Below, in pieces: positions 1 to 39,617 of a stretch of 39,617 bases of DNA. The notes under the pieces were generated by a model that was not told where the DNA came from, ran no database searches, and was given only the letters and a program-made list of their open reading frames with translations. The position numbers and the translations under genes are program-made. Each line of letters starts with the position of its first letter. Positions within the stretch are counted from its first letter, which is position 1. This DNA comes from a virus: positions 1 through 39,617 of IMG/VR virus record IMGVR_UViG_3300011253_000249. One strand, written 5' to 3'.

Positions 1-2
1 TA

Positions 3-125
3 GTTACAGACATCCAATGTACAAATGCCTTAGAAACTATGAGTAGACTAATATGGAAATTATATAACGATAACATGATAAGCATAGAAGTTGCTAACAA
101 GTTACTAGACGAACACTACAGATGA
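3..125 (+). CDS. C-terminal fragment of an unidentified phage protein (cut by left edge)
   Basis: An open frame runs from the left edge to a TGA at 123-125 and encodes about 40 residues ending in LLDEHYR. Its stop overlaps the next start in an ATGA arrangement, the same tight coupling seen throughout this arm, which supports it as the tail of a real gene. The visible part is a charged helical segment with no motif I recognise, so function cannot be assigned. Confidence 0.6.
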   Translation, partial: VTDIQCTNALETMSRLIWKLYNDNMISIEVANKLLDEHYR

Positions 126-619
126 ATATATTTTATTTAGATTCAGACCCTGTAAAAGCTGCACAGATACAATACAATAAGCATGTGGTTAAAATGATCT
201 TAGAATCAGCCCAGATGCTTTGTACTGCGCATCATCATTATGACAACGGAGATTATGTGCCGTATAAAAAAGCACATTACAACCACCCGTCAACTATATG
301 GTGTAGACAAAATATAAAGCAGTATAATTGGCTGTATGATCATATGATAGCTTTAGGTAATGAATATACAAAACGATATAACAAAATACATTTAACAATT
401 ACAAAATGCGCAGATATATTAAAAACTATACCTCCAGGTATTCCAAACAGTACTTTCGAAGAACCTCCACAATGTATGCCAGACCAATACAAGGTTCCAG
501 GTTGTAGTATTACTGCTTATTGGAATTACTACGAGCAAGAAAAGTATACAGTAGCAGCAAAAGACGAACTATTAATATTTAGACCAGATGAGAAGAAAAT
601 TATACAAACATTTAGTTGA
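122..619 (+). CDS. Conserved phage protein, unknown function (MNIFYLD family)
   Basis: A 165-residue protein starting MNIFYLDSDPVKAAQ, with a conserved-looking HVVKMILESAQMLCTAHHH segment near residues 21-39 and a proline-rich stretch around 103-127. I recall proteins with this N-terminus as common hypothetical proteins in marine and T4-like phages, but I know no proven function. The His/Cys-rich N-terminal part could bind a metal or form an active site; that is inference. The start overlaps the previous stop by ATGA. It is followed by a 90-base gap before the next gene, the largest on this strand, so it may end a transcription unit. Confidence 0.75.
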   Translation: MNIFYLDSDPVKAAQIQYNKHVVKMILESAQMLCTAHHHYDNGDYVPYKKAHYNHPSTIWCRQNIKQYNWLYDHMIALGNEYTKRYNKIHLTITKCADILKTIPPGIPNSTFEEPPQCMPDQYKVPGCSITAYWNYYEQEKYTVAAKDELLIFRPDEKKIIQTFS

Positions 620-643
620 GACAGACGTTTTCAACACAAGAAC

Positions 644-660
644 CAAAATTAAAAATTTTG
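644..660. other. Short A/T hairpin in the 620-709 intergenic gap
   Basis: CAAAATT and AATTTTG form a perfect 7-bp inverted repeat around an AAA loop, between two + strand genes. It has no G/C core and only a weak T run after it, so it is a poor intrinsic terminator. It could be a regulator site ahead of the helix-turn-helix/sigma pair or simply A/T-rich chance. Confidence 0.3.
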
Positions 661-709
661 TTAAACCAAGGGTGACAAAAGCTAATAAGAATAAAAGAGT
701 AACAGGCTA

Positions 710-1321
710 ATGTCACATAGGAAAATAGAATATTTAAATGACAATAGGATTATATACAGGCGTAGTCCTGTAAATGATGATCCTACTTATAGTACCGAGC
801 ACTTCGATTACTACGAAGATGGTACTCATGAGCATTATCATTTATTTAATAGTAAGTCTAAAATAACGTCCTATAAGTCATTAACTTGGCATGCATTAGT
901 ATTACGATATTTAAACAAATGGAACATGAATACACATGCTAGAATCATCAGATTTATATGTGATAAAGCTAATGGTTTTATTACATTTAAAATTGGCGAA
1001 GCTAGCATTGAAAATATAATTGAAAGTACTTTTTATGGCGGCGTATATGCTCCACGTAACAAAGCACGTAAAATAATATTTAAAGACTTTTGTGGTTTAG
1101 ATTTTAAATCTAAAATGCAAATCGTAGGACAATTGTTAGGTAAATCTAAACAAGTACATAAAGATGATGTGTATGAGTGTATGATTGATCTTAACGATAA
1201 CGGCAACAAGATAACTTGGTCTCGTGTTGCAGGACTATTAGACTGCTCTGTAAGAACAGTATTAAGAAACATTAATGAAGAACTTAAACATGAAAAAAAA
1301 CTATTAAATGAAAAAATATAA
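710..1321 (+). CDS. Putative helix-turn-helix DNA-binding protein next to the sigma factor
   Basis: A 203-residue protein. The C-terminal 40 residues read like a helix-turn-helix: ITWSRVAGLLDCSVRTVLRN (about 168-187) followed by a basic helix. The segment has the helix, small turn and recognition-helix spacing of sigma region 4 or MerR/LuxR-type motifs. The N-terminal half is rich in Tyr and His and was not recognised. Its last 14 bases overlap the start of the sigma-factor gene in another frame, so the two are probably translated together. I infer a transcription regulator, possibly acting with the sigma factor; a replication-initiation role is also possible. Confidence 0.6.
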   Translation: MSHRKIEYLNDNRIIYRRSPVNDDPTYSTEHFDYYEDGTHEHYHLFNSKSKITSYKSLTWHALVLRYLNKWNMNTHARIIRFICDKANGFITFKIGEASIENIIESTFYGGVYAPRNKARKIIFKDFCGLDFKSKMQIVGQLLGKSKQVHKDDVYECMIDLNDNGNKITWSRVAGLLDCSVRTVLRNINEELKHEKKLLNEKI

Positions 1322-2084
1322 TGTAAAGAATTACATACGATATAAAGAAGACGTTAAAGCTTGTATGCCTGACGAAGAACTTGCTTATTTTGAATTACCT
1401 AGAAAAGACTTAATAGTTAGGTTTTTACCTCTAGTAGAAAATATAGCCCGTAAGTTTTCAACAACACAACAAGCATCAGGTGTTATGAGTATTAACGATC
1501 TTATACAAGAAGGTAGCGCAGGTCTTACAAAAGCTGTAGACAAGTTAGACTGGGAAAGATTAAAAAACGAAGACGATAGCTGGAAACCTGAAAAAGATAT
1601 AGAACAAACATTAAAATCTTTTTTTAGCAAAAGAATTAAAGGAGCTATACGTAGGGCTGTAGATAAAAACAGAGGTGATATACGTATACCAGAACACAAG
1701 CTAAACGAAATACGTAAAGACAATGGTAAAGATCAAAAGATGGTTGCAATGTTTTTTAATAGTATATTTTTATCTATTGATGCACAACCAACAGACGATG
1801 AAAACTCTATGTATCAAATACCTGATAAATCAGAGCCATATAATATACAACTAATGAATGTGTATTTAGTAGGTTTGTTAAGAAAACATTTAAACGATAA
1901 AGAGTTTGAAGTATTAAGATTAAGCTATGGTTTAGACTGTGATAAACACTCAGCTAAAGATATAGCATTAACTTTAGGTATAACAGGAGCAAGTGATTAT
2001 GTAAGAGTATCAGAACTAAAAAAACAAGCAGTACAGAAATTAATAGACAATGTAGATCACTCGCAAGTGCTTGACTACCTGTAA
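1308..2084 (+). CDS. Phage-encoded RNA polymerase sigma-70 family factor
   Basis: A 258-residue sigma factor expected to bind host core RNA polymerase and direct it to phage promoters. Region 2 is visible at about 33-125: VENIARKFS, then INDLIQEGSAGLTKAVDKLD (62-81, the core-binding 2.2 signature) and a basic 2.3-2.4 segment RIKGAIRRAVDKNRGDIRIP (109-128). A short charged insertion (about 82-100) separates 2.2 from 2.3. Region 4 lies at about 193-252 (LNDKEFEVLRLSYGLD followed by a helix-turn-helix AKDIALTLGITGASDYVRV). There is no region 1.1. It is likely made early and used for the long - strand structural operon. The family assignment is firm; the promoters it reads are unknown. Confidence 0.92.
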   Translation: MKKYNVKNYIRYKEDVKACMPDEELAYFELPRKDLIVRFLPLVENIARKFSTTQQASGVMSINDLIQEGSAGLTKAVDKLDWERLKNEDDSWKPEKDIEQTLKSFFSKRIKGAIRRAVDKNRGDIRIPEHKLNEIRKDNGKDQKMVAMFFNSIFLSIDAQPTDDENSMYQIPDKSEPYNIQLMNVYLVGLLRKHLNDKEFEVLRLSYGLDCDKHSAKDIALTLGITGASDYVRVSELKKQAVQKLIDNVDHSQVLDYL

Positions 2085-2135
2085 ATTAAATCCAATACAT
2101 GTAATTATATTAATAAGCAATTTAACCAAGAACGA

Positions 2136-2699
2136 ATGAACATAAACGAAAAATTAGCGACAATCCAAACAAAGTTTAAATCGAAAAAGAGTAGATTTAA
2201 CTCCTTCGGCAAGTACAACTTCAGATCAGCCGAAGACATCCTAGAAGCAACAAAACCCTTTCTCTTAGAGTTAGGAGTATCAGTCACAATTAATGAAAGA
2301 CTAACGTGCTTATCACCTGATAGTGTAATGCCTATATTAGAGTCAACCGCAACGTTAAGCGACGGTAAAGATTCTAAAAAAGCAACAGCAATTGTTGGTG
2401 TAGACTTGAACCAAAAAGGTATGAACGTACCACAGCAATTTGGTTCAGCATCTTCGTATGCAAAAAAGTATGCGTTAGGTAATTTATTTTTAATTGATGA
2501 CACAGCTGATAGTGACGCTACCAATGATCACGGCAAAAAGAAATTTGTGCCAAAAACAAACAAACCAACTTTAACCTCAACTAAAGATCCAGCTTTTAGT
2601 AAAGCTCAGGACTATGTAAGAGCAGGTGGTAAAGTAGCGGCTATAAAAGCCAAGTATAGTCTATCGCAAGAGGTAGAACAACAATTAACAACACTGTAG
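2136..2699 (+). CDS. ERF-family single-strand DNA annealing protein
   Basis: A 187-residue protein of the ERF recombinase family, which anneals complementary single strands during phage recombination and replication. Diagnostic segments are FGKYNFRSAEDILEATKPFL (about 24-43), the extended beta region with STATLSDGKDS, and PQQFGSASSYAKKYALGNLF (about 99-118), the classic GSA-x-SYA-x-RYAL-type signature. The C-terminus is charged and probably flexible. One base separates its stop from the start of the PD-(D/E)XK exonuclease, giving a lambda Red/RecET-like annealase-exonuclease pair. It is preceded by a 51-base A/T-rich gap without a convincing Shine-Dalgarno. Confidence 0.9.
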   Translation: MNINEKLATIQTKFKSKKSRFNSFGKYNFRSAEDILEATKPFLLELGVSVTINERLTCLSPDSVMPILESTATLSDGKDSKKATAIVGVDLNQKGMNVPQQFGSASSYAKKYALGNLFLIDDTADSDATNDHGKKKFVPKTNKPTLTSTKDPAFSKAQDYVRAGGKVAAIKAKYSLSQEVEQQLTTL

Positions 2700-2700
2700 T

Positions 2701-3432
2701 ATGAACAAACAAGAGGTATTAAAGCGTCTTGTCGATGATGAAAACTATTACGGAGACTTTGGTAAAAAGTATCTTAGTAATTCAGATATCGGGACGCTAT
2801 TAACCAATCCCTTAGCTTTAGGAAAGCAGCAAGCACAAAGACCTGCGTTTCTAGTCGGTGGATACTTTCACACAGCAATACTTGAGCCAGACAAGCTTAA
2901 GAATTTTAAGATAGTAGAAGCTACAACTAGAAATACTAAAGCATACAAGGAGATTTCAGGCGGTGAAATGTGTTTATTAAAACATGAGGTTGATCAAATT
3001 GAATTAATGACAGAAAAGATGCTAGACAACGAAGTATGTAGAGATTTAATAAGATCAGGCAATGTTAAATATGAACAACCTGAAATTACAGAGCTTGAAG
3101 GTCAGATGTGGAAAGGTAAAGCTGATATTGTAAACCATGATGAAAAGCTGATCATTGATTTGAAGACGACAGCAGATATCACTAAGTTTAAGTATTCAGC
3201 ATCTAAGTACAACTACGACAGTCAAGCTTATATTTACAGTAAACTATTTGGTTACGAAATGCTATTCATTGCAATAGATAAAAACACACATCAAATAGGT
3301 ATCTTTGATTGCTCACCTGAGTTCTATGAACGAGGTCAAGATAAAGTAAAAAGAGCAGTCGAGGCTTATGAATTATTTTATAAGTCAGAGGACTTTGATC
3401 CTAAACAATATTTTTTAACTAAAACCCTTTAA
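2701..3432 (+). CDS. PD-(D/E)XK exonuclease (RecE/lambda-exonuclease-like)
   Basis: A 243-residue nuclease. The N-terminal SNSDIGTLLTNP and GGYFHTAILEPDK (about 53-65) match phage exonucleases of the PD-(D/E)XK fold. Likely catalytic residues are E125, D142 in KGKADIV, D153 and K155 in IIDLKTT, with a RecB-type Q-x-x-x-Y (Q175, Y179) in SQAYIYS. It should resect 5' ends to expose single strands for the ERF annealase encoded just upstream. Spacing of one base suggests co-translation. Family assignment is confident; substrate polarity is inferred from analogy. Confidence 0.9.
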   Translation: MNKQEVLKRLVDDENYYGDFGKKYLSNSDIGTLLTNPLALGKQQAQRPAFLVGGYFHTAILEPDKLKNFKIVEATTRNTKAYKEISGGEMCLLKHEVDQIELMTEKMLDNEVCRDLIRSGNVKYEQPEITELEGQMWKGKADIVNHDEKLIIDLKTTADITKFKYSASKYNYDSQAYIYSKLFGYEMLFIAIDKNTHQIGIFDCSPEFYERGQDKVKRAVEAYELFYKSEDFDPKQYFLTKTL

Positions 3433-3436
3433 AACC

Positions 3437-3604
3437 ATGGCAAGAACTAGAAAACAAATTTGCACAGTATCAGGAATCAACACAAGTATCAACAATTTTT
3501 ACACAGGACAAAACCATGTAAAAGCAGTAGATAACTTAAGAAGAAATACTGGTGCAACAAAACAACAAATAACAAGAATGTTTAACCAAGTAAACGCATA
3601 TTAA
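3437..3604 (+). CDS. Small basic protein, 55 aa, unknown
   Basis: ATG at 3437 opens a 55-residue frame ending TAA at 3602-3604, filling the gap between the exonuclease and the SSB-like gene (4 and 1 bases away). The protein starts MARTRKQICTVSG and has 11 Lys/Arg, with many Asn, Gln and Thr. The tight packing and matching strand support a real gene. A basic mini-protein inside a recombination block could bind DNA or a partner nuclease; this is inference only. Confidence 0.65.
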   Translation: MARTRKQICTVSGINTSINNFYTGQNHVKAVDNLRRNTGATKQQITRMFNQVNAY

Positions 3605-3605
3605 T

Positions 3606-3920
3606 ATGGCATCAATAATTAAAGCTAGTATTAACCTTAACGAAATACCTAAAGATAAGATTATCATAGGTAAAAAAGGTAAATACTTACCAATCACGAT
3701 TACGCTGAACGACGAAGTTGATCAGTTTGGTAATCAAGGTCCAGTTATAGTGGATCAAACTAAAGAAGAAAGAGAAGCTAAAGTAGCTAAGACTTATTTA
3801 GGAAACGTAAAAGTGGTATGGACTAACGGTGATAATGTAAACGCAGCACCAAGAACAGATCAACCACAACAAGCACAAGTACAAGCAAAACAAGAAGTAG
3901 AAGACGATTTACCATTTTAA
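3606..3920 (+). CDS. Probable single-stranded DNA-binding protein (acidic-tip SSB)
   Basis: A 104-residue protein with a compact beta-rich N-terminal domain (about 1-75, alternating KDKIIIGKKGKYLPITITL) and a Gln/Pro-rich linker (about 80-95). It ends EDDLPF, the conserved acidic tip by which bacterial SSBs recruit repair and replication proteins. The N-terminal part is short for an OB fold and no classic SSB motif is evident, so the assignment rests on the tip and on its place between exonuclease/annealase and primase-helicase genes. It would coat single strands made by the exonuclease and helicase. Confidence 0.75.
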   Translation: MASIIKASINLNEIPKDKIIIGKKGKYLPITITLNDEVDQFGNQGPVIVDQTKEEREAKVAKTYLGNVKVVWTNGDNVNAAPRTDQPQQAQVQAKQEVEDDLPF

Positions 3921-3930
3921 ATTAAATTAA

Positions 3931-5637
3931 ATGCAGGACAAAGAGATCAATGGATTTTTGATTGATGATTTCAATCAACATGGCCTAGAAGAGAAGACAC
4001 AGGGTATATGCCCTTTGTGTTCTCATGATAGGAAACCTAAAAATCAAAAGGCCAAATGCGCGTCTTATGATTGGGAACGTGGTCTCGGTACTTGTCACAA
4101 TTGTAACACAACTTTTCAATTACATACGTATCAACGTAAAGGAGCTAGTGAAAAAGTATATGTAAGACCTACAATGTCTGCGTATCAACCACCGGCAACT
4201 AGAGTAATTGGTTGGTTTGAAACAAGAGGGATATCTCAGAAAACCTTGACTGACTTAAACGTCGGTGAAGGTTCTGAGTTTATGCCGCAAACCGGTAAAA
4301 CCGAGAACACAATAAAGTTCAATTATTTCATGGGCGATCAACTTATTAATGTTAAGTATCGCGATGGCAGAAAGAACTTTAAATTATATAAGGGTGCTGA
4401 AAAAGTATTCTATAATATAAATAGTATAGTAGGTTATGACACTTGCGTTATAACTGAAGGTGAAATGGATGTGTTAGCATTACACGAAGCTGGTATTAAA
4501 AATTCAATATCAGTTCCTAATGGTGCTACATTAAATTCTAACAACTTAGATTATCTTGATAATTGTATAGATTATTTTGAAGACAAAGAAAAGATAATAT
4601 TAGCAGTTGATTCAGATGAAGCAGGTCAAGCGTTACAATCAGAGCTAGTTCGTAGACTAGGCGCTGAAGTATGTTATCTAGTATCATTTGATGATTGTAA
4701 AGATGCTAATGAATATTTACAGAAATATGGCAAAGAAAAACTACAAGAGCGTATCAATACGGCAAGACCTGTACCGCTTGAAAATGTTACAACATTCAAA
4801 GATATCGAAGACGAGGTTACTGACTTTGTACGTAACGGTTTTAAAAAAGGATATCAAGTCGGTCTTAGTAACTTTGACGAGATTTTTAGTACATACACCG
4901 GTCAGTTTATTACTGTTACTGGTATACCTAGTAGCGGTAAGTCTGATTTTGTTGATCAGATGGTTGTAGGTTATAATAATAACTATGGTTGGAAAACAGC
5001 TTTTGCATCGCCTGAAAATGCTCCTACATATTTACATGCGCACAAGTTAATGCGTAAGACTTGGCAAGGTATGCCATCGTCTAAAGATATACACGGAGAC
5101 AAATGGAACAGAGTTGCAGGCCATGTAAATGACAATTACTTTTTTATCGATATGGAACGTTATACACTAGAATCTGTATTACGTAAAGGTGCTGAGCTAG
5201 TAAAGCGTAAAGGTATTAAATGTTTAGTAATTGATCCTTTTAACAAAGTTAGAGATGTAGACTGTAAGACAGAAGATGTTAACCGTTACACGATGGAATA
5301 TCTAACTAAAATAGAAACGTTTGCTAAGAAGTATGACGTGTTAGTTTTTGTAGTTGCGCATCCTACAAAAATGTACAAAGACAAAGACGGTAGAATGGAA
5401 GAGCCAACAATGTATAATATAAAAGGTGGTGGTGAATGGTACGATGCTAGCTATCACGGTATATTAGTTCACAGAAACTATGAAGAAAAAACCGTTAAAG
5501 CAAAGATACTAAAAGTTAAGTTTCAGAACTTAGGTGAAAACGGTGCTGAAGCTCATTTCACATGGGAACCAAGGTCTGGTTGTTTTGTACCTCATGCAAA
5601 TGCTGTAAATGAAAATGAAGCAATGCCGTGGGAGTAA
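3931..5637 (+). CDS. Primase-helicase (T7 gp4-like)
   Basis: A 568-residue bifunctional replication protein. A zinc-binding region carries C27/C30 (ICPLC) and C55/C58 (CHNC). The TOPRIM core shows ITEGEMDVLAL (E176 and following) and AVDSDEAG (D227, D229), the metal-binding acids of primases. The C-terminal RecA/DnaB-like helicase has Walker A GIPSSGKS (331-338), a Walker B strand CLVIDPFN and a VFVVAHPTK segment. It should unwind the fork and lay down RNA primers. No DNA polymerase gene is in the window. Its stop is close to the start of the next small gene. Confidence 0.93.
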   Translation: MQDKEINGFLIDDFNQHGLEEKTQGICPLCSHDRKPKNQKAKCASYDWERGLGTCHNCNTTFQLHTYQRKGASEKVYVRPTMSAYQPPATRVIGWFETRGISQKTLTDLNVGEGSEFMPQTGKTENTIKFNYFMGDQLINVKYRDGRKNFKLYKGAEKVFYNINSIVGYDTCVITEGEMDVLALHEAGIKNSISVPNGATLNSNNLDYLDNCIDYFEDKEKIILAVDSDEAGQALQSELVRRLGAEVCYLVSFDDCKDANEYLQKYGKEKLQERINTARPVPLENVTTFKDIEDEVTDFVRNGFKKGYQVGLSNFDEIFSTYTGQFITVTGIPSSGKSDFVDQMVVGYNNNYGWKTAFASPENAPTYLHAHKLMRKTWQGMPSSKDIHGDKWNRVAGHVNDNYFFIDMERYTLESVLRKGAELVKRKGIKCLVIDPFNKVRDVDCKTEDVNRYTMEYLTKIETFAKKYDVLVFVVAHPTKMYKDKDGRMEEPTMYNIKGGGEWYDASYHGILVHRNYEEKTVKAKILKVKFQNLGENGAEAHFTWEPRSGCFVPHANAVNENEAMPWE

Positions 5638-5648
5638 GAAAAATTAAC

Positions 5649-5879
5649 ATGGGTCATTATATGGCTACGTCAGAAGAAAGAAAACATATGCAATGGTGTA
5701 TAAACAATGGAATTAAAATATCTCCATTTGCACACAGTACATATGAATGGTACATAGACATAGAAATAAACGGCAGAAAAAACAGATCACCGTATCTATA
5801 TAAAAAAGTACAGATATGGGAAGAAATATTTAAATTTTATAAATACTATTACAATAAATATGGCAAGAACACTATTTAA
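5649..5879 (+). CDS. Small phage protein, 76 aa, unknown
   Basis: A basic, aromatic-rich protein beginning MGHYMATSEERKHMQWC. I chose ATG 5649 rather than the in-frame GTG at 5628. The GTG lies inside the primase-helicase gene, whereas the ATG follows an A/T-rich leader (AAAAATTAAC) like those of neighbouring genes. The C-terminus, rich in Tyr and Lys, overlaps the next gene by 20 bases. No domain recognised. Its place between replication and nucleotide genes gives no specific clue. Confidence 0.65.
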   Translation: MGHYMATSEERKHMQWCINNGIKISPFAHSTYEWYIDIEINGRKNRSPYLYKKVQIWEEIFKFYKYYYNKYGKNTI

Positions 5880-6504
5880 AAATGCAAATGAAGCTTATGC
5901 TTATCAACTTAATAGAATATTAATTGATGGTGTAGACTTTGATGATACTAAAGCTTTATTCAATATAGGTTTTACAATTGCAAACCCTATGGACAACCAC
6001 ATTACAAATAAAGAGCGTAAGTGGAGCTTAGAATATGCTGAAGCAGAATGGGAGTGGTATAAGTCAGGCGATCGTAGTATAGACAAGCTAGGTCAGATAT
6101 ATGGTAAAATACCACCGATATGGGAAAAGATGGCAGACAGTAACCGTAATGTTAATTCTAACTATGGTTATCAGTGGAAACGTAATAATCAAATAGATTA
6201 TGTATGCGCTAAGCTTAGACAGAATAAAAATACAAGACACGCAGCAATAAGTATATATGATGCTAAAGAGTGGGGATCATATAGAAAAGATACACCTTGT
6301 ACTTATGCAGTTCAGTTTACAATACTAGACAATAAGTTAAACATGTCAGTTCTGATGCGTTCTAATGACATCTGGTACGGTTTCTGTAATGATCAATATC
6401 AATTCTCAATGTTACAACAATTAGTTGCTAAGAGATTAACTATTGAAATAGGTACTTATTATCACTTTGCACACAACTTACATTTATATAATAACAAACT
6501 TTAA
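5860..6504 (+). CDS. Thymidylate-synthase-fold enzyme, likely dCMP-directed (dCMP hydroxymethylase-like)
   Basis: A 214-residue protein of the thymidylate synthase superfamily. Matching elements are IWEKMAD (87-93, cf. IWDEWAD in E. coli ThyA), YGYQW (102-106), catalytic P146-C147, R167-S-x-D170 and H208/Y210 in LHLY. Aligning ungapped from R166 of E. coli ThyA, the nucleotide-reading Asn177 falls on D178 here. Asp at this site is the hallmark of dCMP hydroxymethylase and of TS variants that prefer dCMP. The C-terminal segment that closes over folate in ThyA is missing, as in shorter phage homologues. It would make 5-hydroxymethyl- or 5-methyl-dCMP for modified DNA. A divergent dTMP synthase remains possible. 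Confidence 0.82.
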   Translation: MARTLFKNANEAYAYQLNRILIDGVDFDDTKALFNIGFTIANPMDNHITNKERKWSLEYAEAEWEWYKSGDRSIDKLGQIYGKIPPIWEKMADSNRNVNSNYGYQWKRNNQIDYVCAKLRQNKNTRHAAISIYDAKEWGSYRKDTPCTYAVQFTILDNKLNMSVLMRSNDIWYGFCNDQYQFSMLQQLVAKRLTIEIGTYYHFAHNLHLYNNKL

Positions 6505-6507
6505 AAT

Positions 6508-7290
6508 ATGTATTATTTATACCACATACCAGGTAAAAAGATAGGCGTAACACGTAATCTTAACCACAGAGTAACCCTTATGCAAGGCTATAAGGAGACA
6601 GAGTATGAGGTTCTTGAACAGTCAGACGATATAGATTATATATCAGACCGTGAAATAGAACTTCAAAAGTCTTATGGCTATAAGGTTGATTTAAAAAAAT
6701 ATAAAAATCTAAACTTTAATAAAATGAAAATAAACGCTACAGAGCAGACCTCAACTTTCCCGTGTCCAGTTAACAAACTAAAAGGACAATTGATGGATAA
6801 CATAGGTTTAAAATGGAAAACAACATTTGGCCAGTTTGAAATAACAAAAGAAAATATTAAATGGATAATGCACAACGTTAAAAGATCTATGTTTAACAAT
6901 GATAGATCTTATATATATAATAAAGCTTTTTATGAAGCTTATTTTAATCCTGACCATAATCCAAAAGAAAAATGTATAAGCAACAATATAGGTTGTGAAA
7001 GATTTGATCTTATAAGAGACTGGGCAGCAACAAGAGGTTTATATCAACAAGGCAATCCACATACACAATATGTTAAATTACAAGAAGAAGCTGGTGAACT
7101 TGCTAAAGCATTACTTAAAAATGATCAACCAGAAATTGTAGATGCAATAGGTGATATGGTTGTAGTACTTACAAACCTAGCTCACTTACAAGGATATGAT
7201 ATAGAATATTGTATTGATGAAGCTTACAAAGTTATAGCAGCAAGAACAGGTAAAATGATTAATGGAACATTCGTAAAAGATGCAGATTAA
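6508..7290 (+). CDS. Fusion: GIY-YIG-like domain plus MazG nucleotide pyrophosphohydrolase
   Basis: A 260-residue two-domain protein. Residues 1-62 look like a compact GIY-YIG nuclease-type fold: YLY (3-5), KKIGVTRNLNHR (10-21) and a Glu-containing REIELQKSYGY (48-58), though the second motif reads KIG instead of YIG. Residues about 165-255 are a MazG domain with LQEEAGELAKAL (191-202) and EIVDAIGD (209-216), giving the metal-binding E193, E194, E197, E209, D212 and D216. The middle (75-150) is unassigned. The MazG part should hydrolyse (d)NTPs to monophosphates, next to ribonucleotide reductase and a nucleotide methylase-fold enzyme. Whether the first domain still cuts DNA is uncertain. Confidence 0.8.
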   Translation: MYYLYHIPGKKIGVTRNLNHRVTLMQGYKETEYEVLEQSDDIDYISDREIELQKSYGYKVDLKKYKNLNFNKMKINATEQTSTFPCPVNKLKGQLMDNIGLKWKTTFGQFEITKENIKWIMHNVKRSMFNNDRSYIYNKAFYEAYFNPDHNPKEKCISNNIGCERFDLIRDWAATRGLYQQGNPHTQYVKLQEEAGELAKALLKNDQPEIVDAIGDMVVVLTNLAHLQGYDIEYCIDEAYKVIAARTGKMINGTFVKDAD

Positions 7291-7576
7291 AACTAAAGAT
7301 AAGATAGTACAAAACGTACTAAGGAAGATGGACGAACGTAGCTTAATAGGTCAAAAGAAATATGGCGCTACAATGATGCAAGAAATTGAAGGTCAGAAAA
7401 AAGATCTAGGTAGATTTATTGTTGACGTACAAGAAGAACTAATGGATGCTATATTATATCTTGAATCAGCTAGACATTGTCTACGTGATGAAATTGAAGA
7501 AGCTATATATGCTAAAGCTAGAAGAGTAAATGATAATATAAATGATATAAACATTTACGATGAAACGATCTTTTAA
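7280..7576 (+). CDS. Small helical protein, possible MazG-like pyrophosphohydrolase
   Basis: A 98-residue all-helical protein. The core IGQKKYGATMM (23-33) followed by DLGRFIVDVQEELMDAILYL (42-61) resembles small phage all-alpha NTP pyrophosphohydrolase-like proteins, with an E-E-x-x-D acid pattern on one helix. A second clear ExxE/ExxD helix is not obvious, so activity is unsure. It overlaps the MazG fusion gene by 11 bases and the endonuclease gene by 17, so it probably shares their expression. Other reading: a conserved phage protein of unknown role. Confidence 0.6.
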   Translation: MQIKTKDKIVQNVLRKMDERSLIGQKKYGATMMQEIEGQKKDLGRFIVDVQEELMDAILYLESARHCLRDEIEEAIYAKARRVNDNINDINIYDETIF

Positions 7577-8027
7577 ACGTAAAAAAGGTCCAGTACAATC
7601 TAAGAAAATAACTTACGATGGTATTAAGTTTGCCTCAGGTTTAGAGCGATATATGTATATGGCTTTAAAAAAAGCTAAAATCAAAGCTAAATATGAAGGC
7701 CAAACATTTGAATTAATACCATCATTTGAGTTTGATTTAGAGTCTATAGAAAGACAAAGCAATGGCAAAGGAGAATATAAAAATAGAGGTAATAAAAAAA
7801 TACTTAATATAAAGTATACACCTGATTTTATAGGTAAAGATTTTATTATTGAAACTAAAGGTAGAGCTAATGAATCATTTCCAATACGTTGGAAGCTATT
7901 TAAAAGACTATTAATAGAAAACAATTTTATAACTCAACAACCGGTTAACTGGACATTATACAAACCACAAAATCAAAAAGAATGCGACGAAACAATAAGA
8001 TTAATCCTGCTCAAGCAAAACACTTAG
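7560..8027 (+). CDS. PD-(D/E)XK endonuclease (T7 endonuclease I / DUF1064-like)
   Basis: A 155-residue nuclease with a very basic N-terminus (MKRSFKRKKG). The catalytic set is E29 in SGLER, D89 in YTPDF and E98-x-K100 in IIETKGR. This is the order and spacing of T7 endonuclease I-type resolvases and of a common phage family of small PD-(D/E)XK nucleases. A likely role is resolving branched replication or recombination intermediates, or degrading host DNA. A 19-residue basic/Ser-poor segment between strands (about 62-81) is loop-like. It overlaps genes on both sides. Confidence 0.82.
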   Translation: MKRSFKRKKGPVQSKKITYDGIKFASGLERYMYMALKKAKIKAKYEGQTFELIPSFEFDLESIERQSNGKGEYKNRGNKKILNIKYTPDFIGKDFIIETKGRANESFPIRWKLFKRLLIENNFITQQPVNWTLYKPQNQKECDETIRLILLKQNT

Positions 8028-8155
8028 CAAGATGCAAATACAGAGAGCGTCAAATCGACAAATGGTGGAAATGGAGCTTTGCAATGAGAAATAAAATTAA
8101 ATATAAAGAATTAGTAGAACAACAAGATAAATATAATATAAAAGTTTATGGATAA
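7982..8155 (+). CDS. Mini-gene, 57 aa basic Trp-rich protein
   Basis: ATG at 7982 opens a frame ending TAA at 8153-8155, overlapping the endonuclease gene by 46 bases in another frame. The product begins MRRNNKINPAQAKHLARCKY and contains DKWWKW (26-31) and a Lys-rich helix. High basic and aromatic content suggests nucleic-acid or protein binding, but no family was recognised. Support is its place in a chain of overlapping + strand mini-genes that fills an otherwise empty 417-base stretch. Confidence 0.55.
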   Translation: MRRNNKINPAQAKHLARCKYRERQIDKWWKWSFAMRNKIKYKELVEQQDKYNIKVYG

Positions 8156-8303
8156 AATAAAAGAATATGCTGTAACAAATTATCCTAAAACATTTAAAGA
8201 TGTTAGTGATGTTATAGTAGAAGAAAACGACGTGGTTTATTTTGTGTCATCTCACAAAGATGGTTCACCTATAGTAATTAATAAAAAAACAATAAATGGA
8301 TAA
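8148..8303 (+). CDS. Mini-gene, 51 aa unknown
   Basis: ATG at 8148 lies inside ATGGATAA, where TAA is the stop of the preceding mini-gene, so the start and stop overlap. The 51-residue product MDKIKEYAVTNYPKTFKDVS continues with a two-strand beta pattern (DVVYFVSSHKDGSPIVI). It looks like a small folded beta domain. Function unknown. Confidence 0.6.
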   Translation: MDKIKEYAVTNYPKTFKDVSDVIVEENDVVYFVSSHKDGSPIVINKKTING

Positions 8304-8445
8304 AGAAATAAAAAACTGGACTTTAAGTATAGGTTTTTACCCTGGAATATGTTTTGGTATAAGAACATACGAAGAACCTGATCAAACAACTTATGTTTTA
8401 TATATACCTTTTGTTGATATATCACTAGAAATACACGACAACTAA
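8296..8445 (+). CDS. Mini-gene, 49 aa unknown
   Basis: ATG at 8296 again sits inside ATGGATAA and overlaps the stop of the preceding mini-gene. Its own TAA (8443-8445) overlaps the ATG of the ribonucleotide reductase beta gene (TAATG). The product MDKEIKNWTLSIGFYPGICF ends in a hydrophobic beta-like stretch and an acidic tail. The chain of stop-start overlaps up to the nrdB-type gene argues it is translated and coupled to it. Function unknown. Confidence 0.6.
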   Translation: MDKEIKNWTLSIGFYPGICFGIRTYEEPDQTTYVLYIPFVDISLEIHDN

Positions 8446-9413
8446 TGGGATTATTTGATAACAGAATACCGTATAAACCTTTTGAGTATCCTGAGTACTA
8501 TACAGAAGGTTGGTTAAAACAAGCTCAGGCATTTTGGTTACATACAGAAATACCTATGTCAGGTGATGTAAAAGACTGGAATGAAAAGCTAACAGCAGAA
8601 GAAAAACATTTAGTAGGTAATATACTATTAGGTTTTGCTCAAACTGAATGTGCTGTAAGTGATTACTGGACACAAAAAGTAGTTGGTTGGTTTCCTAAGC
8701 ATGAAATACAACAAATGGCTATGATGTTTGGGTCACAAGAAACAATTCATGCTGTAGCTTATAGCTATTTAAATGAAACTTTAAAACTAGAAAACTATGA
8801 AGCGTTTTTACACGAACCTGCGACAGCCGATCGTTTTGATAACTTGGTTGCTTATGATGGCAACAATGCTGTGGGTATCGGAACCTCCCTTGCTATCTTC
8901 TCTGCTTTTGCAGAAGGCGTTAGCTTATATAGTGCCTTCGCTGTACTTTATTCTTTTCAGCTACGCAATTTACTTAAAGGCATCGGACAACAAATGAAAT
9001 GGTCTGTACGTGACGAAAGCTTACACAGTAAAATGGGTTGTCAATTGTTTAGACACATGTGTGAAGAAGACAATAGCTTATTAGATGCTTGCAAAGAAGA
9101 TATTTATCTTGCTGCTAAAACTATGGTTGAGTTAGAAGAAAAGTATATAGATAAGATGTTTGAAATGGGTGATATTGAAGGTATGAGATCATTTGACTTA
9201 AAACAATTTATAAGAAAAAGAGCTAATGACAAATTACAAGAACTTGGTTACACGGATAAAAGAAGATTATTCCACTATGACAAAGAAGCAGCGGCTAATC
9301 TGGATTGGTTCTTCCATCTTACAGGGGGTCACACTCACACTGATTTTTTCGCTGTTAGGCCGACTGACTATAGTAAAGCAAATGAAGGTGAAGATTTCGA
9401 AGACATTTGGTAA
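8445..9413 (+). CDS. nrdB: Class I ribonucleotide reductase, beta (radical) subunit
   Basis: A 322-residue ferritin-like protein that holds the metal-radical cofactor used by the alpha subunit to reduce ribonucleotides. Likely ligands are E68 (AQTECAV), E99 and H102 (QETIHAVAY), E157 (AEGVSLY), E191 and H194 (RDESLHSKM). Y106 sits seven residues after E99, the position of the radical Tyr122 in E. coli NrdB. The first ligand appears to be Glu instead of the usual Asp; that alignment is less sure. The middle (about 8830-9000) is visibly richer in G+C than the ends. Start and stop overlap neighbours by TAATG. Confidence 0.93.
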   Translation: MGLFDNRIPYKPFEYPEYYTEGWLKQAQAFWLHTEIPMSGDVKDWNEKLTAEEKHLVGNILLGFAQTECAVSDYWTQKVVGWFPKHEIQQMAMMFGSQETIHAVAYSYLNETLKLENYEAFLHEPATADRFDNLVAYDGNNAVGIGTSLAIFSAFAEGVSLYSAFAVLYSFQLRNLLKGIGQQMKWSVRDESLHSKMGCQLFRHMCEEDNSLLDACKEDIYLAAKTMVELEEKYIDKMFEMGDIEGMRSFDLKQFIRKRANDKLQELGYTDKRRLFHYDKEAAANLDWFFHLTGGHTHTDFFAVRPTDYSKANEGEDFEDIW

Positions 9414-9682
9414 TGGAAAGAAAAAGAAGATGGAAATATAGACTTATAAAGTTTTTAAGATATACAAATAAACTTACAGCATATCAAAAAGTTGCATCAC
9501 GTATAGGATACTTTGGTGCAGCTTTTTTAATCGCTGGACAATGGACGTTAGAACCTAGATTATTTATAGTAGGTTTTGTTTGTGTAATGATACAGACAGC
9601 GTCAAGAAAACAATGGAATTTAGTGGCTTTAAATCTTAACGGTTTAACAGCATGGATTAATCATTTAATAAAAATGTTATAA
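9413..9682 (+). CDS. Small two-helix membrane protein
   Basis: An 89-residue protein with a basic N-terminus (MERKRRWKYR) and two hydrophobic helices, about 30-46 and 50-66, separated by a short turn. I use ATG 9413, which overlaps the nrdB stop (TAATG), rather than the in-frame TTG at 9407. The predicted hairpin in the inner membrane, with positive charges at both ends, would be compatible with a holin, an anti-superinfection factor or a membrane anchor. Lying between nrdB and nrdA it is more likely an early host-interaction protein than a lysis gene. Not recognised. Confidence 0.7.
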   Translation: MERKRRWKYRLIKFLRYTNKLTAYQKVASRIGYFGAAFLIAGQWTLEPRLFIVGFVCVMIQTASRKQWNLVALNLNGLTAWINHLIKML

Positions 9683-9903
9683 TGGCACAAAACAAATTAA
9701 AACAAAAAGTAGAAATACTAACTAAAACTGTAAAACAACTTATAGAAGATTTTATAAAGTTAGACAGTATGACTAGAGGAACATTAACAGCTTTTCAATT
9801 ACATATAGGTGAAGAGGAGTGGAAAAAAGTATTTAAACAATTACAAGAAAGAGAACAAGAGTCAAAACCAAAAGAAAAAAAACTAGAACTTGATGTGGAA
9901 TAA
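9682..9903 (+). CDS. Small coiled-coil protein, 73 aa
   Basis: A highly charged 73-residue protein; residues 1-30 and 45-70 form heptad-like helices (KLKQKVEILTKTVKQLIEDF) with a Lys/Glu-rich tail. TAATG overlap joins it to the membrane-protein gene, and its stop lies just after the nrdA start (overlap of 11 bases). No known family. Its place between two reductase genes suggests only co-expression. Confidence 0.65.
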   Translation: MAQNKLKQKVEILTKTVKQLIEDFIKLDSMTRGTLTAFQLHIGEEEWKKVFKQLQEREQESKPKEKKLELDVE

Positions 9904-11587
9904 TGAATGGAAAAAAGGAACAGACTATCCAGAGTGGGGAGACACTGAAGTCTACAAAAAAACTATCGCCGGGGGATATCTTCTTGGCAGCGAGTCTCCT
10001 AAAGATGCCTATGAAAGGGTATGTAACACAGTCGCAAAACGACTTGACAAACCAGAACTTGAAAAAACTTTCTTTGAGTATATATGGAATGGTTGGCTCT
10101 GTCTTGCTAGTCCTGTTCTCAGTAATACTGGGACTGATCGCGGCCTTCCTATTAGTTGCTTTGGCATCGATGTAGCTGATAGCATAATAGATATAGGACA
10201 GAAAAATCTAGAGATGATGCTACTTGCTAAGCACGGCGGCGGAGTTGGTATCGGAGTAAATCAAATTAGACCCGCTGGCGCACAAATTAAAGGAAATGGA
10301 ACAAGTGACGGCGTTGTGCCTTTTTGTAAAATCTACGATTCAACAATACTTGCCACTAATCAAGGATCTGTCAGACGAGGAGCTGCATCGGTTAATATTA
10401 ACATTGAACACCCCGATTTCGAAGAGTGGATCGAAATACGTGAACCTAAAGGAGACGTCAATCGTCAATCACTTAACTTGCATCAGTGCGCTGTTGTCGG
10501 CGATAAGTTCATGCGAAGACTTGAGCAAGGAGATGCAGAAGCTAGAAAACGTTGGGGAAAATTACTTCAAAAGCGTAAAGCTACTGGAGAACCATATATC
10601 CTTTTTAAGGGAAATACAAATAAGAATAACCCCGCAGCCTATAAACAAAACGCATTAAAAGTACATATGACTAACATCTGTAGTGAGATAACATTACACA
10701 CAGATGAGAATCATAGCTTTATATGTTGTTTATCTAGCTTAAACCTAGCTAAATATGATGAGTGGAAAAATACTAATATAATACATGACTCGATATGGTT
10801 TCTTGACGGTGTGTTAGAAGAGTTTATACAAAAAGCTAAATACAGAAAAGGATTTGAAAATTCTGTAAGATCTGCTGAAAAAGGTAGAGCATTAGGCTTA
10901 GGTGTACTCGGATGGCATACTTATTTACAAGAAAAAGGTTTACCATTTGAAGGTCTATTAGCACAATATGAAACAAGAAGAATTTTCAGTCAAATTAAAA
11001 TCGAAAGCGAAAGAGCTAGCATGGCGCTTGCAGACGCTTATGGAGAACCTCTTTGGTGTGTTGGAACTGGTATGCGTAATACTCACTTACGTGCTGTTGC
11101 TCCTACTGTTAGCAATAGCAAGCTTAGTGGAAACGTGTCACCAGGTATTGAGCCTTGGGCCGCCAATATATTTACCGAACAAAGTGCTAAAGGTACTTTT
11201 ATACGTAAAAACCCAACTTTGGAAGCTATTCTCAAGAAACAAAAACTAAATACAAAAGAAGTATGGGACAAAATATTGGCCGATGGAGGTTCGGTACAAG
11301 ATATAGAAGGTTTAAGCGAAGATACGAAAGAAGTATTTAAAACCTTTAAAGAACTTAACCAGTTAGAGTTGGTTAGGCAAGCTGGTATCCGCCAGCAGTA
11401 TATAGATCAAAGCGTAAGTTTAAACTTAGCTTTCCCTAGTGAAGCAACACCAAAGTGGATTAATAAAGTTCACATGGATGCTTGGCATAAAGGAATTAAA
11501 ACTTTGTACTATATGCGGACAGAATCAGTCTTACGTGGCGATATTGCCAATCAAGCTATGGAAGACTGTGTTGCTTGTGATGGATAA
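9893..11587 (+). CDS. nrdA: Class I ribonucleotide reductase, alpha (catalytic) subunit, short form
   Basis: A 564-residue alpha subunit that reduces ribonucleoside diphosphates using the NrdB radical. Active-site residues are visible: C89 (LPISCFG), the N261-x-C263-x-E265 triad (NICSEI), a CC pair at 278-279, the YY of the radical path (TLYYMRTES) and a C-terminal C559-x-x-C562 for re-reduction. There is no N-terminal ATP cone and the protein is about 200 residues shorter than E. coli NrdA, so dATP inhibition is probably lost, which suits a phage. The first 750 bases use codons with more G/C than the rest. ATG 9893 is chosen over TTG 9890. Confidence 0.94.
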   Translation: MWNNEWKKGTDYPEWGDTEVYKKTIAGGYLLGSESPKDAYERVCNTVAKRLDKPELEKTFFEYIWNGWLCLASPVLSNTGTDRGLPISCFGIDVADSIIDIGQKNLEMMLLAKHGGGVGIGVNQIRPAGAQIKGNGTSDGVVPFCKIYDSTILATNQGSVRRGAASVNINIEHPDFEEWIEIREPKGDVNRQSLNLHQCAVVGDKFMRRLEQGDAEARKRWGKLLQKRKATGEPYILFKGNTNKNNPAAYKQNALKVHMTNICSEITLHTDENHSFICCLSSLNLAKYDEWKNTNIIHDSIWFLDGVLEEFIQKAKYRKGFENSVRSAEKGRALGLGVLGWHTYLQEKGLPFEGLLAQYETRRIFSQIKIESERASMALADAYGEPLWCVGTGMRNTHLRAVAPTVSNSKLSGNVSPGIEPWAANIFTEQSAKGTFIRKNPTLEAILKKQKLNTKEVWDKILADGGSVQDIEGLSEDTKEVFKTFKELNQLELVRQAGIRQQYIDQSVSLNLAFPSEATPKWINKVHMDAWHKGIKTLYYMRTESVLRGDIANQAMEDCVACDG

Positions 11588-11590
11588 AAA

Positions 11591-11625
11591 GAAAAAGGGG
11601 ACCACGTAAGTGATCCCCTTCTTCG
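11591..11625. terminator. Convergent-arm terminator hairpin
   Basis: AAGGGGACCAC (11595-11605) pairs with GTGATCCCCTT (11610-11620) around a 4-base loop. Read on the - strand the single mismatch becomes a G-U pair and the stem is followed by TTTTTCTTTTT, a classic intrinsic terminator for the structural arm. On the + strand the loop is GTAA (GNRA type) and the flanking A tract can extend the stem, but the T tract is weaker. It lies right after the nrdA stop. Confidence 0.8.
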
Positions 11626-11639
11626 GTTACAGGAACTTT

Positions 11640-11669
11640 TGGGTATGGTACGCCCAGTTTTATTTTGTT
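11640..11669 (+). terminator. Candidate second terminator for the + arm
   Basis: TGGG (11640-11643) and CCCA (11653-11656) close a small hairpin followed by GTTTTATTTTGTT on the + strand. The stem is short with an internal mismatch, so it is a weaker call than the hairpin at 11591. Placed between convergent arms, it would stop + transcripts before they enter the - strand genes. Confidence 0.4.
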
Positions 11670-11670
11670 C

Positions 11671-12003
11671 CTAACATTTCCATCTACGTCTTGCAGCTTT
11701 ACCTCTTTCACCTGTCCAACCTTTTGATCTTGCGCAAAATGATTTTCTACGTTTAGCATCTTTACTACCAGGTTTTACTTTACCTGTTACTGCAGTTTTT
11801 AACTTACTACCTGGGTTTTTAGCTTTATAACTAGCAACACCTTTAGCAGTCATACCTGCTCCTTCTTCAGTTGTTCTAAAATTTCTACCTTTACCTTTAG
11901 TAGTTTTTCTAGGCTCGTTACTAGCGTTTAAAGGAGACATCATATAATTTCTTCTTCTGCCACATGAAGTGACTGGAAAAGGATGTTTATCTTGTTTATA
12001 CAT
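11671..12003 (-). CDS. Small basic Cys-containing phage protein (KSFCARSKGW family)
   Basis: A 110-residue, strongly basic protein with the run GKGRNFRTTEEGAGMTAKGV (about 37-56), then KNPGSKLKTAVTGKVKPGSK and KSFCARSKGWTGERGKAARR before a terminal WKC. I recall this C-terminal pattern from many marine phage proteins grouped as a domain of unknown function (DUF6321, from memory). The charge suggests DNA or RNA binding, perhaps as a minor packaged protein; inference only. It is the last gene of the - strand arm before the terminator at 11591-11625. Confidence 0.75.
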   Translation of the reverse strand: MYKQDKHPFPVTSCGRRRNYMMSPLNASNEPRKTTKGKGRNFRTTEEGAGMTAKGVASYKAKNPGSKLKTAVTGKVKPGSKDAKRRKSFCARSKGWTGERGKAARRRWKC

Positions 12004-12007
12004 GGTT

Positions 12008-12715
12008 TTATTTTTTTCTACAACTTCCTTTGCTAAACTCTTTTGTTCCAGGAACTCTTTCGTAATCAGTCCAGCAATCTAAGGGTGAAGATTTTCTTGA
12101 TATACCTAACATATTTAACGCAGATTTTCTATCTGGAGCTAGTTGATAATTTTCTAAATTACCCATAAAAACTGAATCTCTTTGTTCAGCATCATCAGTT
12201 GGTATCATCTTCATTTTATTTTCATCAGTATTATAATAAAACTCAAGTTTTTCTCTATCATATTCAGCTTTGTTTTGCTCAGGAGTAATAGGACCAAGTC
12301 TTTCGTCATTTCCTTTAAACTTTCTACTCATGTAATCGCCTTTCATTTTTTTAAAAGCATTAACTGAGTTTATACTATCTTTTTCTCTTGTATTTCTATT
12401 AGGCCCTCCTCTAAATTCTCTATCTTTTACACTTTTAGGTTTAAAACCAGTTTCATCTGTAATTTTAGCCTCGCTAGCAGTCATAAGTTGAGATCCGTCT
12501 CTTTTTTTTATTTGTGAATAATTTTTAGGCGCATTTACAACAACTTCAGGTAATCGTTCATTTTTATTAAACTGATGGTCAAAAGATTTATCTCTAAGTT
12601 TTTTCATTTTAGCATTAGCAATTTTTGCCATATTTATGTCTGATTGAGCTGGTTTGTGATCAAACTCATGGCTATCCTTATCTTGATTGTTAAGTGGTGT
12701 TTTATTTGTTTTCAT
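12008..12715 (-). CDS. Lys/Asn-rich hydrophilic protein of unknown function
   Basis: A 235-residue, highly polar protein with almost no hydrophobic core, likely largely disordered. It has many Lys, Asp and Asn and short recurring basic patches (KKLRDKSF, KKMKGDYMSRKF). The C-terminal DCWTDYERVPGTKEFSKGSC is a compact Cys-bracketed motif echoing the PG-S/T-K motifs in the two neighbouring small proteins. The start overlaps the previous stop by ATGA. It could be a minor virion or nucleic-acid-binding protein; not recognised with confidence. Confidence 0.65.
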   Translation of the reverse strand: MKTNKTPLNNQDKDSHEFDHKPAQSDINMAKIANAKMKKLRDKSFDHQFNKNERLPEVVVNAPKNYSQIKKRDGSQLMTASEAKITDETGFKPKSVKDREFRGGPNRNTREKDSINSVNAFKKMKGDYMSRKFKGNDERLGPITPEQNKAEYDREKLEFYYNTDENKMKMIPTDDAEQRDSVFMGNLENYQLAPDRKSALNMLGISRKSSPLDCWTDYERVPGTKEFSKGSCRKK

Positions 12716-12882
12716 TTTTTATTCATTTTTTTAAATGTTCTTGCTAAGTTATATCTTTTGCTACCTGGAGGACAAGTTGGTCCACCAAATTTATCGCCAG
12801 TACAAACACCTTCTGTGCCTCTAGCTTTGATGCTTTTTTTAACATCTTGTATCCAGTCTTTTAATAAAGGTGATCTACTCAT
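12712..12882 (-). CDS. Small protein, 56 aa, with Cys-PPGSK motif
   Basis: ATG at 12882 overlaps the endolysin stop (TAATG) and the TGA overlaps the next ATG (ATGA). The 56-residue product starts MSRSPLLKDWIQDVKKSIKA and contains GTEGVCTGDKFGGPTCPPGS, then RYNLARTFKKM. Two Cys 12 residues apart with Gly/Pro between could form a disulfide or metal site. I recall similar mini-proteins in marine phage genomes without known function. The exact stop-start overlaps on both sides make this a solid gene. Confidence 0.75.
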   Translation of the reverse strand: MSRSPLLKDWIQDVKKSIKARGTEGVCTGDKFGGPTCPPGSKRYNLARTFKKMNKK

Positions 12883-13343
12883 TATTTAATTATTTTATAT
12901 GTTGTTTTTCCAAACTCTTTTTCAGCGAGTAATTTTCTGTTTCTATTTTTGTCTACGCTTATATAACTAACATGTATCCATGCTGGATTTTTGTCATCAC
13001 CAAATTCCCATATAATTTGATCAAAATTACAGTGGTTACATATCCATTCATACATCTCTGCGTTAGTTTTATGTCCATAGACGTCGTCAATATCCATTGC
13101 CATACCTTTACAATGCTGAGAACTAGATGATCCTCCTATGGCTTTATTTAATTCTTCAGAACGAAACATGCTATTGATTTTTATTGGTCCACCAACCCAT
13201 AATCTTAATGGTTCAAAAATCTTTTCAGCTAACATTTTCATGTTATTAGTTTGTTCTTCGTTAGGTATATTTTTTATATTATACCTTTTAGCTGTATTCG
13301 AATGTATCGCTTCAGCAAAAGTAATATGATCGCTTATTTTCAT
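12882..13343 (-). CDS. Endolysin: M15-family zinc peptidase
   Basis: A 153-residue peptidase of the M15_3 / D-Ala-D-Ala carboxypeptidase-like group, used by phages to cut peptidoglycan peptides. The zinc site is H77 and D84 in SSQHCKGMAMDID and H124 in AWIHVS, with an acidic residue near E113 (IIWEFGDD) as catalytic base. NSMFRSEELNKAIGG (57-71) is the usual preceding segment. There is no signal peptide, so release needs a holin; the 99-aa membrane protein at 15386 is the candidate. It sits downstream of three exported-protein genes in the same operon. Confidence 0.9.
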   Translation of the reverse strand: MKISDHITFAEAIHSNTAKRYNIKNIPNEEQTNNMKMLAEKIFEPLRLWVGGPIKINSMFRSEELNKAIGGSSSSQHCKGMAMDIDDVYGHKTNAEMYEWICNHCNFDQIIWEFGDDKNPAWIHVSYISVDKNRNRKLLAEKEFGKTTYKIIK

Positions 13344-13345
13344 AA

Positions 13346-14428
13346 CTAGAATTTAAAGTTAATACCTGCTTTAAGTACTTCTATTTTTCTATCCCAATAT
13401 TTTTGTATTGCTACTTCTGTAAATAATCCTAATTTTTTATTTAGTTTAAAACCAAATTGGCCACCAACAGAATAATCAATCCAATCGTTTTTACCTACAA
13501 ATGATTCGTAAGAATACTTATCTTTATCTTCTTTAGCAAAAGTTTTATGTATTGGCAATACTGATCCATATGCGTGAAACCAAAAAGACTTACGATAATG
13601 GTAATAGTCTAAACCGATAATACCTGATAAGTTAGCATAGCCACCTGATATTAATTCTAACTGCTCTTCATTGTAACTATTAACTAGTTGGCCAAATATA
13701 TTATTTCTATAATCAAGATCTGAATTAGAAAGTAACGTTCCTTGGTTGTCATACCAAAAATAGTCAATACCTGTTTCACCTGTTTGAAGATTTTCCCATG
13801 AATAAGGTATATCACTATGCCCGTAGTAATCTCTACTTAAATTCCACCATTGGTTTTCTTCTAAGTAAGACTGTATAGGATTTACGCCATAAGCTTTTTG
13901 ATACGTTCTATATATTCCACCAATTGATAAACTAAGTTTTTTACCTATTGGTAATCTAAATCTTACATCTGCAGATCTATAATCTAAATCTACTAATTCA
14001 TTTTTAGTTTGTTCAAGTTTTATAATATAATTATCAGCTAGATATCTTAAGAAGATCTTAGAGTTCCTAAAATCATCTCCTTGTTGTTTACCCTTAGACA
14101 TTTCAAATAAGTACTCTAGGCCATTAGTGTTGCCTTCATTACTTTTTTGTCCTATGTTAGTTTCTGTGCCATCATAAAATCTATCTTTATCTTCATAATC
14201 AAAAAATGCTAATTTTCTTAAACCAAAAGTATATGTAGCATCGTTAGGTATTCTAGGTGTAGTTTCTTCTAAATAATTATACTGTGTTACATAAAATGAT
14301 TTAACAGGTTGTATAGAATTATTTTGATCATAGCTAGCATATAAAGTACTATATTTAAATATGTCTTTTAAAAACTGAGCCTCAGCATTAAAGCTAAATA
14401 ACATTACTAATATTAAAAGTTTTTTCAT
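13346..14428 (-). CDS. Phage-encoded outer-membrane beta-barrel protein
   Basis: A 360-residue exported protein. The signal peptide MKKLLILVMLFSFNAEA is followed by alternating aromatic/hydrophobic strands, and the protein ends INFKF with the terminal Phe typical of BAM-inserted barrels. Strand-like segments include VRFRLPIGKKLSLSIGGIYR (about 155-174) and the last 60 residues, where FGFKLNKKLGLFTEVAIQKY alternates as in a barrel hairpin. It has no recognised domain. In a phage it might mask a receptor to exclude superinfection or weaken the outer membrane at lysis; both are inference. Start overlaps the previous stop. Confidence 0.8.
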   Translation of the reverse strand: MKKLLILVMLFSFNAEAQFLKDIFKYSTLYASYDQNNSIQPVKSFYVTQYNYLEETTPRIPNDATYTFGLRKLAFFDYEDKDRFYDGTETNIGQKSNEGNTNGLEYLFEMSKGKQQGDDFRNSKIFLRYLADNYIIKLEQTKNELVDLDYRSADVRFRLPIGKKLSLSIGGIYRTYQKAYGVNPIQSYLEENQWWNLSRDYYGHSDIPYSWENLQTGETGIDYFWYDNQGTLLSNSDLDYRNNIFGQLVNSYNEEQLELISGGYANLSGIIGLDYYHYRKSFWFHAYGSVLPIHKTFAKEDKDKYSYESFVGKNDWIDYSVGGQFGFKLNKKLGLFTEVAIQKYWDRKIEVLKAGINFKF

Positions 14429-15045
14429 TAGTTTCCTTTTTTAACACTTCTTGTAACAACAGGACGTGTATAGTTAGTACTTGGTTTTGAATTATAATTT
14501 GGTCTAGAATTAAAACTAGGTTTACTATTAAAGCTAGGTTTGTTATAACTAGGTTTATTATAAATAGGTTTTGGCTTATTATAATTAACTCTTGGTTCTA
14601 CAACTGGCTTATAGCTTACAACTGGTTTCTTATTTAGAATCACTCTAGATCTACTTGGTCTATTAACTATATTGTTTTCAATACTAGTTCTTCTGCTAGA
14701 ATTATAAACTACATTATAACCTTGGTTGTTAAAAGGTCCTTGTGTCCAAGGTCTCATGTAATAATCCCAGTAATTCCACGGTCTATAAAAATGAGAGTAA
14801 TAAGAATAATAGTTACCATGATAAAAATTAAAATCTAACCACAAAGGTCTCATGCCCCAGTAACCATAGTTGTTAGCAAAATAAAATCTTGGTGTTATTG
14901 GTTTAATAACAAAACGTATAATATTAGTATCATAATTGCTAAACATAGAAACGTCTGTTGTCTCCGTTACAAGCATAGTATCATTAACATATTGATAACT
15001 TCCACAGCTACATAGTAGCATAACTAATAATATAAGTTTTTTCAT
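14428..15045 (-). CDS. Lipoprotein with Tyr/Trp-rich domain and Pro-Ser-Asn repeat tail
   Basis: A 205-residue lipoprotein. MKKLILLVMLLCSC ends in a lipobox (L11-C12-S13-C14), so C14 should be lipidated. Residues about 60-110 are extremely rich in Tyr, Trp and Phe (YYSYYSHFYRPWNYWDYYMR). From about 145 the tail is a degenerate tandem repeat of a Y/F-N-x-K/R-P-S/N unit. It probably sits in the outer membrane facing the periplasm or surface. Together with the adjacent barrel gene it could act on the outer membrane during lysis or block adsorption. No homologue recognised. Confidence 0.8.
   Translation of the reverse strand: MKKLILLVMLLCSCGSYQYVNDTMLVTETTDVSMFSNYDTNIIRFVIKPITPRFYFANNYGYWGMRPLWLDFNFYHGNYYSYYSHFYRPWNYWDYYMRPWTQGPFNNQGYNVVYNSSRRTSIENNIVNRPSRSRVILNKKPVVSYKPVVEPRVNYNKPKPIYNKPSYNKPSFNSKPSFNSRPNYNSKPSTNYTRPVVTRSVKKGN
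14465..14590 (-). repeat. Tandem repeat encoding YNKPS/FNSKP units
   Basis: Within the lipoprotein gene, 15-24-base units containing AAACCTAG/AACTAGG on the + strand repeat imperfectly. The encoded pattern alternates YNKPSYNKPSFNSKPSFNSR, a hydrophilic, extended linker. Such repeats can change length by slippage. Confidence 0.65.
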
Positions 15046-15047
15046 AT

Positions 15048-15386
15048 TTAAAATTTATTTGATTGTAATTCGTTTAATTCTTTTTGTATCTGCTTAACAG
15101 TATCTTCAGGCAATTCTAATGACATACCACCGTCTATTCTAAAAACAAGATCACCATTATTATATATTATAATAGTTGGTAAATATTCTACTTCTTCTTC
15201 TTTAAAAAACTTACCATGCTCGCTTATAAATAAAGTATGCGTGTTAAATTCTTTAAATTTTTTTAATGATATTTGTTTGTCAACTAAAAACTTAGCGCTA
15301 AACTGTACTACGCTTATATCGTCTTTATATTGGCCGAAGCTTAAGGTTGTAAATAAAAGTCCTACTATTATTATTACATGTTTCAT
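15048..15386 (-). CDS. Exported thioredoxin-fold-like protein lacking active-site cysteines
   Basis: A 112-residue protein with signal peptide MKHVIIIVGLLFTTLSFG and then a short alpha/beta domain. SVVQFSAKFL (25-34) matches the first thioredoxin strand and helix, and EYLPTIIIYNNGDLVFRIDG (67-86) matches the strand after the cis-proline (P70) and the following hairpin. The mature protein has no Cys, so it cannot do disulfide exchange. It may be a periplasmic binding or scaffold protein. The thioredoxin assignment is from pattern only. Confidence 0.6.
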   Translation of the reverse strand: MKHVIIIVGLLFTTLSFGQYKDDISVVQFSAKFLVDKQISLKKFKEFNTHTLFISEHGKFFKEEEVEYLPTIIIYNNGDLVFRIDGGMSLELPEDTVKQIQKELNELQSNKF

Positions 15387-15685
15387 TAGTTTTTAATTTT
15401 GTATAATCTTTCATCAAATGTTTTAAGCATTTCTTTTATCTCATCAACATCTTTTTCAATATTATCTACTTGCTCAATTACTTTTTCAACGTTAGATCTT
15501 ATTAGTTCATCTTTGTACTTAAACTCCATGCTAGATATTTCAGGCTTGGGTTCTGTCATAGCGATTGCTATATCAGATTTTAATGTAAAATAAGTTGTAG
15601 CTAATGCTATAGTAAATCCTACTATTGTTCCTATAGTTTTAAGGTCAAGTGTTACTTGAGTTTTTTCGCCTATTTCTTGTGCCAT
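15386..15685 (-). CDS. Single-pass membrane protein with coiled coil; holin candidate
   Basis: A 99-residue protein with one hydrophobic helix, TIGTIVGFTIALATTYFTL (about 17-35), and a long charged C-terminal coiled coil (about 55-97, VEKVIEQVDNIEKDVDEIKE). Small size, a single membrane segment and its place at the head of the lysis/exported block suggest a holin or pinholin-type protein; a virion-assembly or spanin-like role is also possible. A 53-base A/T-rich gap separates it from the giant virion gene upstream; the start overlaps nothing on that side. Confidence 0.6.
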   Translation of the reverse strand: MAQEIGEKTQVTLDLKTIGTIVGFTIALATTYFTLKSDIAIAMTEPKPEISSMEFKYKDELIRSNVEKVIEQVDNIEKDVDEIKEMLKTFDERLYKIKN

Positions 15686-15738
15686 TTTATTCGTAGTGTT
15701 TAAACATTAGTTTGTATAATAATGAGTTCCATGCTTTT

Positions 15739-18700
15739 TTAATTTTTACTATCATCTTTTTTTTCTTGTAGTTCGATTATTTTTTTAACTCTTGCTTCTT
15801 CGTATTTTAAAGCTTTTATTTGTTGTTTAGTTAATCCTAGTTCTAGCAATATTTCTTTTTGCTGTTTAGTACTAGTTTCTTTTTTCATTGTTGTAACTTT
15901 TTCTTTAAGTATCATTTGAGGTGTCATTTCAACTTTATCTTCTACACCATAATATGGTAAGCCTACATCCCATGTTGACCAACCTAAGGCCATCGCTACT
16001 TTTTGCCAGTTTTGAGAACTATTACTCATTATAGCTCTAATGTTATTCATTTTTTGTATAGCTCTATCTAAAGGTAAGTTTGTAAGACCAGACACAATTT
16101 GTGCACTAGCTAGATATGCGGGATTGTTTAAATCAAAACCTTTATTTTTGATATTTTCTCTTTCCCATGTAATAGTATTAGCACCTGATCTTAATTTTCT
16201 AAACTTAGAATCTAACGGCGGAGAAAAATCAAATAAATCATAAACAGCTTTTACAAATTTAGGTGATTTTTTATCATTTTCATTTGCTATAGTTATTAAA
16301 GAATTTTTAAGTGCTGACACCGCGGCTCCTTGTATACCTAAACCTCTAAGTAACGAGTCAGCCATACCGTTAGCTATTCTACCTTGCTTGTTTGATTGTT
16401 CTTCATCTTCTTCTTCATCTTCTCCAAAAGCTTCTGCAAATAAAGCATTTTGTAAAGCATTAAAAGCTATATTTTGTATTGCGGCATAATAAACTATTTT
16501 AGACACATTGCTTTTCCAATCACCCCTACCGTTTATAAGATCTTGACTAGCTCTTTTTATTATGCGGGCATACTGCATTGGTGTGTTAGCAAATGCTAAA
16601 ACTACACGACCAGCACCTGAAGCTTGTTGTTGTGATATTTTACTAGGATTACTAGACTGTTGGTTTTCTTCTGCGATAGCGTAAAAATCATCAAACGCTC
16701 TTTTTTCTGCTTCTTTTTGCGACATGCCATTTTTAAGGTAAGCGTCTAGTTGATTTCTATAAAAAGTAGCACCACCAGAAGCAATAGCAAAACTATCTGC
16801 TATTCTTGTAAATATAAAACCTTTATTAAGCAAATAGCTTATACCTGATTTAACTTTGTTAGAACTCTCTGCTACAGCATCTGCTATTTCAGATTCACTT
16901 ACGTTTATTTTTAAACCATTACGTCTTTCCACTAAATAAGGAGAGTTCATTAATGTTTTAAAATCTTTCCAAAACTGTGGCTGATTAGCAAAAGCTTTAC
17001 CTGCTTTATATATATTGTTATTACCAAAGTTTATAAAGTTTACAGCTGATAAAGTTTGTAGTACAGCAGATCTTGTATTTAAGAACATAACGGCACCAAC
17101 AGAATTGTTTAACCAATCTAATAATTGATTAACTATTCTAGAGCCACCTATTGGCCTATTAGAACCTGACTTCATCCTAGCTAATTGATCACGTAAAGCT
17201 TCTACATATTTAGGACCATAAGCAGCTTCTAGTTTATTCATGTTTTTATCGGAAAATATTATATCAACATTTTCTTGCCACTCTTGTAAATATTCTTTTC
17301 TATTAGATTTATTAATATCATTTAATATATCACTAGTAATATTACCACCTAACCAGTTTTGACCAGGTTTAGGATAAGGTTTACCTTTTTGTATTTTAAC
17401 TAGCTCGTCTGCAAACACGTTTAACTCAGAGTTGTTGTTTACAAAATCGTTTAATTCTTTTAAATCACGTTTAGATAAACCAGGAACTTCCATGCCTTGT
17501 CTAGTCCATACTGCAACTCTAGCAGCTTGACCAAATGTAAAACCTCCAATACCTGTTTGCTTAGATAATGACTTAGGTAATGTTTTTAAATTAGTTTTAA
17601 GAGCTTTAAATGAATTAGCAGCAGCTATCTTGGCTTTAGTAACAGCTATTTCAGCTCTATTATAAGGATCAATTAAATTGTCTTTGTAAAACTGAAACTG
17701 AGCGTCTCCTACTTTACCTTTACCTAACGTCTTGTACAGTAAACCTACAAAATCTTCTGCAGAAGGCGTTGTAAAGAAACTAAATCTACCTTTTGTAGCA
17801 CCAACAGTTTGAGCTCTTGCTGTTGAATATTCCTTAAAAGTTTCTATACCTGTAGAGCTTTCTAATATATTATTAAACACTCTGTCAAAAGTTTTTCTTT
17901 TACTAGCTTTAGCTAATTGAACGTCTGACTTAACGTCAACTTGGTTTAAAACTTCTTTTACAGCTTTTACATTTTGAGTAGCATCGTCAGCAAAATAAAA
18001 ATCATTGTATCCTTCAGCAGCTTTGCTTACAACCCAGTTTGCTTTAGCTTGAGCTGAACCATTTTCTAAACCTGTTATATTGCTTAATGGTAAATTTAAA
18101 CCTATACCATCTAAAAATGTTTTGATAGCAAAAGCTGATTGTTGTGGCCTTGCTGTTAATACAAATATATTATCGCTACCAAATTTACCTTGACGAGCTA
18201 ACGCTAGATCAGCTAATGGTCCTTTTTTGCCTTTAACCACTTTGTTAAACTCACTAAAATCAAAATTAGCTTCTTGTGATTCTAAATCTTCAGCTTGAGA
18301 AGCAAACTCTGTAGCACTTAGTTTTAAAACTTCACCGCTAGGCATTGTAACAATTACGTTAGATTTTGTTTTAGCTAATGTATCGTCAAAATCAAATATA
18401 CTTATACCTTTTCTTTTACTATTAAGTTGTCTAGCTTTGTCAGCAGCTTTGTCATAGTTTTCAAGTATTTCAATTTGTTCTTCAGTTGTTGCGGCTTGTT
18501 CTGTTTTAGCTCCGTTTGTTTCGTTATTAGAATTAAAAGCGTTTACTTCGCTAGGTATAATTTTTTGATAACTTTTAAAATCTGCTTTTGCTTGTTTTAA
18601 ATCTATTTCACCTGTTAACACAGCTGTAATTAATTCATTTGCTCTTGCTTTAGCTATATTAGACGTAACTTCTAAATCTTGCCCTTTAAGTCCATCAAAC

Positions 18701-21700
18701 ACAGTAGGTTTACCTACAAATAACTCACCTATTGTAATGTTTTTTCCAGCTATTTTATAAGCAAAAGGATTTATAGTATTATCAATACTGTACCTTATCA
18801 TTGATGCCATGCCGTCAGGTAAAAAATCTAGTTTTCCACTTTCAATTAAAGGAATTACAGAGTCATAATATTCTTGTGGCATTTTATCATTATAACCAGA
18901 TCTTTTTAAAGATAAATCTTCTATCCTATTTAAAGGTCCTTGCATGTAGCTAGCTTTTACTATAGGAAACACGTTAGATAAATTTCCTTCAATAGCTGCG
19001 TTTAATAATTGTCTTCCTACTTGTACAGCAGGCTCTGAATGTTCTTCTGTTGTTTGGTCCGTAGTATTTAATTCACCTGTTTTTAAATTAACAGGATAAA
19101 AACCAAATGGCGCTAAAAATCTTAAGGGATGGTTTTGATCTTTTGTGCCGTCTTTTAACCATTGTCTAAATATATATTCTTTGTCTTTATTTTTAGGTTT
19201 TTTTAAAAAAGTTTCAATACTAGAAAATATGTTTTCTAAAGTAGCAAGCTTTATTTTATTATCTGCGTTTACATTTTCTAAAACTCCTTGTATTAATTTT
19301 TTATTAGGTTTTAAAGCAACGTTGTATTTTTTTCTATTAACTGGTAGTTTCGATAAAAGACCTGGAAAAACAGAATCAAATATACCAACCTCTCCAAAAG
19401 TGTGTGTTTGTTTAGTTCCAGTCATTCCTGTTCTAAAAAACGGTACTAATTCAGGGTTATCTTTAAAAAACTCACCTAAATCTTCTTGCATTTTTATAAA
19501 CTCATCACTATTTCTATCGTATTGAGTTTGTTTTATTTCTTTTCCTTTTGAATTTATTCTTTTAAAATCAGTTATAGGTAACTTAGCATAATCAGCTTTT
19601 GAGTCTTTAGTTTCATTAATAGTCTCTGAACCTTTTCTTTTACTAAATTTAACTCCTGTGGTTTTTCTTTTAATAGGATCTGGTACAGCTGTTTCAAACA
19701 TTTTGTTTCTAAAAGATAATCCAGCTAAAGCTTTAGCTATAGTAGCATCTTTTGATCTGTATATTGGTTTATCTGTGTTTACAGAACCTATTAAGTTTTT
19801 ATAATCAGTAAGTGTTTTGCTTGAGTCTAGCTTCCATTTACCTTTACCGTCTTTAATGTATAAAGATTCTAAAATAGAATTAGGTATAAAAGTAGATTTA
19901 CCAGAACTATCATAAGCATCTGGAAGATTACTAAAGTCGGACTGAGCGTTAGCTGTTAAATACTGTCTTAAGTTTGTTAATCCTTTTAAATCTTTTTTTG
20001 CTATATTTCTAGACTTAATAGTAAATACTTCAGGATTTAAACCAAAAGCTTTTCCTAATACTTTACCTAATGCTGGGCCTAATTTATTTGTTTTAGCAAA
20101 TTTATCACCAACGTTCATGTTTAAAAGATCTGTTTCAATAGCCGTGTCTACAGCGGTTGCTACGTCAGATCCTAAATTTTCTTGTAATACAGAATTATAT
20201 ATAGCATCACCTTTTGGACTTTTTTTAGCTTTAACAGTTTCTGTTTCTGTAGTTACAGATGCAACTTCTTCTGATGTGTTTGTGTTTAATTCTGAAGATA
20301 ATCCTGTTCTTTCTTTTATAGCTAAATCAATTTCAGGTTTTCTTATTTTAATTGTTTTAGTTAAGTAAGTATTAACTTGAGCAGATGGAGTATCGCCATC
20401 TGGATCTAATGAAAAACCAGCTAAAGCACTTGTGTTTCTAGGTGAGTACTTACCGTTACCTGAACCTTGAAATTGCCCTAACATTTGATCAATAACAACT
20501 TCTTTTGCCGCATCCATCTCTGCTTCAGATTTTATATCTAAAGACTTACTTATTAAAGGCCAGTTTTTTTCTACAATCGCTTGGGCTATAGTAAATTGAT
20601 TCGAGCCTTCATTTTGTATTTCAGATATTAAACCTTGTTGTAAGACATCGTTGTCTAGCTCCATATAAGTCTGTGTATCTGCTGGTAATTTTCTTTTTGA
20701 AGATTTAGTTGTTGGTAAATCAACAGCTTCTATATCAGTGTCTACAATAGATTTATCAATGTCTTGATCTATTTCAGCACCTGTTTTAGCTGTTTTTAAT
20801 TGACCTAAACTAAGTCCTTTTCCTTTAGCCACAGAATTATTATAATCTTTTATAAAGTTTATAGCATCCGTTCCGTTTTTAAAATTAGCTTTAACACCTA
20901 AAGCACTTAATGCTCTACGTATAAAATTACCAATTTTACTACCAGTAGTTTCGTTTATAACAATGTGACCTTCAGTTAAACCTTCACTTAATAAAGTAAA
21001 AGCTTCTTCTAAAGTACTAGGGTTGTCATAATCAGGATCGTTAATATAAGCATTTAAACGAGTCTCAAATTCTTTAGTTTTAAACTCTATTTTACCACTA
21101 GCAACATCCAGTTTTAATTGGTTTATTAAATCTTTTCCTACACTTACAGCTACTTCAGGGTTTTTAGAAAAAGTTTGATTTAATACAGCGTGTAAAACTT
21201 CATGTTGTTTTGTAGTTATAACTCTATCTTCAGCTGCTATTTCTTGATTTACTACTATTTCAGTTCTTATCTCACCAGTCTCAGGATCTTTAATTTTTAG
21301 AAACGTACCGTAGTTAGTAGATGCTTTTTCGTCTACTTCAGCGCCATTAGCAATTAGTTCATTTACTTTTGTTTCAACCTCAGCAGTTGTTTTGTAGGCA
21401 TTAACTTCAGTGCCAACTTGACCAGCTATAATATCTGCGCCTTTATCTAATTTTTGAGAGGCTATGTTATTTAATTCTGTTTTCTTTAATTTAATTTCAG
21501 CATCAACATCAGCATGAAAAGCAGGGTCTAAGTTTTTCTTTTTATTTTCTAAATCAGATATCTCTTGCATTAATATAGATGAAGGTAAAGCTATAGAAGG
21601 ATCTGTGCCTGATGGTATTCCTGAAGATTGATTGTATACAGCTTTTCCATCAAACAAAAGTTTATCAGCGTTAGCTTGACTTATGTTTCCATTTATAACA

Positions 21701-24216
21701 TCGGTATTTAATCTAGACTTTACAGCGTCATAATTAGAACCTACGTAAAATAAATTTTGCAATTGTTTTTTTGGAGATTGGTATCTAGTTTCTACACCAA
21801 CCATAGCGCTACCAGCGCCAAAAGATAAAAGACTAGTTCTCCAAAAATCTTGGAAAGTATAGTCAGTATTTAAAATATCTTCACCAGCTCTATAATTAAC
21901 AAAAGCATTTATAAACTTTTTTTGACCTCCTTCTTGTATATTTTCTTGTCCAACTTCTTGAAAACCACCTCTAACTGTTTTTAAAGCAGACTCTGTAGTA
22001 GGTATTTTGTTTTTAAAACTTTTCATTAAAGAACTTGTAAAAGAACTAGGTGATTTAGTTTTTTTATAAGCATTTAAAGCATTTTTATACATGCTATTTA
22101 ATCCTAGTCTATTTTGAAATGTATTTAGATACGCGTTATTAGGAGCAACTAAACCTGTTACAGAATACCATAACCCTCCAGCAACAGCAGCTTCATCTGA
22201 TATTTTTTCTGCTTCATCATCAGTTATACCAGCATCAATTAATGATTGATATGTATCTTTTTTAGTACTAGCATACCCACTAAAACCATAATAAGCCATT
22301 TGACTAAAAGTGCTAGGGTTCATTTTAACAGCACTAACAACTTTACCTAATTTAGTTGCTTGAGTAAATTTACCTACACCGTACATACCAGCTATATCAT
22401 ATGCTAAACCAGCCACTAGGCCTGCTCCAGCCTCAACGCCGCCTCTAAAATTATAATCTGATCCATCTTCGCCGTTTTCGTCTATGTCTTTGTTTATTTT
22501 TTCTAACTCATCTTCAGATAAAGTTGTTTCTATTATACCTAAATCTGTATTGTATATAATACCTGCGTCATCTCTAACATAATTATATTCTCCACTTTTT
22601 GCTACTTTACCTTTAGCATAAAAAAAACTTAAATCATCTGCTTGGTCTAATATGTCTTTTTCATTTTCAACAAGTTTTAAAGCGCTCATACCATCTAAAC
22701 CAAACAAATCGCCAAATACATAAGCTGATTCTTTTAATTTACCGCGAACAGTATCGCTTATTGCTTCTATACTATTATCAATGGTGTCAAAACTACCTTC
22801 TAAATTATTGTCTTTTATTCTTTGTCTTTTTTCTTCTTTAGCTAACAACACTTGTTGTTTTTCATTTTCAACTAATTTAGGAAAGTTTTTTTCTTTGTAA
22901 GCTTTTATTTCACTAGGATTAAATAAAGGTATTTCTTTAACACCATATGTTTTTAAGAAATATTTTTGAGCTTTATTTTTTGCCTCTTCTAAAGAATTAG
23001 TTTTGCCAACAGCTTCTGGATTATTTTTTATCCAATTTAATTGAAGTTGTGTATTATAATCTTGTGTTTTTTTATTTAAATATTGATTAAAATAATTACT
23101 TAAATCTCTTTGTCTACCTAGCTCTTGATTTTCTTGAAACTTAGCGTCTCCTCTTCTGTTTAGCACTCCGTACTTGTCACCATCAAAATCATTTACATCA
23201 TTAGTATATTGATCAGCTAATCCTTTTTCTTTTAAATAACCAAAAAAATCATCAACATTAAGGTTTTTAACATCTTTACTTAGCTTTCCAAAATTATAAG
23301 CGTTTCCAACTGTGATCATAGCAGGATCTCCATCGTAATCTTCAGCTATACCAAACTTATCATCAAAAGGTAAATCTTTATATTCAACAAAAGAAAACTC
23401 TTTATTTAAATTATTATCTTTAATTTCTTTAGTTATTTTATCTTCTAAAGATAAATTATTATATTCAAACGCTGGTAATTGTACTCTTTGTTCGCTTGTA
23501 AGACCTTTTTGTTTTTTTTGAAACTCAAGCATCTTATTAATATTATCTTGTAAATTAGTTTCTACTTCCTCTTCATTAAGTTGAAGATTAGAAACATAAT
23601 TAGTAAAGTCTTTATCGTAATTTTTTTTAGCTAATTTATCTCTTTTTAATTTTTCTAAGTCTACATCAGCGTGACCAAAAACAGTAGCTACACCCATTAA
23701 ATCACCTTTTTCTTTAGTGGCTTCTGTAAACTCAGTGTCAGTTTTTAATTTTTGATAATACTTTACGTTACCATCTTTTACTTCATACTTATAATCATAC
23801 GTATCATCAAACTCTCCATAAGACTCGCCAGGTTTTGCTATTTTTGTAAATTCTTTAACTTTAGCGTTTTGTTCTTTTTGCTCAGGTGTTAATTTTATAG
23901 ATCTAAACTTACCTGTAAAATCAGTTTCAATATTATTCATGGCATCAGACATAAATTGTCTGCTACCAAAACCTTGTTTATTGCTAAGCGATGGTTGTAA
24001 AGCCAAAGAACCATCTTCCAATCCTAAAGCCGTATCGGATGCTTCTTCTGTTGTAGTTGTTACAGCTGCACCCGTCTGGTCTGCAACAACTTCTGTCTTT
24101 ACTTCTTCAACTTCTTCAGGTTTTGTTCTGCCTTTAAATTCTTGAGCTTTAGCAAATATTTCTTCGCTTGATAAACCTTGAGACTGTAGGTCTGTTATAT
24201 ATTCTAGTAATGTCAT
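15739..24216 (-). CDS. 2825-aa polyvalent virion/ejection protein with metalloprotease-like and HAD domains
   Basis: The largest gene, last of the virion block, in the position of T7 gp15/gp16 or crAss-like cargo proteins that are ejected with DNA. Residues 1-450 are charged and helical. About 590-720 contain Gly/Ala-rich hydrophobic segments (GLVAGLAYDIAGMYGVG) suited to membrane insertion. H1005-E-V-L-H1009 with E1070/E1071 downstream resembles a gluzincin metalloprotease. Residues 1938-2100 form a HAD phosphatase domain: FDFDDT (D1942, D1944), T2021 (VLTARP), K2058 and FADD (D2077, D2078). The C-terminal 700 residues are mostly helical with hydrophobic stretches near 2570 and an acidic run near 2598. 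SKRK occurs at 1173, 1525, 1933 and 2105. Overall role is inferred from position and architecture. Confidence 0.85.
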   Translation of the reverse strand: MTLLEYITDLQSQGLSSEEIFAKAQEFKGRTKPEEVEEVKTEVVADQTGAAVTTTTEEASDTALGLEDGSLALQPSLSNKQGFGSRQFMSDAMNNIETDFTGKFRSIKLTPEQKEQNAKVKEFTKIAKPGESYGEFDDTYDYKYEVKDGNVKYYQKLKTDTEFTEATKEKGDLMGVATVFGHADVDLEKLKRDKLAKKNYDKDFTNYVSNLQLNEEEVETNLQDNINKMLEFQKKQKGLTSEQRVQLPAFEYNNLSLEDKITKEIKDNNLNKEFSFVEYKDLPFDDKFGIAEDYDGDPAMITVGNAYNFGKLSKDVKNLNVDDFFGYLKEKGLADQYTNDVNDFDGDKYGVLNRRGDAKFQENQELGRQRDLSNYFNQYLNKKTQDYNTQLQLNWIKNNPEAVGKTNSLEEAKNKAQKYFLKTYGVKEIPLFNPSEIKAYKEKNFPKLVENEKQQVLLAKEEKRQRIKDNNLEGSFDTIDNSIEAISDTVRGKLKESAYVFGDLFGLDGMSALKLVENEKDILDQADDLSFFYAKGKVAKSGEYNYVRDDAGIIYNTDLGIIETTLSEDELEKINKDIDENGEDGSDYNFRGGVEAGAGLVAGLAYDIAGMYGVGKFTQATKLGKVVSAVKMNPSTFSQMAYYGFSGYASTKKDTYQSLIDAGITDDEAEKISDEAAVAGGLWYSVTGLVAPNNAYLNTFQNRLGLNSMYKNALNAYKKTKSPSSFTSSLMKSFKNKIPTTESALKTVRGGFQEVGQENIQEGGQKKFINAFVNYRAGEDILNTDYTFQDFWRTSLLSFGAGSAMVGVETRYQSPKKQLQNLFYVGSNYDAVKSRLNTDVINGNISQANADKLLFDGKAVYNQSSGIPSGTDPSIALPSSILMQEISDLENKKKNLDPAFHADVDAEIKLKKTELNNIASQKLDKGADIIAGQVGTEVNAYKTTAEVETKVNELIANGAEVDEKASTNYGTFLKIKDPETGEIRTEIVVNQEIAAEDRVITTKQHEVLHAVLNQTFSKNPEVAVSVGKDLINQLKLDVASGKIEFKTKEFETRLNAYINDPDYDNPSTLEEAFTLLSEGLTEGHIVINETTGSKIGNFIRRALSALGVKANFKNGTDAINFIKDYNNSVAKGKGLSLGQLKTAKTGAEIDQDIDKSIVDTDIEAVDLPTTKSSKRKLPADTQTYMELDNDVLQQGLISEIQNEGSNQFTIAQAIVEKNWPLISKSLDIKSEAEMDAAKEVVIDQMLGQFQGSGNGKYSPRNTSALAGFSLDPDGDTPSAQVNTYLTKTIKIRKPEIDLAIKERTGLSSELNTNTSEEVASVTTETETVKAKKSPKGDAIYNSVLQENLGSDVATAVDTAIETDLLNMNVGDKFAKTNKLGPALGKVLGKAFGLNPEVFTIKSRNIAKKDLKGLTNLRQYLTANAQSDFSNLPDAYDSSGKSTFIPNSILESLYIKDGKGKWKLDSSKTLTDYKNLIGSVNTDKPIYRSKDATIAKALAGLSFRNKMFETAVPDPIKRKTTGVKFSKRKGSETINETKDSKADYAKLPITDFKRINSKGKEIKQTQYDRNSDEFIKMQEDLGEFFKDNPELVPFFRTGMTGTKQTHTFGEVGIFDSVFPGLLSKLPVNRKKYNVALKPNKKLIQGVLENVNADNKIKLATLENIFSSIETFLKKPKNKDKEYIFRQWLKDGTKDQNHPLRFLAPFGFYPVNLKTGELNTTDQTTEEHSEPAVQVGRQLLNAAIEGNLSNVFPIVKASYMQGPLNRIEDLSLKRSGYNDKMPQEYYDSVIPLIESGKLDFLPDGMASMIRYSIDNTINPFAYKIAGKNITIGELFVGKPTVFDGLKGQDLEVTSNIAKARANELITAVLTGEIDLKQAKADFKSYQKIIPSEVNAFNSNNETNGAKTEQAATTEEQIEILENYDKAADKARQLNSKRKGISIFDFDDTLAKTKSNVIVTMPSGEVLKLSATEFASQAEDLESQEANFDFSEFNKVVKGKKGPLADLALARQGKFGSDNIFVLTARPQQSAFAIKTFLDGIGLNLPLSNITGLENGSAQAKANWVVSKAAEGYNDFYFADDATQNVKAVKEVLNQVDVKSDVQLAKASKRKTFDRVFNNILESSTGIETFKEYSTARAQTVGATKGRFSFFTTPSAEDFVGLLYKTLGKGKVGDAQFQFYKDNLIDPYNRAEIAVTKAKIAAANSFKALKTNLKTLPKSLSKQTGIGGFTFGQAARVAVWTRQGMEVPGLSKRDLKELNDFVNNNSELNVFADELVKIQKGKPYPKPGQNWLGGNITSDILNDINKSNRKEYLQEWQENVDIIFSDKNMNKLEAAYGPKYVEALRDQLARMKSGSNRPIGGSRIVNQLLDWLNNSVGAVMFLNTRSAVLQTLSAVNFINFGNNNIYKAGKAFANQPQFWKDFKTLMNSPYLVERRNGLKINVSESEIADAVAESSNKVKSGISYLLNKGFIFTRIADSFAIASGGATFYRNQLDAYLKNGMSQKEAEKRAFDDFYAIAEENQQSSNPSKISQQQASGAGRVVLAFANTPMQYARIIKRASQDLINGRGDWKSNVSKIVYYAAIQNIAFNALQNALFAEAFGEDEEEDEEQSNKQGRIANGMADSLLRGLGIQGAAVSALKNSLITIANENDKKSPKFVKAVYDLFDFSPPLDSKFRKLRSGANTITWERENIKNKGFDLNNPAYLASAQIVSGLTNLPLDRAIQKMNNIRAIMSNSSQNWQKVAMALGWSTWDVGLPYYGVEDKVEMTPQMILKEKVTTMKKETSTKQQKEILLELGLTKQQIKALKYEEARVKKIIELQEKKDDSKN

Positions 24217-24221
24217 TTAAA

Positions 24222-25325
24222 TTAATTTAAATTATTATCGTCTATAAATTTTTGTGCCTTGGCTTTTTTCATTTCAGCCATATCAAATACAGCAGCGTCA
24301 GCTTGCACGCTAGGTAATTGATTAGTTGTAAATTGTACTAAATAGTTTTTCATAAAATACTCTTTATATTTTTTCATGAATAAAACTTTTTTATCTTGTG
24401 ACAACGGTAGGTCAGTTTCGTATGACCAACTAGATCCATAAGCGTTAGCGTCTTGTACCATTTGATCGTCTTCTTCTTCGCTAGTACCTTTACTTATATA
24501 CATATTCCAAGCAGCTATAGCTTCTTGTTCGCTATCTAAAAGACCTGCAACTTCAGCGTTTATAAATGGAGTTACTTTTCTTTCAATTTTATCCATGTCA
24601 TATCTAAATACGTTTCTGCCTTTGCCACCGCCTATATCTATAATTTCATAATCAGGCTCCCCTTGTGGTGTCATTATAACAAACTCTTCACTTATTTTAG
24701 CATTAGGCATTAACTCTTCTGTTTCAGCATTTACCATTTCAGGGCTAAATACATTTACTTCAGTTAATAATCTAGACATCATCTTACCTATATTAGGTGT
24801 TGATGCAATTAAAAACGTTCCGCTGTCTAATAATATTTGTAAACTAGAGCTGTTTAATATTAATGGTTCGTAAAAACCAGGACCAGTAAACGTTAATTGC
24901 TGTGATCCATCACCTAGTAATATAAGTTCAATATCGTAACCAGAAGTTTTAGTAAAACCTGGCCTGTCATTTAACATGCAATTTGCTACAGTATAATCAG
25001 CATTGTTATTAGGATCAAAATTTTCTTCGTCCGTAACAGCAAGTTCACCCATGACGTTTTCCATAAAATCCATAAATATAGTAGGAGCATTAGTTAGATA
25101 TTGTAATCTATCCATTTCCATTTGACAACCCTGTTCTTCACATTTACCATCTTTAATAGCAAGTTCTAATCTAGCGTATTCTTTTTCTGTACCTTCAAAA
25201 GCTCGTAATACATTAAAATTAGAGTCAACAGGATTTTGCAAAAAACTTTTATTGTAAGCTATAGCATCACTTTGATTAATCTGTTTAATTAATAAATTCT
25301 TTTTTATGTTTTGTATTTTATCCAT
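24222..25325 (-). CDS. Probable virion protein, 367 aa, unknown
   Basis: An acidic 367-residue protein of mixed alpha/beta character. C62 and C67 (KCEEQGCQMEMD) form a close Cys pair; the middle (about 120-200) is beta-rich (LTFTGPGFYEPLIL). The C-terminal 60 residues are helical and end in a Lys-rich segment. It lies between the internal-virion-protein gene and the giant ejection gene, 5 bases from the latter, so a structural or ejected role, or a chaperone for the giant protein, is likely. I do not recognise a family. Confidence 0.7.
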   Translation of the reverse strand: MDKIQNIKKNLLIKQINQSDAIAYNKSFLQNPVDSNFNVLRAFEGTEKEYARLELAIKDGKCEEQGCQMEMDRLQYLTNAPTIFMDFMENVMGELAVTDEENFDPNNNADYTVANCMLNDRPGFTKTSGYDIELILLGDGSQQLTFTGPGFYEPLILNSSSLQILLDSGTFLIASTPNIGKMMSRLLTEVNVFSPEMVNAETEELMPNAKISEEFVIMTPQGEPDYEIIDIGGGKGRNVFRYDMDKIERKVTPFINAEVAGLLDSEQEAIAAWNMYISKGTSEEEDDQMVQDANAYGSSWSYETDLPLSQDKKVLFMKKYKEYFMKNYLVQFTTNQLPSVQADAAVFDMAEMKKAKAQKFIDDNNLN

Positions 25326-25340
25326 TTTATTAATTTATTG

Positions 25341-26234
25341 TTATCCCCCAAACATGCTTGAAGTATCAGTTCCGTATTGACCTATGCTGTAAGAACCTGA
25401 ACTGCTAGGTGTAAAACCACTTATTTGACTACTAAACTGACCTGTTCCAGATGGGGAAGTAAAAGTACCGCCTAGTCCTGTTCCACCGCCGCTTGTCGCA
25501 GCTGATGCCCCACCACCTAAACCACCAAAAGCACCACTACCAATAGCGCCACCTAAAGCGTTTATGCCACCCATAATTGCTGATGTTTCTGATTGTCTAG
25601 CTGCAGCAGCAGCTCCTTGCGCTTGTTGTTGTTGCCCGTACAGTCTACTTAATTTAGTATTATCTCTATTTTCTTGAGTTTGAAATTCAATATTTCTTCC
25701 TTGTGCAAACGCTTGCTGTTCTCTTGCGCCTTCACTAATATTAATACGTTGTATTCTTTGTTTTTCTGCAGCAACTCTTTGTTCTAGTCTTTCTTCACCA
25801 GCTGCTCTTTTATCTTCGTTAGCTTTTTCTTGACCTTCTATACTAGCAGCAACGCCTTTTTTACTTTGTAAAGCAGCTTGTGCTAAAGCAGTTGCTCCGC
25901 CAGCTCCAGACCCTGTAGCTCTTAACGTATCTAAAGTATTTGCTAAAGATATGTCTGCTTGTTCTATTTGCATTTCAGCAGCTTTTGTTGCAACAGATAA
26001 GTTAGCCATAGGATTAGACATAGTGCTAGATAAGTCTGTAGCCATACCAGCTAAACTTGTTACTTGGTCATAAGGATTTATAACGTCTTGTCTATTTGCT
26101 TCCAAATGATTTATTTTTTTGTTTAAGGCTCTTGCTCTTTTTCTTTGTCGTCTAGCTTCTCGCTTAGCTCTTCCTGCTCCAAAGATAGCTCCACCTATTT
26201 TTACTGCTGCTCCTATCGCTGCTATTGCTGGCAT
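25341..26234 (-). CDS. Internal virion protein (T7 gp14-like architecture)
   Basis: A 297-residue protein with a Gly/Ala hydrophobic N-terminus (MPAIAAIGAAVKIGGAIFGA), then a strongly basic helix (about 22-42), a long Ala/Gln-rich amphipathic coiled region (45-215) and a Gly/Ser-rich C-terminus. This layout is typical of the small internal core/ejection proteins of podoviruses, such as T7 gp14, which enter the cell envelope first. Low complexity limits family assignment; the position just before the 367-aa and 2825-aa genes supports a three-part ejection apparatus. Confidence 0.75.
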   Translation of the reverse strand: MPAIAAIGAAVKIGGAIFGAGRAKREARRQRKRARALNKKINHLEANRQDVINPYDQVTSLAGMATDLSSTMSNPMANLSVATKAAEMQIEQADISLANTLDTLRATGSGAGGATALAQAALQSKKGVAASIEGQEKANEDKRAAGEERLEQRVAAEKQRIQRINISEGAREQQAFAQGRNIEFQTQENRDNTKLSRLYGQQQQAQGAAAAARQSETSAIMGGINALGGAIGSGAFGGLGGGASAATSGGGTGLGGTFTSPSGTGQFSSQISGFTPSSSGSYSIGQYGTDTSSMFGG

Positions 26235-26253
26235 ATCTATTTGTTTTAATTAA

Positions 26254-27879
26254 TTATCTTGGTGCAAAAGTACTACTTACAGCAAACAACTCTTTTAATC
26301 CATTAGGATTTGTAGTTGCATCTGTCTTCATAGTAACTGTCGCGTAATAAGCTTTTATACCTGATGATTGGTTTCCAAAAATAACTTGACCTGGCAAAGC
26401 ATTTTGCAAGGTTGTTTGTGTGTTATTAGGTATAACTGCCATGTATTTATTTTGTTTTCTATCAAATCCTGCTCTATACTGAACACCGTTTTGTGTATAA
26501 GCCCCTTCTTGATAACTATATATTTTTCTATATTGAGTGTTTCCAGTACCTTCAACAATCGAGTCAGCATAGTTAATCCAATTTCCACCAACAGAGTTAA
26601 AACCTGTTTCGTCAGAAAGAAAAGAAGTAACTTCCCAACCACTAGTTCCTTCATAATTTATTGTTTGAAATGTCTTAACATTGTTTGGCGAAGGGTTAAA
26701 TACAAACTGTATAGATGATGGTTGTATTGGTTGGCCATAAAAACTATTTCTAGTTAAATTTGTGTTATGTTTATATATATTACTAGCATCGCCGTAATCT
26801 TTTGCTGAATAAAAATAACCTTGTGAGCTAAACATAGCGTCAGGTTTGTAAGTAAAAAAGCTTGTCCAACCTTTACTTCTTTCATCAAAGCTTAGTGTTT
26901 TGTATAAAGTTCCGTCTGGTTCGTATCTATTATTAGGTTGTATAGATAAAACATAGTTTTGTGTATAATTATCAAAAGCACCTAAAATAACACCAGTACT
27001 AGTAACAGAAGATAATGTATCTCTAAAGAAATCTATCATACCATAGTTTGATATTTCTGTTATATTACCACCTGCTAATCTTAATACAGCGTTTCTGTTT
27101 TTATCTACAAAATATTTCATATAACCATATGATGCGAATGATTCTGGATTTTGACTTATGCCCCAGTTACCAGCTATAGGCGTTATTTGGCCTATAACTA
27201 ATTTACCTGATGTTGTTATAGCAGAACCCTCGGCTGTGAATATAGCATCTTTATCTATTAAAGCGTTGTTAACTTTACGCTCTTGAAATATAAGTAAGTT
27301 AGTGTCTTCAGCAAATAACTTTTGTATTGATCCACTTATTGGGTCTACACTTCTAGTTATTTCTTCTGCTACGCTAAATTGATTTGTGTTGTTTATACCT
27401 GTTCTTGAATTAAATATACCAGAGTATATAAGAGATGACTCTCTACGCGTCTGAGCATCTTGTTCTTCAACTATATATGCTTTTACACCGTAATCAGTGG
27501 ATGTGTTATTATAACCTCCTCTAATGCGTGATTCTTCTATATACCAATCTTCATCTGGGTTGGACGCTTGAGGCCCTGACCAATCATAACCAAAAGTATA
27601 AACAGCTAGATTAGTTGTAGTAATAGCTTTATCAAGTCTAAAAGTAGTTTGATTAGTAACGGTTACTACTTTAGTTGGAACAGTTACTCCAGATCCAGTT
27701 ACAAACATACCAACAACCACAGGAAACGAGCTACTAGAAAAAGTAACAGGTTGACCAGCCGCAATAGTAGCAGATGATGTAGCGTTTCTAGTAATTGCCA
27801 CACTAGGAATATAAGGCACATCGGCTAATCTCTTCACATAGTATGAGTTAAAATAAGAAACTTCTAGTGTTAATGGCAT
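26254..27879 (-). CDS. Tail nozzle/stabilization-type protein
   Basis: A 541-residue beta-rich protein. Segments such as EDWYIEESRIRGGYNNTSTD (about 109-128), GIFNSRTGINNTNQFS and ENPESFASYGYMKYF-like repeats (ISQNPESFASYGYMKYFVDK around 247-266) recall, from memory, tail nozzle or stabilization proteins of P22-like and crAss-like phages. Residues about 30-95 hold a small beta insertion (VGMFVTGSGVTVPTKVVTV) of a type found in many marine phage virion proteins. It likely forms part of the distal tail tube. Order and strand agree with a tail gene following the 1361-aa hub protein. Confidence 0.78.
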   Translation of the reverse strand: MPLTLEVSYFNSYYVKRLADVPYIPSVAITRNATSSATIAAGQPVTFSSSSFPVVVGMFVTGSGVTVPTKVVTVTNQTTFRLDKAITTTNLAVYTFGYDWSGPQASNPDEDWYIEESRIRGGYNNTSTDYGVKAYIVEEQDAQTRRESSLIYSGIFNSRTGINNTNQFSVAEEITRSVDPISGSIQKLFAEDTNLLIFQERKVNNALIDKDAIFTAEGSAITTSGKLVIGQITPIAGNWGISQNPESFASYGYMKYFVDKNRNAVLRLAGGNITEISNYGMIDFFRDTLSSVTSTGVILGAFDNYTQNYVLSIQPNNRYEPDGTLYKTLSFDERSKGWTSFFTYKPDAMFSSQGYFYSAKDYGDASNIYKHNTNLTRNSFYGQPIQPSSIQFVFNPSPNNVKTFQTINYEGTSGWEVTSFLSDETGFNSVGGNWINYADSIVEGTGNTQYRKIYSYQEGAYTQNGVQYRAGFDRKQNKYMAVIPNNTQTTLQNALPGQVIFGNQSSGIKAYYATVTMKTDATTNPNGLKELFAVSSTFAPR

Positions 27880-27909
27880 ATTATATTAATTACTTGTTTT
27901 TATTGATTA

Positions 27910-30900
27910 TTACAGTGGACCAGTGCAAGCACCACTTGAATAAGTAGCATCTCCAAAGTCTACAAAGAAAGCAGCTGTACCACTACCGGCGCTACACCCT
28001 TCTCCACTTATATTTGTTGATACTACTCTGTATTCTCCAGGAATACTAAAGTTTTTTGTATCACTATCAGGAGTTCCATTTGAAGCAGATAACGGTATAG
28101 CGTTTATAACATTGTTGCTAGTATCTACAGCTTGCGACCAAGTTGTTGTTCCAGCGTCTCTACGTTGTATCGTGTAGTATACTGTTACTGAACCACCACC
28201 TGGAGACAAGGTTGATGTTAAAGTTGGTTTTAAAAACATAACACCTTGGGTTAACGCACCTGTTGTAGGTGTTCCAGCCGCGGTGTAACTAGCTCTAGCG
28301 TTGTAGTTAAAATTTGGTTGTGGAAAAGAAATGTTAACGTTAGGATTTGCTTGAGACTGAACTGTTATTGGCCAACTAAACGTAGGGGTTGATGCTGACA
28401 CTAAAAACACTGTTTGAAGACTTTTACCACAATCAGTAGGAGTTGTACCTTCTCTTCCTTCACATATAACTCTATTAACATGTTGAATACCAACAGTAAA
28501 ACTTATAGAACAAGTAGTTGATAACCCTGCCCCGTCTACATCTCTTACTCTTGCTACAACCGTATACGTTGTTAAATCTACTAAAACATTAGGGTTTACA
28601 GTTAACACGCCACCAGTGCTCATATTAAATTGAGAATTAATTAGTGAGTAATTAGCTTGAGATGGATCTAAATCAAAAGTTAATTGTTGTGTTTGATTAA
28701 CAACATAAGCACTTCCATTTTTTGCAGTAAAAGTTTTTATTGTTGTTGTTGTTGATTCTATTCCAGTTGGATTAGAACAGTCGTCAAATGTAGGTGCTAC
28801 ATTTTGTAAAGTAGCTATATAAGACATGTAACTTGTGTAAGAAACTCCTCCTGGTGGCGTGTATATTACTTTTATAGTAATATTATATATACCGTTTGAC
28901 GGCGTGTTAGCTGTACCTGTTCCGTACCAAAAAGTAGGACCAGCGGTATCTAAATCATAAGCAGCGTCTGAACCTGAGTGAGTTAATGTAAATAAACTTT
29001 TTACATCATTACTAGAATTATCTTGTGTAAAAGCAGATTCTAAAGTAACATTTAACAAACTGTTATCAGTTACTGTTGTTCCACCGCCTGTTATAAAACT
29101 TATACTTTGCCCTATTTTTGTTCCAGCAACAGCGCTTTCTAAAAAAGAAGCAGAAGAACTAGTTAAAGATGTTATTCCAGGTTCTTGTGAATTTATTAAA
29201 CTATTTAAAGTATTAAGTTTTCCTTGTAAAGATGTTTCCCAAAAAATTTCTAACAAAGAATATACTGGTTTAGTTTCAGCTACGCTTAAAAAAGGTACCA
29301 TGCTTTGAATGTTTGCAACACCTAAAGCGTTTGAATTTGTTATTGCTCCAACTCCACCTGGCACAGTAGGAACATCAATAGCATTTAAAGCAACTTTTCC
29401 ATTTGCAGTAGTATCTATTTTTATGGCAAAAGGATTTAAATCAGAATTATAAAAAGGTTGAGCTACTGGAGACACACCCCATGGTATTGACCCAATACTA
29501 ACAGGAGTTGTATTGCTACCAGTAACAAGCGATCCAACTTGACCATAATCTCCTTGAGGAGCATTACTAACAAAAGGTATTGCTGCTATTTCCATGTCTC
29601 TAATTGTTGCTATAGATAACACTTCTTGATCTTCAAAACCTGGAAAATATTGTTTATTCCAAGGTGTAAATTTTAATGGGTAACCATAAGGTCTACCTGC
29701 TTTACCGTTTATGTTAGGATTGTTTACTCTAATATATAAAAGCTCACCACTACTATATTCTCTATCTGTTGGTCCAACTTCTTGTAAATCTCTAGGTACT
29801 TTATTTATATTATCGCTAAGTAAAACTGAAAAAGAAGTATCGTTTTCATCTTCACTTCCTGTTATAGGTAAACCATTTACAAAGCCTGGTAAATAAACAT
29901 TGTAATACTCTTGCTGTTGTTGTTTGACAACTACTTTGTAAGAATACCAACCCAAAGGATTAGTTGTTGCATTCCAAACTCCAGGTTGTCCTGGAAAAGA
30001 TGTGCCAGTTTCAGTACCTATTGTACTGTCTATTTTAACTTGTAATGTGTCTCCTAACCAATTAATTATAGGGTCAGCGTTTTGTTCATTATAAGTATTG
30101 TAGTTAGAATAAACAGTAGATCCTTGTGTGCCATCTAAATTATCATAAGATGATAATATAACATCTGACTGCCTACCATATCTATCTGATAACACAAAGC
30201 CAACTTGGTACGTTCTATTTTGTTTTAAATTATGATAAGGGTATTGAACAAAATTATAATTATATGGTCTTTTTTTATCAACCAACGCGCTAAAAGGTAT
30301 TGAATCAGGACCACTGTGTTTGTCTACGTAATTACCATAAACAACTCTGTTGCCTATCATTTCTTGCGCTAAAGCTTTTATTGGTACTTTGTCATACACT
30401 CTAGTAGTTTGACCTTGTGGTAATGTCTTATATGGTTTACTTGAAGCGTAGTCATAAGAGTAATAATAAGTATCAACTTCTCCATTAACAGGATCTTTAA
30501 AAGGTAAACTTGGAAAATTTGTTGATTGGTTTGGTAATGATGTAACGTCTACAGTGTCTAATACCTTTACAGCTAAAGCATCTGACTCTTTATATAACAA
30601 ATCAATATCTGTTATAAGAAGATTAGATATATTTAAAGCAGGACTAGAATAAGGCATAGGTGTTTTTAATACAATATTTTCAATATTGTTTTCAAACCAA
30701 TTTAAAATCGTTGACTTGTAAGCATTATCCATGTCTGTAGTCAAAGTGTTTTTACCAGCTCCAAAAGAACTATATTGTTTAGGTATAAACATTGGCTGAC
30801 TAAAAGGCGCCATTAAAGAATACTCGTTATCTTCAAACTTAAACCTATAGCTAAACCTTACAAACTTATCTTCTAAAAAAGCGGCATCACCTTTCCAAGC

Positions 30901-31995
30901 GTTATCGTAATCTTGGTTTACACCAATTTTAACCACAGTGCCGTTTGTTGCTGTTATTGTTTTTGAAAAAGTTAACGTCCATTTAATCGTGTCTAATCCA
31001 CCATAGCTAGCCACAGCGGTTATTATGCTTGTGTCTACAGGTATATTAGTTCCAGTTATTATGTCTCCTATTTTTGGTATTATATTTGGTGAATCAGCTG
31101 TAGAGTCTACTAATATACTATAAACAGGACCAGCAGCAACAGTTAATGAAGTTTTAATACCGTTAGATAAAAGTTCTGATGTTTTGTTTGTCATCGTAGG
31201 TCTTTGCGCAACTAATTTAAAATTATTTGGAGCAGTCATTGGTTCTGACAAAGTTAAAACATTACCGACTATAGCAACAATGTAATTAGCTTTATTCCAT
31301 TGAGATGCAGGACTTGGAAATAAAGAAGGAGCAATAGTATCATATGGGGCTATTGTATCACCTATTTTAACACCAGTTGCGCTAGCTAGTGTAATTGTTT
31401 TTGACGCTGAGACAGCGCCGTTTAAATTTGTAACAATTCTATCAAAAACTATTATAGGTTCGCATGGCGCGTACTTAGCTACAGATATTTGATCTTCATT
31501 TTGATAATGAGTTGGCGTTGTTATGTTACCTGGATTAGCTAGAGATATGTTTATTTTTCTAGGTTGATTTAAATTATCTGTAAAAAACAATAAATCTTCT
31601 ACAAGATTAACTCCTAACATAGGAAAAGATTTATTAAAATTTAAAAATCCACCTGTTACTAAAGTCTTTTTTACGTTAGTATTAAGGTCTAGTTCATATA
31701 TAAAATTATCAGCGCTTGTAGATCTTACACCGTCTACATTATTATAGCTAGTAGCAAACAAATAAACTTTGTTAGTTGTTTCATTTACATAGTGACCTAT
31801 TATAACCGCATTGTCTCCATTTAAATTAGATACAGAAGTGTTACCTAAAACATTTTCAAACTCACCAACAGTTGATCCTTCTGATCTACTAATCATTAAG
31901 TTTATAGCTTCTCTATACTCACCGTTTGGCAGTAATCGAGAGTCAAGATCTTGATTCATTTTACCTTTTAAAAAGGTATTTTTAATTTCTGCCAT
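27910..31995 (-). CDS. Large tail hub/muzzle-like protein with Ig/cadherin-like C-terminus
   Basis: A 1361-residue beta-rich protein. The N-terminus (KNTFLKGKMNQDLDSRLLPN at 5-24, followed by GEYREAINLMISRSEGSTVG) is, as I recall, characteristic of P22 gp10-related nozzle/muzzle proteins of crAss-like phages. About 193-265 and 288-350 hold two small beta insertions (KIGDIITGTNIPVDTSIITA). The last 300 residues change character: Thr/Ser-rich Ig or cadherin-like domains (LTVNPNVLVDLTTYTVVARV around 1140) with scattered Cys up to the C-terminus. The front half likely forms the tail tip and the back half contacts the host surface; the adhesion role is inference. Confidence 0.8.
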   Translation of the reverse strand: MAEIKNTFLKGKMNQDLDSRLLPNGEYREAINLMISRSEGSTVGEFENVLGNTSVSNLNGDNAVIIGHYVNETTNKVYLFATSYNNVDGVRSTSADNFIYELDLNTNVKKTLVTGGFLNFNKSFPMLGVNLVEDLLFFTDNLNQPRKINISLANPGNITTPTHYQNEDQISVAKYAPCEPIIVFDRIVTNLNGAVSASKTITLASATGVKIGDTIAPYDTIAPSLFPSPASQWNKANYIVAIVGNVLTLSEPMTAPNNFKLVAQRPTMTNKTSELLSNGIKTSLTVAAGPVYSILVDSTADSPNIIPKIGDIITGTNIPVDTSIITAVASYGGLDTIKWTLTFSKTITATNGTVVKIGVNQDYDNAWKGDAAFLEDKFVRFSYRFKFEDNEYSLMAPFSQPMFIPKQYSSFGAGKNTLTTDMDNAYKSTILNWFENNIENIVLKTPMPYSSPALNISNLLITDIDLLYKESDALAVKVLDTVDVTSLPNQSTNFPSLPFKDPVNGEVDTYYYSYDYASSKPYKTLPQGQTTRVYDKVPIKALAQEMIGNRVVYGNYVDKHSGPDSIPFSALVDKKRPYNYNFVQYPYHNLKQNRTYQVGFVLSDRYGRQSDVILSSYDNLDGTQGSTVYSNYNTYNEQNADPIINWLGDTLQVKIDSTIGTETGTSFPGQPGVWNATTNPLGWYSYKVVVKQQQQEYYNVYLPGFVNGLPITGSEDENDTSFSVLLSDNINKVPRDLQEVGPTDREYSSGELLYIRVNNPNINGKAGRPYGYPLKFTPWNKQYFPGFEDQEVLSIATIRDMEIAAIPFVSNAPQGDYGQVGSLVTGSNTTPVSIGSIPWGVSPVAQPFYNSDLNPFAIKIDTTANGKVALNAIDVPTVPGGVGAITNSNALGVANIQSMVPFLSVAETKPVYSLLEIFWETSLQGKLNTLNSLINSQEPGITSLTSSSASFLESAVAGTKIGQSISFITGGGTTVTDNSLLNVTLESAFTQDNSSNDVKSLFTLTHSGSDAAYDLDTAGPTFWYGTGTANTPSNGIYNITIKVIYTPPGGVSYTSYMSYIATLQNVAPTFDDCSNPTGIESTTTTIKTFTAKNGSAYVVNQTQQLTFDLDPSQANYSLINSQFNMSTGGVLTVNPNVLVDLTTYTVVARVRDVDGAGLSTTCSISFTVGIQHVNRVICEGREGTTPTDCGKSLQTVFLVSASTPTFSWPITVQSQANPNVNISFPQPNFNYNARASYTAAGTPTTGALTQGVMFLKPTLTSTLSPGGGSVTVYYTIQRRDAGTTTWSQAVDTSNNVINAIPLSASNGTPDSDTKNFSIPGEYRVVSTNISGEGCSAGSGTAAFFVDFGDATYSSGACTGPL

Positions 31996-31998
31996 GTA

Positions 31999-33216
31999 TT
32001 ATGATTTAATCCATTTAGATTTATTTCTCATCACTTGCACTATTTCATCTAATTTAATATTAGACAATCTTATTTTAGTGTTTCTAAGTTTAGCGTATCT
32101 TTCTTGTTTGTATCTTTGTACTATGTATTCTTGTGTGTTTGCTCTAGTTGAAAGTATTGCATGGTTTAAATGAGCATACATTGCATCCTCTGCCATTTTA
32201 GGTACTTTACTATCTAGATTATAAGCTAAACCATCAGATATATATTCTAACATTATTAACTTACCATTTAAATCACTAGAAAAATTAAACGTACCTCTTG
32301 CTTCGTCTATATTAAACCAACCATTAACTTGCATGTTAACTGGATCACCTCCATATCTTTGACCATACCATCCACCAAATCCCCAAGAACTTTCACCCCA
32401 CCAATCATTCATAAACACAAGTGGGTTAGTAGAGTTAACAGGGTTTAAACCTGTTATTAAATTAGGGTTTGCGTTTTTCCAGTTTTCATTTGTTATAGAA
32501 GTTCCGTCTACATTTTCTGCAAAATTATCTTGTATTATATTACCAAGATTATCTTGTATCGGAGCATTAGAAGGACTACTAGTTAATTGTGTTGGATATA
32601 TAGTGTGCTTAACACCAAGACCATCTATCCAAGATAACTTAACGTAGTTGACATAATCTTGTGGTATTGTTACAGCTAAACTAGGTGGAACACTTAACTC
32701 TTGAGCTTTAATACTTTTTAAAGTATCATAACTAAATTCTTGTAAACCACGTTTAGCATGAAATATAACATCGCTTCTTCTTACATTAGGTATAAGTTTA
32801 TCTTGGCCAACATAAGCAACCATAAAATTATTTATAATATCTTTTAATTTTATATACTCATAGCCACCGTAATTGTTTTGAACAGCGCCTTCTTTTAATT
32901 GAACTTTTACATAAGTACCAATTGGTTGACCTGCGCCTAAAGTTATTACACTGCCAGTAGATCCTACAACCAAAGTAAACGTAGTTATAAATTCTGTCCA
33001 ATTAGATATACCATTAGGACTAGTGTATATTCTAAAGTTATTTAACGTAAAATCAGGATCATTAGGATTCCAACTTGTGGCGCTACCTAGACTTAACGCT
33101 GTGTTAAATGTAAACGTATAAACAGTAGTTGCGGCAACTGAAGTATATATAATCTGCGCACCCGCGTAATATTGTAAATTTGTTTCTTGGATTAATCCAC
33201 CATCAGGTCTTGCCAT
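31999..33216 (-). CDS. Head-tail connector / ring-type protein
   Basis: A 405-residue protein. The core VRRSDVIFHAKRGLQEFSYD (about 145-164) followed by KAQELSVPPSLAVTIPQDYV (about 169-188) matches, as I recall, ring or tail-tubular proteins of crAss-like phages. Residues 1-110 form an N-terminal beta domain (TTVYTFTFNTALSLGSAT) that looks like an added decoration module. The C-terminal 90 residues are helical and basic. It should sit on the portal-adaptor stack. It lies 3 bases after the 230-aa connector gene, suggesting coupled translation of the neck proteins. Confidence 0.78.
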   Translation of the reverse strand: MARPDGGLIQETNLQYYAGAQIIYTSVAATTVYTFTFNTALSLGSATSWNPNDPDFTLNNFRIYTSPNGISNWTEFITTFTLVVGSTGSVITLGAGQPIGTYVKVQLKEGAVQNNYGGYEYIKLKDIINNFMVAYVGQDKLIPNVRRSDVIFHAKRGLQEFSYDTLKSIKAQELSVPPSLAVTIPQDYVNYVKLSWIDGLGVKHTIYPTQLTSSPSNAPIQDNLGNIIQDNFAENVDGTSITNENWKNANPNLITGLNPVNSTNPLVFMNDWWGESSWGFGGWYGQRYGGDPVNMQVNGWFNIDEARGTFNFSSDLNGKLIMLEYISDGLAYNLDSKVPKMAEDAMYAHLNHAILSTRANTQEYIVQRYKQERYAKLRNTKIRLSNIKLDEIVQVMRNKSKWIKS

Positions 33217-33219
33217 GTT

Positions 33220-33912
33220 TTATGTTTTTGAATTTTGTTCTTCTTGTGCTATTTCTTGCGCTGCTACTTGTATAATAGTAGGATCATTTATTATAACCCC
33301 TGCATAAGCTAATATTCTAGTTATAACGTTTGTTTGCTCAGTAACACTTAATTCAAAATTTACTGACGTACCAGCGTTATATAAAAATTGACCAAGAGTA
33401 CCAGCTACATAACCCCAGTTTATATCTGCAGGTTTTTTAAGATAAGAAATAGTAACACCTGCCTGTATTGTTGTGGGGTATAAATATAATAAATCTTGCT
33501 CATATAAATAAACAGGAAAATCATTAGTAGGTTGTGTAAGTGGAGAAAGTAATAGTTGTGTTATTTCACTTCTTTGAGAGTATTGTGTTAATTCCGTGCC
33601 ATTAAAAATCACAGAACCCAGTCTATATATGTCTGTAGGTGCTAATGTAAAATGTGGTCCTACATAAGTTGTAGCACCAGTTTTTTGGAAGAACTGCAAA
33701 TTGTCTTCAATGTTTTTAACACGATTAGCATAGCTCGTGTCATTTTGTGGCATACGATATTGTTGGTTTAAATCATCAGCGTATTTTTCAAATATATTTA
33801 ATTGCACCTGAGTTCCAACTTTGTTAAACTCGTCAGGTGTCATATATCCTCTTTGTTGTTGATTAAGTATTAATAAAACTGTTTTATAAACAGTGTCTAC
33901 GTTTATTGCCAT
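33220..33912 (-). CDS. Head-tail adaptor-type connector protein
   Basis: A 230-residue protein beginning MAINVDTVYKTVLLILNQQQ and followed by RGYMTPDEFNKVGTQVQLNI, which has the look of the small neck/ring protein of crAss-like and related podoviruses. Helices dominate the first 65 and last 40 residues, with a beta-rich middle (VGPHFTLAPTDIYRLGSVIF). It likely binds the portal's lower ring. Position between the capsid genes and the 405-aa ring protein supports this. Assignment is by remembered similarity and context. Confidence 0.75.
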   Translation of the reverse strand: MAINVDTVYKTVLLILNQQQRGYMTPDEFNKVGTQVQLNIFEKYADDLNQQYRMPQNDTSYANRVKNIEDNLQFFQKTGATTYVGPHFTLAPTDIYRLGSVIFNGTELTQYSQRSEITQLLLSPLTQPTNDFPVYLYEQDLLYLYPTTIQAGVTISYLKKPADINWGYVAGTLGQFLYNAGTSVNFELSVTEQTNVITRILAYAGVIINDPTIIQVAAQEIAQEEQNSKT

Positions 33913-33929
33913 TCTAATATATTTATTTT

Positions 33930-33961
33930 AATATTGGGCCCGAGTAAACGAGCCCTATATT
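33930..33961 (-). other. Intergenic hairpin in the structural operon
   Basis: In the 60-base gap before the adaptor gene, GGGCTCG and CGGGCCC (33936-33955, - strand) form a 7-bp stem with one G-U pair and a 6-base loop, extended by A/T pairs. No T tract follows on the - strand, so it is not a standard intrinsic terminator. It could be an RNA-processing or mRNA-stability element between head and tail genes. Confidence 0.55.
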
Positions 33962-33972
33962 AGTATTACAGA

Positions 33973-34740
33973 TTAAGAGATTTTTTTCTCTATAGTTTTA
34001 TAAACTTCTACACCTTCATCTGTTTTAAACCATGCAGCTAAAGCTGAATAAGGGTTTTCATCAAACGGTATTGTAAATAATTTACGTTTGTTTGAACCAT
34101 AAGTAAAGGTTCTTTGATCTTGAGATAAACTTATAATACCTGCTTCAACGGCATTGATACCAAAGTTTCTTAACATTACATTGTCATCTTTAGCTAATTC
34201 AATAAATAGCTGTGGATTTCTTTTTGCAAATAACATTAAATCTCTTTTTAATTCTTTAGAAGATAACTCTGAAACACCTGAGCCTAATTCAACTCTTAAT
34301 ATTGCTTCTGTTTGTTCTACTCCCATTTCTTTTGCAGCATTTAAAGCTAGAAGTTCTAGTTGTAAATCAACTAACTCATCTTGAGCCATTGCTTGCGGTT
34401 TTAATTCTGCATATCTACCATTTAAATCTGGGTGATACAATGATAAAAGCTTTTGTAAGGCTTGTTTTTCTTTTGGCACAATTAATGTACCATCTTTAAA
34501 CATTATGTGTTGTAATGTAACTTCTCCTTTTTGCTCATCTATAAATGGTGAGTTTTGATTAGTTGCATACCTTAATGCTCTTTGCTCATTTTTTTCATTA
34601 TCAAACCATAACAAAGGGTATTTTTCTGTGTGTCTTGATTTAATAGTGTAGGTTAAAGGTTGTCTATCACCTGTTAAAAAATAAGTTCTATCTTTTATTT
34701 CCCAAGTGTTTTTCACTTTAGGTTCTTTTGTTTTTGACAT
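33973..34740 (-). CDS. Unknown head-region protein, 255 aa
   Basis: A 255-residue protein. The N-terminal 90 residues are polar beta-like (EIKDRTYFLTGDRQPLTYTI, then ALRYATNQNSPFIDEQKGEV); the rest is helical, with KEKQALQKLLSLYHPDLNGR (about 94-113). The final part carries GSNKRKLFTIP. Its leader shares a 24-base perfect repeat with the scaffold gene, and a strong terminator separates it from the capsid gene, so it may have its own expression control. Between capsid and neck genes it could be a capsid-associated or assembly protein. Not recognised. Confidence 0.7.
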   Translation of the reverse strand: MSKTKEPKVKNTWEIKDRTYFLTGDRQPLTYTIKSRHTEKYPLLWFDNEKNEQRALRYATNQNSPFIDEQKGEVTLQHIMFKDGTLIVPKEKQALQKLLSLYHPDLNGRYAELKPQAMAQDELVDLQLELLALNAAKEMGVEQTEAILRVELGSGVSELSSKELKRDLMLFAKRNPQLFIELAKDDNVMLRNFGINAVEAGIISLSQDQRTFTYGSNKRKLFTIPFDENPYSALAAWFKTDEGVEVYKTIEKKIS

Positions 34741-34759
34741 AATATAATATAATTAAATA
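34736..34759 (-). repeat. 24-base leader repeat, copy 1 (start of the 255-aa gene)
   Basis: The 24 bases covering the first codons and leader (ending TTATATTATATTATGTC on the - strand) are identical to 37510-37533 before the scaffold gene. It follows directly after the capsid terminator. It may be a translation-start enhancer, or part of a phage promoter giving a nearly leaderless transcript. Confidence 0.7.
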
Positions 34760-34761
34760 GT

Positions 34762-34803
34762 TAAAAAAAATAAAGGGCAAGGCGCCGTAGCGCCTTTTCC
34801 TTT
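34762..34803 (-). terminator. Strong intrinsic terminator after the major capsid gene
   Basis: On the - strand AAGGCGC and GCGCCTT pair around a TACG loop; AAAGG and CCTTT extend the stem across a small internal loop. ATTTTTTTTAA follows at once. GC-rich stem plus T tract in a very A/T-rich genome make this the clearest terminator in the window. It would end most capsid transcripts and lower tail-gene expression relative to capsid. Confidence 0.85.
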
Positions 34804-34812
34804 ACATAAATA

Positions 34813-36303
34813 TTAAGCTGTAAATAATACGAAATTATTTCTAGCTTGTACACATAAACATCTTTCAGATAAGAAGTTTACTTCCATTGCATCTAAGTTA
34901 GAAGTTTGAGCACCGCCAACAGAACCTGTTAACCATGATTTCATTCTTCTATCATCTGCTTGAGAAGCTCTATATCTTACATGTAAGAAAGGACGTCTAA
35001 TATTTGTTCCAAGTAACTGATCGTATACTGTAGAAGTACCAGCTGGTACTAATACACCATCAATATTGTCACCGTTAACAAAGTTAGAAGAACCACCTCT
35101 TGTAGATGCGTCGTTTAAGTATTTCCACGATGTTTTGTAGAAATCATAAGAACCTCTTCTAAATCCAGAGAATCCTAAGTTAAGCGCCATATCTTCAGAG
35201 TTTTCAAATACACCGTAAGATGTACCTCCAGCTCCGTAAGAGTTTTGTTGTGCTAACATGTTATCAAATAATAATTCAGTTTTTCTATCTAAGAAAAGCA
35301 TGTTTTCTTCAATTGCTCCTTGAGAATCTAAATTCTCTAATACAGCATCAAAGTCTTGTAATGATCCAGCGTAACCAGAAAGTACATTACCACCATTATT
35401 AATAGCAGAGAATAAACCTTCAGTACCTATTGTACCAGCAGGCGCAGCAGCAGCAGCAGGGAAACTAACCCCAGCTCCAGCAATTGCAGCAGCTTGTACA
35501 GCGTTTGCTAATTCACCTTCAATCATTGCCATTTCTAAGTAATCTTCGAATCTCATTCTAGTTTCACCTTCAGCTTTTAGATACCATAAGTATCCAGAAG
35601 TTCCGTCTTCACCAGCAACTTCAACCCAACCGATTTGAGCAGTGTCAGAACCTGAAACAGCATATCTGTCTCTGATTATGATTGGCTTGTTACTAAACGT
35701 AGTTAATTGAGGTTGGATAGATTGACCAGTTACTCCTGTAGCAGGACCAACAGAACCTTTTCCAAATTCAGAACCGTATACAAATACTTTTAATGACGCT
35801 CCAATTGCAGCTCCAGCGTTAACAGCAGCTCTAGTATAAGGAATTACATCAAAGTTTTGTACACCACCAGCACCACCAGCACCGTTAGCTCCTGTAGCAA
35901 CTACAATAGCTTTTACAGTGAACGCAGGATTAGCAGGATCCATGATTACTACAGTCATGTTAGTAAATATTGTATTTACTTGACCAGCAGCAATTGTAAG
36001 TCTGTTACCACCGTTTGCTCCTACAGCAGAACAAGCTACGTTATCATAACTGATATGTAATCTGTTTTGCTCAGACCAAACTACTTGATCAGACATCATT
36101 GGCATTTCAGCGCCAACCATTCTTAAGAAGCCACCTAACGTTCTGTTTCCATAACGCTCTACCTCAGCTTCATAAATTTCTGGTAGATATTGTTGTGCGA
36201 AGTCGTTCCCTGCACCACTGTTAAAATTTAAGTAATTGCTTACTAAAGGTTGAGTGGTTAACGAAGGTAATAAACTCCCAAATTGAGGACTTAATACACC
36301 CAT
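34813..36303 (-). CDS. Major capsid protein
   Basis: A 496-residue protein. The N-terminal region has RTLGGFLRMVGAEMPMMSDQ (about 54-73), then VVWSEQNRLHISYDNV, which I recall from HK97-fold capsid proteins of crAss-like and flavobacterial podoviruses. A Gly/Ala-rich beta insertion (about 95-160) and an Ala-rich loop with PAAAAAPAG (about 283-291) follow. The C-terminus is compact and ends NFVLFTA. It follows the scaffold gene and is followed by the strong terminator at 34762-34803, consistent with high expression. G/C and codon choice are visibly more biased than its neighbours, as expected for the most abundant protein. Confidence 0.88.
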   Translation of the reverse strand: MGVLSPQFGSLLPSLTTQPLVSNYLNFNSGAGNDFAQQYLPEIYEAEVERYGNRTLGGFLRMVGAEMPMMSDQVVWSEQNRLHISYDNVACSAVGANGGNRLTIAAGQVNTIFTNMTVVIMDPANPAFTVKAIVVATGANGAGGAGGVQNFDVIPYTRAAVNAGAAIGASLKVFVYGSEFGKGSVGPATGVTGQSIQPQLTTFSNKPIIIRDRYAVSGSDTAQIGWVEVAGEDGTSGYLWYLKAEGETRMRFEDYLEMAMIEGELANAVQAAAIAGAGVSFPAAAAAPAGTIGTEGLFSAINNGGNVLSGYAGSLQDFDAVLENLDSQGAIEENMLFLDRKTELLFDNMLAQQNSYGAGGTSYGVFENSEDMALNLGFSGFRRGSYDFYKTSWKYLNDASTRGGSSNFVNGDNIDGVLVPAGTSTVYDQLLGTNIRRPFLHVRYRASQADDRRMKSWLTGSVGGAQTSNLDAMEVNFLSERCLCVQARNNFVLFTA

Positions 36304-36317
36304 AATAATTGTTTGTT

Positions 36318-37514
36318 TTAATTGTTAAATTTACTTGTTTTAATTTTCAACTTAGAACTATCTACTCCATTTATAGCACGTACTTTAAAACCACCTAATG
36401 ATATATCTTCACCTGCGCTTTGACGCGGAGCATCTAGCGTAGGATTTTTAGAACTTTGCATTACGTTTTTAATTCCATCGGTTTTACCTTGTTCATAAAA
36501 ATGTTTTACAATACGATCTACATTTTGAGCAGCGTACATAGCCTTATGATAACCCTTCGTATCTTTAACATTACCTTCAGTGTCTAAGAACTTCTCGACG
36601 AAGTTGTTAATGTTTGATTGATTTTCTGCAACTGAACTAGGATCTTTAATTCCATATCTAAATTTTTTTTCTCCAACTTCGAAATCAAAACCTTTGAAAT
36701 CATCAGAGAATAAAGTGTTAGTGTCATTAATAAATCTTTCGTGCTGTTGTGTAGCTAACTCTTGATCTTTGTTGTATCTATTGAAAAAGTCTACAGCTTT
36801 TTGTTGATCTTGGTTTTGCGATGGTCTTAACTTAATCTCATCGTAGTATTTAACCTTTAAATCTTCTAAATGCTTTTTAGCTTTTGCAATTTCTTCTTTT
36901 TTTGCGAGTTTCTTTTTGCGGATATCTCGCTCCTCATCTAAATCAGTATCAAACGAAAAATTTTCTTCCATTACAAATGTAAGATCATCATCCGAAAGAT
37001 GTGGTTTAGTATTTTTATAATATTCTTTTAATAAAGTATTTTCATCAACGTTTGAATAATCAGCGTTGAGTCTTGTGTAATCCTCTATCGTGCCACCAGT
37101 TTCTTTCATAAACTCTACGAGTTTTTCTATATTATCTGGTAGTTCAACCTTTGTTGGTTGTGTTATTTCTTGTTGTTTTGGTAGCGGCTTTTCTCCCACC
37201 TCTTGAATTTCTTCAATAATCGGGCTGGACTCTTCAACTGGTTTGTCTCCTCCAACGTCCACGATCTTGCCATCTCCGGCTTGTTCGCCCATATCCACCT
37301 TCTCTGTTTCTCCGACTTGAATGGCATCTGCTTCTGGTTTTTTAGTTAAATCAACCTTTATAGGTTCTTCAATTTTTACATTAGCATCTTTGGTAAGATC
37401 AACTTTTACTGGTTCATCTATTTTATTGCTAAATTTTTTTACTTTTGTTTTTGACTTTATTTTAAAGTCACCTTCCTGTTTAACAGGTTCGGTTGTTTTT
37501 GTTTCTTCTGACAT
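36318..37514 (-). CDS. Capsid scaffolding protein candidate
   Basis: A 398-residue, very polar acidic/basic protein lying between portal and capsid genes, the standard place for a scaffold. Residues 1-130 are disordered and hold three imperfect copies of an EPVKVDLTK-type repeat (about 34-76). Residues 195-250 form a charged coiled coil (KKKLAKKEEIAKAKKHLEDL). The C-terminus is basic (LKIKTSKFNN), as in scaffolds that bind capsid subunits. No protease motif is seen. The start lies in the 24-base leader repeat. Confidence 0.75.
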   Translation of the reverse strand: MSEETKTTEPVKQEGDFKIKSKTKVKKFSNKIDEPVKVDLTKDANVKIEEPIKVDLTKKPEADAIQVGETEKVDMGEQAGDGKIVDVGGDKPVEESSPIIEEIQEVGEKPLPKQQEITQPTKVELPDNIEKLVEFMKETGGTIEDYTRLNADYSNVDENTLLKEYYKNTKPHLSDDDLTFVMEENFSFDTDLDEERDIRKKKLAKKEEIAKAKKHLEDLKVKYYDEIKLRPSQNQDQQKAVDFFNRYNKDQELATQQHERFINDTNTLFSDDFKGFDFEVGEKKFRYGIKDPSSVAENQSNINNFVEKFLDTEGNVKDTKGYHKAMYAAQNVDRIVKHFYEQGKTDGIKNVMQSSKNPTLDAPRQSAGEDISLGGFKVRAINGVDSSKLKIKTSKFNN

Positions 37515-37533
37515 AATATAATATAATTAAATA
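37510..37533 (-). repeat. 24-base leader repeat, copy 2 (start of the scaffold gene)
   Basis: Identical to 34736-34759. It spans the bases just upstream of ATG and the first codons of the scaffold gene, in a 27-base gap after the portal gene. Both copies are on the - strand with the same offset to the start codon. Confidence 0.7.
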
Positions 37534-37541
37534 ATTAATAA

Positions 37542-39617
37542 TTAGACACTTGGCGTCATAGATGCCATGTCTGGTTCTTCAAAGTTTTTAGGCAAAGAAT
37601 CATTTTGTCTTTGACTGATTAATTCGCTTTGTTGTGTAGCTTCCATTTTGCTACGTTTGTCTTTACGATCTTCGATCATATTTTCTTTTTTCTCCATAGC
37701 TTGAACATCCATACCTTTTAAGGCCATATCATATTGATGTTGGATCTCCATTTTTTGCTGTTCTATTTGAGCAGCAATTTGCATACGTTCTATTTCCATT
37801 TGATTAACAGCTTGCTCATACTGTACTTTAGAACCTGATATAGCTTCTTGTTTTTGTACTTCTGACAATGCTACTTTTTCAGCTGAATCAGCTTGAGCTG
37901 CTGCTTGAGCTTGTATGTTAGCTTGTTGGTTAGCTTGTTCTCTAGCTTCTTTCTTTTTACGTCTTTGTTTTAAAACATCATTAGCTAGTTTTAAATTTTT
38001 AATTTGACGTATATCAATAGCGTCTTCAAGGTTTATGCCACCTTGCTGTATTGCCATTTGTATGTTTTGTTCTAACTGTGCTTTTTCTTCTTCTTCAGGT
38101 TCTAATGATAAGTAAATACCAAAATCATGTATATTTAAATTTTGTATTTCTTGCAATGTGCCTACGTTGTAAGTAGATATAGAACTTTTTAAAGAGTTTA
38201 AAGTTAAAGGATAATTTAGTGAATCAGCCACTTTTAAAGAAATGTTTTCACAAGTTCTAAGCGTTAACCATAAACTAGAGTTTAATATATGTCTTGTAGC
38301 AGTGTTGGATGCATTAGCAGCTAACTTCTGTAAACCTACTAAACTGTTTTTATCTGTATCACTACCATCACGAGCTTCATTAAGTCCGGTTACGTCACGT
38401 ATCATTTGTAAGTAATACTGATAAGTTTGTATTAAACTTTGTATTTTACCTTGACCACTAGAGCTAGTTAATTCTTGAATAGGTACTTTACCTTGATTAA
38501 GTGAACCTTCTTGAGTAAGTGATCTACCAACAATAGAACCTGTTTGGAAGTACATGTTCAATGCTTCTGCTGGATTATAATTTGTACCATTACCTAAATC
38601 AACCTCAGCTAAACCATCCATATCTAAAAATACACCATCTGGTACTATTCTAGACATAACTTGTTGTAGCTTTAAATGTGTTAATTGAATCATATCAGCA
38701 AAACCAGTAGTTTTACTAACAATAGATTCAATTCTTCCTTGATACATCCTTGGCGCTACAATAGCGTAACTCATTTCTACTTTTGTAGTGTCAGCAAAAG
38801 GTCTTGTCATATTTTCAGCAAGTTCCCATCTTAGTAATTCATTGTTACCAATTACTTTAGCTCCTTTGTATAATACTTCTATTTTTCTTGACACTTTAGA
38901 AAACGTATCAGAATCTGGTGGATTAAAATTATCATCTTTTATTAATGACTTTTCTAAACCTTGGTCTGTTTCTTTTATTTTAAATACTTGGCTGTTGTAT
39001 GTTTTGTATTCAAAATATAAAACTTGTATAGTATTAGGATCATAAGTAGACCAACCGTATAAAGTATCTCTGTTACCTGTTTGTTTAGATATTTTATCTA
39101 ATTCACTTTCTGTAAGATCAGGAAACTCTTTAGCTATTTCACCAATAGTTAATGACTTAACTTCTCCTACATAGTATATGTCTTCAAAGTTTGGATCTTC
39201 TGTATAAGAAAATATTAATCTTGCAGGATCAACATAATCAATAGTAATACCATTAGCTTTGTTCCAGTTTGTTTTAACTGCACCAATACCTAACGTTACT
39301 AAATCATAATTAAATCTTTTCTTTATATTAACAAATTTATTTTTAGCTAATATATTATCTATAACTTCTTCTTCAGCTATTTCTACAGCGTGCTTATAAG
39401 TTAGTTGCATGTGCATATCTAACTCTTCTTCATTTTCTGGTAAACCTGCAGGGTTAGGACTTTGGTATAAATCCAAACCTAATTTTGTTTTTAATTCTTC
39501 TAAATAAGGTTTAGCTAACATATCTTCATATATAGCTGTAGCGTAGTCTGTTCTTTTCTTTAATGATATTGGATCTTGAGCACTAGCTTTTATTTCAAAA
39601 ACTTTATTTGTCATACC
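37542..39617 (-). CDS. Portal protein (N-terminus probably outside the window)
   Basis: At least 690 residues are visible from the ATG at 39614, but the frame is open to the edge and the true start may lie beyond it. The core has YDLVTLGIGAVKTNWN and VDPARLIFSYTEDPNFED (about 103-145), typical of podovirus portals, then IVAPRMYQGRIESIVSKTTG and DVTGLNEARDGSD (about 400-412) near the crown. The C-terminal 160 residues are a long Gln/Ala-rich helix (QANQQANIQAQAAAQADSAE), like the barrel of P22-type portals. It forms the dodecameric DNA entry ring. Terminase should be encoded just beyond the right edge. Confidence 0.88.
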   Translation of the reverse strand, partial: GMTNKVFEIKASAQDPISLKKRTDYATAIYEDMLAKPYLEELKTKLGLDLYQSPNPAGLPENEEELDMHMQLTYKHAVEIAEEEVIDNILAKNKFVNIKKRFNYDLVTLGIGAVKTNWNKANGITIDYVDPARLIFSYTEDPNFEDIYYVGEVKSLTIGEIAKEFPDLTESELDKISKQTGNRDTLYGWSTYDPNTIQVLYFEYKTYNSQVFKIKETDQGLEKSLIKDDNFNPPDSDTFSKVSRKIEVLYKGAKVIGNNELLRWELAENMTRPFADTTKVEMSYAIVAPRMYQGRIESIVSKTTGFADMIQLTHLKLQQVMSRIVPDGVFLDMDGLAEVDLGNGTNYNPAEALNMYFQTGSIVGRSLTQEGSLNQGKVPIQELTSSSGQGKIQSLIQTYQYYLQMIRDVTGLNEARDGSDTDKNSLVGLQKLAANASNTATRHILNSSLWLTLRTCENISLKVADSLNYPLTLNSLKSSISTYNVGTLQEIQNLNIHDFGIYLSLEPEEEEKAQLEQNIQMAIQQGGINLEDAIDIRQIKNLKLANDVLKQRRKKKEAREQANQQANIQAQAAAQADSAEKVALSEVQKQEAISGSKVQYEQAVNQMEIERMQIAAQIEQQKMEIQHQYDMALKGMDVQAMEKKENMIEDRKDKRSKMEATQQSELISQRQNDSLPKNFEEPDMASMTPSV

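Follow-up and report, generated by a model that had tools for sequence, protein, structure and literature searches.

Motif [KM]-[FY]-S-[KR] at module junctions of a giant phage protein family, a candidate processing signal behind four SKRK repeats

A giant protein encoded by an uncultivated virus carries the tetrapeptide SKRK four times, which raises the question of whether these copies mark sites at which the polypeptide is cut into its modules. The window, meaning the whole stretch of DNA analysed here (39,617 nucleotides), is a record of this virus in IMG/VR (IMGVR_UViG_3300011253_000249), and the protein is the product of a single large ORF:

15739..24216, minus strand: ORF of 2825 aa, a giant virion-type protein with four SKRK copies.

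The neighbours of this ORF encode a portal protein, an SU10-type adaptor (weak match) and further virion proteins, and ribonucleotide reductase subunits and an M15-type endolysin are also encoded nearby. A Pfam search of the whole protein gave no match, including LPD38, and its sole family match was a weak one to PHROG 415 (polynucleotide kinase; E = 0.0033, residues 1932-2105). Eighty relatives were fetched from IMG/VR. A tblastn search of INPHARED with the window protein identified no relative, and a search of the same database with the C-terminal domain of the homologue L033 led to gp74 of the Tenacibaculum podovirus Gundel_1 (Pachyviridae). This very distant protein, the only cultured relative found, shows limited similarity (28% identity within a 141-aa stretch of the C-terminal domain). 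Like the window protein, it is large (2482 aa), is encoded near a portal gene and contains an HExxH motif, and it is annotated as "structural protein". The neighbouring genes and this annotation are the two observations that point to virion delivery of the 2825-aa protein, which is probably an ejection protein.

Three regions of the window protein can be described as modules, namely a peptidase-type domain, a HAD module and a conserved C-terminal domain:

20728..21399, minus strand: zincin-like metallopeptidase-type domain, residues 940-1163, with HEVLH at 1005-1009 and the distal Glu1071.
17905..18408, minus strand: HAD phosphatase-like module, residues 1937-2104, with FDFDDT (1941) and VLTARP and the weak PHROG 415 match.
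15937..17883, minus strand: conserved C-terminal domain, residues 2112-2760, with no copy of the motif described below and a mean column identity of 53% in 35 homologues.

In an alignment of the peptidase-type domain from 32 homologues (A3), the only invariant columns are H66, E67, H70 and E132, which correspond to HExxH and the distal Glu. The HExxH motif is present in 66 of 71 proteins. An AF2 model of this domain (pLDDT 90, pTM 0.83) displays the element order N-helix, strands, HExxH helix, insert and Glu helix, which is the order described for the zincins of polyvalent proteins in PMC5512222. Foldseek searches of PDB and BFVD with the model revealed no significant match, and the assignment to a zincin-like fold, made from motif and topology, is a plausible one. 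The HAD module carries DxDxT and the later catalytic motifs, and its catalytic residues are near-invariant in alignment A1, including T-A-R and D-D; it is a predicted phosphatase. The best match of its class in a fold search, the Ceg4 HAD phosphatase (6aok), was not significant, and the HAD region had no hit when PDB was searched by sequence. To these enzymatic modules of the window protein, its homologues add an AAA_33/zeta-toxin-type kinase. No match to LPD38 (PF18857) or to any other convincing Pfam family was detected in the 35 homologous C-terminal domains.

The original prediction placed SKRK at residues 1173, 1525, 1933 and 2105, in the contexts KSSKRK, KFSKRK, LNSKRK and KASKRK, and all four copies were confirmed in the 2825-aa ORF:

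20689..20706, minus strand: site 1, KSSKRK, residues 1171-1176, in a linker with pLDDT below 50; many homologues have xSK/KFSR forms at junction 1.
19633..19650, minus strand: site 2, KFSKRK, residues 1523-1528, an exact KFSK of the family type, opening a linker with pLDDT below 50; Ser codon AGT.
18409..18420, minus strand: site 3, SKRK, residues 1933-1936, eight residues ahead of the HAD FDFDDT, in an ordered loop of the model.
17893..17910, minus strand: site 4, KASKRK, residues 2103-2108, aligned with homologues, in a local confidence dip (63).

From the composition of the protein 0.06 copies of SKRK are expected, and none of 5000 shuffles reached four. Allowing for a motif picked after looking, some 4-mer occurred at least four times in 47 of 1000 shuffles (about 5%), and the literal repeat alone is therefore only modestly surprising. 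This figure, together with the absence of SKRK from most homologues and the alignment of copy 3 with unrelated TPKK, is what speaks for a chance 4-mer in a protein rich in Lys, unrelated to any signal of the family. Copies 2 and 4, however, align with family sites, and the form K[AS]SK[KR] is confined to the lineage of the window. Chance is thus mostly ruled out where copies 2 and 4 are concerned and stands for copy 3; as an account of the repeats as a whole we consider it very improbable.

Conservation of the literal word had to be rejected. Among about 70 IMG/VR homologues SKRK is very rare, with at most one copy in a few of them and none at the junctions of the window protein, an outcome that the original prediction had itself named as refuting and that applies here to the exact word. 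Several homologues have three or four copies of FSRS, KFSK or FSKA, and at the post-HAD junction homologues read AKVKFSKNAS, AKTKFSRSAS or QAKFSKNQR. What the family conserves is a looser motif, [KM]-[FY]-S-[KR].

The distribution of this motif was analysed in 71 long homologues, with the window protein included. Between the N-terminus and HExxH it occurs at background frequency (5 copies versus 4.8 in shuffled sequences), and the C-terminal domain is likewise at background (3 versus 4.8). The stretch from HExxH through the HAD region has 42 copies versus 7.1 (maximum 18 in 200 shuffles), and the HAD/C-terminal junction has a further 19 versus 0.5. At this last junction (junction 4), 19 of the 71 proteins have an exact match and 40 retain [FY]S. 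Controls on position agree: among [KM][FY]x[KR] words of the middle region, x is Ser 42 times, followed by Asn with 17. The remaining ORFs of these loci do not depart from background (9 matches versus 7.7), and four of the nine lie in fragment copies of the giant protein. Separately fetched genome-bin relatives contain 10 motifs, against 1.2 on average and at most 6 in 500 shuffled sets. Four proteins (L017, L038, L082 and L031) have four sites each, with p values of 4e-6 to 8e-6 apiece, and a set thinned to one random member from each of 24 C-terminal-domain clusters still has 12 motifs versus 2.4 (p = 9e-6); kinship therefore does not explain the enrichment. The strict motif is absent from 37 of the 71 homologues, or about half. 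A position weight matrix of the whole site, built from junction 4 with its flanks, gave weak enrichment only and was set aside, since the flanks are free of signal and the enrichment is carried by the four-residue core. Three LPD38 proteins, from genomes of the phylum of bin L087, showed no clear motif, and a scan for KYSLKDS-encoding DNA hit one contig only. Because neither gave signs of generality, the motif is claimed solely for this giant-protein family.

Individual SKRK copies differ in how they relate to the family sites. In the AF2 structure predicted for residues 985-2180 (mean pLDDT 75.5), which had no significant Foldseek match, site 1 lies inside the disordered stretch 1156-1205 (172-221 of the model) and site 2 opens the disordered stretch 1525-1564 (541-580). 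Site 4 is in the short confidence dip that precedes the C-terminal domain, and site 3 is in the ordered loop before the first HAD strand. With copies 1 and 2 at predicted disorder, copy 4 at a dip and copy 3 in an ordered loop, the claim that SKRK always follows a polar linker is correct in part only. Two further disordered stretches of the model are without SKRK, and one of them holds KYSP (1256). Site 2 is aligned with KFSKKK, KFSKAK and MFSK in homologues, and the junction at site 4 reads QQAKFSKTKVFDRVFNDIIE in L082 versus QLAKASKRKTFDRVFNNILE in the window; judged by these alignments, both are members of the family junction motif. Site 1 is probably a member as well, with moderate support. 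Site 3 is aligned with TPKK, SPKK or APKK in the nearest relatives, the KG after it is part of the first HAD strand, and the pre-HAD site of the relatives is found elsewhere, upstream of this position; it is probably not a family site. Copies 3 and 4 had been thought to flank the HAD domain, and the PHROG 415 match does fall between them, with copy 3 as the doubtful member of the pair. At least two or three of the SKRK copies are therefore a local form of a K-F-S-K tag found at domain boundaries across this family of marine-phage proteins.

In homologues with a HAD module, the motif brackets it closely. The sites are found just outside the module with or without an inserted kinase. Around a bare HAD (L009, L016, L017, L047 and L078) they are 168-190 residues apart, and a kinase scan of L009, L017 and L047 found none. 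With an inserted AAA_33/zeta-toxin-type P-loop kinase (L031, L033, L046 and L060) the spacing is 365 residues. L050 has the 365-residue spacing too and was outside the kinase scan, and L036, which has 365 residues to junction 4 and is without a HAD, was left out of this argument. Such bracketing bears on the proposal that the motif is an uncleaved short linear motif in linkers, used for docking or packaging, for instance by binding DNA, the portal or an internal core protein, and repeated for avidity. Confinement to one protein, the basic residues, the position of sites 1 and 2 in linkers and the four conserved residues are all compatible with docking, as is the survival of the motif in two homologues with a degenerate HExxH (see below). 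A docking signal, on the other hand, need not border one enzyme module on both sides and move with its edges, and with strict copies missing in half of the family it would not be an obligate packaging signal. We regard docking as possible and rather unlikely.

The serine codons of the motif provide a separate line of evidence. Codons of the AGY and TCN classes cannot be interchanged by a single step. At junctions 2 to 4 the motif serine is encoded by AGY in 48 of 53 sites versus 38% of all serines (Fisher p = 1e-15), with 15/17, 14/17 and 19/19 at the three junctions in turn. The proportion is 3/8 at the first junction, where site 1 of the window has TCA, outside the AGY class, and 2/8 in chance matches outside the region. 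As the two classes are not one step apart, this bias argues for a shared origin of the sites and for a serine kept throughout their history. Nucleotide information is limited to the four motif codons, so it is the amino acids that are kept, and a nucleotide-level element or recombination joint was rejected because no clear information extends beyond these codons.

Sites of the same protein also resemble each other. They are alike at motif positions 0, 3 and +4 and unlike in the flanks (-3 to -1 and +6 to +8), which served as an internal control. After thinning to one member per cluster, the permutation p values were 0.002 for position 0, 0.017 for position 3 and 0.069 for +4; these are approximate, as the permutations take sites as exchangeable. 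Within the family K[AS]SK[KR] occurs nine times, eight of them in the window protein and its two nearest relatives, and SKRK is thus the dialect of the family motif in this lineage (K[F/A/S]SKRK). An AGY serine shared by non-homologous junctions and the likeness within proteins would also fit descent by copying, as expected if the motif were a relic of modular evolution, with linker DNA serving as a joint in domain shuffling or duplication and having no present function. Unselected joints, however, would lose their amino acids as fast as their flanks, and here the flanks are unconserved while the four codons are kept. We therefore consider a functionless relic improbable.

With the motif, its restriction to one region, its placement at junctions, its serine codon class and its homogenisation within proteins all evident in the sequences, processing sites in a polyvalent-type injected protein are the best reading. 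Because the tags are confined to one region, flank enzyme modules and drift together within a protein, they suggest a shared reader such as a protease. The motif between the metallopeptidase-type and C-terminal domains would then be a protease recognition site, and the SKRK copies a dialect of it that punctuates the module junctions, a reading that we hold with about even confidence; cleavage itself at the motif we put at about one half. The reader could be the metallopeptidase of the protein itself or a different protease, from the phage or from its host. Cutting, either before packaging or after cell entry, would free the enclosed modules, here a piece of about 350 aa, a piece of about 400 aa and the HAD phosphatase, and in the lineage of the window the motif would have drifted to K[F/A/S]SK[K/R]. 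Of the programmed cleavage sites first proposed, what survives is the recurrence of junction sites downstream of an HExxH domain with conserved catalytic residues, for which the family data make a much stronger case than the four SKRK copies had made; the literal SKRK does not survive, and copy 3 probably does not.

A recurrent recognition-type motif at module junctions is what a self-processing polyprotein should have, and it is present here. The motif showed no dependence on an intact peptidase within the protein that carries it: HExxH did not predict the motif (Fisher p = 1), a comparison of low power with only 5 of 71 proteins lacking HExxH, and a protease acting in trans is possible. L034 and L041 have a degenerate HExxH (EELFH) and keep their KFSK sites, which weighs against simple self-cleavage. 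Also against processing are the half of the homologues without a strict match, the TCA serine of site 1 and the non-homologous site 3, and Gundel_1 gp74, unlike the window protein, has no KFSK-type sites in its middle region.

A processed polyvalent protein is already known as a concept. For these injected polypeptides the peptidase was proposed to process the chain into functional units (Iyer et al. 2017, PMC5512222). Like them, the window protein is giant and multidomain and combines an HExxH zincin-type domain with a distal Glu and varied enzymatic modules; unlike them, its C-terminal domain matches no LPD domain, and none of the named Pfam domains of polyvalent proteins was detected. In the same article, phage P1 DdrB is described as cut before packaging and the N4 virion RNA polymerase as packaged uncut despite such a peptidase domain, which counts against processing. 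Both are injected or packaged, as is predicted for the window protein, and have the same kind of peptidase domain, a likeness of description rather than of directly compared homology. A search of PMC5512222 by terms turned up no inter-domain cleavage motif, and no repeated junction motif is reported there for DdrB or the N4 polymerase, in contrast to the window family. Searches of open-access text identified no recognition or junction motif for polyvalent-protein processing. In phage SPN3US, several head proteins are cut by the prohead protease gp245 at AXE, a short and degenerate motif of which some of them have multiple copies (PMC10052503). That system differs in its motif, in that the cuts identified there, besides self-cleavage, remove N-terminal propeptides rather than modules, and in that one protease serves many proteins.

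More tentatively, and with somewhat less than even confidence, K-[FY]-S-[KR] may represent an evolvable cleavage code, by which one protease frees several effector modules of phage-injected polyvalent proteins and the tags at all junctions of a protein drift together as the specificity of the protease changes (KFSK to FSRS to KFSKT to KxSKRK). A junction motif would make the 2017 self-processing proposal testable by point mutation and mass spectrometry and would let the sequence show where domains begin and end in giant phage proteins that are otherwise unreadable; if the protease were confirmed, the motif would also be a small transferable cleavage tag. The genome-bin relatives bear mostly Bacteroidota names, with some Aliivibrio or Woesearchaeota among bins that can be mixed, and the host of the virus is probably of a marine Bacteroidota type.

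The HAD phosphatase module of the giant protein (2825 aa) carries an inserted P-loop kinase of the AAA_33/zeta-toxin type in many homologues, with E-values down to 5e-16. The insertion lies between the HAD FDFDDT motif and the later HAD motifs in L031, L033, L045, L046, L059, L060 and L082 (L-numbers denote relatives from IMG/VR or genome bins). Judged from sequence, the HAD domain with its kinase insertion is a putative polynucleotide-kinase-phosphatase-like combination within an injected-type protein. The HAD module of the window protein lacks the P-loop kinase insertion seen in these homologues.

Two relatives, L034 and L041, have EELFH at the HExxH position of the putative metallopeptidase-type domain and retain the KFSK junction sites; from this substitution, their peptidase looks inactivated. 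The window protein contains a KYSPR sequence within another disordered linker (residues 1251-1279, pLDDT < 50 in the predicted model), which may represent a further degenerate motif site:

20437-20451, minus strand, KYSPR, giant protein residues 1256-1260

About 20 homologues have a Cys-rich tail, RC.A.K..G.RCK...KCY, at their C-termini, occurring once, twice or three times (for example, L031 residues 2712-2783, L050 3763-3789 and L044 3460-3522); it looks like a small zinc-ribbon. The window protein lacks this tail, at its C-terminal end too.

The Aliivibrio bin (L082, L084, L085) and the Woesearchaeota bin (L086, L092) contain phage contigs of the giant-protein family. The hosts that these bin names imply are unlikely, and the contigs are probably mis-binned virus contigs.

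The following window genes also matched PHROG families:

11671-12003, minus strand, small DUF6321 protein, strong PHROG 10346 match
27910-31995, minus strand, PHROG 14478 match
26254-27879, minus strand, PHROG 14478 match

The DUF6321 protein matches the C-terminal end of PHROG 10346, a 525-aa family of unknown function, and is possibly a split-off end domain. One of the remaining two genes matches the start of PHROG 14478 (1474 aa) and the other a later part (940-1222), as if two genes here corresponded to a single virion protein of relatives.
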